Virus record (IMG/VR): IMGVR_UViG_3300030060_004810
Location: 1-57,767 of that record
Reading direction: 5' to 3' (one strand)
Length of the DNA: 57,767 bases
Source: a virus
Positions 1-57,767 of this stretch are shown here, in pieces. Position numbers and translations under genes: made by a program. Positions within the stretch are counted from its first letter, which is position 1; the number at the start of each line of letters is the position of its first letter. Below the pieces are notes generated by a model. The model was not told the origin of the DNA. It ran no database searches and was given only the letters and a program-made list of their open reading frames with translations.

Positions 1-98
1 TTCCTTCTTCACTGCTTTTGATGCACTCATGATTTGCTCCTTGCAATCTTGGCCCGTTGGCCTGTGTACGCGCCGAAAAGGTCCATGGGGAAAGAGTC
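1..98. repeat. Left copy of the contig-terminal direct repeat
   Basis: The first 98 bases are identical to positions 57669-57766; base 99 (C) differs from the final base of the window (A). It lies inside coding sequence (start of the SSB-like gene and end of the next gene), so it is most simply an assembly overlap showing that the sequence closes into a circle of about 57,668 bp. A true short terminal repeat of the packaged DNA is possible but not required. Confidence 0.93.
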
Positions 99-602
99 CC
101 CATTTTCCACCCGCTCTTTGACCCACGCTTTCAGCGTTTGCGCGTGGACCTCGGTTTTTTGCTCTGGGATGTAACCCATTCGCTGTGCCGCCTCCATGAA
201 GTCCACGGCCTGTTGGTCTTCGCCGCGGGCAAAGTTACAACTGACTGTGTTCTTGATGATGTCCCCGTAATCGTTATCTCGGAGCCATTGGAAGGCGTTT
301 TCACGGTCGGCCACTTTGATGTGGGCACCATAGGTCGCCTGTACGGTCACTTTGGAACCATCGTCGAGTTCGATGGCATTGAGGCCGAGTTCTGCCAGCA
401 TGGCTGGTAGGTCCTCGTCGGTCAGCTTCAGGAGGTCACGTTTGGCCTCTTTTAGCTTGTCATCAAGTTGTGACACCAGATCTTCTTGATTACGGATTGC
501 CCGTGCGATCTCAGCTACACTACTCAAGCCAGTATTGTCCATCTTCTCGATGGCGGAAGCCGTGACTTGGTCGGCTTCCATATCTAAGAGCATCTCGCTC
601 AT
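27..602 (-). CDS. Unknown replication-block protein with N-terminal coiled coil
   Basis: 191-aa soluble protein. I do not recognise the family. Residues about 35-70 are rich in charged heptads (QLDDKLKEAKRDLLKL), suggesting a coiled coil, followed by a compact mixed alpha/beta part. The start at 602 is chosen over an upstream ATG because it has a strong ribosome site (AAGGAG, 7 nt away). Its stop TGA overlaps the ATG of the SSB-like gene (27-30, equal to 57695-57698), so the two are translationally coupled and probably act together in DNA metabolism. A Gam-like or recombination-accessory role is only a guess. A TTGACT-N17-TACGCT promoter (649-677) lies upstream and overlaps the divergent helicase promoter. 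Confidence 0.85.
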   Translation of the reverse strand: MSEMLLDMEADQVTASAIEKMDNTGLSSVAEIARAIRNQEDLVSQLDDKLKEAKRDLLKLTDEDLPAMLAELGLNAIELDDGSKVTVQATYGAHIKVADRENAFQWLRDNDYGDIIKNTVSCNFARGEDQQAVDFMEAAQRMGYIPEQKTEVHAQTLKAWVKERVENGDSFPMDLFGAYTGQRAKIARSKS

Positions 603-639
603 TGCATCTCCTTTCGTGGTTAGGCCCTTTTTTGAGGGC

Positions 640-668
640 TGGACAGCCAGCGTACCATCGCATATTAT
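640..668 (+). promoter_or_regulatory. Sigma70-like promoter for the SNF2 helicase gene
   Basis: TGGACA (640-645), a 17-nt spacer and TATTAT (663-668) on the plus strand, followed by AGAGG about 7 nt before the ATG at 694. It interleaves with the minus-strand promoter of the 602 gene, so the two should compete for RNA polymerase. Confidence 0.6.
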
Positions 669-677
669 TGCAGTCAA
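649..677 (-). promoter_or_regulatory. Candidate promoter for the coiled-coil/SSB gene pair
   Basis: Minus-strand TTGACT (672-677), 17-nt spacer, TACGCT (649-654). The -10 box is poor. The spacer contains TATGCGATGG, close to the TATGCGATAG element of the 41-46 kb promoters. Confidence 0.4.
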
Positions 678-693
678 CACGCAGAGGGCCTAT

Positions 694-2145
694 ATGTACA
701 CTTTCGCGACACAACCTTACGAACATCAACAACAAGTCTTTAATGATTCGTGGCAACGGCCTTACTTTGGGCTTTTTATGGAGATGGGCACAGGAAAGTC
801 CAAGGTCGCCATTGACACGATGGGCGCGCTGTATGAGGCGAAGGAGATTAACACAGCTTTAGTCATTGCGCCCAAAGGTGTCTTTGATAACTGGGTGAAG
901 AAAGAAATACCCGCGCATTTGCCCGAGCGTATCCAGACAAAAATCGTCAAGTGGCAACCCAACTTCACTAAAAAGTTCCGTGAGGCAATACGCGAGATAG
1001 CTGACCCAGAGAAGCGTGAGCCGGGGTTCCTGCACATTCTGGTAATGAACACAGAAGCGTTCAGCACTCCCAAGGGTGCAACAGCCGCGGAACGGTTTGT
1101 GAAGCTTAACCCCAACTGCATCACGATTCTGGATGAAAGCACGACGATCAAGAACAAGGGTGCCCAGCGGACGAAGAACCTGATCAAGATAGGTCAGGCG
1201 TCCAAGTATCGACGCATCCTGACAGGCTCGCCCATCACTAAAAGCCCCATGGATTTGTTCAGCCAATGTGCGTTTCTGGAGCAAGAGGCGTTGGGCTTCA
1301 ACAGCTTCTATGGCTTTCAGGGCCGGTATGCGGTAGTTCAGCGCAGGAACATGGGGCCGCATAGTTTTAACGAGATTGTCGGATATCGTCGCTTAGATGA
1401 GCTTGGCGAGAAGCTGGACCGGTTTAGTAGCAGGGTGCTGAAAGAAGAGTGCCTTGATCTACCGGACAAGGTATACCTGCGGCGCGAGGTCAATCTAAGC
1501 AAAGAGCAGGTGGTGGTGTACAAGCAGATGCAAGATTTGGCGCTGGCACGGCTGGAAAAAGGCGAGTTGGCTACCACAGCCTCTGTCCTGACACAGATCA
1601 TGCGGCTACAGCAAATCTGTTGCGGTCACCTGCAACCAGACGAAGGACCGCTACAACCTATAAAAAACAATAGGTTACCGGAACTTCTTGATGTAGTTGA
1701 AGAAGTACAAGGCAAGGCAATTATCTGGGCGACTTGGACTCACGACATCCACGCCATCGAAGAGGCGTTGGCCAAGAAATATGGTCCGGGGTCCGTGGCC
1801 AGTTATTTCGGAGAGACGGCGCAGGAAGACCGGCAGGACATTATTGAACGCTTTCAAGACCCGGATTCGGAGCTACGGTTCTTTGTAGGTCAGCCCCGCA
1901 CCGGAGGCTACGGCATTACCCTGACAGAAGCGAACACCGTCATCTACTTCAGCAACAGCTACGATCTGGAGATTCGGTTGCAGTCCGAGGACCGCGCCCA
2001 CCGTATCGGCCAGAAAGACACGGTAACCTATGTTGATCTGGTGAGTCCGGGCACTATAGACGAAAAGATCCTGTCCGCGTTACGGGACAAGATCAATATC
2101 GCTGGTGATGTACTGGGCGAAAGCGCCAAGGATTGGCTGATTTAA
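694..2145 (+). CDS. SNF2-type DEAD-like helicase/ATPase
   Basis: 483-aa superfamily 2 ATPase of the SNF2 type, the only clear gene on the plus strand. Motif I is MEMGTGKSK (about residues 27-35), motif II is DEST instead of the usual DEAH/DEAD, motif III is LTGSP, motif V GYGITLTEA and motif VI QSEDRAHRIGQ. Phage proteins of this type are thought to remodel DNA or protein-DNA complexes during replication or recombination. The start is set at 694: the frame is open upstream to 535, but that part overlaps the divergent gene and carries the promoter, while 694 has AGAGG at proper spacing. The gene runs convergently into the 1561-aa virion gene, their stops overlapping by 4 nt, and no terminator is visible between them. 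Confidence 0.93.
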   Translation: MYTFATQPYEHQQQVFNDSWQRPYFGLFMEMGTGKSKVAIDTMGALYEAKEINTALVIAPKGVFDNWVKKEIPAHLPERIQTKIVKWQPNFTKKFREAIREIADPEKREPGFLHILVMNTEAFSTPKGATAAERFVKLNPNCITILDESTTIKNKGAQRTKNLIKIGQASKYRRILTGSPITKSPMDLFSQCAFLEQEALGFNSFYGFQGRYAVVQRRNMGPHSFNEIVGYRRLDELGEKLDRFSSRVLKEECLDLPDKVYLRREVNLSKEQVVVYKQMQDLALARLEKGELATTASVLTQIMRLQQICCGHLQPDEGPLQPIKNNRLPELLDVVEEVQGKAIIWATWTHDIHAIEEALAKKYGPGSVASYFGETAQEDRQDIIERFQDPDSELRFFVGQPRTGGYGITLTEANTVIYFSNSYDLEIRLQSEDRAHRIGQKDTVTYVDLVSPGTIDEKILSALRDKINIAGDVLGESAKDWLI

Positions 2146-5100
2146 ACAGGCTTATCTCGCATCATCATTTCAGCGGCAAGCATTCCTATGTCGTCTTGAG
2201 GACCTAAGACTCTTGCGGCCCGCTGAATGGACTGCGGTGTTGCTCTTGCCGCCACTGGCGGTGGTGTGGGCGGTGGTGTGGGCGCTTGTGCGACAGGAGG
2301 TGGTGTAACTTCTTCTCTTTCGGCCCGCATCTCATCACCAAAGAAATAACGTAGGGCTAACTTACCGCCCTCAAATTCCACGATCGCACGGGCTATGTCG
2401 CGAACTAAAAATTCGGGCACTTTCCTGTTTCTGGGTACACCCGTCCTCTGCTCCATGAACCGGATGTAACCTTCTGTGTCATTTTCTGACGGAGGTGCAT
2501 ACTTGGTTATGAACTCACCCAAGGTCAGACCTCGCGTTTGCGTATCGAGGACAATCTGACGGGTCAAAGCGTTCAGACCCTGACCGGGGGTAGAGAAGGA
2601 TGCAAAGCCCTCTAAGCCTTCTTCCGCTCCGGGCTGTCCCGCCATTCTTAGATTGCCGGGGTTGTTATTCTTAATTGACAACGGTGCATCTAACTGCTGA
2701 TCTATGGTCAGGGCACCTAGTTGCTGTGCAGGAACTCTTCCCGTACCAGCAAGCTGTCCTTCCATCCTTTCAAAATCGCGGCGAGTGTCTAGCGGGATGC
2801 CCCGAGGTTCAGGTGCAGACAAATTAGTTGGGCGCTGTGCAACACGGGCCATGACCGGGTCTGGCGCAGGCTGTGCGGTAGGGCGCATCGCCTCCATTTG
2901 TGCCGCCGCCAACTCAGATTCTAAGTTAGGTTCCGCTTGTGGCGCAGGCTGTGGTATAGGCTGTGGTGTAGGCTGTGGTGTAGGCTGTGGTGTAGGCTGT
3001 GGCGCAGGTTCCGGTGCGGCTTGTGGCGCAGGTTCCGGTGCGGCTTGCGGCGCAGGCTGTGACGCGGCGGGAACCAATGCTTCTCCCGTTTCGGTTCGTT
3101 CTGCTTGTTCAATGCCACTACGAACACCTGAAGAATAAAAAATCGCCGGAAGTGACCTAAAATATTCAATCGCCTTCTTTTCTGTTTTAGGTGATTTTGC
3201 CAGCAAAAACCTCATTAAATCTGGTTCCGTCATTGCTCGAATGTAAATGTCCTGCACTTTCATAGCAGGGGCATTTAAACCAAGCTCTGCGGTAGCGTTT
3301 GACGTAGTTTGTGCTACAGACATAGAAGCACCCGGAACATTTCCGATTATGCCTTTGAGCCTATTTAAAATTACGTTTCCGCCAACAGCGCCTAGTCCAC
3401 GAATAAGGATGTTTGACAACAGCGCGGCTTTGTCTTGTAACCTTTCTACAGACTGTGGACCGTAATTACGCATGACTTGAGCAATATCGGCAGATTGATT
3501 AATCAATGTTTGGTAATCTTCAAATGCCGCTTGCGTGATAATTCCATTTTTTTGTAACAACTCGGCAACAGAGTCGCCGTCCCGACCATCTAATGGATCA
3601 AATAAATATTGTCGAAATTTCTGAAAATCAAGATCTCTGCTAGGGTTTCGTCCTCCAGCATAAGTATAAGCAGAGTCTAATATTGCATACACCAAAGCTT
3701 TGTTAGTTTTTTCCCTGAGTTCGGCGGCGTCCTTGATGCCAAGTTCCGTCAGTATCTGAGCGAAGACGCCACCATCATCTGCTGGAGGGCCAGACACCGC
3801 GGACCTAATTTCGTCCATCAGTTGTTGAAAATTTTGAGGAGAGTTTACTCTAGGTTCTTGCGGCGTACCCAAAATGTCTCTGATTCGTTTTCCCGGATTG
3901 TCAAAAACACCGCGGAATCTTGATAGCAATTTTTGATCTTGTAAATCCGTCTCAATTCTCTGTTGTTCTGCGATCAAAGCTTCAAAGTCAAGCCGACCGC
4001 TCATCGCTCTTTTTAAGTCTTGAAACACATCTGGAAATATCGGCCCCAAAGCTTCTTCGTTTTTTTCTATAAATGTTTGCGCTCTTTTAGGATCAACCGT
4101 GTTAAATGTAGGTGACTCAGGGTTACGATCTAAAGTGGACCTGAAAAATATTTTAAGGAAATCGTTTTTACCGGCTTGGTATGTTCCTAGACGAGCGATT
4201 CCCGATTCAGAAAAACGGGCAATTTCATCTTCCGTTAAACTTCCACGCACGGCATCAAAACCACCCGTGTCTATCCAATTAATGGCGTCTTCAATCTCAT
4301 TAAATCTTACAGAAACCTCATCGGCGCTTCCCGCAAACAATTTTTGGAAAGCAAGCTTTGGATTAATACGTAAACGACCTTTTGGGTCTTTTTGCCGTAA
4401 ATCACCGATAAATGTACGAGTGAAAACATCATGCTTTGCTACGTTAAAAGCATTAGCTTTTCGCAATAAAATTAATCCCGCTTGAACGCCTTCTCGACCT
4501 TGCTCCTCTAAGCTTTGTAAAAGAGCCTCAAAAGATTGATACCCTTCCGGACCTCCATCAAGTAAAGAGCTACCGCCAGATAAAGCTTCTAAATCACGAA
4601 TGATGCCATCTTCTACCACGCTCATGTGGTAACTCTCAGCGGCGCGATTTTGATTTACGTTGGACCTGTTTGCTCGGCTTAGGCGTCTTCTATAATCCAG
4701 AAAATTAGCTAAAGACAAACCTGTTGCGTCTTGGCCCGTGAGTCGTGCGCGAGCATCCGCAACCCGAAGGCCAATCGCATCAAACTCTCCCTGCGCTGTA
4801 GCCGCGGCGATTAATCTACGGATATACGCGGCCTCACCTTTTACGTCCCGTGTTTGCGTTGTGCTAGGACGAGTCACTTCGCCCAACTCGTCCCTTAATA
4901 TTGTAATTTGTTCTTGTGGAGGAAGACCTTCTATACGAGTTAAAAGGGGCTGTAATCCGTCTTCTACTCGAGGCGGAAGAGTATTCAAGTATGATCTAGC
5001 CTCTCTTCGGAGCCCTTCTAAAGTCTTGAAGGCGTCATCTTCGATACCGCGAAGTCGGTTCAAATTAGCTTCCAAGTTAGAAGCGTCCGGACTAATTTCT

Positions 5101-6827
5101 TTAAGTATTTCAGAGACGATAGGGGGTAATGACGTTACGCCGTCATCTTGAAGCTGTCTAATAGCTTCCAAAGTAAAAGTTGGCTGAATGTCTTGGCCCG
5201 CTAATCGCTCCTTTGCGCGGTCATATAGCATATCTGTGGCTTCGGTTACGTCGTCCAAAGCCTCATTAACGTAAGTAATCATTAATTCGCTTTGAGTTTT
5301 TTTACGCCTCGGTGTTTGAACTTTTTCAGATTGCGTAATCGCCGCCTCTTTTGCGGATTCTAATCGGTGAAGAATGGCGGTAGAAAAAATAGCCTCTTGT
5401 ATTTGCGCGGCTTCTGCCAATGCTCTTGGATCGCCTTGAGCTTGAACCAACAATTCGTCTAATAGACGAGCCGAAAACAATTTAAAGTCTTCATAAAGCT
5501 GGTTAGAAAGCTCCCCGTAACTGCCCGTTCCTTGGTTTGTTTTTCGCAAGCCTCTGTCAAGAGCCTCAAGGCCAATTAAAGGGTTTATCTCTTTTGTGGT
5601 GCCCTCTGCCGTTGCAACTTGTTTTCTTGCGCCAGCGGTTCTCTGAGCAAGTGTTAAGGGAGGAACAATTAATTGCTGACGGCCTTCAGGTAATTGAGCG
5701 TTTACCCGTGCCACTAAATCTTCTAAAGGAGAATTTTCTAATACTTTGTCAAGATCGGCTAAAAAAGTTTCTCTATCAAATTCAACGTCAGCATATTTGG
5801 CATCAAGAGCTTCCAATGACGCTACAAGTTGTCTGCTGGCGGAGTCTTCTCGGCCTGTCTTTGAGAAAATGTTTCTAAGAGTTCGTAACAAAGTACCTAC
5901 GGTTTTGTCGCCTACAAAAGTAAGAATTCTTTGTGTAGGGATGGCACTAACGCCAACTTCGGCGGCAACGCGAGTAAGAGGATTGTAAGGGTCCGCCGTT
6001 TCAGCAAGATATGCTCCTCCCGCCGGTGCGGCAGATAAAAGGCCCGCTTTCGCAATAGCCCCCGCAGTTTCGGCCTTTGTAGTAGGGGCGGCAAAAGGCC
6101 TTGCTATTGATTCAGCAAGGCGTTCAGTTCCACGAACGACCCTTTGGCCAAGCCGACTAAAGCTACGCTTTAGTCCGGGAGCCATGTTTTCAATGTTACG
6201 CGCCATAAAATCCGAGCCAAGATCAACAACGCCTTGTTTAACAAGCGCCCCTGCCGTTATTAAAGACAAGGTCGTCCCTGCGCCGGTTCTTATCGCCTCT
6301 ATTCCTGCTCTTTGCGACGGCAAAGGCTCAGATGGATAAATACCTTCGTAACCAGTAAGTCCAGTGGGGTCGCCACGAAGAAATATTTCTCCGGGAGTGT
6401 AGGCCGCAGTACCAAGGCCTACGGCCCCAAGACCGGCTCCCCCTAATTTTACGGGGATTGGGCCGGGGGTTCTTTTAAAACCTGCTACGGCACCTTTGAT
6501 GATACCGGCCCCAGTGGGCGCATCTACATAGAGCGCCTGCGCCAAGGCGCGTTGTGTGGGTTCCGCTTCGCGGGCATATGCCCCATCACTTAACTTTTCA
6601 AGCAGTATTTCGTCTGCAAAAAGGGCCAAATCTCCGTCAAGAATGTTTTGCTCAGAAAGGCCGCCTTGAAGCAACTCGTTTTTGCGAAATTCAGTCAAGT
6701 CCCTAAATGCCGCGTCATAATCAAAGTTTTTACGCTTGGCTAATTCTTTGTTAATGACGCCTAAAGGCACTTGGTCCCGCAACGCCTCTCCGATATCAAA
6801 CACCTGCATGGGCTGTGGATCTGCCAT
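2142..6827 (-). CDS. Giant internal virion protein with C-terminal lysozyme-like domain
   Basis: 1561 aa, last gene of the virion operon. Most of the chain is helical and charged. A Gly/Ala-rich stretch near residues 105-200 and another near 255-300 could insert into membrane. About residues 1290-1335 form a Pro-Gln/Ala-Pro linker from tandem DNA repeats. The region around 1390-1510 contains KNNNPGNLR and a downstream Gly/Phe-rich pattern typical of the NPGNLR structural-lysozyme domain found at the ends of phage virion proteins. By position and size it is probably an ejection protein that enters the host envelope and opens peptidoglycan, comparable to T7 gp16 or P22 ejection proteins. Starts 2 nt after the preceding stop. 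Confidence 0.85.
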   Translation of the reverse strand: MADPQPMQVFDIGEALRDQVPLGVINKELAKRKNFDYDAAFRDLTEFRKNELLQGGLSEQNILDGDLALFADEILLEKLSDGAYAREAEPTQRALAQALYVDAPTGAGIIKGAVAGFKRTPGPIPVKLGGAGLGAVGLGTAAYTPGEIFLRGDPTGLTGYEGIYPSEPLPSQRAGIEAIRTGAGTTLSLITAGALVKQGVVDLGSDFMARNIENMAPGLKRSFSRLGQRVVRGTERLAESIARPFAAPTTKAETAGAIAKAGLLSAAPAGGAYLAETADPYNPLTRVAAEVGVSAIPTQRILTFVGDKTVGTLLRTLRNIFSKTGREDSASRQLVASLEALDAKYADVEFDRETFLADLDKVLENSPLEDLVARVNAQLPEGRQQLIVPPLTLAQRTAGARKQVATAEGTTKEINPLIGLEALDRGLRKTNQGTGSYGELSNQLYEDFKLFSARLLDELLVQAQGDPRALAEAAQIQEAIFSTAILHRLESAKEAAITQSEKVQTPRRKKTQSELMITYVNEALDDVTEATDMLYDRAKERLAGQDIQPTFTLEAIRQLQDDGVTSLPPIVSEILKEISPDASNLEANLNRLRGIEDDAFKTLEGLRREARSYLNTLPPRVEDGLQPLLTRIEGLPPQEQITILRDELGEVTRPSTTQTRDVKGEAAYIRRLIAAATAQGEFDAIGLRVADARARLTGQDATGLSLANFLDYRRRLSRANRSNVNQNRAAESYHMSVVEDGIIRDLEALSGGSSLLDGGPEGYQSFEALLQSLEEQGREGVQAGLILLRKANAFNVAKHDVFTRTFIGDLRQKDPKGRLRINPKLAFQKLFAGSADEVSVRFNEIEDAINWIDTGGFDAVRGSLTEDEIARFSESGIARLGTYQAGKNDFLKIFFRSTLDRNPESPTFNTVDPKRAQTFIEKNEEALGPIFPDVFQDLKRAMSGRLDFEALIAEQQRIETDLQDQKLLSRFRGVFDNPGKRIRDILGTPQEPRVNSPQNFQQLMDEIRSAVSGPPADDGGVFAQILTELGIKDAAELREKTNKALVYAILDSAYTYAGGRNPSRDLDFQKFRQYLFDPLDGRDGDSVAELLQKNGIITQAAFEDYQTLINQSADIAQVMRNYGPQSVERLQDKAALLSNILIRGLGAVGGNVILNRLKGIIGNVPGASMSVAQTTSNATAELGLNAPAMKVQDIYIRAMTEPDLMRFLLAKSPKTEKKAIEYFRSLPAIFYSSGVRSGIEQAERTETGEALVPAASQPAPQAAPEPAPQAAPEPAPQPTPQPTPQPTPQPIPQPAPQAEPNLESELAAAQMEAMRPTAQPAPDPVMARVAQRPTNLSAPEPRGIPLDTRRDFERMEGQLAGTGRVPAQQLGALTIDQQLDAPLSIKNNNPGNLRMAGQPGAEEGLEGFASFSTPGQGLNALTRQIVLDTQTRGLTLGEFITKYAPPSENDTEGYIRFMEQRTGVPRNRKVPEFLVRDIARAIVEFEGGKLALRYFFGDEMRAEREEVTPPPVAQAPTPPPTPPPVAARATPQSIQRAARVLGPQDDIGMLAAEMMMRDKPV
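2935..3066. repeat. 12-bp and 24-bp tandem repeats coding a Pro-rich linker
   Basis: On the plus strand GGCTGTGGTGTA-like 12-mers occur in tandem from 2947 to 3006, followed by two near-identical 24-bp units (3007-3030 and 3031-3054). They encode PQPTPQPTPQ and APEPAPQA repeats within the 1561-aa virion protein, a likely flexible tether whose length can change by slippage. Confidence 0.9.
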
Positions 6828-6829
6828 AA

Positions 6830-9004
6830 TTAGCTCTCTCCGCCGGGGGTTCGGGAATAAAAATATTTATCAAGATCCGGTAAAGATGAAATTGGAGGCG
6901 GTTGCGTAATTGCCGTCCCCGGTAAATCTTGGGTTAACGGCAAGTCACCTAGATATTCCTCTAAGTTTTCCTTAGTTATAAGTGCGCTGGGTATGTCTCT
7001 TCCACCGGGTCCGGATTTGTAGTTAACAGCCAACGCATTTAACAACTCTCTAAGGTTGTATGCTTGCATCAACCTATATCTAAATCGTCCTAAATCACTG
7101 GGCTTCTGTAACTGCGCGTCTTTAATAAGTATTCGCAGTTGCTCTAAATCAGTGTTTATCAAATCCCTATAATTTTGTAATGCGCCTTGTGCCGAGGCAT
7201 CTGTTTCAAACATAGAAGCTTTTGGGAGTTGCTCTTTAAGGTTTTCATATTGTTGCTGAAGCAGACGGCTTTCATTTGGTGCCCCCGCTACATAACGGTC
7301 TACCGATTGCAAAACTGAATCCATTATTCGTCGTGCTTGATCAACGTCGCTTATGCCGTCACCCACAAAATCCCTGACAGAAGAGCCAAAAACATCCCCC
7401 AGTTGTTGAGCGCCCGCTTCTACAAAATTCAAAAGCCCGGAGGGTAAGCCGGTTGCCGATTCCATGTCTAAACCAGCAATTGTAGCTATGCGAGCATCTA
7501 CGTATTTGTACAATTCAGACGGATCTTTCTGTCTATTTGCAATGTCGCTTGCTAACTGCTCATACTCTTTATTAAAAGTAGCAATTTGATCTGCGGATTC
7601 CTCTTGGAAGTTTCTTAATGCAACCTCATCATTTATCAGTCTGACAAAAGGCTGTAAGTGAACAGGCACGGTGTTGAGCGCCCGACCTGTCTGCGGGTCA
7701 AATTCTTGTATTTGAGCCAAATCGTTTAGAGCGGTCAAAGAGGCCTCAGATCTGTCTCCCTGTATGCCTTTTACCAAATGCACCAAGTTATCTGGCCTAC
7801 TAAGCCGGTTTAACGCTTGTCCTGTTACACCACTGCCGTATCTACTACTTTCTTCAGGCTCAACAACTAATGCGCCTTTGTTATCAATAGCATCTCGATA
7901 TTCAGCGAACTGAGTTCTCAGATCAAGGGTTTTAGGTGTTCCGTCAGGAAACCTAACAGTTACTTCATCTACCGCAGTTTGTGGCCCAAGCAAAGCATCC
8001 AGTGTGGCTATGCTTCTTTTTAAATCAAGAGTTTGTTGCGCTCCGGCTTGGCTAATACCCGCCTGAAGCGCACCTAAACGCAGTTGTTGATCTTGCGCTC
8101 GCAATGCATCTCTACGGTCTTGGGACTGTGCCGCAATAGCTGAAATTTCTGCGGCGGTGGGCTCAAATGCAGAGCCTATTTGCGATACAAGTGAGCCGCT
8201 TGTGCCACGGTCACCTGCCGCTAATCTGAGGCCACCACGCGCTAGAGAAAGTAAAACTTGCGCTTCATCCATCTCCTTGCGTTCTTGTTCTTGTTGCGCC
8301 CGATCTTCTAGACCAATTTGTCTAAAAAGAGGCAACAAAGACTCATATTGAGTTTCAACCTCTGTGCCAAAATTAAAGTCACCGCTAAGAAGTTTTGCAA
8401 TCTCGGAACTACGTAATTGTCTAAAAGAGTCTGACGGTGCCGTGGCTGTAGGAGTACTAGCGTCCTGCAAAAAAGCTACTTCACCGCCTTGTCTAAAATT
8501 TTGTGGAGCAGGGGCCTCCGGTGCCCCTGCCATCATCAAGCTTCCTACCCCCTGACCCATGTCAGTTGGTTGCCCACCCTCCGTTATCATGTCGATGTCG
8601 CCGGTAAGTTGTTGCATCAGGTTGCCAATCCCGCTGTTCATGGCACCCTCTTCCGTCATCATGATGACCGGCTGAACCATGGCCAGTACAGACTCTGGCG
8701 TCTGGTCCGCGTCCCCTTGTCCGACATAATCGGCCAGTTCATCACGGCGGGCGTCCAGTGGCATCTCATTGCCTCTGAACGCGTTAATTAATTCTTCGGT
8801 GGACTGCGCGGCGTCAATGCCCTGCATCATTTGCTCGGCATATGCCTTGCCCAACTCTTGCCCTTGTGCCGCAGATGCCTGCTCCACCTGTTGCAACATA
8901 GCCGCCTCTGGCGGCAACTGCTGTGCGGGAGAAGCCATATCCTGCGGCATGGGCTGTGCAGGACCGCCCATCTGCCGAAATAATGGTCTGTTATATACAC
9001 TCAT
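6830..9004 (-). CDS. Internal virion / ejection protein candidate (724 aa)
   Basis: Not recognised by sequence. 724 aa, no signal peptide or clear membrane segment. The N-terminal 180 residues are rich in Gln, Met and Ala (MASPAQQLPPEAAMLQQ); the rest is long helical sequence with many Leu/Gln/Asp residues. It sits between two other large virion proteins with gaps of 2 and 12 nt, so it is probably co-translated and co-packaged with them. In podoviruses this position usually holds proteins expelled ahead of the DNA. Confidence 0.8.
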   Translation of the reverse strand: MSVYNRPLFRQMGGPAQPMPQDMASPAQQLPPEAAMLQQVEQASAAQGQELGKAYAEQMMQGIDAAQSTEELINAFRGNEMPLDARRDELADYVGQGDADQTPESVLAMVQPVIMMTEEGAMNSGIGNLMQQLTGDIDMITEGGQPTDMGQGVGSLMMAGAPEAPAPQNFRQGGEVAFLQDASTPTATAPSDSFRQLRSSEIAKLLSGDFNFGTEVETQYESLLPLFRQIGLEDRAQQEQERKEMDEAQVLLSLARGGLRLAAGDRGTSGSLVSQIGSAFEPTAAEISAIAAQSQDRRDALRAQDQQLRLGALQAGISQAGAQQTLDLKRSIATLDALLGPQTAVDEVTVRFPDGTPKTLDLRTQFAEYRDAIDNKGALVVEPEESSRYGSGVTGQALNRLSRPDNLVHLVKGIQGDRSEASLTALNDLAQIQEFDPQTGRALNTVPVHLQPFVRLINDEVALRNFQEESADQIATFNKEYEQLASDIANRQKDPSELYKYVDARIATIAGLDMESATGLPSGLLNFVEAGAQQLGDVFGSSVRDFVGDGISDVDQARRIMDSVLQSVDRYVAGAPNESRLLQQQYENLKEQLPKASMFETDASAQGALQNYRDLINTDLEQLRILIKDAQLQKPSDLGRFRYRLMQAYNLRELLNALAVNYKSGPGGRDIPSALITKENLEEYLGDLPLTQDLPGTAITQPPPISSLPDLDKYFYSRTPGGES

Positions 9005-9016
9005 AGTTTTTAAGCC

Positions 9017-10234
9017 CTAACTATCAAAGAGTCCTATTTTCTTGGCACCAGCGGCGGCGCTCAACCCAGCGATACCCAGACCCGCAACCTGCTGGAACAT
9101 AGAGGGGTCTTGTGTCTGAGACATTTGTGTTACTTGTTGCGAGGACGGTGTGCCTTTGTACACGTCACTCAAGAAAGCATACTGTTGATAGGGGAACTGT
9201 TGCAGTTGCAGGTTGCTCTGCCGTTGTGCGTCCAATATGGCTTGTTGCAGAGCCTGATCCCGCGCACCAAGAGCTTCCAGAGTCTTAACATCTCCAAGGT
9301 TTAGCTGTTGTTGCAACTGACCCAGACCAGCCTGCTGAAGGCCCCTGTTAGCCAACTCATTACTCAACTGACCGCCTGTCTGGGCCAATGTGCCAAAGCC
9401 TTGACCCATCTGGGCACTAGCTTGCCCCAGTGACGCAAGCTGACCAACGTCTGCCTGACCCAGTTGACCAAACTGAAGGCCCAAGTTACCCACCTGCTGG
9501 GCTTGTTGCAAACGTCTGGCCTGTGCGGCTTCAAAGGATCTCGATGCGTCTTGGCTCGCCTGCTGGAACCCAGCCAAACGAAGTTGTGCCGCGGTCCGTG
9601 CTTTCTGTTCCTCTAACGCACGGTTTAATTCACCCTCGGCCACGGCTTGTCGGGAGCCACCAAAGGCCCCCGTAGCGGCGGCTTGAGCGCCTAATTGTTG
9701 TCGTTGTTGCTGACTACCGCGATCAATGTCGGCCAAGGCTTGCTGAACCACTTGATCTTCAAACGGGTTCATAAACGCGCCAATGCCGCGTGGGTCAAAG
9801 GCCGCGTCGGTCCCAATCAGAGCGTCTGTAGCGGCTTGCTGGTACGCAAACGGCTGTGCCCTTTGTGCCGCCGCAAGCTGTGCGGCCTGTGACAGGGCCT
9901 GTTGCCCCTCACGGGTAGCGCCTAGACCTTCACTAAGACCGCCAAAACCATATGTTTCTGCGTAATCTTCGCTCCTTCGCAACGCATCCAGTGTGTTGTC
10001 TACGAAAGGCTGGAAAGCCCCTACGCCCTGTGCCGCACGGGCCGCGGCTTGTTGCTGTAAAGGCGTTAGACCTGCTACCTGAAAGGAGGGTGGTAAAACG
10101 GGTGGCGGGGCTTCTTGGCCTACCGCAAATAGGTTTTGATCTACAAAGTTTCGGACAGCGTTTAAAAGTTCGAGGCGTTTTGCCTCAATCGCAGGATCTT
10201 CCTGAATAATCTGACGAGTAGTTTCAGTAGCCAC
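9017..10234 (-). CDS. Gln/Ala-rich coiled-coil internal virion protein
   Basis: 405 aa, strongly enriched in Gln, Ala, Gly and Leu, with long predicted helices from about residue 130 to 350 and a hydrophobic Gly/Ala-rich tail (VAGLGIAGLSAAAGAKK). Such composition fits an internal virion or DNA-injection protein and is common in marine podoviruses, but function is inferred only from composition and position. I prefer the GTG start at 10234, just after the preceding stop and with AGGGG upstream; a TTG at 10252 in the same frame would add six residues. Confidence 0.8.
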   Translation of the reverse strand: MATETTRQIIQEDPAIEAKRLELLNAVRNFVDQNLFAVGQEAPPPVLPPSFQVAGLTPLQQQAAARAAQGVGAFQPFVDNTLDALRRSEDYAETYGFGGLSEGLGATREGQQALSQAAQLAAAQRAQPFAYQQAATDALIGTDAAFDPRGIGAFMNPFEDQVVQQALADIDRGSQQQRQQLGAQAAATGAFGGSRQAVAEGELNRALEEQKARTAAQLRLAGFQQASQDASRSFEAAQARRLQQAQQVGNLGLQFGQLGQADVGQLASLGQASAQMGQGFGTLAQTGGQLSNELANRGLQQAGLGQLQQQLNLGDVKTLEALGARDQALQQAILDAQRQSNLQLQQFPYQQYAFLSDVYKGTPSSQQVTQMSQTQDPSMFQQVAGLGIAGLSAAAGAKKIGLFDS

Positions 10235-10235
10235 G

Positions 10236-12203
10236 TTACGCGTTCCCCTCAAAGCGGCTCATCATGTTGTACATGTTCCGCATTCCTGCCTCACGGCTAC
10301 CGTTCCCTGCGCCACGCACTGCTTTGGCTGTCATGACAAACTCGCCATCAGACAGCATGGCGGGGATGTCGTCGGAAGTTTCGGTGCCGGGGCCGCTTAT
10401 CTTGCCGTTGCGGCGAGGGAAGTTGCTTGTGTCGATACCACCCCCGTCAGCCGCCGCCATGGAAGGCGCTACGTATGCGCCGGGGGCCGACAACGTATAT
10501 TGTGAGGGGTACATGTCAATCAGCTTTTGACCCGTCATGCCGCCAAAGGCATCGGGTAACGGCTCCATTTCGGGCTGGTCAAAAAACCCTGCCGCCGCGC
10601 CAATGCCGGTTAAAGCCAGCGCACTGGGGCCAAATTTTGCCATAAGACCCGGACCCGCTTTTGCGGCGGCGGCTTCAACAGCTTTTGCAATAACCGTACC
10701 CGCTTCACCTGCTTGAGTAATATTAGTAATATTATACTCTTTAAGCATTTTTGCTAATGTCTCCGAGCGAGCCGCAGATATAGCGGCGTCCACTTCCGCA
10801 GGAGTTTGCCCTGCACGGAACATATAATCGGTAACTTTCTCCATAAATGTTCTATCTGCGTTTTGTTGTATCCCGCTAGAGGCCACCTCGCCAAAGTTAA
10901 TGCCGCCGGGATCAGAAGAGCCCGTGCCTTGCAAATCGGTAATACCGCCGGGATCAAAAGAGCCTGTGCCTTGCATTAATGATTCTTTGGAAACAATATT
11001 GCCGCTTGCGTCAGTGGTAAATTGACCGGACTGCAATTGCTCCAGCACGGTGGGTTGAGCCGCTACAGAAGATTTTGGAACAATGGCACCGCTTGCGTCT
11101 GTAGTAAATTGACCGGCCTGTAATTGCTCCAGCACGGTAGGTTGAGCCGCTACAGAGGACTTTGGAACAATGGCACCGCTTGCGTCTGTAGTAAATTGAC
11201 CGGCCTGTAATTGCTCCAATATGCTGGGTTGAGCCGCTTTTCTGACAATGGCACCGCTTGCGTCTGTAGTAAATTGACCGGATTGCAGTTGACTTAGAAT
11301 GTCCGGTTGAGTTGTCGCCGCCGCTTTTCTGACAATGGCACCGCTTGCGTCTGTAGTAAATTGACCGGATTGCAGTTGATTTAAAATGTCCGGTTGAGTT
11401 GTCCCTGTGGCACCTTGTTGCACAGCTTCAGCCGCAGTAAGCGCCGTGGGGTCTGCCACTTCAGATGCTACAAAGTCTGGCGTGGCCTCAGAAATTTTGC
11501 TGATATCAGGACCGGGCAATGTTGGGTTAATTCCGCCCCCAAAACCAGTAGGCAAGCCACTCTTAACACCGGCCAAGAATTCACCGCCCTGCATCACGCT
11601 CCCAACACCCGACGCAAGGCCACCAACAGCGCCACCAAGAGCCGCCGCTTTAAACGCGTCTTTAAGACTTCCGCCTTGAACCAGTGTTCCAATACCTGAT
11701 CCCAAAGCACCTGCGGCTATGGTCCCCAAGCCGGGGAACATGAAGTTCAAACCGACCGATAGAATAACGGGAGCAAGCTTCTTAAATACTTTGACCACAC
11801 CCTTAACGGCTTTTTTGACACCCTTGAATATCTTCTTCAAGAAGAACTCAGGCTGGCCTGTGACAGGGTTGATGCTATTTAAATCGCTACCCACGATGTA
11901 ACGCTCTGGGTCAATGCCCATGTCTCGCATACGTGCAAATAGAGCTTCTTTTAGTTCGGGGTCTTCTTCAAAGACCGCCATAGGGATAATGGTTTCGCCA
12001 GTGGCAACGTGGGCTATGCGATCATCTTCTTCTCGCCCAAACTCAGCCAATTGATCTGCTGTCGGCTTGACGATGTCATAGTAGTTGTCGGCGTTCAGCG
12101 CCTCGTCTGACCAATCTCCAACCGTTGCAGTTAGAAACGACGCAAGGCCCCCTTCTGGGACCTCATATGGCTCTGGATTTCGTGATACGGCGGCGGCTGT
12201 CAT
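10236..12203 (-). CDS. Virion protein with five tandem repeats and membrane-like segment
   Basis: 655 aa. Residues about 125-210 hold a Lys-rich amphipathic helix (KKIFKGVKKAVKGVVKVFKK) followed by a Gly/Ala-rich hydrophobic stretch that could insert into membrane. The middle holds five repeats of about 26-29 aa with the core QFTTDASGAIV. The C terminus contains a compact motif, DGEFVMTAKAVRGAGNG, that looks like a conserved domain. With its neighbours it probably forms the internal core or the injection channel. Gap of 39 nt upstream. Confidence 0.82.
   Translation of the reverse strand: MTAAAVSRNPEPYEVPEGGLASFLTATVGDWSDEALNADNYYDIVKPTADQLAEFGREEDDRIAHVATGETIIPMAVFEEDPELKEALFARMRDMGIDPERYIVGSDLNSINPVTGQPEFFLKKIFKGVKKAVKGVVKVFKKLAPVILSVGLNFMFPGLGTIAAGALGSGIGTLVQGGSLKDAFKAAALGGAVGGLASGVGSVMQGGEFLAGVKSGLPTGFGGGINPTLPGPDISKISEATPDFVASEVADPTALTAAEAVQQGATGTTQPDILNQLQSGQFTTDASGAIVRKAAATTQPDILSQLQSGQFTTDASGAIVRKAAQPSILEQLQAGQFTTDASGAIVPKSSVAAQPTVLEQLQAGQFTTDASGAIVPKSSVAAQPTVLEQLQSGQFTTDASGNIVSKESLMQGTGSFDPGGITDLQGTGSSDPGGINFGEVASSGIQQNADRTFMEKVTDYMFRAGQTPAEVDAAISAARSETLAKMLKEYNITNITQAGEAGTVIAKAVEAAAAKAGPGLMAKFGPSALALTGIGAAAGFFDQPEMEPLPDAFGGMTGQKLIDMYPSQYTLSAPGAYVAPSMAAADGGGIDTSNFPRRNGKISGPGTETSDDIPAMLSDGEFVMTAKAVRGAGNGSREAGMRNMYNMMSRFEGNA
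10980..11405. repeat. Five in-frame tandem repeats of 78-87 bp
   Basis: Units contain TGACCGGMMTGYARTTG and ACCGCTTGCGTC with few changes between copies; two adjacent copies are almost identical. They code the QFTTDASGAIV repeats of the 655-aa virion protein. Direct coding repeats, not a CRISPR array, because there are no unique spacers. Confidence 0.88.
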
Positions 12204-12242
12204 ATAACTATCCCATGATTATCAGCGATTGTATCAAAGCCC

Positions 12243-12542
12243 TCATGGGGTTGATACCGTCACAGAACCTACCAAACCTGTACCCGCTAATCCGGCAGGA
12301 TGCGGCTTATTGGCAATCACTATTTTCAACGTGCCATCTTGCTGAAACACTGCGCCAGTTTCTAGGTTGTAGTCATTCTGCTGTAAATTAGTTAAAGTAA
12401 GCTCCGTGTGCCGTGCATCGCCGGGATTGTTAAATAGCTCAAGAAATACAGAAAATGAGCGTACAACCTCCGACATATACGTGGCATCGTATTGTTCCGG
12501 TGCCCGTGGAAACTGAGGTAATACTAAGCGGCGTCCGCTCAT
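12243..12542 (-). CDS. Small structural protein next to tail hub
   Basis: 99 aa, unknown family. It starts MSGRRLVLPQFPRAPEQYD and ends with a beta-rich segment. The ATG at 12542 overlaps the stop of the gp10-like gene (TGA/ATG overlap), which decides the start although the frame is open further upstream. Tight coupling to the tail hub gene suggests a tail assembly or tail needle-associated role; nothing in the sequence proves it. Confidence 0.8.
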   Translation of the reverse strand: MSGRRLVLPQFPRAPEQYDATYMSEVVRSFSVFLELFNNPGDARHTELTLTNLQQNDYNLETGAVFQQDGTLKIVIANKPHPAGLAGTGLVGSVTVSTP

Positions 12543-14422
12543 CTGCGGCCATCCGGGCGCACGTCTAGTCGGGCAGAGCCCAACCGCCATTGCGTTTCTG
12601 TGTTAGAGGAGGCTATACGAAGCGCAAAGCTACGGCCTCTCAGACGTAAATGTACCTGATTTGTAAACTGTTCTACAGGGGTAGTTGCAGATCGTGTGAC
12701 AGTCGCCGCATCCTCTGAATCGTAGTTACCGCCGGGGAAATCACGGACTTTGGTGGTAAAGACGACATTTGGCGAAGCCGCAGTAGAGTTTTCAAAGGTT
12801 ATGTCGGGGATAAGGCGACGTATAAAGGCAAACTGCTCACCGTCCGCAAGGTCAATCTGGCTAGATTCTATGTGGGCGTTAATAGCCACAGCAGGACTAG
12901 CAGTAGCGTCATCCAGACCCAGCTCTTGAAAATATTGCCTGCCATCAGTGAACGTAGCAACCGGGAAGTCGTTGATGCCACGGTCAACCCAAGCTGTACG
13001 CACCAGAGTACCGTAATACCAAGCATTTTCCTGATAATTAAATACAACGTAGCGATCAATTTCATTAGCTGTTGACGACGGGTAGAACCACCAGATTTCG
13101 CTGTACGCCGAGTTCGACGCCGCAAAGACCTTCTCTTTCTGTTCACGGTTAAAATCATCAAAAACGTATGACCTTACCGTACAGGGAATACGCTGTACTT
13201 GGCCACTAAACACGTAGAACTCTTCAAAGCCCATCCAGTACACGACATCATCGTGTGCGATAGCCGCGAGAGGCGACATGATGGTGGTGTTTTCTGATAC
13301 AAGATTGATGCCAAACGTGAACGGCGGCCCCAAAAACTGCATGGCGTGGAGCGAAACGTCGGTATACACGAGAATTTGCTGACGTGTTTCTACCGCCGCC
13401 ACAATCTCGGAACCCGAGCCAATACGCAGGTCACCGGCTGTATTGGACGGCAAAGACTGCCACGTAGTGGGGTCTTCTTGATCACTGAATCGGATCAACA
13501 AGGGGTCTTGAGTGCCAATAGATGTCTCTGAATCGCAACCAAAGGCAATAATGTGTCTATCTCTGTCGGATACTAACACCTGTTTGGCTATCGTCGGGGT
13601 GGTTGAATCAGCGTTGGTGCGGTCTGAAATTGCCACGGCCCGTGAAGACAGCCCCAAGGTCTTGTCCCAGTAAAAAATGCCGGCATCTCGGACATTTATG
13701 ATCAAGTCTTCACCGAAGTTGTCATGTGTCCAGATACGTAAAATGGCGGTCGTGCCGGTTGCGGCGGCGGCGTCACCCCAGCCTTCTCTACCCCACGTTC
13801 CCACGCCCCAGCCTGTGCCACTTACGGAGGTATCCAGACCCGTATTGATCTGATATGCGCCAACCGTAGAGCCACCACCATTACCACTGTCACTGGAGTT
13901 AGCTGTGACGGTGGCGTCAGAGGTGTCCTTGGCTATGATGGTAAAGCTGTTGTCGTTAACAACCGTGTCTATGCGATATTCTTGGTTTAGAACTGCCGCC
14001 GTAATATTGCCACCCAAGGATGCCGCGCCTGAAAAGGTGACATAGTCCCCTGCCACAGCCCCGTGAGCCGTGTCTGCTACCGTGATAGTTGAGGAACCGT
14101 TGGTGGCGCTAAACGTCACATCCCCTGCGCCTGTTATAGAGCGGATAGGGGTGATGTCGTTATAGATGCCGCCTTCTTCAATATAGTATTTGAGGTGTGT
14201 TCCGAGGCCCATGAACCGTGAGCCGTCGAGAGCGACAAACGGTTTCAGGGCACGACAGGTGCCAAGAAAAGTGCTTTCTGTAGCGCGTTCCCAACCGCCT
14301 ATTTTTTCTGGTACACCAAACCGAAACCGTACTTTATCGCCATCAAACCACCCGCCCTCGTTTGTGTACGAGGTCGTTTCACGATTTATTCCGGGCCTAA
14401 ATTGTAATTTTGTTAGGGGCAT
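12539..14422 (-). CDS. P22 gp10-like tail hub / packaged DNA stabilisation protein
   Basis: 627 aa. The N terminus LQFRPGINRETTSYTNEGG and GWERATES, then a series of beta-strand repeats with AVETRQQILVYTD and VYWMGFEEFYVFSG, match the pattern of P22 gp10-like proteins, which close the portal vertex after DNA packaging and carry the tailspikes. No transmembrane segment. It follows the fibre genes and precedes the internal proteins, as expected for a P22-type tail machine. A short internal segment around residues 100-185 is Thr/Ser/Gly rich and may be an inserted Ig-like module. Confidence 0.85.
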   Translation of the reverse strand: MPLTKLQFRPGINRETTSYTNEGGWFDGDKVRFRFGVPEKIGGWERATESTFLGTCRALKPFVALDGSRFMGLGTHLKYYIEEGGIYNDITPIRSITGAGDVTFSATNGSSTITVADTAHGAVAGDYVTFSGAASLGGNITAAVLNQEYRIDTVVNDNSFTIIAKDTSDATVTANSSDSGNGGGSTVGAYQINTGLDTSVSGTGWGVGTWGREGWGDAAAATGTTAILRIWTHDNFGEDLIINVRDAGIFYWDKTLGLSSRAVAISDRTNADSTTPTIAKQVLVSDRDRHIIAFGCDSETSIGTQDPLLIRFSDQEDPTTWQSLPSNTAGDLRIGSGSEIVAAVETRQQILVYTDVSLHAMQFLGPPFTFGINLVSENTTIMSPLAAIAHDDVVYWMGFEEFYVFSGQVQRIPCTVRSYVFDDFNREQKEKVFAASNSAYSEIWWFYPSSTANEIDRYVVFNYQENAWYYGTLVRTAWVDRGINDFPVATFTDGRQYFQELGLDDATASPAVAINAHIESSQIDLADGEQFAFIRRLIPDITFENSTAASPNVVFTTKVRDFPGGNYDSEDAATVTRSATTPVEQFTNQVHLRLRGRSFALRIASSNTETQWRLGSARLDVRPDGRR

Positions 14423-14428
14423 GTTTAA

Positions 14429-15400
14429 TTAAAACGTTGATACTGCTACACGTTTCCACGTATTTGTAGCCACACAAATGTACAAATATTCCGTGTCATA
14501 GGCTAATTCACCTTTTGTCCCTGACGCAGAAGAACTTGCAGGGGTCTGTGATGTTTGTATCGTAATGCTGTCTCCGGTAGTGGCTAAGGCGTTAAAAGTT
14601 CCTGCACCGGGCGTCGATGCGCCGATATTTGTACCGTCAATCTCACCCCCCGCCACGTCTATTGAAGGAATTGTCGCCGTGCCCGTGGTGCTTAAAGTAG
14701 TAAACGCACCCGTAGCAGGAGAATTAGCCCCGACAGGAGTGCCGTCCACCGCTCCACCATTGATGTCAACGGCGGCAAAAGTAGAAGTTCCGCTAGAAGC
14801 AATGTTACCCGTGACGTTCCCTGTGACGTTGCCAGTAACATTACCAGTGACGTTCCCTGTCAAATTACCGGTAACATTACCCGTGATCGCGCCTGTCACG
14901 TTACCGGTAACATTACCCGTCAAATTACCGGTAACATTTGTAGCTACAAGATCAACAAACACCTGCGTGACGGTAGCGCCCGTGCCGCCACCATTAAACT
15001 TCAATATAACGTCTTTTCCGTTGGCAATCTCAAAATCATTAGAGGCGTTGTAAGTGCCTTGAAAAACAATGATTGATCGACTGCCACTTAAAGAATTACG
15101 AATATGAACGATTTTTTCGGCATTGTTAGGGGTTAACTGCACGTATGCGGTAGCGCCAAGATCACCCCCATCCGTAAATTCAATGAACTTGTTCCGCCCG
15201 TTAGACGTGGACCCGTCCGTTATAGGAAGATCGGTAGGGCTACCTGAACTACCGGCAGAAGACAAGTTGACCGAAGCAATGCCGTCTATGGCGCTATCAA
15301 TTAGATCAAAGTTTGTGTTCGTGGTTGTTCCCCACGTACCCGACTGCTCGCCAGTAGCAATCTTTTCAATACCAAGGTTTGTCGTATATGTACTAGGCAT
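14429..15400 (-). CDS. Tail fibre protein with NVTG repeat shaft
   Basis: 323 aa. The N-terminal 30 residues (TTNLGIEKIATGEQSGTWG) are a widespread adaptor segment of marine phage fibres. Residues about 155-200 consist of a four-residue repeat NVTG/NLTG, which should form a regular beta-helical shaft, followed by a globular tip ending in YLYICVATNTWKRVAVSTF, a common fibre C-terminal motif. It probably contributes to host recognition. Gap of 6 nt to the tail hub gene. Confidence 0.85.
   Translation of the reverse strand: MPSTYTTNLGIEKIATGEQSGTWGTTTNTNFDLIDSAIDGIASVNLSSAGSSGSPTDLPITDGSTSNGRNKFIEFTDGGDLGATAYVQLTPNNAEKIVHIRNSLSGSRSIIVFQGTYNASNDFEIANGKDVILKFNGGGTGATVTQVFVDLVATNVTGNLTGNVTGNVTGAITGNVTGNLTGNVTGNVTGNVTGNVTGNIASSGTSTFAAVDINGGAVDGTPVGANSPATGAFTTLSTTGTATIPSIDVAGGEIDGTNIGASTPGAGTFNALATTGDSITIQTSQTPASSSASGTKGELAYDTEYLYICVATNTWKRVAVSTF
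14795..14945. repeat. 12-bp coding repeats for the NVTG shaft
   Basis: Plus-strand units such as GTTACCGGTAACATT and GTGACGTTCCC recur every 12 bp and encode NVTGN[LVI]TG. Codon variation between units suggests purifying selection on the protein rather than a recent DNA expansion. Confidence 0.88.
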
Positions 15401-15410
15401 AATGTCCTCG

Positions 15411-16190
15411 CTACGCCGCTATTTCTACCCAATTGGCAGTCTGATCCGGAACTATGGGGTTCCAAGCAAACGGGGTCACCTGACCCACTTCCCCTGTCGC
15501 CGCCACGCCCGTGACTTGAATTTGTATTTCCCCTGTTGCACTGGCTACTCCGACCCGGCCCACGGCAAAAGATCCCGTGAGGGCCACATTTACGCCGGTG
15601 CCCTGCGTAACAGTGACAGCGCCAACGCCGCCCGTGGCCGCTATTCCCGTAACGTCTACCTGTCCTGCGGCATCTACGGTGACAGAACCAACGCCACCCG
15701 TGCCTGCTATACCGGTTACGGATACATTGGCAGGACCAACGACAGTGACGGAGCCCACCGCAGATGTAGCGGCAAGGCCCGTGACAGACGCCCCAACGCC
15801 AAGCTGGAAGCTAATCTGGAGGCTGTCATCAGACAGAGTGGCAAACGGCTCCTCACTAAACGCCAAGCCCCCTAGCAGGGAACCTCCCGCTTCCAATGAG
15901 GTCATCGGCATGGAGGCCGAAACGCCTGTTACAGAAACCCCCGTGGGCAGAGATACCGTCGTACTGCCAAATCCGCTTGTAGCGGCAATGCCTGTTACAG
16001 ATACAGATTCGTTAAAAACTAAAACGCCGCCAGAGGCGGTAGCCTGAAGGCCGGTGACAACCGCATCGGCGTCCCCGTTGATAGATACGCTACCAACGCC
16101 ACCGGTAGCCGCAACACCCGTGACACCCACTGGACCAAAAGCGGAAGGAGTGCTAAACGGTGTGGCTGAAAATCCGGTTAAACCAAACAT
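15411..16190 (-). CDS. Repeat-rich fibre-like protein (VTGIAATGGVGSV repeats)
   Basis: 259 aa built from roughly eight copies of a 17-24 residue repeat with core VTGIAATGGVGSVTV, interrupted near residues 95-130 by a non-repeat segment (GGLAFSEEPFATLSDD). Such Gly/Val/Thr repeats give beta-solenoid structures and occur in marine phage tail proteins. It probably decorates a fibre or the tail. The C terminus NPIVPDQTANWVEIAA is a separate short motif. Confidence 0.8.
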   Translation of the reverse strand: MFGLTGFSATPFSTPSAFGPVGVTGVAATGGVGSVSINGDADAVVTGLQATASGGVLVFNESVSVTGIAATSGFGSTTVSLPTGVSVTGVSASMPMTSLEAGGSLLGGLAFSEEPFATLSDDSLQISFQLGVGASVTGLAATSAVGSVTVVGPANVSVTGIAGTGGVGSVTVDAAGQVDVTGIAATGGVGAVTVTQGTGVNVALTGSFAVGRVGVASATGEIQIQVTGVAATGEVGQVTPFAWNPIVPDQTANWVEIAA

Positions 16191-16234
16191 AGGCGTTAGT
16201 TAGGCCCGCTTTGAGTGTGCGCTACCACAGTATA

Positions 16235-16711
16235 CTACCCCTTACCTGACACCGCTTCAAAAATAAAGGCTATGATGCCACCTGCTATTGCCACCAACAC
16301 GATAATCCAGAAAGACTTGATTATTGTGTCTTTGGCCTCTTGTTGAGCATAGACCTCCCGCTGGCGCTGGGCCTGAACCTCTTTCATACAGTTGCGATAC
16401 TCTTCCAAACCTTCGTTACCGTATGCATATTGCAACAGCGTCACTATCTCTTTGCGTTGGTTTTCTATTCTTTTTTTAGCCGCAAACATCTGCGCGGCTT
16501 CTGCTTCAATAGACTGAGAAAACACCACTTGCTTGAGGGGGTTCGTGCGTTTTTTTTGACGCTGATTGGCATACATAATGTCACTGGCGTGACCCTGCCA
16601 TCGTGCTACAACAGAAAAGGTATCTTCTATGCTTTTACCGGCTTCGATAAAAGCTTTGACCCCCGCATATGCTTTGGTCGCCGCCGCCGCCGCTGTGATC
16701 GGGTCAATCAT
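16235..16711 (-). CDS. Membrane-anchored virion-region protein, unknown function
   Basis: 158 aa. N-terminal PITAAAAATKAYAGVKAFIEAG, a central highly charged helical part with AAQMFAAKKRIENQRKEI, and one C-terminal membrane segment (about residues 133-153, IIVLVAIAGGIIAFIFEAV). I know this architecture from marine podovirus and cyanophage genomes but not its function. Lies in the tail-fibre region; may assist envelope penetration or fibre assembly. Confidence 0.82.
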   Translation of the reverse strand: MIDPITAAAAATKAYAGVKAFIEAGKSIEDTFSVVARWQGHASDIMYANQRQKKRTNPLKQVVFSQSIEAEAAQMFAAKKRIENQRKEIVTLLQYAYGNEGLEEYRNCMKEVQAQRQREVYAQQEAKDTIIKSFWIIVLVAIAGGIIAFIFEAVSGKG

Positions 16712-16904
16712 CAGGAACCTCGTAAACTACGTAGGGATCACAGTACGAATTGAAATAGGGCAAATACCAAGTGTACGTTTGATCCGATGTGCTATTTAGC
16801 TCCTTGTACCGACATATCCGATAATGTTCTAACCGTGTTCTACTGCCTATCGCCCATGTATAAGTGTAGGTTTCCAACACCAAATACAGGACGATGGTTT
16901 CCAC
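16704..16904 (-). CDS. Small Tyr/Cys-rich protein
   Basis: 66 aa beginning with GTG at 16904, 3 nt after the preceding stop, and overlapping the next gene by 8 nt. The N terminus is hydrophobic (IVLYLVLETYTYTWAIG) and could be a membrane anchor or signal-like segment; the rest is rich in Tyr and has two Cys. Unknown function; the tight spacing argues that it is a real gene. Confidence 0.62.
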   Translation of the reverse strand: METIVLYLVLETYTYTWAIGSRTRLEHYRICRYKELNSTSDQTYTWYLPYFNSYCDPYVVYEVPDD

Positions 16905-16907
16905 ATA

Positions 16908-17405
16908 TCACGGCTTTGTGGGCCAGTTGATTGTGCCGGGAAAGTCTGTCTGCTGTGGCACATCACGCAATGCCTGCCTATACGTCTTCATGGCGTCAGA
17001 CATTGTGACATCTGCCAAGGCGTAGTGATCTGTCTCCATCAATAGGGCAGTACGCTTGGCTCTTTCAGTTGCCGCCAAAGCCGCAGTATTTGCTGTGTCG
17101 TAAGCAGTCTTTTGCGCCGCCACAGTCTGAACATCACCATTACCATCGGTGTATTCAGTAAACATTTCCTGCTCTTTCCACGCGTATACCCAGTTGCCTT
17201 TGCCATCCTCTACAGCGCCGTTACGCACAACAGACTTGTAGGTTGCGCTAGGCTCAGGAGCAGGAGCTTCTAATACAGGGTCAACGCCCAACGCATCATG
17301 CACAGAGCTATTCCACGCCTTGGGTAGGCTCATGTTTTTGTTTTCAGCGCGGAGTTGAGTGTCCGTTTTTATGTCGCCGCTTGACTTGTTTCTATACTCT
17401 GCCAT
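16908..17405 (-). CDS. Tail-fibre assembly/chaperone-like protein, copy A
   Basis: 165 aa. The last 45 residues (TDHYALADVTMS... then YRQALRDVPQQTDFPGTINW) match the C-terminal pattern of phage tail-fibre assembly or DUF4376-type proteins and are nearly the same as the end of the 96-aa protein at 20483-20773. Such proteins usually follow the fibre they help fold. This one follows the DUF7483-like fibre by 8 nt. The first 80 residues are unlike copy B. Confidence 0.78.
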   Translation of the reverse strand: MAEYRNKSSGDIKTDTQLRAENKNMSLPKAWNSSVHDALGVDPVLEAPAPEPSATYKSVVRNGAVEDGKGNWVYAWKEQEMFTEYTDGNGDVQTVAAQKTAYDTANTAALAATERAKRTALLMETDHYALADVTMSDAMKTYRQALRDVPQQTDFPGTINWPTKP

Positions 17406-17413
17406 GTCAATTC

Positions 17414-19330
17414 CTATGCGATTGCTAAAAATATGTAAGTGCCGCTAGAAGCATTAAGTCCTGCTGGCGCTGATGATGTCACTGTAAATCCAGAGCTAAG
17501 GGGGTCTATGTAATCTGTGTTGGTTACTTGAGTGTCAGTGGTGTTTAAAAGCAAATACGGATCGTTACCCGCCACAATGCCTCTAACAGAATCGTAAAGA
17601 TACCAATCTCCAGTAGAATCTGTGCGTTTAATTAATACAAACCTAGCACCAGCACTAAATCCACAGTCAACATTTAAGTCACTACCTGTTCCGGTGTAGC
17701 TACCTATTTTTGATATGCCATCTACACTCGCAAACAAATAAGCTATAAAAGTTTGACTGCTGGTATTTGTAAATGCGCTGTAGGTTGAAAACACGCTAGA
17801 TGTTGGTGCTGTGTCATTCCAAAATCCCACAGATGTTGCTGTAGCTGACGCTCCATTTAGGTACGTTGCTTTAGTAGCCCCCGATGCTGAGTGATAAACA
17901 AACCAGTTGTCTGCGGCAGTACGCGATTTAACAATCATTATTTCAGGGGTTACCCCTAAATTATGAGACACTGTTCTCCCGTTTGTTCCATCGCCGGTAT
18001 AAGTTACAACATCAAAGTAACCTTTAGCCCTGCGCCACATCCATGCATACTCATCAGCATTTGCTGAAGCGCCTTCTCTGTGACCGTTCATGTAGTCAAA
18101 AGTTACGCTACTAATCGTTGACTCAGAAGAAGTATCATTTGTAAACAGAACGTTACTGCCAGTAAGGCGAGAAGCTATTTGGCGACTTCCAGTTTCGTCT
18201 ACCGTTCTATGAATAGCCATATCAACAGGGAAACCGCTAATAAAAGCAGGAGAAGTTGTTGTTGTTCGATTGTCTACAGCAAACAAATCAGTAGCCGCAA
18301 ACTCTGATGCTGGCTTATTGGGTCTGCGGATGGCTACATAAATCAAGGTTCCATCATAATATGTAATCGGTTTAAAGCCTCTAGACGTAAATTCAAAGAC
18401 ATCATTGGCAACTTCTGCGTTGGAGTTGTTCGTTCTAAGATATGCATTACGCATATTGTCAATTATCAACCACGCACCCAGCCCAGAATCAGAACTTGCA
18501 CCCTTAATTAACAACCATTGCGGCTCAAAACCTAAATTTACTTCAACGCCTACGGATGCAGAATTGTTAACAAACGAATCACAATAAATAATAGCTTCGT
18601 CAGAATTTTGGCCATAATCTGCTTCGTTATGGCCGAACAGGTAGGCCACATAGGTGTAGCCACTTTGATTACACTCTGCATTATTATCAACATAGAAGTG
18701 TGTTGATGTAGGGTTTTGATCGCCCCACCTGTCCTGCGTGTACTCTGCATTAGTCATGTTTAAACGCAACAGCTTTGTGTATCCAAGCGAGCGATGGTAA
18801 ACAATCCAATTATCAGCATGAGATGTTACTTTCACAATAATCATGCCCGGAACAGAGCCAAGGTTATGAGCTATAGCCCTATTGTCTGTTCCATCGCCCG
18901 TATAAGTTACAACGTCAAAAAATTTTTTTTGCTCGCGGAATGCCCAAGAAACGTAAGGAACATTACTTTCATTACCCCGCTTTGCTTGACCTAAGGCAAA
19001 CCCTGTAGATGTAAACCCTCCCACAATCCCCGGATACATAGGTGATTCACCAGCGGTGGCGGCGTCAGTGCTATTGCTTTCCAGAGCTGTCATAGCGCCA
19101 CCATCAAGAGGCCGTTCACTGTCATAAAGCGCGTGATCGTCTTCAGTGCCAGAATTGTCTCGACTTTTAATCCACAGCAATCCCCCCTCACCATCAAGAT
19201 CAAGTCCGTTGGTAACAGTCTGGTTAGAAAAATTGCCGGTGTATAAGGTCGTTGAAAACACATCATCAACGTAAACAGGGTCACCAGCGTTGCCAGCGGC
19301 GGCCTGTAATAGTTTAGTGCCTACGCTCAT
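17414..19330 (-). CDS. DUF7483-like receptor-binding/tail fibre protein
   Basis: 638 aa. Contains two copies of a module beginning FDVVTYTGDGT, followed by HNLG and MIIVK and ADNW.VYH (about residues 137-180 and 438-480), typical of DUF7483-like phage fibre proteins with lectin-like folds. The N terminus (residues 1-110) contains GGLLWIKSRD, also typical. Probably the distal host-recognition subunit. Start overlaps the stop of the preceding fibre gene by 4 nt (ATGA). Confidence 0.85.
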   Translation of the reverse strand: MSVGTKLLQAAAGNAGDPVYVDDVFSTTLYTGNFSNQTVTNGLDLDGEGGLLWIKSRDNSGTEDDHALYDSERPLDGGAMTALESNSTDAATAGESPMYPGIVGGFTSTGFALGQAKRGNESNVPYVSWAFREQKKFFDVVTYTGDGTDNRAIAHNLGSVPGMIIVKVTSHADNWIVYHRSLGYTKLLRLNMTNAEYTQDRWGDQNPTSTHFYVDNNAECNQSGYTYVAYLFGHNEADYGQNSDEAIIYCDSFVNNSASVGVEVNLGFEPQWLLIKGASSDSGLGAWLIIDNMRNAYLRTNNSNAEVANDVFEFTSRGFKPITYYDGTLIYVAIRRPNKPASEFAATDLFAVDNRTTTTSPAFISGFPVDMAIHRTVDETGSRQIASRLTGSNVLFTNDTSSESTISSVTFDYMNGHREGASANADEYAWMWRRAKGYFDVVTYTGDGTNGRTVSHNLGVTPEIMIVKSRTAADNWFVYHSASGATKATYLNGASATATSVGFWNDTAPTSSVFSTYSAFTNTSSQTFIAYLFASVDGISKIGSYTGTGSDLNVDCGFSAGARFVLIKRTDSTGDWYLYDSVRGIVAGNDPYLLLNTTDTQVTNTDYIDPLSSGFTVTSSAPAGLNASSGTYIFLAIA

Positions 19331-20472
19331 CCCATTGCCTGCCCAGCAACAAAGCCGTAATAGGTTGTGCCGCCATCAATAGTGAAAAACACAAATACAT
19401 CTACACCATTGTTTGTTGCAGTCAGGGTTGGCGCTGTCGCCGCAGGCCAATCAACACTTGACGGCCATGTAATGGTTCTAGCACTACTGTCTTGAATTAC
19501 CTTTAAAACAAACGATGAAGCTCTGCCTGACGCGGCTGGGTTGCTAAAGGTATAGGTGACGTTTTCTGTCAGATCATGCTCAAATAAATTGCCGTCACGC
19601 AGGTTGATGGTGGCGGCGTTGGAGCTAGATGTGACGGTTGTGACTTCTTCGATTGTGCCGTTATCAAAGCTAACCACACCGTTTGCATCTGCTGTCACAG
19701 CCTTGCTTGCCTGCGTCAGACCCAAGGTAGTAATGTCGAGATAGTTGATCTCTGTGGTGGTTGCAGTCACCCCATCCAAAATGTTGATTTCTGAGGCTGT
19801 TGCAGTAACACCATCAAGGATGTTGATTTCAGAAGCTGTTGCAGTGATTCCGGGCAAAGAGCTTGTAAACGCCAGCTTGCCACTGCCGTCTGTCTTGAGA
19901 AGCTGTCCTGCTGATCCGTCAGCATTAGGAAGCTCTAGGCTGTAGGTGGCAGAGGCGCTGTGAGGTGGCCCTTTTAGAGTCACGCCGTGGCTGTTTGACT
20001 CACAATTAAACCGGATAGCGCCAGCGTTGGTATTGCCGTATAGCTCTGTGAAGCCCGTCCCCGCTGGAAATAACTGTATGTTGCCATTGCTGTTTGTGGA
20101 CTTAATCGCGTTGGTGTCAATCTGTAGGTTCTCAATAGACACTGCGCCGTTGGCATCCTCAACCACTGCTTTGTCGGCTGGGAAAGCACAGAAAATAGTT
20201 TTGCTTCCTGATGACAAGCTAACAGCAGAACCGCTGTTGGAGCTTGCAAGTACCGTAGTTCTGGCGATTGTATTGCCACTACTGACGTATGTTCCCAGCC
20301 CCACCTCAAAGTCAGAGTTGTTGCTGTCTACAATCGCGTAATACGTCGTATCACTGTCTGACAGAACAGAGGCAAACGTGACGAAGTTGCTAACCGCGCC
20401 ACCCAAGGCCACGTTGCCCGTGCCGGTAGTCGTTGTTGTCTCTTTTACTCTGTCCTTAATTATCAAGGCCAT
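19327..20472 (-). CDS. Tail fibre protein, short paralogue
   Basis: 381 aa. Residues 1-105 are paralogous to the N terminus of the 848-aa fibre (both start MAL, then DRVKETTT, FASVLSD and GNTI.RTTVLASSNS), so both probably attach to the same virion socket. The middle has two ATASEINILDGVT repeats plus a variant ending TTEINYLD, common in marine phage fibres. C terminus GGTTYYGFVAGQAMG. Followed directly by the DUF7483-like fibre with a 4-nt overlap. Confidence 0.85.
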   Translation of the reverse strand: MALIIKDRVKETTTTTGTGNVALGGAVSNFVTFASVLSDSDTTYYAIVDSNNSDFEVGLGTYVSSGNTIARTTVLASSNSGSAVSLSSGSKTIFCAFPADKAVVEDANGAVSIENLQIDTNAIKSTNSNGNIQLFPAGTGFTELYGNTNAGAIRFNCESNSHGVTLKGPPHSASATYSLELPNADGSAGQLLKTDGSGKLAFTSSLPGITATASEINILDGVTATASEINILDGVTATTTEINYLDITTLGLTQASKAVTADANGVVSFDNGTIEEVTTVTSSSNAATINLRDGNLFEHDLTENVTYTFSNPAASGRASSFVLKVIQDSSARTITWPSSVDWPAATAPTLTATNNGVDVFVFFTIDGGTTYYGFVAGQAMG

Positions 20473-20482
20473 GCTTCAACAC

Positions 20483-20773
20483 CTATGGTTTTGTGGGCCA
20501 GCTAATTGACGTAGGGAAGTCCGTCTGCTGAGGGACATCTCTAAGCGCCTGACGATACGCAGTCATATCGGAAGACATAGTGACATCTGACGCACCAAAG
20601 TAGTCTGTCTCAGCAAGCAAAGCGTTACGTTTTTCTCGCTCTTCTGCGGCAAGTCTGTCATTGGCTCCTGCGGCCCATGCCGCCTCTTCTGCATCACGGG
20701 CAACCTCTTCTTCCTCTGTAAAGTAAACCTTTCCTTGAGGAGTCATCCTGTGTCGTGGGTTTTCTCTGCTCAT
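20483..20773 (-). CDS. Tail-fibre assembly/chaperone-like protein, copy B
   Basis: 96 aa. Starts MSRENPRHRMTPQGKVYFTEEEE and ends with LLAETDYFGASDVTMS and YRQALRDVPQQTDFP, almost identical to the tail of copy A at 16908-17405. ATG overlaps the stop of the 848-aa fibre (ATGA), so it is coupled to that fibre. The pairing fibre-then-chaperone appears twice in this genome. Confidence 0.8.
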   Translation of the reverse strand: MSRENPRHRMTPQGKVYFTEEEEVARDAEEAAWAAGANDRLAAEEREKRNALLAETDYFGASDVTMSSDMTAYRQALRDVPQQTDFPTSISWPTKP

Positions 20774-23316
20774 CCTTTGACCCCAAACAAATAAAATTCA
20801 CCCGTAGAAAAATTCCCACTACTAGGATACAAGCGTATTCCGGTGATTTGGCTAGTTCCGCTGTTATGAACCATTGTCATAGGAGAGTTGCGCAAGCCAC
20901 CTGTGTTGAATAAAGCGGCAAGGTTACCAGTTGCAATAACGCCGCCATAAGAGCTATCGCGACTAGCATTGATTGTAAGCTCGCCTACAAATTGATCGTT
21001 CCAATTAGAGCTTCCGTCCCACTTAATTTTATCGTTGGTGTAAGGAGAGTCATAAACAGATGATGCATTGTTGGCTGAAGTCGAAAATATCCCTAAATAA
21101 GCATAAGTATTGCTGGAAGTACCAATTACACCATTTGTAAAAAAGCGTATCTGAAGGGCCATACTCGTAGAAGGAAACCCCTTAAAATAAACCTTGTAAA
21201 TTTGATAGGCGCTACTCATGCCTGTTAAATCTATCTCTGTACTGCCAGACGCCGTGACCTGAGAGATTAATTCCAAGGTTGGAATTGGATATTTTACAGC
21301 AAGCTCTGTCGCAGATATGGCTTTGCCTGCAAAAGCCGAGCCGGTTGTAGCAATGGTGCCACCGGTAGTTACAAAATAGTTTTGCCCAATAGTTAAACTA
21401 GACTGAGCGTCATCAATAGCCCCAGCAATCTGTATTGTTGCAGTGTTACCGTCTGAATACGCCGCATCAGATATACCAACAAAATTGTTTCCAGTGAGGT
21501 TGGTAAAACTTATCTTGTTTACAATCCCCTTGCCTTTGTCGCTATCTGCACCCGACCTCAAGGCCGTAAGAAACGCACCGGAACTTGGATCAATAGCACT
21601 TGCGGTAATCGACCCTGTGCCATTGTTGTCGTGTACAGCCACATCTTCATAAGTCACTGTTGTGCCAGATATGGTGCCAGCAACAATAGTCAGCTTGTTT
21701 GAATTTCCTGCGTCTGGGTAAGCAACGATCATCTTTCCCGCGGCAGAGTCAAACGCCATAGAGTTTTGACCGCCATTAGACGCGCCAGCAAGACCATCGC
21801 TGTCTATGGTTACTTGATCGCCAAAAGATATAGAGGTGCCACTAACCGTTCCCACGGCAGACTTGAACTGGACATTACCTCCTGAAGTACCACCAGCGGC
21901 ATACGTTACCAACACCTTGCCGTTAGTTGAGTCAAACGCCACACCCCTTTGCAACGAGTTGGTGTTGTTTTCTGTGGATATTTCAACCGCCGTGCCAAAG
22001 CTGATATCCGTCCCCGATACCGTGCCAACAATCGCTGTTGGGCGAGTGCTATTACCGCCGTCAGCGTAGACAATAACTACCTTGTTGTTGGTGCTGTCAA
22101 ATGTTGACCCTATAAACTGTGTATCCGCAGTCTCAAAAACCACCGCCGTGCCAAAACTTATACTAGTCCCCGATACCGTGCCGACCCGTGCGGTTCCGTA
22201 TTGGCTGTTTCCTGCGTCTCTGCCAGCTACAACCACTTTATTACTGTTGCTGTCAAAGGTGGTCGCAGTGTACGACGTGGCACCTGCCTCCCACTCAACC
22301 GGCGTACCAAAACTAATACTCGTCCCCGAAACCGTGCCTACAACGGCATATCCCTTGTTGGACTGCCCCACGTTTTGGTAACTTACAACCGCCTTGTTGT
22401 TGCTACTGTCAAAGGCGGCAGAAATATCGTTGGCGTGAACAGAGTCAAATGTGACGGGAGTTCCATAAGATATAGATGTCCCGCTTACAGTGGCGACAAC
22501 AGCAGTTCCGTAATTGCTATTTCCTGCATCAGAATAAAAAATAACAAATTTGCTATTACTGGAATCAAATACAGCGGCTATACCACCTTGCAAATAAATA
22601 GTGTCCGAGCCGGGAAAGTCCGTGTTTGAGCCACTAGCGGCGTCTCTTCCGGCAACAGCACTGACTGTGCCTGCTGTGTTCAGTATTACTGGATCACCGT
22701 TAGCTATCGCACCAGAGGCTGTTGCCGTAAAGCTGGGAGATGCGTTGATGGAAGTAAAGCTGAGATTGCCAGAACCATCAGTCTGAAGAAGCTGGCTGGC
22801 TGAACCGTCTGCTGATGGCAAGGTAAAGGTAAAGCTAGACCCCACGGTAGCGGGAGCCTGCAATGCAACGTACTGACCGCCAGAAGAATCCTGTAGCCGC
22901 AGGTCACCTTGCGCCGTCAGGTCTACCTGAGTGGCTGTGACAGGGCCGGTGAAAGATGTTGCAGTTACACCGCCGCTAACCGAGACATTGCCCGAGGCAT
23001 CCCTGTTTACAGATTTATCCGCAGGGTAGGTTAGGAACACATCTTTGGTTCCCGCACTAAAGTTCACGGCATTGTTACTGTTGGAGCTGGCAAGAACCGT
23101 GGTGCGGGTTATCGTGTTGCCGCTACTTGCATAGGTGCCTAGACCAACCTCAAAGGCGAGGTTGTTGTCATCAATGATGGCGTAGTAAGTGGTGTCCGCA
23201 TCCGACAGGACAGACGCAAAGGTGCGGAAGTTGGGTTCTGCACCCGCAAGCGAAATCGCGCCTGTACCTGTAGATGTGGTGGTTTCTTTTACGCGATCAG
23301 CAACAACCAAGGCCAT
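20770..23316 (-). CDS. Large tail fibre with beta-propeller-like repeats
   Basis: 848 aa. Residues 1-110 form the attachment domain shared with the 381-aa fibre. From about residue 230 to 590 there are roughly eight repeats of about 45 aa with the pattern FDS.N.K.VV.Y.D.GNS followed by GTVSGTSISFGT, which look like the blades of a beta-propeller. The C-terminal part (after 650) contains ASGSTEIDLTGMSSAYQIYKV, a common fibre tip domain. Probably binds a surface glycan or protein of the host. Starts 2 nt after the preceding stop. Confidence 0.85.
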   Translation of the reverse strand: MALVVADRVKETTTSTGTGAISLAGAEPNFRTFASVLSDADTTYYAIIDDNNLAFEVGLGTYASSGNTITRTTVLASSNSNNAVNFSAGTKDVFLTYPADKSVNRDASGNVSVSGGVTATSFTGPVTATQVDLTAQGDLRLQDSSGGQYVALQAPATVGSSFTFTLPSADGSASQLLQTDGSGNLSFTSINASPSFTATASGAIANGDPVILNTAGTVSAVAGRDAASGSNTDFPGSDTIYLQGGIAAVFDSSNSKFVIFYSDAGNSNYGTAVVATVSGTSISYGTPVTFDSVHANDISAAFDSSNNKAVVSYQNVGQSNKGYAVVGTVSGTSISFGTPVEWEAGATSYTATTFDSNSNKVVVAGRDAGNSQYGTARVGTVSGTSISFGTAVVFETADTQFIGSTFDSTNNKVVIVYADGGNSTRPTAIVGTVSGTDISFGTAVEISTENNTNSLQRGVAFDSTNGKVLVTYAAGGTSGGNVQFKSAVGTVSGTSISFGDQVTIDSDGLAGASNGGQNSMAFDSAAGKMIVAYPDAGNSNKLTIVAGTISGTTVTYEDVAVHDNNGTGSITASAIDPSSGAFLTALRSGADSDKGKGIVNKISFTNLTGNNFVGISDAAYSDGNTATIQIAGAIDDAQSSLTIGQNYFVTTGGTIATTGSAFAGKAISATELAVKYPIPTLELISQVTASGSTEIDLTGMSSAYQIYKVYFKGFPSTSMALQIRFFTNGVIGTSSNTYAYLGIFSTSANNASSVYDSPYTNDKIKWDGSSNWNDQFVGELTINASRDSSYGGVIATGNLAALFNTGGLRNSPMTMVHNSGTSQITGIRLYPSSGNFSTGEFYLFGVKG

Positions 23317-23318
23317 GA

Positions 23319-23765
23319 TTATGCGATCCTGATAATAGCGTTAGATGCGTCAGCCGTTGGGAACACAATCGTAAAGTCACCAGAGCTTGATGACTTGTCA
23401 GCGCCAAAGTCCAAAACAAGAACGGTGTTTGTAGTTCCGCTCCCGCTACCTGCCGTGGTGTTGTAAATTAATGCTCCACGCGCCGTCAATGTACTGCTGG
23501 AGAACGTGAGGTCGGCAAAGTCAGTCAGCGCCGTGGTTCCCGAGGTGGTCGGAGTCACATTAGTCAGTGTTCCGCCGCCTGCCGAGTAACCTGTGCCGCT
23601 GATCTCATTACTGGTTGTATACGCCGTAGTTGCCGCATTGAAGCTGGCAGAGTTGGTGTACATTGCCAGCTTGTACGTATCGCCAGAGCTATTTGTAAAA
23701 TCGTGTTTTGCCTGAAGCACTTCTTGCTTAAAGCTGGTACACATAAAATTTCCTGAGAAGGCCAT
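23319..23765 (-). CDS. Tail-associated structural protein
   Basis: 148 aa. Start at 23765 is chosen because GGGAGA precedes it; the frame is open further upstream but overlaps the previous gene. Starts MAFSGNFMCTSFKQEVLQ, followed by Thr/Ser/Gly-rich beta sequence containing TALTDFADLTFSSSTLTARG. I associate this pattern with marine phage virion proteins near the connector, without a known function. Confidence 0.78.
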   Translation of the reverse strand: MAFSGNFMCTSFKQEVLQAKHDFTNSSGDTYKLAMYTNSASFNAATTAYTTSNEISGTGYSAGGGTLTNVTPTTSGTTALTDFADLTFSSSTLTARGALIYNTTAGSGSGTTNTVLVLDFGADKSSSSGDFTIVFPTADASNAIIRIA

Positions 23766-23766
23766 G

Positions 23767-24057
23767 TCATAATCTCCCGATAAGTTCAGCCAAGTCTTTG
23801 TGCCCTGCATCAAGCAAAGCGTTGTTAACAGTAGTCCTGTCGCTTTGAACGGCTTCCTTCATATAGAAAACAAGAACCGCTCTCATATGCTCCTTATAAG
23901 CTATCGCTTGATCTCTGATAGCGGGCGGTGCCGTATCAGAAACGCTAAGAAGTTTAGTTAGGCATCGGTCAGCCACCTCTTCAGGAGTGAAGCCACGATG
24001 TTGGGTAGTCTGAACTTCGACTATACCCGGTGATAGTGTAACTCCTTCAAAGTTCAT
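23767..24057 (-). CDS. Small helical connector-region protein
   Basis: 96 aa with GFTPEEVADRCLTKLLSVSDTAPP and a long helical C terminus. Overlaps the preceding gene by 4 nt (ATGA), as part of a chain of connector genes with the same overlap. Unknown family; probably a head-tail or tail assembly factor. Confidence 0.78.
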   Translation of the reverse strand: MNFEGVTLSPGIVEVQTTQHRGFTPEEVADRCLTKLLSVSDTAPPAIRDQAIAYKEHMRAVLVFYMKEAVQSDRTTVNNALLDAGHKDLAELIGRL

Positions 24058-24701
24058 TGTTTAGGCCTTATAACCATGCCGGTCATGTATTGATCCGTCA
24101 CCTCTTTCGATTCTCCAAACTGCTTCATACCAATAAGAGCATTTTGCAATTGAGCAGTGTACAGAGCTAGAACATCCTGCTCACCTTTCATAAAGGTGTA
24201 CGCCTCTAGCAAACTGCCGTATAACAGCGCCAAGGGCGCGTTTTCACTAAGCCACGACTGACTTGTATCGCTCAAACTGGTCAAACTGGCGGGTCGGTAG
24301 TAATAATGTAGCTCTGCCGTCAAAGCGGCATCTGGCGTAGGCGCTAAAATAAAATTACTGCTATCAAACATCGCGTAGTATTTAGGCGTACCTGTGGTGC
24401 TACTGTTGGGGTTAAACGTCTGCAAGAAGTTAACGTCCTTGTATTCAACAAAGATTTTGGACGAGGAAACCTCAAAAGAAAGCGAAAAAGGGGCCAAAAA
24501 ATCAGACGGGCAATCTAAAAATTGATTAGATGCCGTAGAAGTCCCAACCACATTTTTACGAAATACTGAAAGCTGTACATTCTTAAGAATGCGCTCTTCC
24601 GCATTACGGATAAACACGGGAAGATTATTGGTAAACGTCGTTTCGTCGTTTTCCGTGTAATCTTTTATGGCCTGTTTTAGTTCAGCGTAAGTAAAGCTCA
24701 T
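24054..24701 (-). CDS. Phage adaptor / head-tail connector protein
   Basis: 215 aa. Starts MSFTYAELKQAIKDYTEN and contains NAEERILKNVQLSVFRK, then LDCPSDFLAPFSLSF and a C-terminal helix. This is the pattern of the phage adaptor family of marine and P22-like phages, which joins portal and tail. ATGA overlaps on both sides imply co-translation with neighbours. Confidence 0.82.
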   Translation of the reverse strand: MSFTYAELKQAIKDYTENDETTFTNNLPVFIRNAEERILKNVQLSVFRKNVVGTSTASNQFLDCPSDFLAPFSLSFEVSSSKIFVEYKDVNFLQTFNPNSSTTGTPKYYAMFDSSNFILAPTPDAALTAELHYYYRPASLTSLSDTSQSWLSENAPLALLYGSLLEAYTFMKGEQDVLALYTAQLQNALIGMKQFGESKEVTDQYMTGMVIRPKQ

Positions 24702-25057
24702 GAGATTGTCACCGTAACTGAGCCTACCGAGCCTGTCAGAGCGTCCGTCGCATCAAGCTCTGAGGGCAACTGAGCTACACCAGAGGTAGACCAATTTCCA
24801 TTTCCTAAATAGCTGATACCGTTTGTAGTCTTAACCAAAAAAGCACTGGTTGGATTATTCGGCTGTGGTCTAGGATTTAACAAGGCTTGTGGGTCCACAG
24901 CTTTCCTACGAGGCTCTAGCTGGGGTTGTTTTGGCTCATATTCATCAGGACCCACCAACATGCCCGTCCACTCTCGCTTCATTTCGTTTAGCTTGTAACG
25001 AAAGCCAGAGCGGTCTGATATGCCGTATGCGAACTTGCCGTTAGCAAACCTAGCCAT
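24698..25057 (-). CDS. Small connector-region structural protein
   Basis: 119 aa: MARFANGKFAYGISDRSGFR, LNEMKREWTGMLVG, a Pro/Gln-rich centre, and a beta-rich C terminus (SVGSVTVTIS). The family is familiar from marine phage connector operons but has no known role to me. ATG at 25057 overlaps the preceding TGA; a GTG at 25060 is equally possible. Confidence 0.78.
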   Translation of the reverse strand: MARFANGKFAYGISDRSGFRYKLNEMKREWTGMLVGPDEYEPKQPQLEPRRKAVDPQALLNPRPQPNNPTSAFLVKTTNGISYLGNGNWSTSGVAQLPSELDATDALTGSVGSVTVTIS

Positions 25058-25725
25058 CACAGAATCCTTGAGTAAGCCATTGAGGGTTGAATGTTAAAGG
25101 AAGACCTGTCTCTATCCTCAGATGCGGCCCTGTCAAACTCTTCTTCATAGACCGCCTTGAGAAGCTGTACGCGTTCAGGGGCACGTTTCATTGAAAGGTA
25201 ATACGCCAAACCTGCGGCCAAACAAGGGTAAAACCGAAACGGCAAATCCATGGTGTTTGTAAAGGTATCTGCGTCATCCATACGTACAAGCTTGTCAATA
25301 ATGACTGTGTCTGTGCTGTTTTCAGGTACAGGCCACAGCTTCAAAACAGGATTGATCTGCCGGTCTACAAAGAACTGAGAAGGACGTGCTTTGGTCGTTT
25401 TAGTGGGTATATTGATGTAATCACCCCTACTAATCCTTTCCAGCGCAAAATCCGTGCCACTTCTTCGTATGACGGCGTCCAGAACATCGATGGTAGATGC
25501 TCCAAGCGTGTACTCAGCAGTGCCCTCAGTAAGCGAAACCGTTGTTTGATCAATTGTCCATTGATTCAAACCCCGGTTTGCCCAATCGGCCAACATCAAG
25601 TTCAAGGACCTTTTTGCAGTTTTAAGGTCATAACCGGTGCGGACTTCTAGCCCACAGCGTTCATAAGCCTCTTCGATGTAGTCACTTACATCTAACTCAA
25701 AGTCTGTTGAACCTGACGTAGTCAT
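25057..25725 (-). CDS. P22 gp4-like tail accessory factor
   Basis: 222 aa. Pattern DYIEEAYERCGLEVRTGYD, AKRSLNLMLADWANRG and LPFRFYPCLAAGLAYYLSMK matches the head-completion family of P22 gp4, which binds the portal ring and starts tail building; P22 gp4 also has cell-wall hydrolase activity, not evident here. ATG overlaps the preceding stop (ATGA). Confidence 0.85.
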   Translation of the reverse strand: MTTSGSTDFELDVSDYIEEAYERCGLEVRTGYDLKTAKRSLNLMLADWANRGLNQWTIDQTTVSLTEGTAEYTLGASTIDVLDAVIRRSGTDFALERISRGDYINIPTKTTKARPSQFFVDRQINPVLKLWPVPENSTDTVIIDKLVRMDDADTFTNTMDLPFRFYPCLAAGLAYYLSMKRAPERVQLLKAVYEEEFDRAASEDRDRSSFNIQPSMAYSRIL

Positions 25726-26138
25726 TCTTTAGCCTTTTTTCTAATTTTTTCTAACAATCGCTCGTCGTCAGTTTTTCGTTTAGGCTTTTTTTTCGGGAGA
25801 ACAGGCTTACCTTTACTTAAACCAGAACCAATACCTCCTACCGCTCCAACTCCTGCCGACCCCGCTTTTTCAGCAGAGCTAAGGTAATCATAATAATCAC
25901 TGTCCTTTCTAGGACCTTCGTGATCAGGGATAATGGTTGTTTCTGACCTAGGCAGAGTCACACCACCACCTTTTTCATAACCTCGGACCCGTGGCTTTGG
26001 ACAAGGGCTCATAGCTTCCTGCTTGTGTGCGTTTACCGGACCACCGTGCCTCATGAAGCCCATTTTGTTTCGGACTTTAGTTGGTAGTTTTGGCAAACCT
26101 TTGTTCCCCTTTGGAACTGGCTTTAAGTTCTTAGCCAT
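25722..26138 (-). CDS. Small basic Lys/Gly/Pro-rich protein
   Basis: 138 aa, strongly basic, low complexity: Lys-Pro-rich ends (GKPVLPKKKPKRKTDDE) and GFMRHGGPVN in the middle. No known domain. One of several consecutive basic small proteins between connector and capsid genes; they may condense DNA or coat proteins in the virion or act early in the host, but that is inference. Confidence 0.75.
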   Translation of the reverse strand: MAKNLKPVPKGNKGLPKLPTKVRNKMGFMRHGGPVNAHKQEAMSPCPKPRVRGYEKGGGVTLPRSETTIIPDHEGPRKDSDYYDYLSSAEKAGSAGVGAVGGIGSGLSKGKPVLPKKKPKRKTDDERLLEKIRKKAKE

Positions 26139-26140
26139 GG

Positions 26141-26443
26141 CTATAACGGCTTCTTTGAGCTACTACGGACTACGGCACCGCCATTTGCTCTCTTAATCGG
26201 CTTGGCTTTCATCGCCATACCACCGCCACGCATACCCGGAGGCTTGGCTTTCATCGCCATACCACCGCCACGCATTTTCTTAGGCAGTGCTTTTGCTTTA
26301 GGCGGGGGGTCCATCATAGCCTCGCCACCCTTTTTCATGCCCGGAGGCTTGGGTTTCGCTGACATACCACCGCCACGCATTTTCTTAACAGGCTTGGCTT
26401 TTTTCTTGGCCATACCATTCCTCATTCCCTTTGGTCCCGGCAT
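26141..26443 (-). CDS. Met/Gly/Lys repeat protein (MRGGGM repeats)
   Basis: 100 aa built of repeats such as KKMRGGGMAMKAKPPGM, very basic. The start at 26443 is set by AGGAGA 8 nt upstream; the open frame runs farther into the preceding gene, with which the chosen frame still overlaps by 59 nt. Unknown function; probably binds nucleic acid or a surface through charge. The plus strand here gives a misleading open frame of Ile/Pro/Phe repeats. Confidence 0.72.
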   Translation of the reverse strand: MPGPKGMRNGMAKKKAKPVKKMRGGGMSAKPKPPGMKKGGEAMMDPPPKAKALPKKMRGGGMAMKAKPPGMRGGGMAMKAKPIKRANGGAVVRSSSKKPL

Positions 26444-26987
26444 CACAAAGTCTCCTGTATAGTTCCTGACGCTCGTCCCACAAACCGGCGGTTTGCGGGT
26501 CATTTAGGTACTGATCATAGTACCCCTTTTCTCTCAGCATTTCTGCTGATTTTTCAATGGTAGATAGCCGTTGCACAAACAACATTGTGTATGGCTCCTC
26601 TACCAAATAATCAAATTCTTGGTCAAACGCTTCTTCGCTTTCGTCAAACGGGTGAAAGCCCATGACCCACAGGTCTTTTTGTGTAAAAATACCGGCAGAT
26701 ATGGCGTCGTTCAAAGCCCCGATATAATCGTGAAACTCTTGTGATTCCTCAACAAAATCAAACTGCACAAACAAAATTACGTCATAGGTGTCATCAAACT
26801 GTGACAAAACTGTGTATAAGCTTTGCATAGATTTGTCGTGACTAAACGAAAAACCTACCTTGTCAGATAAAAAAGCTTTTTTGGCGTAGGGACACGCCGG
26901 GATGTCGTTAAAAAAAGGGTTAGGCTTATCTAGAACTTGATTTGCCCATTCTTTTATTTCTTCAATAACTCTTTGTTCTAGGTCCAT
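26385..26987 (-). CDS. Unknown 200-aa protein with CPYAKKA motif
   Basis: 200 aa, acidic and globular, in contrast to its basic neighbours. Contains PFFNDIPACPYAKKAFLSDK near residues 24-43, a central alpha/beta core (DVILFVQFDF, WVMGFHPFD, YTMLFVQRL) and a helical C terminus. The motif suggests an enzyme or a metal site (Cys32) but I cannot assign a family with confidence. Its last 59 nt overlap the next gene. Confidence 0.78.
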   Translation of the reverse strand: MDLEQRVIEEIKEWANQVLDKPNPFFNDIPACPYAKKAFLSDKVGFSFSHDKSMQSLYTVLSQFDDTYDVILFVQFDFVEESQEFHDYIGALNDAISAGIFTQKDLWVMGFHPFDESEEAFDQEFDYLVEEPYTMLFVQRLSTIEKSAEMLREKGYYDQYLNDPQTAGLWDERQELYRRLCDAGTKGNEEWYGQEKSQAC

Positions 26988-26989
26988 GA

Positions 26990-27313
26990 CTAGTCATACC
27001 TAGTCTTCTTTCTGCGCTCGGGCATCACCGCGCCACAACCCCGGTGATTCTTGCGTATTTCTCCACCGTTAGCGGCTTTACGGACTTTAGCGGCCTTGGT
27101 ATTAGATACGACTTGCTTACCTTTAGCGCCCTCACGCTTCTTTTTACGCGCCGTAGCGGCACGTTCTGATTTGCTCAAGCTGTTGGCTTTAGAACGAGGC
27201 AAACAACGGTCAGGCCGTTTTTTGTTCTTAGACGTTCCGCACTCTCCAACAATGTTTCCACTGCTGTCGATGCGGACCCAATCTTGATCCAGCCAATTTT
27301 TAAGCTCACCCAT
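26990..27313 (-). CDS. Basic DUF5872-like small protein
   Basis: 107 aa: starts with LKNWLDQDWVRIDSSGNIVG, then C-G-TSKNKKRPDRCLPRSKA and a Lys/Arg-rich tail with CGAV. The W-V-I and C-G-K-P-R-C arrangement resembles DUF5872-type proteins of marine phages and giant-virus-like sources. Function unknown. Overlaps the upstream gene by 1 nt. Confidence 0.75.
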   Translation of the reverse strand: MGELKNWLDQDWVRIDSSGNIVGECGTSKNKKRPDRCLPRSKANSLSKSERAATARKKKREGAKGKQVVSNTKAAKVRKAANGGEIRKNHRGCGAVMPERRKKTRYD

Positions 27314-27567
27314 TAGCGACCTTTCCTTTTGCCGCCTTTGGATTTTTTAGCGTAATTAGGGTCTTTGCAATATTTACTAGCGGCTAAATTAGCGTAGGCA
27401 GAGGGATATGTGTCAAAAGTACGCTTTGCCCACGCCTTACCTTCAGGGCAAATTTTACTGCCTTTACTCTTACTGGACGCCGCACCACCTTTACGCATGT
27501 AGGTGACTTGAACTTTTGCTTTTTTTGGCCCTGTTCTTACCCTTGAGCCGGAAACTTCCATACCCAT
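27313..27567 (-). CDS. Small basic protein with CPEGKAWAKRTF motif
   Basis: 84 aa with ICPEGKAWAKRTFDTYPSAY, a segment I associate with short proteins of marine phage and environmental contigs, and a Lys/Gly-rich tail. Two Cys (about 40 and 67). Function unknown; same basic cluster as neighbours. Confidence 0.75.
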   Translation of the reverse strand: MGMEVSGSRVRTGPKKAKVQVTYMRKGGAASSKSKGSKICPEGKAWAKRTFDTYPSAYANLAASKYCKDPNYAKKSKGGKRKGR

Positions 27568-27571
27568 AACA

Positions 27572-27754
27572 TCATCCTATCATCTTACTAAAAATAGGGG
27601 CGCTTATAATTAAAACAGCTAAACCCCAAATTTTTATATCTAATCGACGTAAAGAGTGTTTTTGATCATCCAGCCTTTCTTCAATACGGGCATAACGAAG
27701 CGCACACTCCGCTTCATGCTGGTTTAGCTTCGCTAAAACATCCTCTAACTTCAT
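27572..27754 (-). CDS. XhlA-like small membrane protein
   Basis: 60 aa. An N-terminal coiled coil (LAKLNQHEAECALRYARIEE) leads into one C-terminal membrane segment (IWGLAVLIISAPIFSKMIG), the arrangement of haemolysin XhlA-type phage proteins, which associate with holins. Start at ATG 27754 is preferred to TTG 27766. It is far from the lysis cassette, so a role in entry or membrane anchoring is equally possible. Confidence 0.7.
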   Translation of the reverse strand: MKLEDVLAKLNQHEAECALRYARIEERLDDQKHSLRRLDIKIWGLAVLIISAPIFSKMIG

Positions 27755-27759
27755 GACTA

Positions 27760-28044
27760 TCACCAAGCTTTACAGGACCAGTACCTAGCGGAAAATTTAT
27801 CCTTTGCCGTATCACAGTTGTGACGCGCTCTAAAGTTACTTCTACGACCCGGCTGTGACTTTTTGATTGACATGTTTGGATCGCCAAAACGAACGAGCTT
27901 TACTTCCTTGCCTTTTTTAGCCAAAACAGCACTTTTTTTGGACTTTCCGGGGGTTTTCTTGGGCTTGTTATAGCCCGAAAAAGTTTCTCCCCGATAACTC
28001 AAACGACCTGAAGGTAAACGCTTCACATCTTTAGTTGTCGCCAT
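27760..28044 (-). CDS. Small basic protein with C-terminal YWSCKAW motif
   Basis: 94 aa, Lys-rich, with the C-terminal pattern RRSNFRARHNCDTAKDK followed by YWSCKAW that I recall from many marine phage proteins. Possibly two Cys binding metal. Unknown role. Overlaps the preceding stop by 1 nt. Confidence 0.78.
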   Translation of the reverse strand: MATTKDVKRLPSGRLSYRGETFSGYNKPKKTPGKSKKSAVLAKKGKEVKLVRFGDPNMSIKKSQPGRRSNFRARHNCDTAKDKFSARYWSCKAW

Positions 28045-28316
28045 CAGCTAAAAAACACCGTGATTGCCGTAATGTTAGTTAAGACACTGACAAAAATATC
28101 AGACACTTTAATCCCCTCATCGGGAATGTTGACCGAGTGCGTTTCGCTCGCAGAAAAATCCAAATCCAATACTGTGCTACCGCCACTAGCATCGGTGATG
28201 GTTAGTCTTGGAGTACCAGAAGTTGAAAAAACTTGAATCTGACGAATACGAGCAGGCCCTACACCAGCAGAGCCTGTTCCGGTCAGACGTTTTGATCTTA
28301 CGTCTGAGTTAGCCAT
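28044..28316 (-). CDS. Small beta-rich structural protein
   Basis: 90 aa: VRSKRLTGTGSAGVGPARIR, then ITDASGGSTVLDLDFSA and hydrophobic strands. No signal peptide. Looks like a single beta-sandwich domain suited to capsid decoration or a connector. Unassigned. Confidence 0.75.
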   Translation of the reverse strand: MANSDVRSKRLTGTGSAGVGPARIRQIQVFSTSGTPRLTITDASGGSTVLDLDFSASETHSVNIPDEGIKVSDIFVSVLTNITAITVFFS

Positions 28317-28328
28317 GGCTTTCTCCCG

Positions 28329-28811
28329 TTAAGATGCGTCAGAAGTGCTGGATATTCCAAAAAACTTCAGGACAATAACCGTGTCACCGCCGGGATCTCC
28401 CGAGAGAACAATCTCAACTTCATCTGCCGTGCCCGTAGCCGCAGTGGTTGTTCCACCGGACATCCCAAGAACACCGTTACATGGAAAATACCCTTTAAAG
28501 CCGGTTGAATTTACAGCCGCAGAAATACCGTCAACAAAACCGTCAGTATCGGCATCTGTGCCGATATCGTTAAGCGTGACAGAGTTTGAAGATGCAGTGG
28601 TAACAGCAATTGTAACCGCCATAGGAATAAAGTTGTCTGGAATGCCAATCGCAGACTCTTTGCCCGTGGTAGCACCATCCGCCACCGTGATGGTCGCTTC
28701 GTAAGTAGAAAGCGTCATAGTGCTGGTTACAGCGCCGGTAGTAGAGTTTTTGGTAATGTCTGAGAAACCGTTTTCAGAACGGACGGGACCGTTAAACGTA
28801 GTATTAGCCAT
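28329..28811 (-). CDS. Putative virion (decoration) protein downstream of capsid
   Basis: 160 aa, Thr/Ser/Gly/Ala rich and beta-like (TTGAVTSTMTLSTYEATITV). Has AGGAGA before the ATG and a candidate promoter of its own upstream, so its expression may be separated from the major capsid gene by the terminator at 28897-28920. A capsid decoration role is a guess. Confidence 0.75.
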   Translation of the reverse strand: MANTTFNGPVRSENGFSDITKNSTTGAVTSTMTLSTYEATITVADGATTGKESAIGIPDNFIPMAVTIAVTTASSNSVTLNDIGTDADTDGFVDGISAAVNSTGFKGYFPCNGVLGMSGGTTTAATGTADEVEIVLSGDPGGDTVIVLKFFGISSTSDAS

Positions 28812-28849
28812 GAGGTTCTCCTGTCGTGGCCAGTGTCAGCCTCAGTATG

Positions 28850-28899
28850 GGGCTGTCAGGAAAAATTTATATTAACATAAATGTTCCACGTGGAACAAA
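28850..28899 (-). promoter_or_regulatory. Candidate promoter with parS-like palindrome in its spacer
   Basis: On the minus strand TTGTTC (first Ts shared with the terminator T-tract), an 18-nt spacer containing most of the palindrome, then TAATAT and TATAAA. A protein bound to the palindrome would block this promoter. Boxes are only moderately good. Confidence 0.4.
28882..28897. promoter_or_regulatory. parS-like palindrome 1
   Basis: TGTTCCACGTGGAACA, a perfect 16-bp palindrome equal to the consensus ParB-binding site parS of bacterial chromosomes. Lies in the intergenic gap after the major capsid gene, touching a terminator T-tract. The same sequence recurs at 40551, and a one-base variant at 31826. 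Confidence 0.75.
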
Positions 28900-28920
28900 A
28901 AAAGCCGCCCGAAGGCGGCT
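28897..28920 (-). terminator. Intrinsic terminator after the major capsid gene
   Basis: Minus-strand stem AGCCGCC / GGCGGCT with a 4-base loop, followed by a run of six to seven T. Begins 7 nt after the capsid stop codon. Confidence 0.9.
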
Positions 28921-28926
28921 CTGTTT

Positions 28927-29832
28927 TTAGGCACCCGGTGTGCCAAAGACACAACGCCAATCGGAAACACCGAAACTGTAACGCTCACGCGCCTTGAAGC
29001 GCATGTTGCCAGTATCAAAGTCACCTTCCATTGCAGTCTTGATGGGGCTTCGGTTAAACATCTTGAAGCCGTTAGGTGCGTCAGTCTTAATGAAGAACGC
29101 ATCTGTGTCGGTCAAGAAATGGTTAACTACCGCGCCATCTGGGAGCATTCCCATAGACTTGGTTGCGTTGAGGTCATTGTCCGCAGTTCCCGGACGCAGG
29201 TTGGAGTTGATTACCCGCTCTGCAATAAATTGCAGTTCTTTCGGAATAATCATCTTCATACCACGTACCGCGATCTTCAGACCACGCTCATCGGTTAAAC
29301 CAGCAATATCAATCAGCATCTGCTCAAGAGAAGTCTCGTTGAGGTCAGCGGCGGTTGATAACAAGTTACGCTGGTTCCCTGAAAGGGACGGGTGAGCGGA
29401 AGAGCAGAGAGCGGCACCATCTCCAACAGGAGAACCGGTGCTAAAGGCGTTATTCAGAATTGAAGCGGCCTTAATCTGCTTGGTCTGGGACATGGATCGT
29501 GCCAAAGCACGGGTGTAACGAGAAGCAAGGCGGTCATACAGGTTGTCTTCAATCGCCTCTTCGGTGATTGAAAACGCTAGTGCAATCGTTTCGTGAGTAT
29601 AACGTGCAGTAAATGTCTCTTGCGCGTCATCAAACGAGATGGCACCACCCTCTGACTTAACCGGCGCAGTGCCGAAGCCAGACAGCATTACTTCTTCTTC
29701 AAAAGCACGATCAGAAGTTTCTTCTTCAAAAACTTCCGCGTGTTCCTGTTCGTAGCGATCATACTCAAGGCCAAAAAGAGCGTTAAGCCCCGGCTCAAGT
29801 TCCTTCGCCAACTGTGCGCGAGAAATAGCCAT
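28927..29832 (-). CDS. Major capsid protein
   Basis: 301 aa. Pattern matches Mu gpT-like/HK97-fold major capsid proteins: GLEYDRYEQEHAEVFEEET, an E-loop region, SMSQTKQIKAASILNNAF, then ALCSSAHPSLSGNQRN, and a C-terminal ERYSFGVSDWRCVFGTPGA. It forms the icosahedral shell. It follows scaffold and co-chaperonin genes and is closed by a strong terminator, as expected for a highly expressed gene. Confidence 0.9.
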   Translation of the reverse strand: MAISRAQLAKELEPGLNALFGLEYDRYEQEHAEVFEEETSDRAFEEEVMLSGFGTAPVKSEGGAISFDDAQETFTARYTHETIALAFSITEEAIEDNLYDRLASRYTRALARSMSQTKQIKAASILNNAFSTGSPVGDGAALCSSAHPSLSGNQRNLLSTAADLNETSLEQMLIDIAGLTDERGLKIAVRGMKMIIPKELQFIAERVINSNLRPGTADNDLNATKSMGMLPDGAVVNHFLTDTDAFFIKTDAPNGFKMFNRSPIKTAMEGDFDTGNMRFKARERYSFGVSDWRCVFGTPGA

Positions 29833-29845
29833 TACTTAATCCCCC

Positions 29846-30496
29846 TTAAATGCCGGTTGAGTCGGCAGTGGTTTGTGAAGCAAAACCACGTGTGCCAGCG
29901 TTGAAATGAGCGTTCAATCGAACAAGCAGATGTGCCCCTGTAGACGAATAATCATTGTTAGCATCATCGTCAACCAAGCCTACGATACGCAATGGTAGCG
30001 TTGCAGTAACAGCAATACTGCTTACGGAAAGCTGGGAATTTGACTTGCCTGTGTCGGTAGAACCGGTACGAGCAGAAGTTCCCAAGCTTGCGTTAGCAAA
30101 AACAGCCGTTAATGCAGTAGCTCGGTCAGTGAGGGTAGCATCCGCCGCTACGACGAACAGTTGGTCGGGGTTATCTGCCACAAGAGCCTTTACCGGGAAG
30201 TTGGTATCGACAGATACGCTTCCTGATCCGGGCCAATAATTAAGAAACACAGGTTTCTTTTGTGTGGCATCTTGATATTCAACCCCTACTAGAACGCCAA
30301 GGGCTTGCGTAGTGCCGCCACTTGTAGCTCCAGCTTGGTCAATAACGCCTGCGGCAGTGGGAACACAAATGCTTCCATTAAAAATAGCATTAGAGTTGTT
30401 ACTAGCAATTTCATACTGAGTAACGCCGGTGGTGTTAGCACCGCTTCCTACAAGACCAACAGGACGAAGACCAAAGGCAGTTTCTTGATTTGCCAT
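29846..30496 (-). CDS. Capsid decoration-like protein
   Basis: 216 aa beginning MANQETAFGLRPVGLVGSG, then VTQYEIASNNSNAIFNG, a pattern common in proteins encoded just upstream of major capsid genes in marine podoviruses. Beta-rich, no membrane segment. Likely minor capsid or decoration protein; 13 nt before the capsid gene. Confidence 0.82.
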   Translation of the reverse strand: MANQETAFGLRPVGLVGSGANTTGVTQYEIASNNSNAIFNGSICVPTAAGVIDQAGATSGGTTQALGVLVGVEYQDATQKKPVFLNYWPGSGSVSVDTNFPVKALVADNPDQLFVVAADATLTDRATALTAVFANASLGTSARTGSTDTGKSNSQLSVSSIAVTATLPLRIVGLVDDDANNDYSSTGAHLLVRLNAHFNAGTRGFASQTTADSTGI

Positions 30497-30522
30497 AATT
30501 TAGTTCCTCATGCTGTGCGGCC

Positions 30523-31005
30523 CTATTTCTTGGGGCCGCCAAAAGTTACACGACTCTGACGCTCGGGTTTGCCGATTGTCATCGTTGGATGAGCGTTTTC
30601 TCGCATCATATCGCTTTCAACAGCTTCGATTTGGTCCGCGTTACGTTGAGAAAAGTACTCAGCGCGTTCCTCTACTGTTTCCAACGGTATACGAGCGAGC
30701 ATCAATCCGCCAACACCAAACACACCCTCATATTTACCCGAATCAATTACCGGAGACTCAAAATCTGGATACTCGTCTTGGCGAACAAGCTCATAGCCTT
30801 CTCGCAACCTTGCCGAAATATTTTTGGTGTCGTCAAAACCCCTTACTTCGGCGCGTATCCAACGATGTTTAAAGCCCTCTGGTGCGGGCGGGGCGTCTAA
30901 CATAGACGGGGGAGTCCAAGGCTTACGCCGTCCCTGTTTCTCCCTTGACGCTGTTTCACGTGAGGAGCGATCAATACCCTCAAAGCCTTTCTTCTCTGCG
31001 GTCAT
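30523..31005 (-). CDS. Head-region protein, unknown
   Basis: 160 aa, charged, with GFKHRWIRAEVRGFDDTKN and LREGYELVRQDEYPDF. This resembles small proteins between scaffold and capsid genes in pelagic phages; role in head assembly inferred from position. The 30952-30967 stretch within it is an imperfect parS-like half site. Confidence 0.8.
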   Translation of the reverse strand: MTAEKKGFEGIDRSSRETASREKQGRRKPWTPPSMLDAPPAPEGFKHRWIRAEVRGFDDTKNISARLREGYELVRQDEYPDFESPVIDSGKYEGVFGVGGLMLARIPLETVEERAEYFSQRNADQIEAVESDMMRENAHPTMTIGKPERQSRVTFGGPKK

Positions 31006-31009
31006 CTTC

Positions 31010-31930
31010 TTACTCCTTTACGTATTTCGCGTATTCTTCAAGCGGCACTCCCAATTTTTTAGCAATTGCTACTTGGGTCGGGGAGAGTTTGACCCTTTTA
31101 CCACTGCGCCCAGTTTTGGTGGAGCGTGAGACACCGGCAACATTCTGAGCGGGCTTGCGGCCAGTGGATTGCTCCTCTCCAAATTTATGCGGGAACTCCC
31201 GCTTAATTCTAGAGTCCAATTCATTGTAGTAGTCATCCCCTTGCGGGTCAAACCCTTCTTCTTCTATTAACTTTTTGTGAATTCCAAAGGCGGCAAAGGT
31301 CATCGCCTCATCGTTTCCAAACCAAGAGTTCTTTTCGGCCCACTGTTCGGCTTTAGGGTCAGGCCTTTGGGCCTGTTGCGGAGCCTGCTGTTGCGGCGCG
31401 GCTTGCGGAGCCTGTTGTTGCGGAACCTGCTGGTTAGCTTCAGCACGTCTCTGAGCCTGAGCATATTGATTAGCCGCAATACTAATATCCGTCAGTTCTT
31501 TCTGAGCAACTACGGTTCCTTCCGCATCACCTAGCTCAACAGCGCGTTTAAGAGCCGCTTCAGCCTGCTGTTGTTGAAGTTGAATGCGCTGACCGTATTC
31601 GGTCATAAAACCTTGGTCTAGGTTCTGCATTCTCTGTTTAATCTGTTCTGATTCGGCCTGCACATTTTGTGCAAACTTTACAGCCTCTTCTTCACGACGC
31701 TCGGCTTCACGCATTTTTTTAGTCAGACGATTAATACGCTTCTGTACAGATTCGCTGTATTCTGCGATCTCATCGTCAGACGAAGCCTCTTGCTCTATTT
31801 CAATCTCAGGTTGTTCCGAAGCAATTGTTTCACGTGGAACATCTTCTTCAGGTTGCTCAATCTCCACCTCTGTGGCTTCAGCATCTCCCACATCTAATTC
31901 AAACTGAGGTTCTTCGGCAGGTTCTCCCAT
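31010..31930 (-). CDS. Scaffolding protein
   Basis: 306 aa, very acidic N terminus (EEPQFELDVGDAEATEVEIE), long charged coiled coil (about residues 65-170), a Gln/Ala/Pro-rich linker (QQAPQAAPQQQAPQQ) and a basic C-terminal capsid-binding part. This composition and the position before the major capsid gene are typical of phage scaffolds, which are expelled or degraded before packaging. The coding sequence contains an exact parS-like site (31826-31841). Confidence 0.87.
   Translation of the reverse strand: MGEPAEEPQFELDVGDAEATEVEIEQPEEDVPRETIASEQPEIEIEQEASSDDEIAEYSESVQKRINRLTKKMREAERREEEAVKFAQNVQAESEQIKQRMQNLDQGFMTEYGQRIQLQQQQAEAALKRAVELGDAEGTVVAQKELTDISIAANQYAQAQRRAEANQQVPQQQAPQAAPQQQAPQQAQRPDPKAEQWAEKNSWFGNDEAMTFAAFGIHKKLIEEEGFDPQGDDYYNELDSRIKREFPHKFGEEQSTGRKPAQNVAGVSRSTKTGRSGKRVKLSPTQVAIAKKLGVPLEEYAKYVKE
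31826..31841. promoter_or_regulatory. parS-like palindrome 2 (within scaffold gene)
   Basis: TGTTTCACGTGGAACA, fits the ParB-site consensus TGTTNCACGTGNAACA. Lies in coding sequence (encodes VPRET), so codon constraints alone do not explain it. Flanks AATTG and TC are shared with the 40551 site. Confidence 0.7.
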
Positions 31931-31942
31931 GGTGCTTCTCCT

Positions 31943-32389
31943 TTACAAACTAAGAATGTCTTCTGGATCGTCAATAGTCGCTAAGATTTCGTCATCATTC
32001 AAAATCCTGCACTCCCCACCGTCTATACGGAACCGAGAACCAGCATAACGAGCAAAGATTACCCACTGTTTTTCGGTGCACCACGGGCCGTCAGGGAACT
32101 TTTCAGCGTCTTTATAGCAAAGAGGGCCTTGCTTAACGACATATCCCACAACAGTCTGAAGCTGAGTGTCGTTCAGAACTTGATTTGGGATGTAAATACC
32201 GCCTTCAGTAGTTTCTCTACCGCGATATGGGAGGATTAACATGCGCCAACCGGTAGGCTGTGGCATCCGCTCCAAAAGACTTTTGTCCATGGCCTCGGGG
32301 TCGAGTACCTTGGGCTGTGGAGCTTTGTAAAGGGATTTGACGCCCTCTGCGGCGGCGTCTAGGTCAATTTCTTCAGCTAGATCAGTCAT
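31943..32389 (-). CDS. GroES-like co-chaperonin
   Basis: 148 aa. A Cpn10 fold is suggested by PTGWRMLILPYRGRETTEGG (N-terminal strand and GroEL-binding loop position), IYIPNQVLND, VVGYVVKQGP and FRIDGGECRILNDDEILATI at the C terminus. Phage co-chaperonins (T4 gp31, RB49 CocO) pair with host GroEL to fold the major capsid protein; location upstream of scaffold and capsid supports this. No groEL is present in the window, so the host must supply it. Confidence 0.87.
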   Translation of the reverse strand: MTDLAEEIDLDAAAEGVKSLYKAPQPKVLDPEAMDKSLLERMPQPTGWRMLILPYRGRETTEGGIYIPNQVLNDTQLQTVVGYVVKQGPLCYKDAEKFPDGPWCTEKQWVIFARYAGSRFRIDGGECRILNDDEILATIDDPEDILSL

Positions 32390-32579
32390 TTAGTTGCTCC
32401 TGTTTTTCTAGCAGGCCCGAGAGTTCCTGTGCTACATAATTCAAAGCCGATAGCTCACCCATAAGGTTTTGGTACTGCTCCATCGACTTTACACTGTTGT
32501 TTTCTAACAATTCCAAGACTTGTGTGCGGCGCTCTTTTATAACCTTTTGTATAAATTGAGCTAGGTATAATGAGTCCAC
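32382..32579 (-). CDS. Small helical protein, unknown
   Basis: 65 aa, all helical (FIQKVIKERRTQVLELLENN, MEQYQNLMGELSALNYVAQ). Starts with GTG at 32579, with GGAG 5-6 nt upstream; the nearby ATG is out of frame. Overlaps the co-chaperonin gene by 8 nt. Found as the first gene after a candidate promoter. Confidence 0.7.
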   Translation of the reverse strand: MDSLYLAQFIQKVIKERRTQVLELLENNSVKSMEQYQNLMGELSALNYVAQELSGLLEKQEQLND

Positions 32580-32606
32580 ATGCGCTCCATCTCAGAAAGT
32601 CTTATC

Positions 32607-32635
32607 TATATACCACGACAGTCTAAGAGGAGCAA
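32607..32635 (-). promoter_or_regulatory. Candidate promoter of the head-gene operon
   Basis: Minus-strand TTGCTC (32630-32635), 17-nt spacer, TATATA (32607-32612), in the only gap (56 nt) between lysis and head genes. Would drive co-chaperonin, scaffold and capsid genes to the terminator at 28897. Confidence 0.5.
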
Positions 32636-32983
32636 CTAATATGTCCACATGACGGGTCCAGTGGTGCGAATATCGACGTGAATAAACGTCTTTGCAACAC
32701 CTATGCCGCCAAACCCTAACTTTAACGCTTCTTCTACGATTTTCCTGCGCTCAATCCCGTTATCTGCGTGAATATCCGCCGCAATGCCCTGTGCATGAGT
32801 GCCGGGTTTTACTTTGGCTTTTTCAATGGAATGTTCTGGGGAACGGTAACCAGAGGTAATGTGAAAAGGAAAATTACACGCCTCGCGAAGCTCATCCAAA
32901 CGTGCAATAAAATCTGGGACAATTTTGTTTTCGCCAGTTTCCTGACAAACAAATTCTTCTTCTTTGAAGTATTTGTAGGTCAC
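32636..32983 (-). CDS. Peptidase M15-type endolysin
   Basis: 115 aa. Pattern HITSGYRSPEH, GTHAQGIAADIH and FIHVDIR gives likely zinc ligands His63, Asp70 and His102 of the M15A D,D-carboxypeptidase/endopeptidase family used by phages to cut peptidoglycan cross-links. The start is GTG at 32983, whose bases overlap the preceding stop (GTGA); the longer open frame upstream lies inside the holin-like gene. No signal peptide, so holins must release it. Confidence 0.87.
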   Translation of the reverse strand: MTYKYFKEEEFVCQETGENKIVPDFIARLDELREACNFPFHITSGYRSPEHSIEKAKVKPGTHAQGIAADIHADNGIERRKIVEEALKLGFGGIGVAKTFIHVDIRTTGPVMWTY

Positions 32984-33174
32984 TCTTTTTTGCCCAAAAA
33001 TAGCCCAAACGCGCCTGTTAACGCACCGGTCATGACACTGACCAATGCCGCTTGCTCTGGGTTTGGATCGGGTAACGACATAAACCACTCAACCGTCCGG
33101 TATGTCATCCCAATCATGGCAAACATGAGTACCCGTGGAATAATTCGCCACGCGTTAAGCTGTTCTGGCGTCAA
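32980..33174 (-). CDS. Two-helix membrane protein, holin-like
   Basis: 64 aa with two hydrophobic segments (RVLMFAMIGMTYRTVEWFM and AALVSVMTGALTGAFGLFL) and a charged end GKKE. The first codon is TTG at 33174 with AGAGGA at proper spacing; an internal ATG at 33126 is the alternative. Located between a zinc ribbon and the endolysin, so a second holin or antiholin is likely. Confidence 0.78.
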   Translation of the reverse strand: MTPEQLNAWRIIPRVLMFAMIGMTYRTVEWFMSLPDPNPEQAALVSVMTGALTGAFGLFLGKKE

Positions 33175-33325
33175 GGTTTTCGTCCTCTTTCTTTCCCCAC
33201 CAAACCACTACAAACGCACCGCATTCGGGACAAGAAAGATTAGTTTCAATTAAATGCTCATCGTCACGATCATTATCATGATCGCCGCCCCAGATCAGTT
33301 CAGTTTGGCAGTCATAACACTTCAT
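33155..33325 (-). CDS. 56-aa zinc-ribbon protein of the lysis cassette
   Basis: Short gene. CYDC (residues 3-6) and CPEC (33-36) give a four-Cys zinc ribbon; between them LIWGGDHDNDRDDEHLIETN is strongly acidic. I recall near-identical short proteins beside holins in marine phages. ATG overlaps the holin stop (ATGA), and the end overlaps the next gene by 20 nt. Function unknown; may be a lysis or transcription modulator. Confidence 0.85.
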   Translation of the reverse strand: MKCYDCQTELIWGGDHDNDRDDEHLIETNLSCPECGAFVVVWWGKKEDENLDARTA

Positions 33326-33723
33326 TTTTCGCGAGCTACCTGTTTGGTCTTCTCAAAGGTCCGTAGACCACCGAGGCCCAACATCCCAAGCAAAACTGTA
33401 AGAAGGCTCTCCATTTCAAACACAGGTAACGGAGGGGCTTCCACACCAGCAAATGTGATGACAAAAACAGCAATAGGCTGGCCGACAAAGTGCCAAGCCA
33501 GAGCAACACCGCAAGTCCACCCAACAAATGGTCGCCAGCCCGCGACAAACATAGATTTATGTGCCGCTTCAGCTTTATTAATTTCAATCTGACCTTGTGC
33601 AAGCTCTTGAGCATGACGCTCTGACATTGTTGCAATTTCATGTGCAAGCTTCGCCTTTTCGTCAGCATCCGGTATGAACTTATCCAGTAAACCGGTAACG
33701 GGACCTATCAGTGCCTGTAGCAT
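33322..33723 (-). CDS. 3TM holin (GTA-holin type)
   Basis: 133 aa. N-terminal amphipathic helical part (DEKAKLAHEIATMSERHAQE), then RPFVGWTCGVALAWHFVGQP, a second membrane segment and the ending LLGMLGLGGLRTFEK, which together are characteristic of the three-TM holin family of gene transfer agents and marine phages. Forms the inner-membrane lesion that lets the M15 endolysin out. Start ATG 33723 with AGGGGG upstream. Confidence 0.87.
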   Translation of the reverse strand: MLQALIGPVTGLLDKFIPDADEKAKLAHEIATMSERHAQELAQGQIEINKAEAAHKSMFVAGWRPFVGWTCGVALAWHFVGQPIAVFVITFAGVEAPPLPVFEMESLLTVLLGMLGLGGLRTFEKTKQVAREK

Positions 33724-33737
33724 CAAAACCCCCTAAA

Positions 33738-33938
33738 TTAAGCGTTAGTGAAGCGTGAGCCACGTAAAGCCGCCCCCATACCACGCTTTTTGCCTGTAGT
33801 TACCTTGGCAAACGTAATATCCGGAGTCTTTTCTTCCTTTGCTACAGCGTAAGGAATAGAGCCTTGACCTTGAATATCGGCCTTGGCTACAGGGTTTGGG
33901 GGGTTCTTAGGCGGTGCGCCGTCTACTTTAACTCTCAT
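33738..33938 (-). CDS. Small basic protein after portal
   Basis: 66 aa, Pro/Lys/Gly rich (VDGAPPKNPPNPVAKADIQ, KKRGMGAALRGSRFTNA). No recognisable domain. Follows the portal by 1 nt. Common in marine podoviruses at this site; function unknown. Confidence 0.72.
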   Translation of the reverse strand: MRVKVDGAPPKNPPNPVAKADIQGQGSIPYAVAKEEKTPDITFAKVTTGKKRGMGAALRGSRFTNA

Positions 33939-33939
33939 A

Positions 33940-36375
33940 TCAATTACCTCGTTTTAACAATTCACGTTGTAAAGCCGCATCAATCCTAGCCTGCGTCTGT
34001 CTTTCCTGACTAGCAAGCCGTTGCTGGAACTCAGTCTGCTTGTTAGCCATACGCTGTTGATCCATCTGCAACTCTGCCTGATCTATCTGCAAATCGGCCT
34101 GTTGCTTCTGAGCATCCAACTGAAGCTCCTGTTGCTTGAGTTGCACCAGCGGGTCACCTTGGTTCTGGCCCGTGATCTGTGCCGTAAGCTGTTTCAGTTT
34201 GGCAAACTCTTGTGCGTTGATCTGAGCAACCATGGCTTCTAGCTCAAGCTCCATGTCGGCATTCAAAGGCTGACCGCCTGTTTGCTGTAAAAGTTGTGCC
34301 GTAGCAAGCTCTTGGCTCTTAACCTTAACGTGTTCCATCACGTGCTTTTGCAACGAAATAGCAGACTGTGGCAACGCCTGTAGCGTCCCAGAAGTGCCAA
34401 ATGTCAGGTGCGTCATAATGTGAGCATCGTGATCCTGACCCTCAAACACCTTTAGTTGTACGCTATCCAAGGCGTCAATGTTCTCTTGAGCAGGGTCTTT
34501 CGGTATCGGATCGTCTGAAGACGGCGCTATCAATATCTTGTCTACGTCATTGACCCCCAAAGCCTCGTACATACGACGATACGCTTCATGCAAATCATGT
34601 ATTTGCGGGGCTTGCATGGCCATCTGTAGCTGGGCTTGTGCCAGTGAAATGCGCTGTGCCTGCGAGAAAGAGTTGGGGTTTGATACCGGAACCACGTCTA
34701 TCCGGTCGTCAAAGTCCCGTTGCATAATCGCACGATCACCGCCCATCACCGCATAGGGATACTCCTGCGGTAAATACTCGGACATCACCCGCGCAAGAAG
34801 CTTGAACTCCTGACGCATCCCATAATGCAGACGTTTATGCACCGCGCTCATGACCCGTGAGCCCTGTTCCAACAACGCTACCGTCGTGCCGACAGCCGCC
34901 TGCTGGTTACCATCGCCCACCTTCATGTCAGTAATCGTCGCAAACCGACGACCCGCATCCACCACAAAGCCCAAAAGCTGGAACAAGGTCGTGTCCGGAC
35001 CCTTGAACGGCAACGGCATCAAAGAGTCCCTGATAGCCCCACCGGGCGCATCTACGTCCCTGAACTCACCGGGCTGTAGCGGTTCCTCATCGTCCCTGAC
35101 CCGTAGGCCACGGGCCTTGAAGCCTGCCGGCAGGTTCGACAGCGTACCCGCATCAATCAACTGACGTAAGGCCGCAGTGGCTGTGCGAGACAGGCCACCA
35201 ATAGTATGGATCAAACCAAGGCCGTAAAATCCAAAACCGGGCAAAAACTTGTAGTGCACGAAATACTGGATCTTTTTCTTTACGTCGCTTTCTTCTTTAA
35301 AATTGCGTCGAATAGACAGCACTTGGCCGCTATCTTCGCTTATCGTGACGATATACGGAACTTTGATGCCCGTTGGCTCGCCATCTTCCCCCGTGTCTTC
35401 AAAACCTTCTAGGTCCAGATTGACGTGGCACTCAAGCAAAGTGCAGTCATAATCCAGATTGCTGGGCTCTACTCCGTCCAGCTTATTAATTTCACCCGTA
35501 ATCTCGTCCTCTGCGCCTTGCGCCGGAATAACGGGAATGTCCCTGTAAAAACCCATGACCTGCCGAATACGCAGATCATTTAGAGTCATCTTTACGACCT
35601 GAGTAATGTTTTCACAAGAATCTAAATCACTGGCACCATAGGGCACCACAATGTCCTCTGCGGGGACAAACTTGCTGACAGCGCGGTCTATCGCCTCGTC
35701 ATAGTAAACTTTCTTGAAAGTAGAACCGGCCAGCGGCAGATAAAACAACATTTGATCAAACTCAGGCGTGTACTCCTCCATCACATTGGTGATGTAGTAG
35801 TTCATAAACTCTTTTACACGAAACGCCTGCGCCTCGTTTTCTCGCGTCTTCTCACCAATAATCTGAGTGCGGACAGGACCTGAAGGCGGCAAAAGCTCGT
35901 TAAAAGCCTGTGCCTGAAACTGTGTGGCCGCTTCTGCAAGCAAAGGGTGCGTTACGCCGGTAGCCCCTCTGAAGGGCATTGTGCGCTCTTCATAGTTGTA
36001 TCCCAAAAGCTCCAAGCCCTTGGAATACGCGTCTTCCCACTCGGAACGAGATGATTTGTTAGCGTCGAACTCGCCTAGAAGCTCTGAAGATAAGCGGCCA
36101 AGCTCTCTATCGTCCAACTCCTCTGCCAAGTTGCGATAGAAATCGCCGTCATCAAGGCCAACCATCGCCATGGGATCAAAATCGACAATGACGCCACCGT
36201 CTTCTTCTGCCTCAATCTCTATTCCTTCCGGCAAAACTTCGTTGACTTTACCTACAAAAGTACCCGGTGCGGCTATCTCAATATCTAATTCAAGATCGGC
36301 GTCTTCTAATTCAGAACGAGGGGCCGTGCTATCCATCAACGAAGATAGCTGTGCTTTATCGTCACCATTGGCCAT
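33940..36375 (-). CDS. Portal protein
   Basis: 811 aa, long for a portal and of P22/N4-like type: LSSELLGEFDANKSSRSEWE, MPFRGATGVTHPLLAEAATQ, a wing/crown region, and a Gln-rich helical C-terminal barrel (residues about 720-810: QQELQLDAQKQQADLQIDQA). It forms the dodecameric ring for packaging and tail attachment. The acidic first 90 residues (ELDIEIAAPGTF) are an extension. Start overlaps the preceding stop (TGATG). Confidence 0.88.
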   Translation of the reverse strand: MANGDDKAQLSSLMDSTAPRSELEDADLELDIEIAAPGTFVGKVNEVLPEGIEIEAEEDGGVIVDFDPMAMVGLDDGDFYRNLAEELDDRELGRLSSELLGEFDANKSSRSEWEDAYSKGLELLGYNYEERTMPFRGATGVTHPLLAEAATQFQAQAFNELLPPSGPVRTQIIGEKTRENEAQAFRVKEFMNYYITNVMEEYTPEFDQMLFYLPLAGSTFKKVYYDEAIDRAVSKFVPAEDIVVPYGASDLDSCENITQVVKMTLNDLRIRQVMGFYRDIPVIPAQGAEDEITGEINKLDGVEPSNLDYDCTLLECHVNLDLEGFEDTGEDGEPTGIKVPYIVTISEDSGQVLSIRRNFKEESDVKKKIQYFVHYKFLPGFGFYGLGLIHTIGGLSRTATAALRQLIDAGTLSNLPAGFKARGLRVRDDEEPLQPGEFRDVDAPGGAIRDSLMPLPFKGPDTTLFQLLGFVVDAGRRFATITDMKVGDGNQQAAVGTTVALLEQGSRVMSAVHKRLHYGMRQEFKLLARVMSEYLPQEYPYAVMGGDRAIMQRDFDDRIDVVPVSNPNSFSQAQRISLAQAQLQMAMQAPQIHDLHEAYRRMYEALGVNDVDKILIAPSSDDPIPKDPAQENIDALDSVQLKVFEGQDHDAHIMTHLTFGTSGTLQALPQSAISLQKHVMEHVKVKSQELATAQLLQQTGGQPLNADMELELEAMVAQINAQEFAKLKQLTAQITGQNQGDPLVQLKQQELQLDAQKQQADLQIDQAELQMDQQRMANKQTEFQQRLASQERQTQARIDAALQRELLKRGN

Positions 36376-37298
36376 CAGGCTCTCCTAGTGTATGGGGCAA
36401 ATGCGCCTACGCCGCGTCTTATATCATACCCTCGGAACATGTTCCGTGCCACGGGAGCCATGGAACCCACACCGCCGCCCATGGCGTAATTTTTAACAGC
36501 GGCCTCTGCTTCGCGTTCCTGCCGCTCTTCTAACCGTTCTTGGTTCTGTTCAGAAAGCTCTTCGTTATACTCTTCTAATTCTTCGTACTGATTTAAAAGT
36601 TTGATTGCCGGGGATTCTTCGATACGGGCGCGGATGTAGTCATCCCTGTCTTCCTGCATTCCCTGTCGCGTGGACCGTGCGCCACGGTCCCATTCATCTC
36701 CAAATATTACTGAGCCGACCCCTCTTGTCGGATAGTCTCTTTCACGACGAAGAGCATTACTAAAATAATCAAGAGTTTCAGAGCCGGTTTTCCTTTTATA
36801 CGAACTATTAAGCATCTCAAATAGTTGGCGGTCATCCAGAGCAGTCAAAAAATCCGCAATTCTTACGGCTCTTTCACTTAATCCGGGAAAATTTTTATGC
36901 CGGTATTCGTGTGCATAAATTTCAGGCTTGGCAAATCTATCAACGACGTTCACAGTTCCCGATTCTGGGATTACTCTATGCCTTGTAAGACCACGATAAT
37001 TTTTTCTGTTGTAAAGAAAATCTATAGGATATTTGTCTAAAAAAGTGCCTTCCGGATATTCTTCGTCTGGAGGAGGATAAAAACCTCTTAACACCTTGTT
37101 TGGACCAGACTCGGGAGTACTATATGAAGCAATGTTGGGCAATCCCTGATACCGAGCAATAGACGGGTCTATGTCCGCCGCATAGTTGCTTTGAGCGGCA
37201 ACCTCGATAGCAAACTCATTGTCAAACGCCTGCTTTCGCAGTCGTTGACGCTCCAAAGCCGCTAAGAATTCAGGGTCTTGTTCTACAAGCTTGTCCAT
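36375..37298 (-). CDS. Unknown head-region protein with HExxH motif
   Basis: 307 aa. Contains EIYAHEYRHKNFPG with HEYRH at residues 130-134, the zinc-binding HExxH signature of metallopeptidases, and downstream residues that could give a third ligand (for example Glu in SERAV or the GSETLDYFSNAL helix). Head maturation needs a protease in many phages and none of the usual serine types is visible, but the motif is short and could be chance. C-terminal 60 residues are a charged coiled coil (EELEEYNEELSEQNQERLEE). Confidence 0.78.
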   Translation of the reverse strand: MDKLVEQDPEFLAALERQRLRKQAFDNEFAIEVAAQSNYAADIDPSIARYQGLPNIASYSTPESGPNKVLRGFYPPPDEEYPEGTFLDKYPIDFLYNRKNYRGLTRHRVIPESGTVNVVDRFAKPEIYAHEYRHKNFPGLSERAVRIADFLTALDDRQLFEMLNSSYKRKTGSETLDYFSNALRRERDYPTRGVGSVIFGDEWDRGARSTRQGMQEDRDDYIRARIEESPAIKLLNQYEELEEYNEELSEQNQERLEERQEREAEAAVKNYAMGGGVGSMAPVARNMFRGYDIRRGVGAFAPYTRRA

Positions 37299-38887
37299 TA
37301 TCGGGCCATGGGCATAATGCCCGTCTGCATCGTGGGCCGTGGTGAGGTTTTCGCGAGGTTACGGCGAAGGGTCGCCTTAGATCGTTGCGGGTTTAAGAGA
37401 GTCTCCAACCCTTGGCCGGTCATGGACATGTCCATACCGCCGGTCAAATCCACAATACCGCCCATGGCAAACTGACCAGTATTTGCCGCCGCCGCCGCTT
37501 CTGCCGCCCGACGTTCTTCCAAAGCTTGAAAGGCGGCTTGTGAGGAGGTTAATCCTGTCGGACCGGTGGGTACGAGATTCATGCCGCGTGAAGATACCGG
37601 AGTCCCTTGCTGATAAGCCACGTCGCCGGGGTCTACATCTTTATTGCCCTTTCCGCTGACATCTCCAGCAATCAGACTTTGAAACACTGAAGAATCTCGT
37701 CCTGCCGCGTCAAAAGCCTTTAAAACTTGGTTGGCTTCTTTGTTTGTTAAAACATTTGCGGGCATGACAGTGGAGGGCAAAAAACCCGTTCCTGTCCGAC
37801 CCTCTCTCCCCGTCTCAGCGTCACCTACGGCTCCTTCAACAATAAATTTAAGAACTTCATAAGCGGATTTTAGCTCGTCATCCATCTCCATAAGCTCTTC
37901 GTCAACAAAGGGCGTAGGTGGCGGAGCCGTAGTTGTAGTAACGGGAGTAGTAGTTTGCGTTGCGGGAGCAGGCGTGGAAGTAGACGTAAAGATATTTCCA
38001 CGACCCTGTGTATCCTCCAAGTTGACCGGCTGTGCATCCGCCGTCGTAGCAGTCAATGTGGGCGTTGGGCCAGAGGGTGGAACATACGGGTAGGCCAGAT
38101 CAGACGCCGGAGTCAGGTATGGATTTACCGGGTCCGGTTGATTCATGGGATCAAACTGACCTTCGTTGTAGGTGTAAAGGTTAGGTTGTTCCGAAGAATC
38201 GACCAGCACATCACTTGTTGTGAAAAACGGCTGTCTTGGCGTACCGCCCGTAGGACGAACCGCGCCAAAGGTAGAACGAAGGCCTTGATCGGTATACTGC
38301 ATCAAGAAATTATCGTCTGTCGCAAAGCCGCCCGTTTTGCTGGCAGAATCTATCGAATCAAATATCCGGCTCCATCTTGCTTCCGTCTCAGCATCAAAGT
38401 CTGTTCGTTCAAAAAAACTTTCTCTATTAAAAGTTTGATCTGGACGATTAAAATAAGCTTCTAGCCATACCGAATCTGCCGCCTTTGGTGAACGAGCAAA
38501 ATAATTGCTAAACCACGCGTAATCTTCATCGGTGACTAGACCCAAAAGACGTAGCGTGTCCACCATCTGACTATTAGTGGTTTCGCGGTAAGGTACGACC
38601 ATGTTTTCGTCAAAATACAAATAGGACGGTAAAGGTGTTTTACCCTGTCCTTTTGCACCGGCTGTTGCACCAGCTATCGCGGGTAAACCCACGGCGGCAC
38701 CCGTATCAACGGTAGTGCCACTTGCCGCCGCCTCTGCGGCCCGCGCTACCGCGTCTGCGTCATGCGGGATATCAAAATTTCCGGTAACTGGATTACGCAT
38801 CATCCCCATTTTATTAACGCTACCGCCATGAAACATAGACCGAGGAGCATATGAACCAATGCCGGACATCAACATTTTATTTCCCAT
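37298..38887 (-). CDS. Unknown virion-associated protein between terminase and portal
   Basis: 529 aa. Short N-terminal motif GIGSYAPRSMFHGG, a globular part around DLLRLLGLVTDEDYAWF and YFARSPKAADSVW, a long Pro/Thr-rich linker (about 270-330, TSTSTPAPATQTTTPVTTTT) and a Gly/Met-rich tail with MDMSMTGQGLETLLNPQR. Similar Met/Gly-rich ends occur in other proteins of this genome. Function unknown; TAATG overlap links it to the HExxH gene. Confidence 0.75.
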   Translation of the reverse strand: MGNKMLMSGIGSYAPRSMFHGGSVNKMGMMRNPVTGNFDIPHDADAVARAAEAAASGTTVDTGAAVGLPAIAGATAGAKGQGKTPLPSYLYFDENMVVPYRETTNSQMVDTLRLLGLVTDEDYAWFSNYFARSPKAADSVWLEAYFNRPDQTFNRESFFERTDFDAETEARWSRIFDSIDSASKTGGFATDDNFLMQYTDQGLRSTFGAVRPTGGTPRQPFFTTSDVLVDSSEQPNLYTYNEGQFDPMNQPDPVNPYLTPASDLAYPYVPPSGPTPTLTATTADAQPVNLEDTQGRGNIFTSTSTPAPATQTTTPVTTTTAPPPTPFVDEELMEMDDELKSAYEVLKFIVEGAVGDAETGREGRTGTGFLPSTVMPANVLTNKEANQVLKAFDAAGRDSSVFQSLIAGDVSGKGNKDVDPGDVAYQQGTPVSSRGMNLVPTGPTGLTSSQAAFQALEERRAAEAAAAANTGQFAMGGIVDLTGGMDMSMTGQGLETLLNPQRSKATLRRNLAKTSPRPTMQTGIMPMAR

Positions 38888-38892
38888 AAGAT

Positions 38893-40371
38893 TTACCCGT
38901 AATATTGCATTGGCCGAAGATTTGCACTCTCATCTTCCCAATAATCTGATGGCAACTGCACAAAGTTACCCTGTCGGTATCGCATCAACGCCTGTGTCGT
39001 GCTGTCTACCAAGTCATCATACTCCCCATTAGGGAACGCCGCACACTCTTCTATCACATCGTGCGCCCAAGACTCATCCGGTGCCCAAATCATACCGCTT
39101 TCAAAAAGCGGAGAGACACTGTGTACCCGCGATACCTTATCGTTACCGCGACTCGGCGTAAAGTTTACCACAGGAATGCCCATGTTCCGTAGTTCGTGGG
39201 TCAAAGGCATACCACTCGCCTTTGCCTCAATAATTACCGTCTCAGGCTCCCAAAATTTGTAGGATTCCATCGCAACTTGCTTCAATTCAGGGAAATCCCA
39301 GCGCCCTTTCTTCGCATCCAGCAAAATCAGACCCGCAACCGTCCCTTCTTCAGGATAAAACACGCCCCAAGTCGTAATCGCACTGTAATCCGCCCGCGTA
39401 TTCTTGGAAAAAGCCGTGTCATAGCTCTGAATCACGTATTGCAACTGCGGAATCTGCTGTTTATCCCACACATTCCACCACTCACGCTTGATAATCGCGT
39501 TTTCATCACCCGTAGGGTTCTGCTGGTACTGGGCATTCCACTTCGGCAGAGGAATTGACGCTTTTACCGCTTGCATCTCCTCAAAAGACCAGAACTCAGG
39601 CCACAAAGGACCGCCCGAAGGCATCTCCATAGGGAACTCAATGACCTCCCAGTTGTCCGCCAAGGCGTCCCGACCCTGTGCCCGGATCAATTGACCCGTC
39701 AAATCCTTCTCTGACCACCTAGTCATCACCACAATGATGGCCCCGCCCGGTTGCAAACGCTGTCGAGGACCACCCGTGTACCAATCCCATGCATCATCAA
39801 AGCCACTCAGCGACATCGCGGTCTGCTCAGAGTGCGGATCGTCAATAATGATCAAGTCACCACCACGTCCCGCCAAGTTTGACCCCACACCCACGCCGTA
39901 ATACATACCACCACGGGCCGTGTCCCACCTGCCGGACGCCTTCGAGTCAGCAGAAAGCGCCGCATCGGGGAAAATTTCCAGATAATCATCCCTCTCCAGC
40001 AGATTCTTGATCTTCCGGCCAAAGTTGACCGCAAGCTCCGTGGTGTGCGTAGCCTGAATAATCTTCATCGCGGGGTTTTTACCAATCATCCAAGCCGGAA
40101 ACAGGAAACTCGCAAACTCAGACTTTGTGTGACGCGGCGGCATGTTGATGATCAACCGCTTCAACTCCCCACTGGCCACCCGCTCAAGCTTTTCCGCCAT
40201 GATCTTGTGGTGACGACCCGCAATAAACTCGGGCCACATCGTCCGGACAAAGCTCAAATAGTCCGTCTGACACGACTCAACCTGCTCAATCTGCGCCAGC
40301 CGGTATTCAAGCTTCAGAATCTTCTCTTCCGCTTCCTCTAAGGACTCAAAACTAGAACCATCACTCCGCAT
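38893..40371 (-). CDS. terL: Terminase large subunit
   Basis: 492 aa. ATPase: Walker A variant MPPRHTKSE (about 77-85), Walker B LIIIDDPH (about 172-179). Nuclease: RNase H-like YDTAFSKNTRADYS, VIIEAKASG and EYDDLVDSTTQAL with acidic ligands. Packages DNA into the prohead through the portal. ATG at 40371 is used; a GTG at 40377 is in frame. The small subunit is not adjacent but lies about 6 kb upstream at 46403-47092. A TATAAT box (40409-40414) lies upstream. Confidence 0.92.
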   Translation of the reverse strand: MRSDGSSFESLEEAEEKILKLEYRLAQIEQVESCQTDYLSFVRTMWPEFIAGRHHKIMAEKLERVASGELKRLIINMPPRHTKSEFASFLFPAWMIGKNPAMKIIQATHTTELAVNFGRKIKNLLERDDYLEIFPDAALSADSKASGRWDTARGGMYYGVGVGSNLAGRGGDLIIIDDPHSEQTAMSLSGFDDAWDWYTGGPRQRLQPGGAIIVVMTRWSEKDLTGQLIRAQGRDALADNWEVIEFPMEMPSGGPLWPEFWSFEEMQAVKASIPLPKWNAQYQQNPTGDENAIIKREWWNVWDKQQIPQLQYVIQSYDTAFSKNTRADYSAITTWGVFYPEEGTVAGLILLDAKKGRWDFPELKQVAMESYKFWEPETVIIEAKASGMPLTHELRNMGIPVVNFTPSRGNDKVSRVHSVSPLFESGMIWAPDESWAHDVIEECAAFPNGEYDDLVDSTTQALMRYRQGNFVQLPSDYWEDESANLRPMQYYG

Positions 40372-40408
40372 AAACACTAGCTCTCGGGGTTAGTAAGTAC
40401 TCACTTCA

Positions 40409-40414
40409 ATTATA
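40409..40414 (-). promoter_or_regulatory. Perfect -10 box upstream of terL
   Basis: TATAAT on the minus strand, preceded by GATCGCATATATGTT, related to the CGCATA elements of the upstream units. No good -35 box is visible, so an activator may be needed. Confidence 0.5.
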
Positions 40415-40550
40415 AACATATATGCGATCCGGTAGCTCTCAATTTTTTGCAAATTTTTTGAGGCTCTGGGACTCCTATGCGCGTTTTTTTTGAACCGTAG
40501 CACGTTTTACGGACCACGGCTCGGGGCTTACGGGTTTTTTCCGAAAAAAT

Positions 40551-40566
40551 TGTTCCACGTGGAACA
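40551..40566. promoter_or_regulatory. parS-like palindrome 3
   Basis: TGTTCCACGTGGAACA, identical to the site at 28882. Sits in non-coding DNA 100 bp from the iteron array, next to an A/T-rich inverted repeat (TTTTTTCCGAAAAAA). Confidence 0.75.
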
Positions 40567-40665
40567 TCGATATCGTTTTTCTGTTCTGTTGTTCGTGAGA
40601 AACATGGCATTTGTTGCCGCTTGCTTAGGCGCGGGCGCGTTTCGCGGAAAATTCGCCAAAAATCG

Positions 40666-40785
40666 CGGCCCACGGCCCGCTGACGCGCTCGGCTGGCGGG
40701 CCCCGCGGACCGCGGCCCACGGGGCGCGGACCGGATACGCGGCGGGACGATTACCGGACACGCGGCGGCGGCCCACGGCCCACGG
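40666..40785. repeat. Four iterons CGGCCCACGG
   Basis: Exact 10-bp direct repeats start at 40666, 40713, 40769 and 40776 (the last two overlap by 3 bp). Their surroundings share CGCGG and GGCTGGCGG blocks. Non-coding. Direct repeats of this sort bind initiators or packaging proteins. Confidence 0.7.
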
Positions 40786-40947
40786 CTGGCGGTACGTTTC
40801 GATGGGATCTCGGGGCGCGGACCCCGCGCCAGTTGTTACGGATCGGTTGCGGCGGAGTGCTCAGAAATTACTTGAACGGCTAGCCCGCGCGGTTGTGCGG
40901 ATTCGTATGCTGCCAGGCGCATACAACTTTTGGCGCTAGCGGCAGGC

Positions 40948-40973
40948 AAAAAAACCCCGCCTCGAGGGCGGGG
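40948..40973 (-). terminator. Intrinsic terminator, unit 1
   Basis: Minus-strand stem CCCCGCC / GGCGGGG, 5-base loop CTCGA, seven T. Ends the unit of genes 41494-40995. Confidence 0.92.
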
Positions 40974-40994
40974 TCCAATGGTGGCCGCTACTGG

Positions 40995-41252
40995 TCAGCG
41001 GCGGGCGGGTATGCGGATCAGATCGCGCTCGAGATCGTCAGAGATCCCCCAGCGGACGAACGTGTCCCCCGTGGGCTTCAGCCTGCCATTCACCGCTCGA
41101 TAGATCAGCGGCTCCGCGTTGGCGGTTTTGCAGACCAGATACTCGGACCCATCGGTGAGCCCTTTCGATTGATCATAGTCTCGCAGGCGCTTCACGCAGA
41201 ACCAGACCATCATGCTTCCGTAAACCTGTTCGATCGGTGCAATCCGGATCAT
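40995..41252 (-). CDS. Small protein, unknown (unit 1, second gene)
   Basis: 85 aa: YGSMMVWFCVKRLRDYDQSK, DGSEYLVCKTANAEPLIYRA, RLKPTGDTFVRWG. Mixed alpha/beta, no known family. ATG overlaps the stop of the upstream gene (ATGA). Only the terminator and the non-coding segment follow. Confidence 0.8.
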   Translation of the reverse strand: MIRIAPIEQVYGSMMVWFCVKRLRDYDQSKGLTDGSEYLVCKTANAEPLIYRAVNGRLKPTGDTFVRWGISDDLERDLIRIPARR

Positions 41253-41494
41253 GATTTGCCACCCTTGGCGCGCTTAAATTTTACGCCCATCTCAGCGAGT
41301 AGAGTGTCATCAAACTTTGCGAATTCTTCCGCGACTTGAAGGAAAGCGGGGTAGTGCTTTGCCAGTACCTTTCGGTTCTGCATATCCAGCGCACACACCG
41401 CGGTGTGGATTCGATCGGCGGCGGTAGCCAGTTCCCAAACGCGGGTCTTGGCTACGCCAACAGTCTCTAGTTCGTTTTGAAAGTTGTTAGACAT
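41249..41494 (-). CDS. Small helical protein, unknown (unit 1, first gene)
   Basis: 81 aa starting MSNNFQNELETVGVAKTRVW, helical with LATAADRIHTAVCALDMQNR and a basic tail KFKRAKGGKS. The start at 41494 is fixed by CTTTGGAGA 8 nt upstream; an upstream in-frame ATG lies inside the leader stem-loop. Unknown function. Confidence 0.83.
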   Translation of the reverse strand: MSNNFQNELETVGVAKTRVWELATAADRIHTAVCALDMQNRKVLAKHYPAFLQVAEEFAKFDDTLLAEMGVKFKRAKGGKS

Positions 41495-41500
41495 ATGTCT

Positions 41501-41565
41501 GTCTCCAAAGTGACGCCGCGACATTGCGGCAAGCGCAGTATGCGATAAAAGCCAGACAAAAAAAA
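41501..41565 (-). promoter_or_regulatory. Leader of unit 1: promoter, 5' stem-loop and ribosome site
   Basis: -35 TTTTTT (41560-41565, the T-tract of the terminator of unit 2), 17-nt spacer, -10 CATACT (41537-41542). The stem-loop GCCGC...GCGGC (41515-41530) would start at about +1, followed by CTTTGGAGA and the ATG at 41494. Confidence 0.7.
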
Positions 41566-41584
41566 CCCCGCCTCGAGGGCGGGG
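41558..41584 (-). terminator. Intrinsic terminator, unit 2
   Basis: Minus-strand CCCCGCC / GGCGGGG stem, loop CTCGA, eight T (41558-41565). The T run doubles as the -35 position of the unit 1 promoter. Confidence 0.93.
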
Positions 41585-41604
41585 TCTGGATCGGATCGCT
41601 TGCG

Positions 41605-41793
41605 CTATCTATCTCTCTTCGAGAATGACTCGGTCCACGCTATGAACACCGCCTTGGCTGTACTGCGATCCAAGTCGAAATTCTCTTCGAGCCATTGGGG
41701 CGCGCCGAACATGTTGATGGCGCCAGAATCCCGTAGGCTATCGAGTGTCTCAAAGTACTCAGAGTGTAAAGGCTGATCTGCTGAAATTTCCAT
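41605..41793 (-). CDS. Small acidic protein, unknown (unit 2)
   Basis: 62 aa: MEISADQPLHSEYFETLDSL, SGAINMFGAPQWLEENFDLD, AKAVFIAWTESF. Single gene of its unit. Start fixed by TTTGGAGA 9 nt upstream; longer in-frame extension would run through the leader and terminator. Unknown role. Confidence 0.82.
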   Translation of the reverse strand: MEISADQPLHSEYFETLDSLRDSGAINMFGAPQWLEENFDLDRSTAKAVFIAWTESFSKRDR

Positions 41794-41799
41794 AATTGT

Positions 41800-41865
41800 A
41801 TTCTCCAAAGATTCGCCGCGACATTGCGACCGTGAAACTATCGCATATCTCACGGGCAAAAAAAA
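41800..41865 (-). promoter_or_regulatory. Leader of unit 2: promoter, 5' stem-loop and ribosome site
   Basis: -35 TTTTTT (41860-41865), 17-nt spacer, extended -10 TGC-GATAGT (41837-41842). TCGC...GCGA stem near 41813-41829 at the predicted 5' end, then TTTGGAGA. Confidence 0.7.
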
Positions 41866-41882
41866 CCCCGCTCGAGGCGGGG
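41858..41882 (-). terminator. Intrinsic terminator, unit 3
   Basis: Stem CCCCGC / GCGGGG, loop of 5, eight T. T run at the -35 position of the unit 2 promoter. Confidence 0.93.
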
Positions 41883-41902
41883 TAGGTAAAAGCCGGAATT
41901 GC

Positions 41903-42289
41903 TTAGGCGATTTTCTGATCAGCCGCGGACATGGTGTCGATTGTGTCGCGCATTTGAATATTGGCCCGCTCAATGTATTGGATATGAGCGGTTAAGCCGT
42001 CTATTAACGATCGGATCAGCGTAATAAATTCGGCCCCAGTGTCAGGACCCCCGCTCTCTAAAAACGTCTTCACCTTGTCATAGTCAACAGCATGCGCTTC
42101 GGGCATATCAACCCCATTTAACACGGCGGCCTCGATAACTTCGGCCATAGATATATTGCTGTTATCCATTAACTCGAGAATGTCTTCGGCATCATCCGCC
42201 GATACGCCATCGGGCACTTCGTCGCATACTTCGAAAGTCGCTGTGACTTCCACGTCTTGGTCTTGGCTCAAATCAATTCGTATCGCCAT
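41903..42289 (-). CDS. Acidic 128-aa protein, unknown (unit 3)
   Basis: Strongly acidic protein starting MAIRIDLSQDQDVEVTATFE, then DDAEDILELMDNSNISMAEV and an extended C-terminal helix (LIDGLTAHIQYIERANIQMR). ATG at 42289 is chosen for TTTTGGAGA 9 nt upstream. Negative charge and size could fit a DNA mimic or host-protein inhibitor, but nothing proves this. Confidence 0.82.
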   Translation of the reverse strand: MAIRIDLSQDQDVEVTATFEVCDEVPDGVSADDAEDILELMDNSNISMAEVIEAAVLNGVDMPEAHAVDYDKVKTFLESGGPDTGAEFITLIRSLIDGLTAHIQYIERANIQMRDTIDTMSAADQKIA

Positions 42290-42295
42290 GGTTCT

Positions 42296-42362
42296 AATCT
42301 CCAAAATGAAAGCCGCAAAATTACGGCACGGCTAGTGTCGCATATGCGGCGGGCAAAAAAAA
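42296..42362 (-). promoter_or_regulatory. Leader of unit 3: promoter, 5' stem-loop and ribosome site
   Basis: -35 TTTTTT (42357-42362), 17-nt spacer, extended -10 TGC-GACACT (42334-42339). Stem-loop GCCG...CGGC (42312-42327) starting at predicted +1. Confidence 0.68.
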
Positions 42363-42378
42363 CCCCGCCGAGGCGGGG
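42355..42378 (-). terminator. Intrinsic terminator, unit 4
   Basis: Stem CCCCGCC / GGCGGGG with a 2-base apex, eight T. Confidence 0.92.
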
Positions 42379-42406
42379 TTAGGCGGCACTTTGTTTTCGC
42401 ACCGCA

Positions 42407-42544
42407 TCATGCAACGCCGAGACACTTTTTCAGGTTGGCAATATCCACCGCGTCCCGTCCCGTATGAGTGGGCTTCGCTAACAATCGAGCGAGGGCGCGC
42501 TCCTGCCGCACCCGCTTCCCTTTTTTCCTCCAAGCTTTTGCCAT
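42407..42544 (-). CDS. 45-aa basic protein, unknown (unit 4)
   Basis: Very short gene: MAKAWRKKGKRVRQERALAR, then LLAKPTHTGRDAVDIANLKK and CLGVA. Highly basic N terminus. The best ribosome site of the region (TTTGGAGGA, 6 nt away) plus its own promoter, leader stem-loop and terminator support it despite its size. The overlapping 70-aa frame on the same strand runs through the terminator and is not real. Confidence 0.82.
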   Translation of the reverse strand: MAKAWRKKGKRVRQERALARLLAKPTHTGRDAVDIANLKKCLGVA

Positions 42545-42549
42545 GGTCT

Positions 42550-42615
42550 TATCCTCCAAAGTCGCCGCAACATTACGGCAACGCATACTCTCGCATATAT
42601 GGCGGATAAAAAAAA
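42550..42615 (-). promoter_or_regulatory. Leader of unit 4: promoter, 5' stem-loop and ribosome site
   Basis: -35 TTTTTT (42610-42615), 17-nt spacer, extended -10 TGC-GAGAGT (42587-42592). Stem-loop GCCGC...(A)CGGC at 42564-42579, at predicted +1. Confidence 0.7.
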
Positions 42616-42631
42616 CCCCGCCGAGGCGGGG
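42608..42631 (-). terminator. Intrinsic terminator, unit 5
   Basis: Stem CCCCGCC / GGCGGGG, eight T. Ends the three-gene unit 43641-42639. Confidence 0.92.
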
Positions 42632-42638
42632 TCAAATG

Positions 42639-42830
42639 TCACTTAGGGTGATACCAACTGGGGGCGCGGGCTTGCTCCCCGTGGCGTTGCCAATAGTCGG
42701 CATAGTGTCGCGCCTCCTGATACATTCGGAACCAATCCGGATTGCTCTGGGGAAATCGTGAGCGCATCGCCGCCCGATGCCAGCGCAAATACCGCGCCGC
42801 CTTTGCCCGCCAACATTCTCGCTTATTCAT
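42639..42830 (-). CDS. Small basic Trp/Arg-rich protein (unit 5, third gene)
   Basis: 63 aa: MNKRECWRAKAARYLRWHRA, DWFRMYQEARHYADYWQRHG. Basic, aromatic, helical; unknown. ATG overlaps the upstream stop (ATGA). The terminator starts 8 nt after its stop codon. Confidence 0.8.
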   Translation of the reverse strand: MNKRECWRAKAARYLRWHRAAMRSRFPQSNPDWFRMYQEARHYADYWQRHGEQARAPSWYHPK

Positions 42831-43522
42831 GACGCGGCCCCTATCAAATCGGGGTTATCCACCACAAAGCCGGACCGATCCCGCCGCGCTGATCCTTTCG
42901 GGGTTAGCCCGACGATTTGACCAGTGGCAAATGCGTTAGCGATATCGTCTCGATCCCCATCGATAACGGGGCGCCCGCGAAACATCCGCGGAAACCCGCC
43001 GCGGAAAACTACCGCCACGGGGGCGTCGGTTTGGAAAGCCCGCCGGTTTTGGTTTCGGTACTGGGGCCGCCCGCTATAGCTAAAAATTAGCTTGTAGTTA
43101 TCGGGGGTTTTTCCAAGTCTCGCCGCAACCTTTGAATAGTCCACAAACAAAAGCTCGGGGTGCGCTTGCGGTATCCCGTACCGCTCCCATTTAACGTCCG
43201 AGAGAACATTAAGACGGACCGCGCCACGCTCGCCAGTGCGCTCACAAAGCTTTGTGAAGTTTGTTAGCTCTCGGTGCAATTGCTCGAGAAACCCCGCCCG
43301 ATCATTATGCAAGTATGCCGCCTTACGCTGGCGCGCCTCCCGCACGTTATCAAACCGCCCGCGGCCTTGCTCAGAAAGGCACTCCGCCATACACCCCGCC
43401 GCCTTAGCTCCCGCGCAAAGTATGTTATCCGGATAAAGCGATAACCCCGCATAACGAAAGGGGGCCGCCTTGCCCGTTTTTTTCAGTTTGGGGTTCGCGC
43501 CCCGAGTATCTAATAATTGCAT
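42827..43522 (-). CDS. Gp88-like Cys-motif phage protein (unit 5, second gene)
   Basis: 231 aa. Begins with NPKLKKTGKAAPFRYAGLSL, then a Cys cluster (Cys36, Cys44, Cys48: LCAGAKAAGCMAECLSEQGR) resembling the C-P-G...C...CY motif of mycobacteriophage Gp88-like proteins, and FLEQLHRELTNFTKLCERTG. Gp88-like proteins may hold a metal or iron-sulfur cluster; function not established. ATG overlaps the 39-aa gene stop (TAATG). Confidence 0.78.
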   Translation of the reverse strand: MQLLDTRGANPKLKKTGKAAPFRYAGLSLYPDNILCAGAKAAGCMAECLSEQGRGRFDNVREARQRKAAYLHNDRAGFLEQLHRELTNFTKLCERTGERGAVRLNVLSDVKWERYGIPQAHPELLFVDYSKVAARLGKTPDNYKLIFSYSGRPQYRNQNRRAFQTDAPVAVVFRGGFPRMFRGRPVIDGDRDDIANAFATGQIVGLTPKGSARRDRSGFVVDNPDLIGAAS

Positions 43523-43641
43523 TAGTTCACCCCCATCAAAAGCTTTTTAAGATCCGCTACAGAACGGCCAGACCTTGCGGATAGCTCGGCAAGGGTGATG
43601 TTAGTTCTATCGAATAAGTTAATAATTTGCTGATCACTCAT
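43522..43641 (-). CDS. 39-aa HTH-like protein (unit 5, first gene)
   Basis: MSDQQIINLFDRTNITLAEL then SARSGRSVADLKKLLMGVN, which reads like a single helix-turn-helix. Could be a small regulator of the leaders in this region, but it is also too short for a full DNA-binding domain. Start set by TTTGGAGA; the longer in-frame start (43704) would include the leader. Confidence 0.75.
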   Translation of the reverse strand: MSDQQIINLFDRTNITLAELSARSGRSVADLKKLLMGVN

Positions 43642-43647
43642 TTTTGT

Positions 43648-43712
43648 ATTCTCCAAAGTCGCCGCCCATCGCGGCCCGCTTAGGCTATCGCATACAGCAG
43701 ACAAAAAAAAGC
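43648..43712 (-). promoter_or_regulatory. Leader of unit 5: promoter, 5' stem-loop and ribosome site
   Basis: Extended -10 TGC-GATAGC (43684-43689); the T-tract (43703-43710) lies at the -35 position with a 15-17 nt spacer. Stem-loop GCCGC...GCGGC at 43661-43675 at predicted +1. Confidence 0.66.
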
Positions 43713-43728
43713 CCCGCCGGAGCGGGGC
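43703..43728 (-). terminator. Intrinsic terminator, unit 6
   Basis: Stem GCCCCGC / GCGGGGC, loop of 4, eight T. Confidence 0.93.
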
Positions 43729-43746
43729 AAACTTTGGAGTGTTAAA

Positions 43747-43914
43747 TCAGTCTTCTATTTCAAAAATGTTGAAGTGGACGCCGTAGCTGTTAGGGGCCTC
43801 CTGATCCTCATCCCAGATAAAATCTTCGGTAGCGATCTGGCGCGCCTGCTCGGGATTATCTGCATCAAAATAGAAAACACTGGTTTGCACTACTTCCACG
43901 CGATAGGCGGCCAC
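43747..43914 (-). CDS. Small acidic protein, unknown (unit 6, second gene)
   Basis: 55 aa beginning with GTG at 43914, 1 nt after the DUF932-like stop: AAYRVEVVQTSVFYFDADNP, then EQARQIATEDFIWDEDQEAP and a FNIFEIED end. An ATG upstream (43998) would overlap the previous gene by 83 nt and add residues of poor quality, so GTG is preferred. Confidence 0.76.
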   Translation of the reverse strand: MAAYRVEVVQTSVFYFDADNPEQARQIATEDFIWDEDQEAPNSYGVHFNIFEIED

Positions 43915-43915
43915 T

Positions 43916-45049
43916 TTAAGCCGCCATCGCCACGCGTTGCCAATCGGAGCGGGGCAGATCCAACACGCGCCCGCCAAGCTTTTGCCAATCGTCCACACTG
44001 TCAGCGTCGGCGGTATGCGCTACCGCCGTGACTGCGTTTACCATAGTGGCACGGGTAACCGGCTGACCGGCATAGCCCGACTGACCGATAGTGGCCAACA
44101 GGCCATCCATCAAACTGGCGGTATCCTTTTTAGTAAGCGCCAGCACTTTGCCCATGGCCTCGACTGCCGACTGTGGCGAGCCTTCGACTTTGTCATCGTG
44201 CGCGGTTTTCATCTTTTCCAGCACTTCGTCAAATGACTCACGGCTGGCATATGCCGCGGTAACGTCCCGCATTTGAAGCGCCAATGCGTGATTGTCCGCG
44301 TCTTTTGCTTCATCCGTCAGCAAGCCCCACGTATCAGCATCGCCTCGAGCGCCAGTGATGTGAGACTTGCGGGTACGCTTTTCGGTTTGCATACCGTTTA
44401 GGCAGGCCAGCGTCCAAAACATTTGGTACACGTTAACGCTACCGCACCCGACTTCGCTGTTAGACATACCAATACCAAGCGCCATGATGTCACCCACCGC
44501 CGCGCCCTCGCCAGTAATAACCGCTGATTTCAGTCGGAGGTACAGGCGCTTATCAGTCACCGTCCCATTTACCACTTGCCATTGGGCGTCACTTTCCATT
44601 AGCTCGGGCAGGGCCGAATTCAACAGGTGAACATTGTCGAAAGTCTTAAACTTATCGCTGACAAACGCTCGAGCCGTGCCCGCGTTATCAGTGTGCTGGA
44701 ATGAACGAATCATTCGCACCGCCGGTTCCTTCTGCCAAATAGCGTTAATCAGGCCATCGAATTCGCGGGAGTAATCCTGCTGAAGGCGGCGGGCAGTCCG
44801 GACATCAATACCGGCCCGCTGGCTGATTTGGTCAAACGCCACATCATTAGCGGACAGAATTTGGGTGGGTGCACCCCCCGTCTGCTCCATAATGATCTGA
44901 CTGACTTTACTACCGTCACCCATATCGCCGGTCACAAGCTGAAGCTGATTAGTCGGGGCCAGAAAGTCTTGCGATCTGGCGGCTTGGTCCTGTACCTGTT
45001 GAAGCAAACGGGTCAGGGTTTGATCTGAGTTTTCAATTGAATTTTGCAT
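43916..45049 (-). CDS. DUF932-family protein (unit 6)
   Basis: 377 aa. Contains DKFKTFDNVHLLNSALPEL, then LYLRLKSAVITG and GIGMSNSEVGCGSVNVYQMF with WTLACLNGM, all typical of DUF932 proteins of phages and plasmids. These are abundant in mobile elements, and their biochemical role is not known; proposals include recombination- or repair-related functions. It is the largest gene in the cassette region. Start has TTGGAGAA 7 nt upstream. Confidence 0.87.
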   Translation of the reverse strand: MQNSIENSDQTLTRLLQQVQDQAARSQDFLAPTNQLQLVTGDMGDGSKVSQIIMEQTGGAPTQILSANDVAFDQISQRAGIDVRTARRLQQDYSREFDGLINAIWQKEPAVRMIRSFQHTDNAGTARAFVSDKFKTFDNVHLLNSALPELMESDAQWQVVNGTVTDKRLYLRLKSAVITGEGAAVGDIMALGIGMSNSEVGCGSVNVYQMFWTLACLNGMQTEKRTRKSHITGARGDADTWGLLTDEAKDADNHALALQMRDVTAAYASRESFDEVLEKMKTAHDDKVEGSPQSAVEAMGKVLALTKKDTASLMDGLLATIGQSGYAGQPVTRATMVNAVTAVAHTADADSVDDWQKLGGRVLDLPRSDWQRVAMAA

Positions 45050-45054
45050 AGTTG

Positions 45055-45119
45055 TTCTCCAAAAGAGCGCGGCAGAATTGCCGCACAGCCACTATCGCAT
45101 ACGGGGCCGTGCAGGACAA
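45055..45119 (-). promoter_or_regulatory. Leader of unit 6: promoter, 5' stem-loop and ribosome site
   Basis: -35 TTGTCC (45114-45119), 17-nt spacer, extended -10 TGC-GATAGT (45091-45096). Perfect stem GCGGCA / TGCCGC with a 4-base loop at 45069-45084, at predicted +1, then TTTTGGAGA. Confidence 0.75.
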
Positions 45120-45148
45120 CAGTTTTTTTAAAAATTTCTACAGGCATG

Positions 45149-45169
45149 AAAAACCCCGCTGGGGCGGGG
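45149..45169 (-). terminator. Intrinsic terminator, unit 7
   Basis: Stem CCCCGC / GCGGGG, loop of 4, five T. Ends the four-gene unit 46013-45183. Confidence 0.88.
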
Positions 45170-45182
45170 TTGAGAGACATAT

Positions 45183-45371
45183 TTAAGGGTCCGAGTCTGG
45201 CTCCGGAATTTCTTCCTCCGGCTCTGTCGCACCGTCTACGCCTGTCCGATTTTTGGTTTCAAAGAACCCGTGATACGGGTCCGGCATGGGGTAACGAAAA
45301 TACGGCTGTTGTTTTGGCTCTACGTCCGGCACTTTCAACCTTTTCTCGAGCCAGCCCAAAAGAAAAATCAT
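45183..45371 (-). CDS. Small Pro/Glu-rich protein (unit 7, fourth gene)
   Basis: 62 aa: MIFLLGWLEKRLKVPDVEPK, YFRYPMPDPYHGFFETKNRT, acidic end PEEEIPEPDSDP. Short hydrophobic start, no real membrane segment. ATGA overlap with the upstream gene. Unknown. Confidence 0.78.
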   Translation of the reverse strand: MIFLLGWLEKRLKVPDVEPKQQPYFRYPMPDPYHGFFETKNRTGVDGATEPEEEIPEPDSDP

Positions 45372-45619
45372 ACGAGCCGCTTGAAATCAATAGGTGGGTA
45401 CGCCCCCAACTGCGACTCGCCCACTTCGGTGAAGCCCTCGATGTGATTCAGAATCTCACACAACTCGAGATCGTCCCAAATGACCTTGTGGCTAACAAAA
45501 GGCACACCATCATCTTCCTTCTGCCACGTGTCATGGGCATAGAGCCTCGCGGCTTTCTCGGTAACAAACCACCGGCACTTCTCTCCGGACTCGACAGTCC
45601 ACAATGTGATCAGACTCAT
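45368..45619 (-). CDS. Small protein, unknown (unit 7, third gene)
   Basis: 83 aa: MSLITLWTVESGEKCRWFVT, EKAARLYAHDTWQKEDDGVP, LELCEILNHIEGFTEVGES. Looks like a compact alpha/beta domain. ATGA overlap on both sides. Confidence 0.8.
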   Translation of the reverse strand: MSLITLWTVESGEKCRWFVTEKAARLYAHDTWQKEDDGVPFVSHKVIWDDLELCEILNHIEGFTEVGESQLGAYPPIDFKRLV

Positions 45620-45795
45620 GACTTATCCTCCAAACGTAAAAGCATGGCTTCACAGTCCTTCAAAGATACGCTGTCGCCCACTTCATCATCGTAAGCATTT
45701 TCATTGCCCGTCAGATTTTTGATGTTCTTCAACAGACACCGAAACATTTTTGTCAGCAATTCTTCGTTCGTTTTTGTCAGCAATTCTGCGTTCAT
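45616..45795 (-). CDS. 59-aa helical protein (unit 7, second gene)
   Basis: MNAELLTKTNEELLTKMFRC, LLKNIKNLTGNENAYDDEVG, DSVSLKDCEAMLLRLEDKS. Its 5' end shows an internal repeat (ELLTKTNEELLTK), also visible in DNA. ATGA overlaps with both neighbours make it a convincing short gene. Confidence 0.78.
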   Translation of the reverse strand: MNAELLTKTNEELLTKMFRCLLKNIKNLTGNENAYDDEVGDSVSLKDCEAMLLRLEDKS

Positions 45796-46013
45796 GACTC
45801 GATCTCCCGCAGTGCCGCCTTAATTTGCTTGGTGGCTATGAGGCGTTGAAGAATCTGTACCTTTTCCTCAAGGTCTTCAACTAAATCCTCTGAAATATCA
45901 ATTTTAGTGATCTTCTCAAAAGAGACATCGGATAGATGCTCCTCAAGGTGGTCTATGGCCACTTGAAGCGCGTTGAATTGGAGAGGCGTCAGCCCCGTAA
46001 ATGACATGTTCAT
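45792..46013 (-). CDS. Small coiled-coil protein (unit 7, first gene)
   Basis: 73 aa: MNMSFTGLTPLQFNALQVAI, then charged helices (ISEDLVEDLEEKVQILQRLI). Start at 46013 has TTTGGAGA 6 nt away; the longer in-frame extension overlaps the nuclease gene and the leader. Probably oligomeric; unknown role. Confidence 0.8.
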   Translation of the reverse strand: MNMSFTGLTPLQFNALQVAIDHLEEHLSDVSFEKITKIDISEDLVEDLEEKVQILQRLIATKQIKAALREIES

Positions 46014-46017
46014 TGTT

Positions 46018-46079
46018 TTCTCCAAATGACAGGCAACATTGCCCACCGACAGTATATGCGGGTCAGCGCATACTTGCAA
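46018..46079 (-). promoter_or_regulatory. Leader of unit 7: promoter, 5' stem-loop and ribosome site
   Basis: -35 TTGCAA (46074-46079), 17-nt spacer, -10 TATACT (46051-46056), inside the 3' end of the nuclease gene. Spacer and -10 form an inverted repeat (AGTATATGCG / CGCATACT). Stem GGCAA / TTGCC at 46032-46043 at predicted +1. Confidence 0.75.
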
Positions 46080-46497
46080 TACTTGTAAGGACCTCTCTGT
46101 AGGAAACAGGGAAACTGAAATGCTTATCCGGTGTAGCCCGCAATCCGTCCTGCCATACGTCCACTGCTCGATTGCCTCGATAAAGGAACACCTCATGTCC
46201 TGTGGCGCTGGTCAGCTTAACGGCTATCCAGACACTGCCCTTGGCATGTTGGGTCATAAACGCAACTTGGTGGGGAGACATCTTCACGCTCATGTTTGCC
46301 GTGGTCTTCAGTTCCACCATGTGCCAATTACCCTGACTGTCCATGATCAGGACATCCGGCACACCCAAGGTGGCTCTGGATTCTAAGCGTGTGGCTGACC
46401 AATCAGGAAAGTTGTCCCTCATCGCTTTCTTCAGAGACTGCCAGAAGCTCGCCTCCCTCTGTTTCTTCGTCTTCGGCTTCCCGTCCAGTATGTCCAT
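46063..46497 (-). CDS. PD-(D/E)XK-type nuclease
   Basis: 144 aa. N-terminal helix with FWQSLKKAMRDNFPDWSATR, then the active-site pattern GVPDVLI (Pro47, Asp48) and MVELKT (Glu62, Lys64), typical of PD-(D/E)XK resolvase or VRR-NUC-like enzymes that cut branched DNA before packaging. The ATG at 46497 has a strong GGAGG site, although it makes the gene overlap the end of the small terminase gene by 95 nt in a different frame. Confidence 0.85.
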   Translation of the reverse strand: MDILDGKPKTKKQREASFWQSLKKAMRDNFPDWSATRLESRATLGVPDVLIMDSQGNWHMVELKTTANMSVKMSPHQVAFMTQHAKGSVWIAVKLTSATGHEVFLYRGNRAVDVWQDGLRATPDKHFSFPVSYREVLTSIASMR

Positions 46498-47092
46498 CTG
46501 TTTCCTCCGCTAAACGCTCTCGAGCGCGTTTTCGATTACCAGCGTCCTCTGCCCCCGCGTCATGGGTCAAAGGGGCGTAGGTCTGCTTCAGTTCGTTCAA
46601 AGCTTTCATGACCTCTTCTTTGCTCATCTGCTCAATCGTGCCGTGGCGAATCTCTGTCTTGTTAACGTAGATGTCGCCCTGCGCCTGACCCCTGCGGTAC
46701 TCAGCCTGCACTGCCGCACTGAACGCCCCCTGCTCAAGGGCGGCATCTCGAATAAGTTGCAGATCTCTCAGGTGGCGCTGGTATTCCACGCCGTACTTCT
46801 GATCAAGCTCCTGCCGATACTCTCGAATGGCTCTGCACACATGGGGGGAGATGCGGGGATTGGTTAGCTCAGAAGCGCGGACATGAGCAGACTTCTCAGG
46901 GTAGCCAGCATTGATGGCCGCTTCCCGCATGGTGATCTGCCCGTCCTTTGCTACAAGCTCACGTACAAACAATTCCTGCCTGCGGGTCAAACGCTTCTCT
47001 GCCAAAGGGGGTCGGTTCGTCTGCTGGCGCTTTGCTTCCGGCAAAGCCGCCGCTTTGGTGTCCAAAACATTGGCGTATCTGTTCTTGGCCAT
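46403..47092 (-). CDS. terS: Terminase small subunit
   Basis: 229 aa. The part around residues 35-80 (LTRRQELFVRELVAKD, MREAAINAGYPEKSAHVR, ASELTNPRI) is the DNA-binding helix-turn-helix pattern of the Terminase_2 family. Middle part is helical for oligomerisation; the acidic last 40 residues (EETDGHTGREAEDEETEGGE) overlap the nuclease gene. Recognises the packaging site for the TerL motor. Strong GGAGG at the ATG. Separated from terL by 6 kb, which is unusual. Confidence 0.85.
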   Translation of the reverse strand: MAKNRYANVLDTKAAALPEAKRQQTNRPPLAEKRLTRRQELFVRELVAKDGQITMREAAINAGYPEKSAHVRASELTNPRISPHVCRAIREYRQELDQKYGVEYQRHLRDLQLIRDAALEQGAFSAAVQAEYRRGQAQGDIYVNKTEIRHGTIEQMSKEEVMKALNELKQTYAPLTHDAGAEDAGNRKRARERLAEETDGHTGREAEDEETEGGELLAVSEESDEGQLS

Positions 47093-47397
47093 GGGGCCTC
47101 CGTATCCGAGTAAGTTGCGATAACCTAGCTTAAAAAGCCCGATCTATATAGTATTTCTACAGAAAAACAAAAATATTTTTTTCAAAACTCAGAAGCCCTT
47201 ATAGACATAGCTTGATTAAGCGCTCTCGAAATCAAAAATGTGACCAACGGGACCTTGACGGGACCTCAAAAACCTAGTGTTCATGCGGCCTCCAGAGCCG
47301 CGTCCCGCCGGTCCCGCCGGTCCCGCCATTTTTCAATTTTATTTTTCATTTTTTTATTTCTCTGGGAAAACTCTATATACAAAGGCGTTTTAAGGAA
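47093..47397. other. Intergenic region upstream of terS
   Basis: 305 bases without a convincing gene. Next to terS it contains minus-strand TTATCGCA and AT-rich TATATAGAT boxes that may be promoter elements. Farther away, two CGGGACC copies (47248-47265) face three copies of the 9-mer GTCCCGCCG (47302-47328), giving an inverted repeat array, followed by a T/A-rich stretch (47329-47360). Confidence 0.6.
47247..47328. repeat. Inverted array of GGTCCCG-type repeats
   Basis: ACGGGACC at 47247-47254 and 47258-47265 (11-bp period) and GTCCCGCC(G/A) at 47302-47328 (three copies, 9-bp period). The two groups are in opposite orientation and could pair or form a protein-binding cluster. Just upstream of terS, so a packaging or origin site is a reasonable guess. 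Confidence 0.65.
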
Positions 47398-47772
47398 TCA
47401 GCCATAACCGACATACTCCGTCAGGATCACATGACATCCGTCACGTATTCCGTCTTCGGCACAATCCCATAAGAGGTAACCGTCATAACCTTGGCTGAGT
47501 AGGATTTTCCAAGCAAGTAGAGCATCTGCCTCGCCCCCTCCACTGCCATTACCTACCCAGTACATGTACCAGCCATCCTTACCTTCTTGGGGTATTTTTG
47601 CGTCGTGAGTTACCTCACCTTCGGAGGACCGCAGGACTTCAAAACGACCCTCTTGCTCCCAGAAAAAAGCGGCCATGCTGGTATGCGCCAGAAACTTAAA
47701 ATCATCCATGTCAAATGACAGGGTACACCTGTCGGTTTCTTCAAGGACTTTGAGCAGTACGGTAGCTTCCAT
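47398..47772 (-). CDS. Small acidic protein, unknown
   Basis: 124 aa: MEATVLLKVLEETDRCTLSF, then WYMYWVGNGSGGGEADALLAW and GYDGYLLWDCAEDGIRDGCH. Rich in Trp and acidic residues, no known family. ATG at 47772 overlaps the upstream stop; GTG at 47775 is an alternative start. Confidence 0.78.
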   Translation of the reverse strand: MEATVLLKVLEETDRCTLSFDMDDFKFLAHTSMAAFFWEQEGRFEVLRSSEGEVTHDAKIPQEGKDGWYMYWVGNGSGGGEADALLAWKILLSQGYDGYLLWDCAEDGIRDGCHVILTEYVGYG

Positions 47773-48911
47773 CACGATAGTCTCTCTTCTAATGGCTGTA
47801 CGAGCCGGTAGATATTACCTTCATAGGTCGTTTGACGGGGTCCTACAAAGCTGGGTTTGACGTAAATCTTTTGTTGGTACTGGGGGTGGTGCCTGTACCG
47901 TGGGTGACTCAGCGTCCTCCAGTAGCCTCTGCGGCGGTGTGGTTTAGGTGAAGCGTGAGTCCCGGTCCCTTCTTTCTGCGTGGCGGGCATTCGGTCCAAC
48001 AAAAGCACGTGAGGGCCGCTGGCCGTGTTCCATGGTCGGTCACGGTTTGCCAGATTGCTCTTGGATTTAGCAAGCTTTTTAGGGTTGGGTAGCACTTCGA
48101 CGGCGTGTCGATTTCCGTATTTTAAATATCGGTGCATACTCCCAACTTCCGTTAATGTTTTAGCAGTACAGTCTCCCCCCTCTTTTTGAGAACTGTCAGG
48201 AATTGAATTGTGTATATAAAAATCATCAGTTGACTTTGTTGGAAAGTAATACCACCGAGGCCTTAAATCACCCAAATCGCCTTGGAAAGCAATAATTTCT
48301 TTTTTTTCGCTAGGGGTATAAATTGGATGGTCTAAGTCAGGTATCCAAAAACAATACGTTCCTAGAATAGCGGGGTCTGTCCACTCGCCTTTATCCCAAA
48401 AAGACACGGCGCACAAACCATAATAAAAATCATGGCTGTCGAGATCAAACATCCGGTCCTCTGGTGTATCCGAATCTGCAAGCATTCTTTGTACAAAATT
48501 GCATGAAAATGCGTCTTCTTCTAATTCTTTACTAAGCGGGTGGTCTTCGTTATCTCCCTTTATAAAATACACCCACTTTCTGACGGGACCTTTTTTTACG
48601 TTGGCAAGATCTTTCCAATAATCTTCTGCCAAAAAAACAAAATCGTCATAAAGCCATTTAGTTTTTGACTCAAACCATTCTTCGTAAGGAAGATCTCCGC
48701 GTTCTTTCCAACCAAATTCGGCGTTCATAACGCGTTCAAAAAGTCCGGGTTCGGTTTGCTCAAAATGCTTTCCCCAAAGACTAATTATTGGTGCATGTAA
48801 AGACTTCAAAATCATTTTTTTGATCAAGGGGCTTTGCCACCCGGTGTCAGGTCTGTCTAAGCCACGCAGAGTTTTTCTCACAAAATCGTAATCTGGGCGA
48901 CGCATGGTCAT
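47772..48911 (-). CDS. Unknown 379-aa protein with C-terminal RRGYWRTLSHPRYRHHP motif
   Basis: 379 aa. The N-terminal two thirds (IISLWGKHFEQTEPGLFERV, YFIKGDNEDHPLSKELEEDA) are unlike anything I know; the C-terminal 80 residues (HRRRGYWRTLSHPRYRHHPQ, IYVKPSFVGPRQT) form a short conserved module found in many phage proteins of unknown function. AT-rich relative to its neighbours, so it may have arrived separately. Start ATG 48911 overlaps the upstream TGA. Confidence 0.8.
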   Translation of the reverse strand: MTMRRPDYDFVRKTLRGLDRPDTGWQSPLIKKMILKSLHAPIISLWGKHFEQTEPGLFERVMNAEFGWKERGDLPYEEWFESKTKWLYDDFVFLAEDYWKDLANVKKGPVRKWVYFIKGDNEDHPLSKELEEDAFSCNFVQRMLADSDTPEDRMFDLDSHDFYYGLCAVSFWDKGEWTDPAILGTYCFWIPDLDHPIYTPSEKKEIIAFQGDLGDLRPRWYYFPTKSTDDFYIHNSIPDSSQKEGGDCTAKTLTEVGSMHRYLKYGNRHAVEVLPNPKKLAKSKSNLANRDRPWNTASGPHVLLLDRMPATQKEGTGTHASPKPHRRRGYWRTLSHPRYRHHPQYQQKIYVKPSFVGPRQTTYEGNIYRLVQPLEERLS

Positions 48912-49108
48912 CACCCCCGCTTACTGGTCATGGGGCGCATGTATCGTTCTTCGGCAAGTTGCACACGTTTCTTGGACCCGTCTGCCCACATGATCTCCAT
49001 CCACTTACGGCCCCGCTTCAAGATAGCCGCGGCCCGTGTTCCGTTATCCGTGTGGTATAGCACGGGTTCCCAGCCCCTGTTGAGGGCTTTTCGATAAGTC
49101 AGTTTCAT
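48911..49108 (-). CDS. Small basic protein, unknown
   Basis: 65 aa: MKLTYRKALNRGWEPVLYHT, then DNGTRAAAILKRGRKWMEIM and basic end RPMTSKRG. Beta-rich, SH3-like impression. Has a perfect AGGAGA site and the sigma70-like promoter at 49134-49163; first gene of the unit that ends near 47398. Confidence 0.8.
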   Translation of the reverse strand: MKLTYRKALNRGWEPVLYHTDNGTRAAAILKRGRKWMEIMWADGSKKRVQLAEERYMRPMTSKRG

Positions 49109-49133
49109 AGTTTTCTCCTAGTAGCCATAAAAC

Positions 49134-49163
49134 ATTTTACCACGCTTTACTCTCATACGTCAA
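49134..49163 (-). promoter_or_regulatory. Sigma70-like promoter for the 49108 gene unit
   Basis: TTGACG (49158-49163), 18-nt spacer, TAAAAT (49134-49139). Shares TTGACNTATGAGAGTAA-like sequence with the promoter at 49418-49446. Confidence 0.7.
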
Positions 49164-49168
49164 ATGGT

Positions 49169-49217
49169 AAAAAAGCTGTGTCCTAGTCTTTACGAGCATT
49201 CTTTATGAAATACTAGG
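49169..49217 (-). terminator. Terminator-like hairpin of the candidate ncRNA
   Basis: Minus-strand CCTAGT-A-TTT (49217-49208) pairs with AAA-G-ACTAGG (49191-49182), followed after 7 nt by six T (49174-49169). The longer than usual gap to the T run lowers confidence. Confidence 0.5.
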
Positions 49218-49411
49218 CTCCCGCGCCTCGTATTAATACATTTTTTGTAGTCACCACCAACAACAAAAAACGCACAGACTAGGTATTGCAACCGACTACA
49301 GCCAAAACCGGCTGGGCGTGGGACAAAAGGTAAAAACCCACTCGAACAAAACTCTTAGAGGAGGTGCGGCAACACCTAGTTTTGCTCTACCCAAGAGGAG
49401 TGCGAGAGCCC
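49169..49411 (-). ncRNA. Candidate structured non-coding RNA (about 243 nt)
   Basis: Flanked by a good promoter (49418-49446) and a terminator-like hairpin; contains no gene. Predicted hairpins: GCTCT/AGAGC at the 5' end (49384-49409); AAAACT...AGTTTT with inner AGGTG/CACCT (49348-49383); CAGCC/GGCTG (49299-49314); CCTAGT/ACTAGG (49182-49217). The second hairpin displays CACCTCCT, the same as the anti-Shine-Dalgarno end of 16S rRNA. It matches no RNA family I know. Confidence 0.5.
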
Positions 49412-49417
49412 ATTCAC

Positions 49418-49446
49418 ACCTTACAGAGGATTACTCTCATAGTCAA
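49418..49446 (-). promoter_or_regulatory. Sigma70-like promoter for the candidate ncRNA
   Basis: TTGACT (49441-49446), 17-nt spacer containing ATGAGAGTAA, TAAGGT (49418-49423), in the 374-base gap between two genes. Confidence 0.65.
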
Positions 49447-49448
49447 AT

Positions 49449-49487
49449 GATAGAAAAACGGAAAGGGTTGTGTTTTGGTTTTCTATC
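49449..49487 (-). terminator. Hairpin at the end of the 50571-49483 operon
   Basis: GATAGAAAAC (49487-49478) pairs with GTTTTTCTATC (49459-49449) with one bulge; the stop codon lies in the stem. T/A-rich stem, weak terminator or RNA end. Confidence 0.5.
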
Positions 49488-49743
49488 GAAACTTGCGTTG
49501 GATGTATTTGAAGACGCTGTAGATGGTCAGCACGTAGAAGGCTATGACGGTCATGGGTATGGAGATGTAGGCCAGTTCCCATGGGGACAGGAACAGAAGC
49601 TCCCACGTGAAGTGGATGGCGGACTCCACGTCTCCCATGGGACCTATGTCATAGGCTATGTCGTTTTCTTCGAGCAGGAACTGGAGGTCGTCCCATTCTT
49701 CGGGCGTGTAGCACCGGACGTAATCTTCCGGACAGGGTTGCAT
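49483..49743 (-). CDS. Small C-terminally anchored membrane protein
   Basis: 86 aa. Acidic N-terminal part (CYTPEEWDDLQFLLEENDIA) and hydrophobic C-terminal segments (WELLFLSPWELAYISIPM, VIAFYVLTIYSVFKYIQRK). One or two membrane spans with a basic end. Function unknown; could be a superinfection exclusion or envelope protein. Starts on the base where the previous gene stops. Confidence 0.75.
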   Translation of the reverse strand: MQPCPEDYVRCYTPEEWDDLQFLLEENDIAYDIGPMGDVESAIHFTWELLFLSPWELAYISIPMTVIAFYVLTIYSVFKYIQRKFR

Positions 49744-50021
49744 CAGTGGAGCATGGACCCGTGGGCCGAGTTCACATAATCCTCATGCTTCTCGAGGAGA
49801 TAGTCGGTGTAGATTTCAAAGCCCATGTGGCATAGCCCTGCAAAGAACTCCTGCTCGCTTTCGGCGGACAGAATTTTCATCATGCTTTGGCAGGTTTCAT
49901 CCCCGAGCCATGAGTCGTTTGTGGTTTCATTAAGAACAAAGTCGAGAAAAGCCTGATCGTCTTCCAACAATTGGGCAATCTCTCGACGTTGGTTAGTGGT
50001 CACTAACTTTTTATCGCTCAT
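49743..50021 (-). CDS. Small acidic helical protein, unknown
   Basis: 92 aa: KLVTTNQRREIAQLLEDDQA, FLDFVLNETTNDSWLGDETC, MGFEIYTDYLLEKHEDYVN. No known family. ATGA overlap with the upstream gene. Confidence 0.78.
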   Translation of the reverse strand: MSDKKLVTTNQRREIAQLLEDDQAFLDFVLNETTNDSWLGDETCQSMMKILSAESEQEFFAGLCHMGFEIYTDYLLEKHEDYVNSAHGSMLH

Positions 50022-50356
50022 CTAAACCTGTTGCCTAGCAAGGCTTTGGACCTCTCGAGGCAACGATTGTAAGACTTACAGCAGTAATTGTCTGCCCGCG
50101 GCGTCAATAGCGTATCGAGGATTCTACGGACGGTTCTCCAAAAGCAACTTTCAGTGGTTCTGAAAGCACGGCTGGATATTGTTTCCGCAGGGTTTCCGCC
50201 AAATAAAATGTTTAGCGCAATAGATAGACCGTCAATCAAGTCAACCACATAGACTTTTGCTCGTTTTAGCTTTGGGTTTTTCAACATTTTTTTCATCCGA
50301 GGGTAATGGTCAAGGTGTAAAGCTGAAACGTCTATGATAATTGTGGTTTCTCTCAT
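50018..50356 (-). CDS. 112-aa basic protein, unknown
   Basis: MRETTIIIDVSALHLDHYPR suggests an N-terminal beta strand followed by an Asp (PIN-like or toprim-like start, speculative). Remainder is basic with several Cys (NYCCKSYNRCLERSK). Start at 50356 is set by the ATGA overlap with the upstream stop; the frame is open upstream but in the other gene. Confidence 0.74.
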   Translation of the reverse strand: MRETTIIIDVSALHLDHYPRMKKMLKNPKLKRAKVYVVDLIDGLSIALNILFGGNPAETISSRAFRTTESCFWRTVRRILDTLLTPRADNYCCKSYNRCLERSKALLGNRFR

Positions 50357-50571
50357 CCAACTATGCCTACCAAGCTCATAATCAAAAGGATACCACCAAG
50401 GATGGCGTACTCTTTCCATGTCATCGGCTTGAATTTCTCGGGCTCTGCTTCGTTGTCCGTGGTCCCTGACGCTTCGACGCCGCCCACTGTGACCCACGCC
50501 TCATTCTCTGGTGTGTTCGGGTCATCTGCCACAAACCGCCCGCTCTCTGTTCTCGCTCGCTTTTTAGCCAT
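50353..50571 (-). CDS. Small C-tail anchored membrane protein
   Basis: 72 aa: basic/acidic soluble part (KKRARTESGRFVADDPNTPE) and C-terminal membrane segment (EYAILGGILLIMSLVGIVG). Start ATG 50571 with AGGAG 6 nt away. First gene of an operon whose promoter carries the same T-tract/17 nt architecture as units 1-4. Confidence 0.8.
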   Translation of the reverse strand: MAKKRARTESGRFVADDPNTPENEAWVTVGGVEASGTTDNEAEPEKFKPMTWKEYAILGGILLIMSLVGIVG

Positions 50572-50584
50572 CACGTTCTCCTAT

Positions 50585-50640
50585 ATCGGTGTACGATGGT
50601 TCCCATAAACTAACATATATGCAGACGCCGCGCAAAAAAA
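50585..50640 (-). promoter_or_regulatory. Leader of the 50571 operon (terminator-promoter type)
   Basis: -35 TTTTTT (50635-50640, T-tract of the terminator), 17-nt spacer, -10 TATGTT (50612-50617). A short ATCG/CGAT stem (50585-50597) lies near the 5' end. Confidence 0.55.
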
Positions 50641-50660
50641 ACCCGGCTCTGGGGCCGGGT
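50634..50660 (-). terminator. Intrinsic terminator after the 51315-50770 genes
   Basis: Minus-strand stem ACCCGGC / GCCGGGT, loop of 6, eight T. Confidence 0.92.
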
Positions 50661-50680
50661 CGGGATCATCATTTCGCAGT

Positions 50681-50757
50681 CACTTTGGAGAAAACTATGG
50701 TTGATCCCTAATAGCTCTTAGGAGTTCTGCGATAACCCCCATGAGAAGTCATCGCAG
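50681..50757. other. Plus-strand orphan ribosome site and inverted repeat
   Basis: Plus strand CACTTTGGAGAAAACT followed by ATG and only three more codons (MVDP, stop at 50708-50710), matching the ribosome sites of the 41-46 kb units but in the opposite direction. Then CTGCGAT (50727-50733) and ATCGCAG (50751-50757) form an inverted repeat. Possibly the remains of a cassette leader or an operator. Confidence 0.45.
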
Positions 50758-50769
50758 GACCCCAATCTA

Positions 50770-50943
50770 TCACTCAGGTCGGATAATTTCAAGAACCTCC
50801 ATGGTCGCCTCTGACAGGGGCGTAATGGACAAATCTTTTTGAATAGCTACGGGCTGTTTGAGCCGATTAGCAGTTTGCTGTCCGGCTTGTATGGAAATCA
50901 GCACGTCTTCAATTTCTTCTTGGGTTATTAACATCTTTCGCAT
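50770..50943 (-). CDS. 57-aa protein, unknown
   Basis: MRKMLITQEEIEDVLISIQA, then GQQTANRLKQPVAIQKDLSI and TPLSEATMEVLEIIRPE. Start within the preceding gene (35-nt overlap) because the longer frame has no good site; ATG at 50934 is an alternative. Unknown. Confidence 0.68.
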   Translation of the reverse strand: MRKMLITQEEIEDVLISIQAGQQTANRLKQPVAIQKDLSITPLSEATMEVLEIIRPE

Positions 50944-51088
50944 CGTGTTCTCGCACCGCTTCACTTTTAGCTTGGAGCAACTGTTGCCAGACTTCCAGCT
51001 TATCGAACTGATCCTTGGACACCGTGCCGTTTGCAAAGTCCTCTTCAAACTTTTTCAAAGCTTTATCAAACTCTTGCTGGATGGTCAT
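50909..51088 (-). CDS. 59-aa charged helical protein, unknown
   Basis: MTIQQEFDKALKKFEEDFAN, GTVSKDQFDKLEVWQQLLQA, KSEAVREHDAKDVNNPRRN. Helical hairpin pattern. ATGA overlap with the ribbon-helix-helix gene supports translation. Confidence 0.74.
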   Translation of the reverse strand: MTIQQEFDKALKKFEEDFANGTVSKDQFDKLEVWQQLLQAKSEAVREHDAKDVNNPRRN

Positions 51089-51315
51089 ATGCTAAAGCTC
51101 TTGGAACTCAGAGGGGCATCGTTCTCTTTCTTGAACGTGTCCACCTGCTCAGAGATGTACTCCTGATCACGATTGGACAGATTCTGCATCTTCCATTGCT
51201 CAATGATGTAGCGCAGTTGTCCGCTGATAGTGCGGCCTTCGACGCGGGCAATGACCACCACTTCCTCGTACACGTCTCGAGGTAACAAAGTGGATTTCCA
51301 TTTGGTTGTATCCAT
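51085..51315 (-). CDS. Ribbon-helix-helix (Arc-like) DNA-binding protein
   Basis: 76 aa. STLLPRDVYEEVVVIARVEG then RTISGQLRYIIEQWKMQN fits the Arc/MetJ ribbon-helix-helix fold (strand with alternating residues, two helices). The C-terminal tail is charged. The only clear transcription-regulator-sized DNA-binding protein of this region, so it is a candidate regulator of phage promoters. AGGAGA precedes the ATG. Confidence 0.8.
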   Translation of the reverse strand: MDTTKWKSTLLPRDVYEEVVVIARVEGRTISGQLRYIIEQWKMQNLSNRDQEYISEQVDTFKKENDAPLSSKSFSI

Positions 51316-51324
51316 TTGATTCTC

Positions 51325-51753
51325 CTAGATATTACCAAGTTTTCTGTGGTGAGCTACACACATTTTGTGTTGCTCGAGGGTAAGTTTCTTGTTCTGTCCG
51401 TAGTACGGGATAGCTAGTCGTTGCGCTACCATGAAGTCGTTTAACGAGTCTTCGTCGCCGTCAATCATGACGGTGGCCAACACCCTGCCAAATTTACCTT
51501 TGGAATCTAATGTGGTCTTGATGGTCACCTCTGTGCCAACAGGCAACAGATTGTTCACAAACTGTTTGGCAAACCGGCCCAGTGCTTTGAGGTCCTCAGT
51601 GCCCCCGCTCACCCTGCGCGTTTCCGCAGTATCGATGCCGTACAGGCGGACGCTCATTTTGAGGGACACGTCAAATCCCAACCGGACGTTCAAAGACAGG
51701 CTGTCCCCGTCAATGACGCGTAGCACTTCGGCGCGGTAGCAGTACAGTTCCAT
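51325..51753 (-). CDS. Staphylococcal nuclease-like (SNase) protein
   Basis: 142 aa. Pattern VLRVIDGDSLSLNVRLGFDV, VRLYGIDTAETR (active-site Arg/Asp region), KFGRVLATVMIDG and LAIPYYGQ is diagnostic for SNase-fold nucleases. No signal peptide, so it acts inside the cell. In phages such nucleases may degrade host DNA or process intermediates. 29 nt after the polymerase gene. Confidence 0.9.
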   Translation of the reverse strand: MELYCYRAEVLRVIDGDSLSLNVRLGFDVSLKMSVRLYGIDTAETRRVSGGTEDLKALGRFAKQFVNNLLPVGTEVTIKTTLDSKGKFGRVLATVMIDGDEDSLNDFMVAQRLAIPYYGQNKKLTLEQHKMCVAHHRKLGNI

Positions 51754-51782
51754 GTTATACGATTCTACGCATAGTTATGAGA

Positions 51783-53684
51783 TTAATCAAGCTCTTCACC
51801 CTCACCCCAACTTGGCCCGTAGTCCACGTCACATTTGTTGGGAACCTGCAATGGCACGGCGTTTTGCATGATTTCTGAAAGCTCACGAGCGTGGTCCTCG
51901 CTCTCGACTGAGAAGGCCAGTTCGTCATGCACCTGTAGCATGGGCACGTGCCCTGCTTCACACACGTCCACCATGGCCTGCTTGGTCATGTCCGCGGCAG
52001 ACGCTTGGATCAGGCGGTTCAGAGCTTTATAGGTGTAAGCTCGACGTAGTCTGGTCGTTGGTCCGTGAGCCGCGATGGCTTCTTCTCGAGGCAGGGCTTT
52101 GTGCATTTCAAACGCGTCAGGCTCCCAGAGGTCAAAGCGGCATTTTCTACCGCGCAGGGACCGCACACTACCGGATGACCGCGGGTCCTCCAGTTTCTTC
52201 TGTACGCCTTTCATGAGTCCTTTTACGAAGGGGACGCGCTTGTGATATTGCTGGGTCAGGGCTTTGGCTTCGTCCACGCTGACATCCAGTTGATCTGACA
52301 ATTTATTAACACCCATCCCATACATCATTCCGAGGTTGATGACCTTGGCTTGCTTGCGGGGAATGCGGGCCATCTCGCTGACCATCGTGTGAAAATCCAT
52401 GTTGGGATCATTTCGGTACGCATCCACAAAAGCCTCGACGCCCTCTAACGGCATACCCTTGTAATCACCGTAGTTCTTCGCGAAATGCACCAAGATCCGC
52501 GGCTCTTGTTGCGAGAAGTCGATAGCCGCCCACTGCTGGCCCTCTTCTGGTAGAAACAACGAGCGGATCATAGGGCCTAGCTCTGGGTCGCGGGCCGGTA
52601 TCTGTTGCAGGTTGGGCGAGTTCATGGAGATGCGGCCTGAGACGGTGCCTCCGTCGTCTGACCGTAGCTGGTTGATATGGCTATGAATCCTGCCGTCATG
52701 CACGTATTTCAGGATACCATCGATAAACGAGCCGCTGGTCTTGTTGAGGTTGCGGGCTTTGACGATCCACTTGGCGAGGTCGTGGTTATGTTCCGACAGA
52801 AACGATTTGGTAAAGCTGGGTGCCCCTTTCTCTGTACTGGGGTAAGGGATGCTCAGTTTGTCGAAAGCCTTGGAGATAGATTGCGCCGCCCAAATTTCTA
52901 CATCTGTGCCTGCCAATGCTTTGATTTGTTTAAGAGCTTCTTTCTCCTGCTTGATCAGGACTTGCTTGGTCCGTTCAGCGCGGTCCAAGTCTACCCGTAT
53001 GCCGCGCTTCGTCATCTCGACAAGGTGCGGTAGCAGGCGAATCTCTAGGTTCCACACGTCCCACAGGTCTTCACGGTTCAGCAGGGTCTTGAAGTGATTC
53101 CATAGCTCCAGCGTAATCTCTGCGTCTGTCTCCGCGTAGGGGCCGACATACATAGCAGGGAGCTTCCACATCTCGCCCTTGGGGTCCACGCCAAACTCCT
53201 TTGCGGCCTCTACCAGTGTCTTTTCGGACTTGGTCTTGCCGAGGTAGTCGTAGCACAGGGCATTTAGGCTGTAGCTGAAGCGGTTTTCGTCAATCAAGCT
53301 GGCGGTAATCATGGTATCGATCACGCGGCCTTTGACTTCAAAGCCCTCTGCACGTAGCCAGCCAAGATCGTACTGGGCGTTGTGCATGATCTTGTCGGCA
53401 GGGCACTCAAAGACCTTTTTGAGCCATTTGCTGACAATACGCTTGTCTAAGTTGCCGCCGCCTGCGTGACCCACAGGGACATAGCATTTCCAGCCGCCTA
53501 CCGCTATTGCATAGCCCACCACCTCGCCGTCCTTCGTTGGCCAGCCCGGTCCTTTCTGCTTGAGGTTCGGGTCGCGTGTTTCAACGTCTATGGCTATTTC
53601 GTCGGCGTCAAAGATGTCCGGCAACTCCATCGGGGGCACCCAATCGGATTTGGGCGGGAACATCGCCATCTGTAGCTTTGTCAT
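51783..53684 (-). CDS. polA: DNA polymerase I (family A), Leu762 type
   Basis: 633 aa. 3'-5' exonuclease: Asp33/Glu35 in AIDVETRD, HNAQYD (101-106), YAETDAE (183-189). Polymerase: motif A AAIDFSQQEPR (387-396; usual is DYSQIELR), motif B RKQAKVINLGMMYG (443-456) with Leu451 where E. coli has Phe762, motif C VHDE (585-588). No 5'-3' nuclease and no DnaJ insert. Copies the phage genome. Start overlaps the zinc-ribbon stop (ATGA). Confidence 0.95.
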   Translation of the reverse strand: MTKLQMAMFPPKSDWVPPMELPDIFDADEIAIDVETRDPNLKQKGPGWPTKDGEVVGYAIAVGGWKCYVPVGHAGGGNLDKRIVSKWLKKVFECPADKIMHNAQYDLGWLRAEGFEVKGRVIDTMITASLIDENRFSYSLNALCYDYLGKTKSEKTLVEAAKEFGVDPKGEMWKLPAMYVGPYAETDAEITLELWNHFKTLLNREDLWDVWNLEIRLLPHLVEMTKRGIRVDLDRAERTKQVLIKQEKEALKQIKALAGTDVEIWAAQSISKAFDKLSIPYPSTEKGAPSFTKSFLSEHNHDLAKWIVKARNLNKTSGSFIDGILKYVHDGRIHSHINQLRSDDGGTVSGRISMNSPNLQQIPARDPELGPMIRSLFLPEEGQQWAAIDFSQQEPRILVHFAKNYGDYKGMPLEGVEAFVDAYRNDPNMDFHTMVSEMARIPRKQAKVINLGMMYGMGVNKLSDQLDVSVDEAKALTQQYHKRVPFVKGLMKGVQKKLEDPRSSGSVRSLRGRKCRFDLWEPDAFEMHKALPREEAIAAHGPTTRLRRAYTYKALNRLIQASAADMTKQAMVDVCEAGHVPMLQVHDELAFSVESEDHARELSEIMQNAVPLQVPNKCDVDYGPSWGEGEELD

Positions 53685-53839
53685 GCTACTTTCCTCTCTC
53701 GCAGAATGGCTTTTTCAAAGTGGTTGCAAGCTCTACACCACCACCCCACACGCTTGTTCTCTGAAGCAAGAATGATCTCTTCAGCTTTGTTCTTACACTT
53801 GGGACACGGGGTGTGACTCATTTCGGTTTCTTCTTTCAT
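53681..53839 (-). CDS. 52-aa zinc-ribbon protein in the replication operon
   Basis: MKEETEMSHTPCPKCKNKAE, then EIILASENKRVGWWCRACNH and FEKAILRERKVA. Two CxxC pairs (Cys12/Cys15, Cys35/Cys38) form a zinc ribbon. ATGA overlaps with both the helicase stop and the polymerase start make it certain to be translated. May be a polymerase or helicase cofactor; unknown. Confidence 0.87.
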   Translation of the reverse strand: MKEETEMSHTPCPKCKNKAEEIILASENKRVGWWCRACNHFEKAILRERKVA

Positions 53840-55338
53840 AACGCATAGGCCCTTAAATAGTCGTCCGGTTCGAGGATGTAGAGGTTTTTTAATGTGCGAG
53901 TGACCCCCACATAGAAAACGCGGTGTAGATCATCGCCGCCTTCTTCTATGGCCGCGGCAGTAAGATCAGGCAGGATCACCACGTTCTCTGCTTCGCCGCC
54001 CTTTGTGCCGTGAATCGTGGACAGTCGGATGCGCGGCTTGGCGTTGAACTTCTCGCCGCTCCGCAAGAGAGCCGTTATGTAGGCCCTGTCGGCATCTGGG
54101 ATGCGATCCATAGCCTCATGCCAGATCATTTGGTCAGTGGCCAGTAAGCCGTAATGATCTTGCAGTTGCTTGAGGTCGAACATGTCTTCGTCGTCTGCGG
54201 CTATGTTTTTGTGGCCACGTTTTATCCGTGCACCATTTCCGGTCATGTACCCGTAGATTGCTTGCACTGCACCAAAAGGGATCGCCTTACCTTTCCGCAT
54301 GGTTTCCCAGCCGTTGATGGCCAGTGACATCTTTTCGGGAATAGAGCGTCTGCCTGCCTGTGTTTCAAACAAATAGCCGCCATTTTTAAGCTCTTGCTGG
54401 ATGTCATAAAGCATGTAGCGAGCTTGGGCCATGATGAGCCAACTACCCTCGGACATGTCTATTGTCCTGATATCAGGAACACGAAATATCTGTCCCTGCT
54501 CTTTTTTGGGGCGGTAGACCTTTGGGAAACGATTTTGTATGCGAGAAGCGATTTTCTCTGCTAAAACGTGAATTACTTCGGGAACGCGGTAACTTTGCTC
54601 TAAAACTTCGGCATCACCGGACAAGTTGATGAAATGGTCAACGTCCGCCCCAGCCCAGCGATAAATAGCCTGATCGTCGTCGCCTGCCACGTACATCCGC
54701 TCAGACTTTTCATCCAGCTTATGAGCAATGTCCCACTGCAAGGGCGACAGGTCTTGCGCTTCATCCAGAAAGCATATCTTCAGCGGGGGCATCAAATGAT
54801 CAGCTTCCTTGGCAAAACGCATGATCAAGTCTGTAAAGTCCATTAGGCCAAAGGTGCTTTTGTAGTTGGCGTAAGAGTCCGCAACATACTTCACTTCCAT
54901 CCACGTGAAGTTGACGTTGGAGTGGTTGTACTCATGCTCCAGCGCGGTTTTCTTGGTCTTTGACAGGTTGATGAGTTGCAAGATGGGGTGATCTGTAGCC
55001 TTAAACGACACATCTTCGTCATCGCTGGCCGAGCTATTTAGGTTAAAACCTATGGCTTGGGACAACTCTTTGTAATTCTGCGAACCCATCAACTCAGTCT
55101 CTTTGACGCCCATCAGCCGATATGCGAGAGAATGGATGGTGCGAAAATACGGCAGGTCCTTGTCAGGGTCCAAGTCAAACCGCTTGGCGGCGCGTTCTTT
55201 GGCCTCTGTCGCCGCCTTACGGGTAAACGCAAAGAAGCCTACCTGTGAGGGCGGGATGCCTTTGTCGAGGGTTTGTTCCACCATGTTCAGCAACGTAGTG
55301 GTCTTGCCGGTGCCGGGCGGCCCGAATATCCGGAACAT
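53836..55338 (-). CDS. UvrD/Rep-like superfamily 1 helicase
   Basis: 500 aa. Motif I FGPPGTGKTTT (5-15), II FLDEAQDLSPLQW, III AGDDDQAIYRWAGAD, IV EQSYRVPEVIHVLAEKI, V LSTIHGTKGGEAENVVIL, VI RVFYVGVTRTLKNLYIL: all standard for 3'-5' DNA helicases of the UvrD family. Shorter than UvrD (about 720 aa). Likely unwinds DNA at forks or recombination intermediates; no DnaB-type helicase is seen, so this may be the replicative helicase. Start overlaps the primase stop. Confidence 0.93.
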   Translation of the reverse strand: MFRIFGPPGTGKTTTLLNMVEQTLDKGIPPSQVGFFAFTRKAATEAKERAAKRFDLDPDKDLPYFRTIHSLAYRLMGVKETELMGSQNYKELSQAIGFNLNSSASDDEDVSFKATDHPILQLINLSKTKKTALEHEYNHSNVNFTWMEVKYVADSYANYKSTFGLMDFTDLIMRFAKEADHLMPPLKICFLDEAQDLSPLQWDIAHKLDEKSERMYVAGDDDQAIYRWAGADVDHFINLSGDAEVLEQSYRVPEVIHVLAEKIASRIQNRFPKVYRPKKEQGQIFRVPDIRTIDMSEGSWLIMAQARYMLYDIQQELKNGGYLFETQAGRRSIPEKMSLAINGWETMRKGKAIPFGAVQAIYGYMTGNGARIKRGHKNIAADDEDMFDLKQLQDHYGLLATDQMIWHEAMDRIPDADRAYITALLRSGEKFNAKPRIRLSTIHGTKGGEAENVVILPDLTAAAIEEGGDDLHRVFYVGVTRTLKNLYILEPDDYLRAYAL

Positions 55339-56876
55339 TAGAACGGGTCCGGGGTCCGTGGTTCAAAGCTTTTGGACTCTGGTCCTCCGGTAGGAGTCTC
55401 CGGTAAAGGTACGCGCCACACACGTATGGCTTTGCCCTTAATTTTTAACTGCACAGCCTCGCCATTGATGTCCCGTAGACGCTGGGCCACTTTATGGGTC
55501 TTAAACTCACTGAAGCGGTTTTTACGCAGAAATCCCTCAAAGTCTTTGAGCCTGAAATGAACAGCCTCGCCCTCTTCGTCCACCCATGGACGGCGAAGCA
55601 AAATTTCTTCCTTGTCTTCGGCTTTTTGTGTAGAAGTGCAGAACTCGTCCAAAAACTCGTAAAACTGTCCATTAATGCTGGCGTCCTCGCTCACCTCCAT
55701 AATTGCGCCGTCTGTCTCAGCCATTTCTTTCATAAGCTGGTTGATGCGGCCCTCCCACCCGCGGCGGGGCATGGTCTGAGGCATAAAATTAAGCTGTTCG
55801 ATACAGGCTTTCTGAAAGACGGTCTGGTTCTGAAGCGCGTCCGTGTCCAGTTCCAGCGGTACACCGTTCACGTCTAGGAACCATACGGGCGGGATGGAGT
55901 TGTATTTGCGTAAGTTTGCTACGGCCATGTCGCTGATAGCGGCTCCAATGCCAAACTTGCGGGTCTGGCATAGCTCACGGTTGCAGTACGGTTGGATCGG
56001 CGGCTCGTTGCACCGGTAGGCGTAGTCCTTTTTTTCCAACTGTTTGACCACGATATTGACCTCATTCAGAGGCAACGGCGGGTCGATGTAACTCATGTTG
56101 TGGTGGAGGATTTCGTCCTGCCACGTATCTGCGTAGGCTTTACGTAAGTAAACACCTATCGAAAAGAGTCCGTTGTTTCGGCCTCCTTCACTAATTTTCT
56201 GGGAGCATAGGGTTTGGAGACAGGGCGGACCGTCCACAATCGCTGTTCCTTCGACGGTAGCCTGCGTGAGTGCTTGTAGTTGCTCTGGTGTTTGGACGTG
56301 TGCCGCATGAAGCCCGAAAAACTCCTGCAATGTCGCGGCGGACCCATCATCGTTGAAAGCGTAGCGTAGCCCCTCTTCCGCATTGAAATACGGCATATTG
56401 AGGAAGTTACCGATATCGCCTCGGTCTAGGAAAAGTTTGATTTGCTTCGGAAATATTTCGCTACCGCCGTAGCCCAGCCCACTAGCTAGATGCTGAAGTG
56501 TGGACTGCATGATCTTGGCGGCCACCCAATCGGTGCTGAAGATGAAGCAGTGTGCGCCTCCGCTTTTGGACCGACAGACTACCAGAGGAAGCTTGGCGTG
56601 ACGAATCCGCTCCACCAACTTTGCATGGTCTAGTGGGTATTCATCAATATCGATGCAACCCCAAATGCACTTGTCGTCTTCATTAATCGGGATGATCCCG
56701 ATCCCTGCCCCTTCTCCAGCCAGATGTTGCTGGAAATGCTCCGTGGTGCGTGGCTCGCGAATAACTCGCGCTTTACCTTGTGATTTGCCATTAGAGCTTG
56801 TTCTGTCGATTTCAAACGTGCCGTAGGCTTGTTTGAGGCCATCAAATATGACCGAGAAACGATCTGCATCAGACAT
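55338..56876 (-). CDS. Archaeo-eukaryotic-type (TOTE-like) primase
   Basis: 512 aa. Motif I WGCIDIDEY (Asp76 and Asp78), motif II SKSGGAHCFIF (His109), then SEIFPKQIK (139-147), which together fit the TOTE conflict system AEP primase domain. C-terminal half is helical, with Cys cluster YRCNEPPIQPYCNRELCQ (around residue 300) that may bind zinc, and a basic end typical of primase C-terminal domains. Makes primers for the family A polymerase. Preceded by an RNA hairpin. Confidence 0.87.
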   Translation of the reverse strand: MSDADRFSVIFDGLKQAYGTFEIDRTSSNGKSQGKARVIREPRTTEHFQQHLAGEGAGIGIIPINEDDKCIWGCIDIDEYPLDHAKLVERIRHAKLPLVVCRSKSGGAHCFIFSTDWVAAKIMQSTLQHLASGLGYGGSEIFPKQIKLFLDRGDIGNFLNMPYFNAEEGLRYAFNDDGSAATLQEFFGLHAAHVQTPEQLQALTQATVEGTAIVDGPPCLQTLCSQKISEGGRNNGLFSIGVYLRKAYADTWQDEILHHNMSYIDPPLPLNEVNIVVKQLEKKDYAYRCNEPPIQPYCNRELCQTRKFGIGAAISDMAVANLRKYNSIPPVWFLDVNGVPLELDTDALQNQTVFQKACIEQLNFMPQTMPRRGWEGRINQLMKEMAETDGAIMEVSEDASINGQFYEFLDEFCTSTQKAEDKEEILLRRPWVDEEGEAVHFRLKDFEGFLRKNRFSEFKTHKVAQRLRDINGEAVQLKIKGKAIRVWRVPLPETPTGGPESKSFEPRTPDPF

Positions 56877-56895
56877 TTTTTATTCGCCAAAGTAA

Positions 56896-56911
56896 GGGGG
56901 CCGAAGCCCCC
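56896..56911 (-). terminator. UUCG hairpin between SSB-like and primase genes
   Basis: GGGGGC-TTCG-GCCCCC on the minus strand, followed by TTACTTTGG rather than a T run. Probably an mRNA stabiliser or partial attenuator. Confidence 0.6.
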
Positions 56912-56918
56912 GTTTTCC

Positions 56919-57698
56919 TTAAAAGGGTGCGTCTTCTCCTGCACCCGCGCCATCGTCGGTGTGTTTGACTTCAACCTCACCGCGCAGAATGGATTCGGAA
57001 AACTCTTTGGCTTGCATGTAGTGTGCGCCGTCTTCGACAACACCTTCCAAGCTGATGTCCCAGCCATGCCAGCTACCCTTGCTGTTCTCTTCAGAGACAG
57101 TTTTGAGCAGATAAATGTGGCTGAAACGGGGTGGTGTGAACGGCCCGTTTTTGCCCACTAAAGTGCGTTGGGCAATCGTGGAGTTCCACCTACGGCTTTT
57201 CTTCAACTGCGTAGATTTCATCGGTATCAAGGCAGTCGTAGTCGTGCCGTCCTCTTCAAGAATGACGACGAAGTGCTGGTGCGTCTCCTCGAGGTACGTG
57301 CCGTTACCGCCGACAACATAGTCTTTATTGTCGTTCGGGTCCCGCTCAACTTTCGGCAAAGTGTCCTCCGGCGTATAGATGTTTACAGGAGCGCCACTGC
57401 CAGTGCCCCGAGGAGCCCACTCAATAAAGCGCCGCTGATAAGCTGAAGGTATGACACGAATACCTGTCTTACCAGAATAGACCGTATTCGATACGGTATT
57501 GAGGATATCGCCTGCCTTCGCGTCGTCCAGATCATCCAGCACTGGGTCCTGACGGCTGAGAAGCTTGAGGAAAGGTAACGCCAGATCGTCCTGACCCAAA
57601 TTTTCAAGGCCGAGATTAGCGTCTTGTTCAAAGATGTCCGGGCTAAACGGTACGATTTCATTAGCCTCTTCCTTCTTCACTGCTTTTGATGCACTCAT
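56919..57698 (-). CDS. SSB-like protein with acidic C-terminal tail
   Basis: 259 aa. No classical OB-fold SSB signature is obvious, but the chain ends DDGAGAGEDAPF, an acidic stretch closed by Pro-Phe like the tails of bacterial SSB (DDDIPF) and of T7 gp2.5. The main part is globular (TGIRVIPSAYQRRFIEWAPR, THQHFVVILEEDGTTTTALI). Probably coats ssDNA and recruits polymerase and helicase. ATG at 57698 overlaps the stop of the coiled-coil gene seen at 27-29. Confidence 0.78.
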   Translation of the reverse strand: MSASKAVKKEEANEIVPFSPDIFEQDANLGLENLGQDDLALPFLKLLSRQDPVLDDLDDAKAGDILNTVSNTVYSGKTGIRVIPSAYQRRFIEWAPRGTGSGAPVNIYTPEDTLPKVERDPNDNKDYVVGGNGTYLEETHQHFVVILEEDGTTTTALIPMKSTQLKKSRRWNSTIAQRTLVGKNGPFTPPRFSHIYLLKTVSEENSKGSWHGWDISLEGVVEDGAHYMQAKEFSESILRGEVEVKHTDDGAGAGEDAPF

Positions 57699-57766
57699 GA
57701 TTTGCTCCTTGCAATCTTGGCCCGTTGGCCTGTGTACGCGCCGAAAAGGTCCATGGGGAAAGAGTC
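57669..57766. repeat. Right copy of the contig-terminal direct repeat
   Basis: Same 98 bases as positions 1-98. The final base (57767, A) differs from position 99 (C). Confidence 0.93.
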
Positions 57767-57767
57767 A

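Follow-up and report, generated by a model that had tools for sequence, protein, structure and literature searches.

In type III toxin-antitoxin systems, the ToxI-type antitoxin RNA consists of ~36-base tandem repeats beside the toxin gene. HDV-like ribozymes have a short J1/2, a P3 that is contiguous with the 3′ arm of P1, and a catalytic C in J4/2. The put RNA of phage HK022 is an RNA-only antiterminator that folds just downstream of an early promoter and needs no phage protein; it comprises ~70 bases in two stem-loops (PMC9378689). Phages and marine metagenomes also contain the structured manA and wcaG motifs (PMC2864571), which precede metabolic genes. Comparative genomics has yielded large, elaborately folded bacterial RNAs such as GOLLD, ROOL, and OLE (PMC12286853, in part), and phages can carry protein-binding pseudoknotted RNAs that serve as ToxI-type escape mimics (PMC3475682, in part).

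The window analyzed here is a 57,767-base virus record (IMG/VR IMGVR_UViG_3300030060_004810). Its DNA polymerase has its nearest isolate counterparts in phage DSL-LC04 and Pelagibacter phages, and from its relatives the source is probably a marine bacteriophage. The window also encodes a primase-like protein (55338-56876, minus strand) that resembles the AEP primase domain found in TOTE conflict systems (E = 1.5e-11). The gene-free gap of 374 bases with inverted repeats that the initial annotation described lies between the minus-strand ORFs 49483-49743 and 48911-49108. Along the minus strand, this gap holds TTGACT-N17-TAAGGT, a folded stretch ending in CACAGCTTTTTT, TTGACG-N18-TAAAAT, and then the next ORF. 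The minus strand folds more stably than shuffled sequence (z = -2.6), and the gap almost certainly encodes a conserved structured RNA. A coding interpretation was rejected: no reading frame is kept across relatives, and insertions and deletions break the frame. The best reading of these sequence comparisons is that the gap RNA belongs to a new phage RNA family without a known match, with the following predicted features.

49418-49446, minus strand: promoter of the RNA, TTGACT-N17-TAAGGT; a 29-base block kept in ten relatives
49169-49412, minus strand: noncoding RNA, predicted 5′ end at ~49412-49410; from covariation, G-U/A-C asymmetry, and the lack of a conserved reading frame
49402-49410, minus strand: P1 5′ arm GGCUCUCGC, pairing with 49216-49224 in the P6 loop; 9/9 pairs, eight distinct arm pairs
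49344-49387, minus strand: P5a hairpin GAGCAAAACU/AGUUUUGUUC with apical AGGUG/CACCU; three pairs with two-sided changes
49359-49366, minus strand: nonconserved CACCUCCU motif within the P5a hairpin
49319-49341, minus strand: P5b hairpin GUGGG/CCCAC; one pair with two-sided changes
49290-49313, minus strand: H1 hairpin AGCCGGUU/AGUCGGUU; from RNAalifold and covariation
49298-49302, minus strand: H1 loop GCUGU, complementary to the 3′ tail
49276-49283, minus strand: P2 5′ arm CCUAGUCU, pairing with 49181-49188; 100% paired, with two-sided changes in three pairs
49237-49274, minus strand: P3 hairpin UGCGUUUUUU/AAAAAAUGUA; from the core alignment and covariation
49192-49231, minus strand: P6 hairpin ACGAG/CUCGU; from RNAalifold and covariation
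49216-49224, minus strand: P1 3′ arm GCGGGAGCC, inside the P6 loop
49181-49188, minus strand: P2 3′ arm AGACUAGG; from RNAalifold and covariation
49175-49180, minus strand: invariant 3′ tail CACAGC, of which ACAGC is complementary to the H1 loop GCUGU
49134-49163, minus strand: second promoter, TTGACG-N18-TAAAAT, for ORF 48911-49108; from a promoter scan

Neighboring proteins and short patterns conserved in the RNA itself served as anchors for finding relatives. IMG/VR contigs hold at least 13 further distinct versions (L002, L084, L103, L111, L144, L155, L156, L163, L165, L005, L122, L126, and L202; L096 is near-identical to L005), and these form four clades: window-like, L144-like, compact L005, and L122-like. 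The RNA measures ~240 bases in the window and ~140 in its most compact relative, and it is single copy in the records searched. An alignment of the core from 12 sequences gave P2, P3, and H1, and unguided RNAalifold recovers these helices plus P6. The core helices are paired in 98.5% of cells (34 to 46% for slid helices), with 20 doubly changed cells (5.1 ± 1.7 in shuffles, 0 of 500 reaching 20) and nine pairs with two-sided changes (4.2 in shuffles); the relatives are metagenomic contigs from few clades, so that per-sequence changes are not independent and reflect fewer events than cells. The initial annotation, which proposed a promoter-driven structured noncoding RNA, had named covariation in related phages as its check: compensatory changes are present in every main helix, and the proposal is strongly supported by them. 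The variable 5′ domain covaries as well (P5a is GAGCAAAACU/AGUUUUGUUC or GGACAGGGUU/AGCCUUGUCC). P2 is CCUAGUC/GACUAGG in most copies and CCAACC/GGUUGG in those like L005 and L126, a GAAA tetraloop caps a short P3 stem in L144, L155, L156, and L163, and the unpaired stretches AUYAA and AAAG are strongly conserved. Forty G-U pairs and no A-C pairs occur in the core helices, and selection therefore acts on RNA of the minus strand.

The initial annotation did not include the pseudoknotted architecture or P1, whose 3′ arm lies ~180 bases downstream of its 5′ arm. All eight distinct P1 arm pairs are fully paired, with two-sided changes in six of nine pairs (for example, GGCUCUCGC/GCGGGAGCC, GGCCCCCGC/GCGGGGGCC, GCCUGUCGC/GCGACAGGU, and CUCUGAUGC/GCAUCAGAG); the register was picked per sequence, which leans toward structure, but the sequence changes themselves are plain. 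Because a longest-helix test for P1 did not discriminate from shuffles over long zones, fixed-register pair counts were used. P1 and P2 cross, and a pseudoknot is therefore well supported. The 3′ tail ACAGC and the H1 loop GCUGU are perfectly complementary and invariant in all 12 sequences; since this pairing never varies, and thus draws no support from covariation, we infer it from complementarity. Three other folds were rejected: a T-arm-like hairpin in GGUUGCAAYACC overlaps the better-supported H1, pairing of CACAGC with CUGUG in place of the H1 loop would disrupt both P2 and P3, and an unconstrained single-sequence fold is misleading in that it omits P2, which covariation supports.

TTGACT-N17-TAAGGT (minus strand, 49446-49418) stands as the promoter first proposed, and its block lies just upstream of P1 in ten relatives besides the window. 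A generic promoter scan misses it because its -10 element is poor, with 3 of 6 consensus matches. L103 keeps the 29-base block although its DNA further upstream is unrelated, and promoter and RNA therefore behave as one unit; the expected transcription start is at the P1 5′ arm. The second promoter that had been placed after the RNA (49163-49134, 10/12) is the best promoter match in 40 to 55 kb and the sole promoter remaining in L003, which lacks the RNA.

The position of the RNA 3′ end is uncertain. The conserved core ends at CACAGC (49175), followed in the window by T6 (49169); this run is confined to the window copy, and relatives carry TTTTC, TTCATTC, TACC, or CACCCC, with TTTTC in close relatives and CACCCC in the L144 clade. 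The terminator-like hairpin with T6 in the initial annotation is not supported, and neither is an sRNA ending at an intrinsic terminator (GC-rich hairpin plus U-run): scans found no minus-strand terminator-like site near 49169, and the T-run is not conserved. In L103, L144, L155, L156, L163, and L005, the RNA enters the next ORF without a terminator or second promoter, and there it is therefore also an mRNA leader.

The RNA is accessory, because close relatives cleanly lack it at two unrelated sites. At the first, L003 (DNA polymerase 98% identical to that of the window) has a single promoter in place of the promoter, RNA, and promoter of the window; it keeps the flanking genes, and no copy of the RNA was found anywhere in its 54-kb record. 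The second lies beside terminase genes, where L256 to L260 have the RNA and L261 and L262 do not, with terminase small subunits 89% identical. The L122-like clade, in phages with different neighboring genes, carries the RNA directly after a terminase small-subunit-like gene, and in L122, L126, and L202 it does so without the conserved promoter. Repeated, operator-like palindromes (e.g., GTTAGTGACCACTAAC and GTTAGTGAGCACTAAC) also follow the terminase small-subunit gene with or without the RNA (L256/L257 after 3045/3627, L261 after 972, L262 after 1911). Many more distant relatives lack the RNA beside the neighboring 92-aa gene, though some of these loci may be incomplete. Model searches gave no match in the isolated phages DSL-LC04 and HTVC023P and none in 563 bacterial genomes (274 and 289 from two classes); without a positive control, these searches are weak evidence of absence. 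Neither a core-pattern scan of genome contigs (32 matches, none judged a family member) nor a further viral scan with the P3/J pattern added members, phage records searched with the RNA by Blast returned nothing relevant, and a weak model match in L085 (13.9 bits) was rejected as lying in a protein-coding stretch at odds with the structure.

Relatives differ in their first downstream ORF (65-, 78-, 118-, 46-, and 39-aa types), and no Pfam family matched the neighboring and downstream ORFs tested, which argues against a gene-specific switch; a gene-specific riboswitch leader was rejected since this ORF is not of the same family in relatives. L144, L155, L156, L163, L103, and L005 have a hypervariable slot of small ORFs without known family before a conserved MEATVL... 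gene. Two phages that otherwise differ encode, close to the RNA, a 31-aa membrane peptide with a single helix (M[ST]DRIGQLF...); it lies ~290 to 380 bases upstream of the 3′ end of the RNA in L163 and ~580 to 676 bases downstream in L150.

The initial annotation recognized no known RNA family, and indeed the RNA matches none of 4,227 Rfam 15 families at the gathering score. Permissive Rfam searches (E ≤ 10 for a piece of the window and E ≤ 5 for six relatives) gave nothing significant at the RNA, with only two subthreshold chance matches in the window piece, and ARAGORN found no tRNA or tmRNA in the window. Our literature search, confined to open-licence papers and hence no proof of absence, found no description of this RNA. 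The window does carry one known phage RNA element, Mu-gpT-DE (28809-28861, minus strand; 65.4 bits, E = 5.8e-13), just upstream of ORF 28329-28811. A group I intron, marked by splice junctions and by a catalytic core whose conserved sequences Rfam recognizes, was rejected: there is no Rfam match, the P2 sequence changes freely, and the RNA starts at its own promoter.

We favor an undescribed RNA family with buried ends, carried as an accessory cassette and acting in trans by binding protein, and we put the probability of this whole statement at about 0.5. Transcription would start at the P1 5′ arm; P2, P3, and P6 form a three-way junction; the 5′ end pairs into the P6 loop through P1, and the 3′ end probably into the H1 loop. 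With both termini thus buried, the RNA would be compact and resistant to degradation. It may then bind a protein factor from host or phage and serve as a decoy or inhibitor, with promoter and RNA gained and lost by phages as one cassette. A start at its own promoter and the probable folding of both ends into pseudoknots suggest a stable, self-acting RNA. Far less can be said for a small RNA that sequesters strong ribosome-binding sites through CACCUCCU, the anti-Shine-Dalgarno role first suggested. CACCTCCT is present in the window copy at 49359-49366, but it is absent from all 13 other relatives tested, which refutes such a role as a family function. Its CACC lies inside a predicted stem, in a variable hairpin, and the motif is no commoner than chance in the whole window (2 found, 1.5 expected); we consider this explanation very improbable. 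The likeness once drawn to the mRNAs of the 41- to 46-kb units is superficial, as their short GCCGTAAT...GCGGC leader hairpin does not occur in this RNA. At 41540-42720 (minus strand), small gene units form a chain resembling serial cassettes; each has an ATATGCGA-type block, the GCCGTAAT...GCGGC hairpin, a site resembling a Shine-Dalgarno sequence, an ORF, and a strong terminator rich in GC. Just as hard to credit is an element that works as DNA (an origin, operator array, or palindromes): inverted repeats do lie between genes and between two promoters, but neither the 40 G-U against 0 A-C pairs nor the long-range covariation with pseudoknots would be expected without selection on the RNA strand, and a close relative lacks the region.

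A self-processing RNA, that is, a new ribozyme whose nested pseudoknots position a cleavage site, would explain terminator-free release and the copies directly after a terminase gene, and it would suit the P1/P2 pseudoknot, the conserved unpaired AUYAA and AAAG, and the lack of a conserved terminator. Yet no known ribozyme family matched in Rfam, and with P1 at the expected start, most members would lose next to nothing by self-cleavage at the 5′ end, so that we regard a ribozyme as improbable. An HDV-like fold in particular was rejected: J1/2 holds a domain and H1, ~10 bases including the 5′ strand of P6 separate P3 from the P1 3′ arm, and Rfam gave no match. The main rival, possible though less than likely, is a cis-acting 5′ leader that controls or protects its own transcript, for example by modifying RNA polymerase to pass the terminators downstream, as put does, or as a general stability or attenuation element for the variable-gene slot. 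It accords with the place of the RNA at the head of a transcription unit, with the six relatives that run into the next ORF without a second promoter (with an ATG at +31 after CACAGC in L144, L155, L156, and L163), with a window region downstream that is rich in strong terminator-like sites, and with put, which acts immediately beyond an early promoter of its phage (PMC9378689). Against it, the strong second promoter in the window clade means that genes beyond the RNA need no read-through, L003 keeps the flanking genes without the RNA, and the architecture of put, ~70 bases in two stem-loops, is different. At about even odds, we favor a trans-acting, protein-binding RNA over a general cis leader. 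Its boldest form, an accessory class of phage RNA effectors with ends locked in pseudoknots, swapped as a cassette and disabling a host machine or defense protein without a protein product, is a tentative idea that we rather doubt.

Searches for accessory genes in phages nearly always look for proteins; a strongly conserved RNA with pseudoknots, sitting in a gain/loss slot of the kind such genes occupy, would extend to RNA the cargo that phages trade. With compact members of ~140 bases and a precise secondary structure, the proposal lends itself to direct tests by probing, pull-down, and structure determination.

Among described systems, manA and wcaG precede metabolic genes, whereas the genes downstream of the gap RNA vary and match no Pfam family, and Rfam does not match it to either motif. 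A ToxI-type identity was rejected, as the gap RNA has no tandem repeats and its neighbors match no Pfam family; it is a much larger, single-copy fold. With GOLLD, ROOL, and OLE it has an elaborate fold in common, but it is much smaller and without an Rfam match. A promoter-proximal position is common to put and the gap RNA; a put-type identity was nevertheless rejected because size and fold differ. Unlike put, the gap RNA spans 140 to 240 bases, its pseudoknots join the ends to internal loops, it is accessory, and in the window clade a new promoter follows it.
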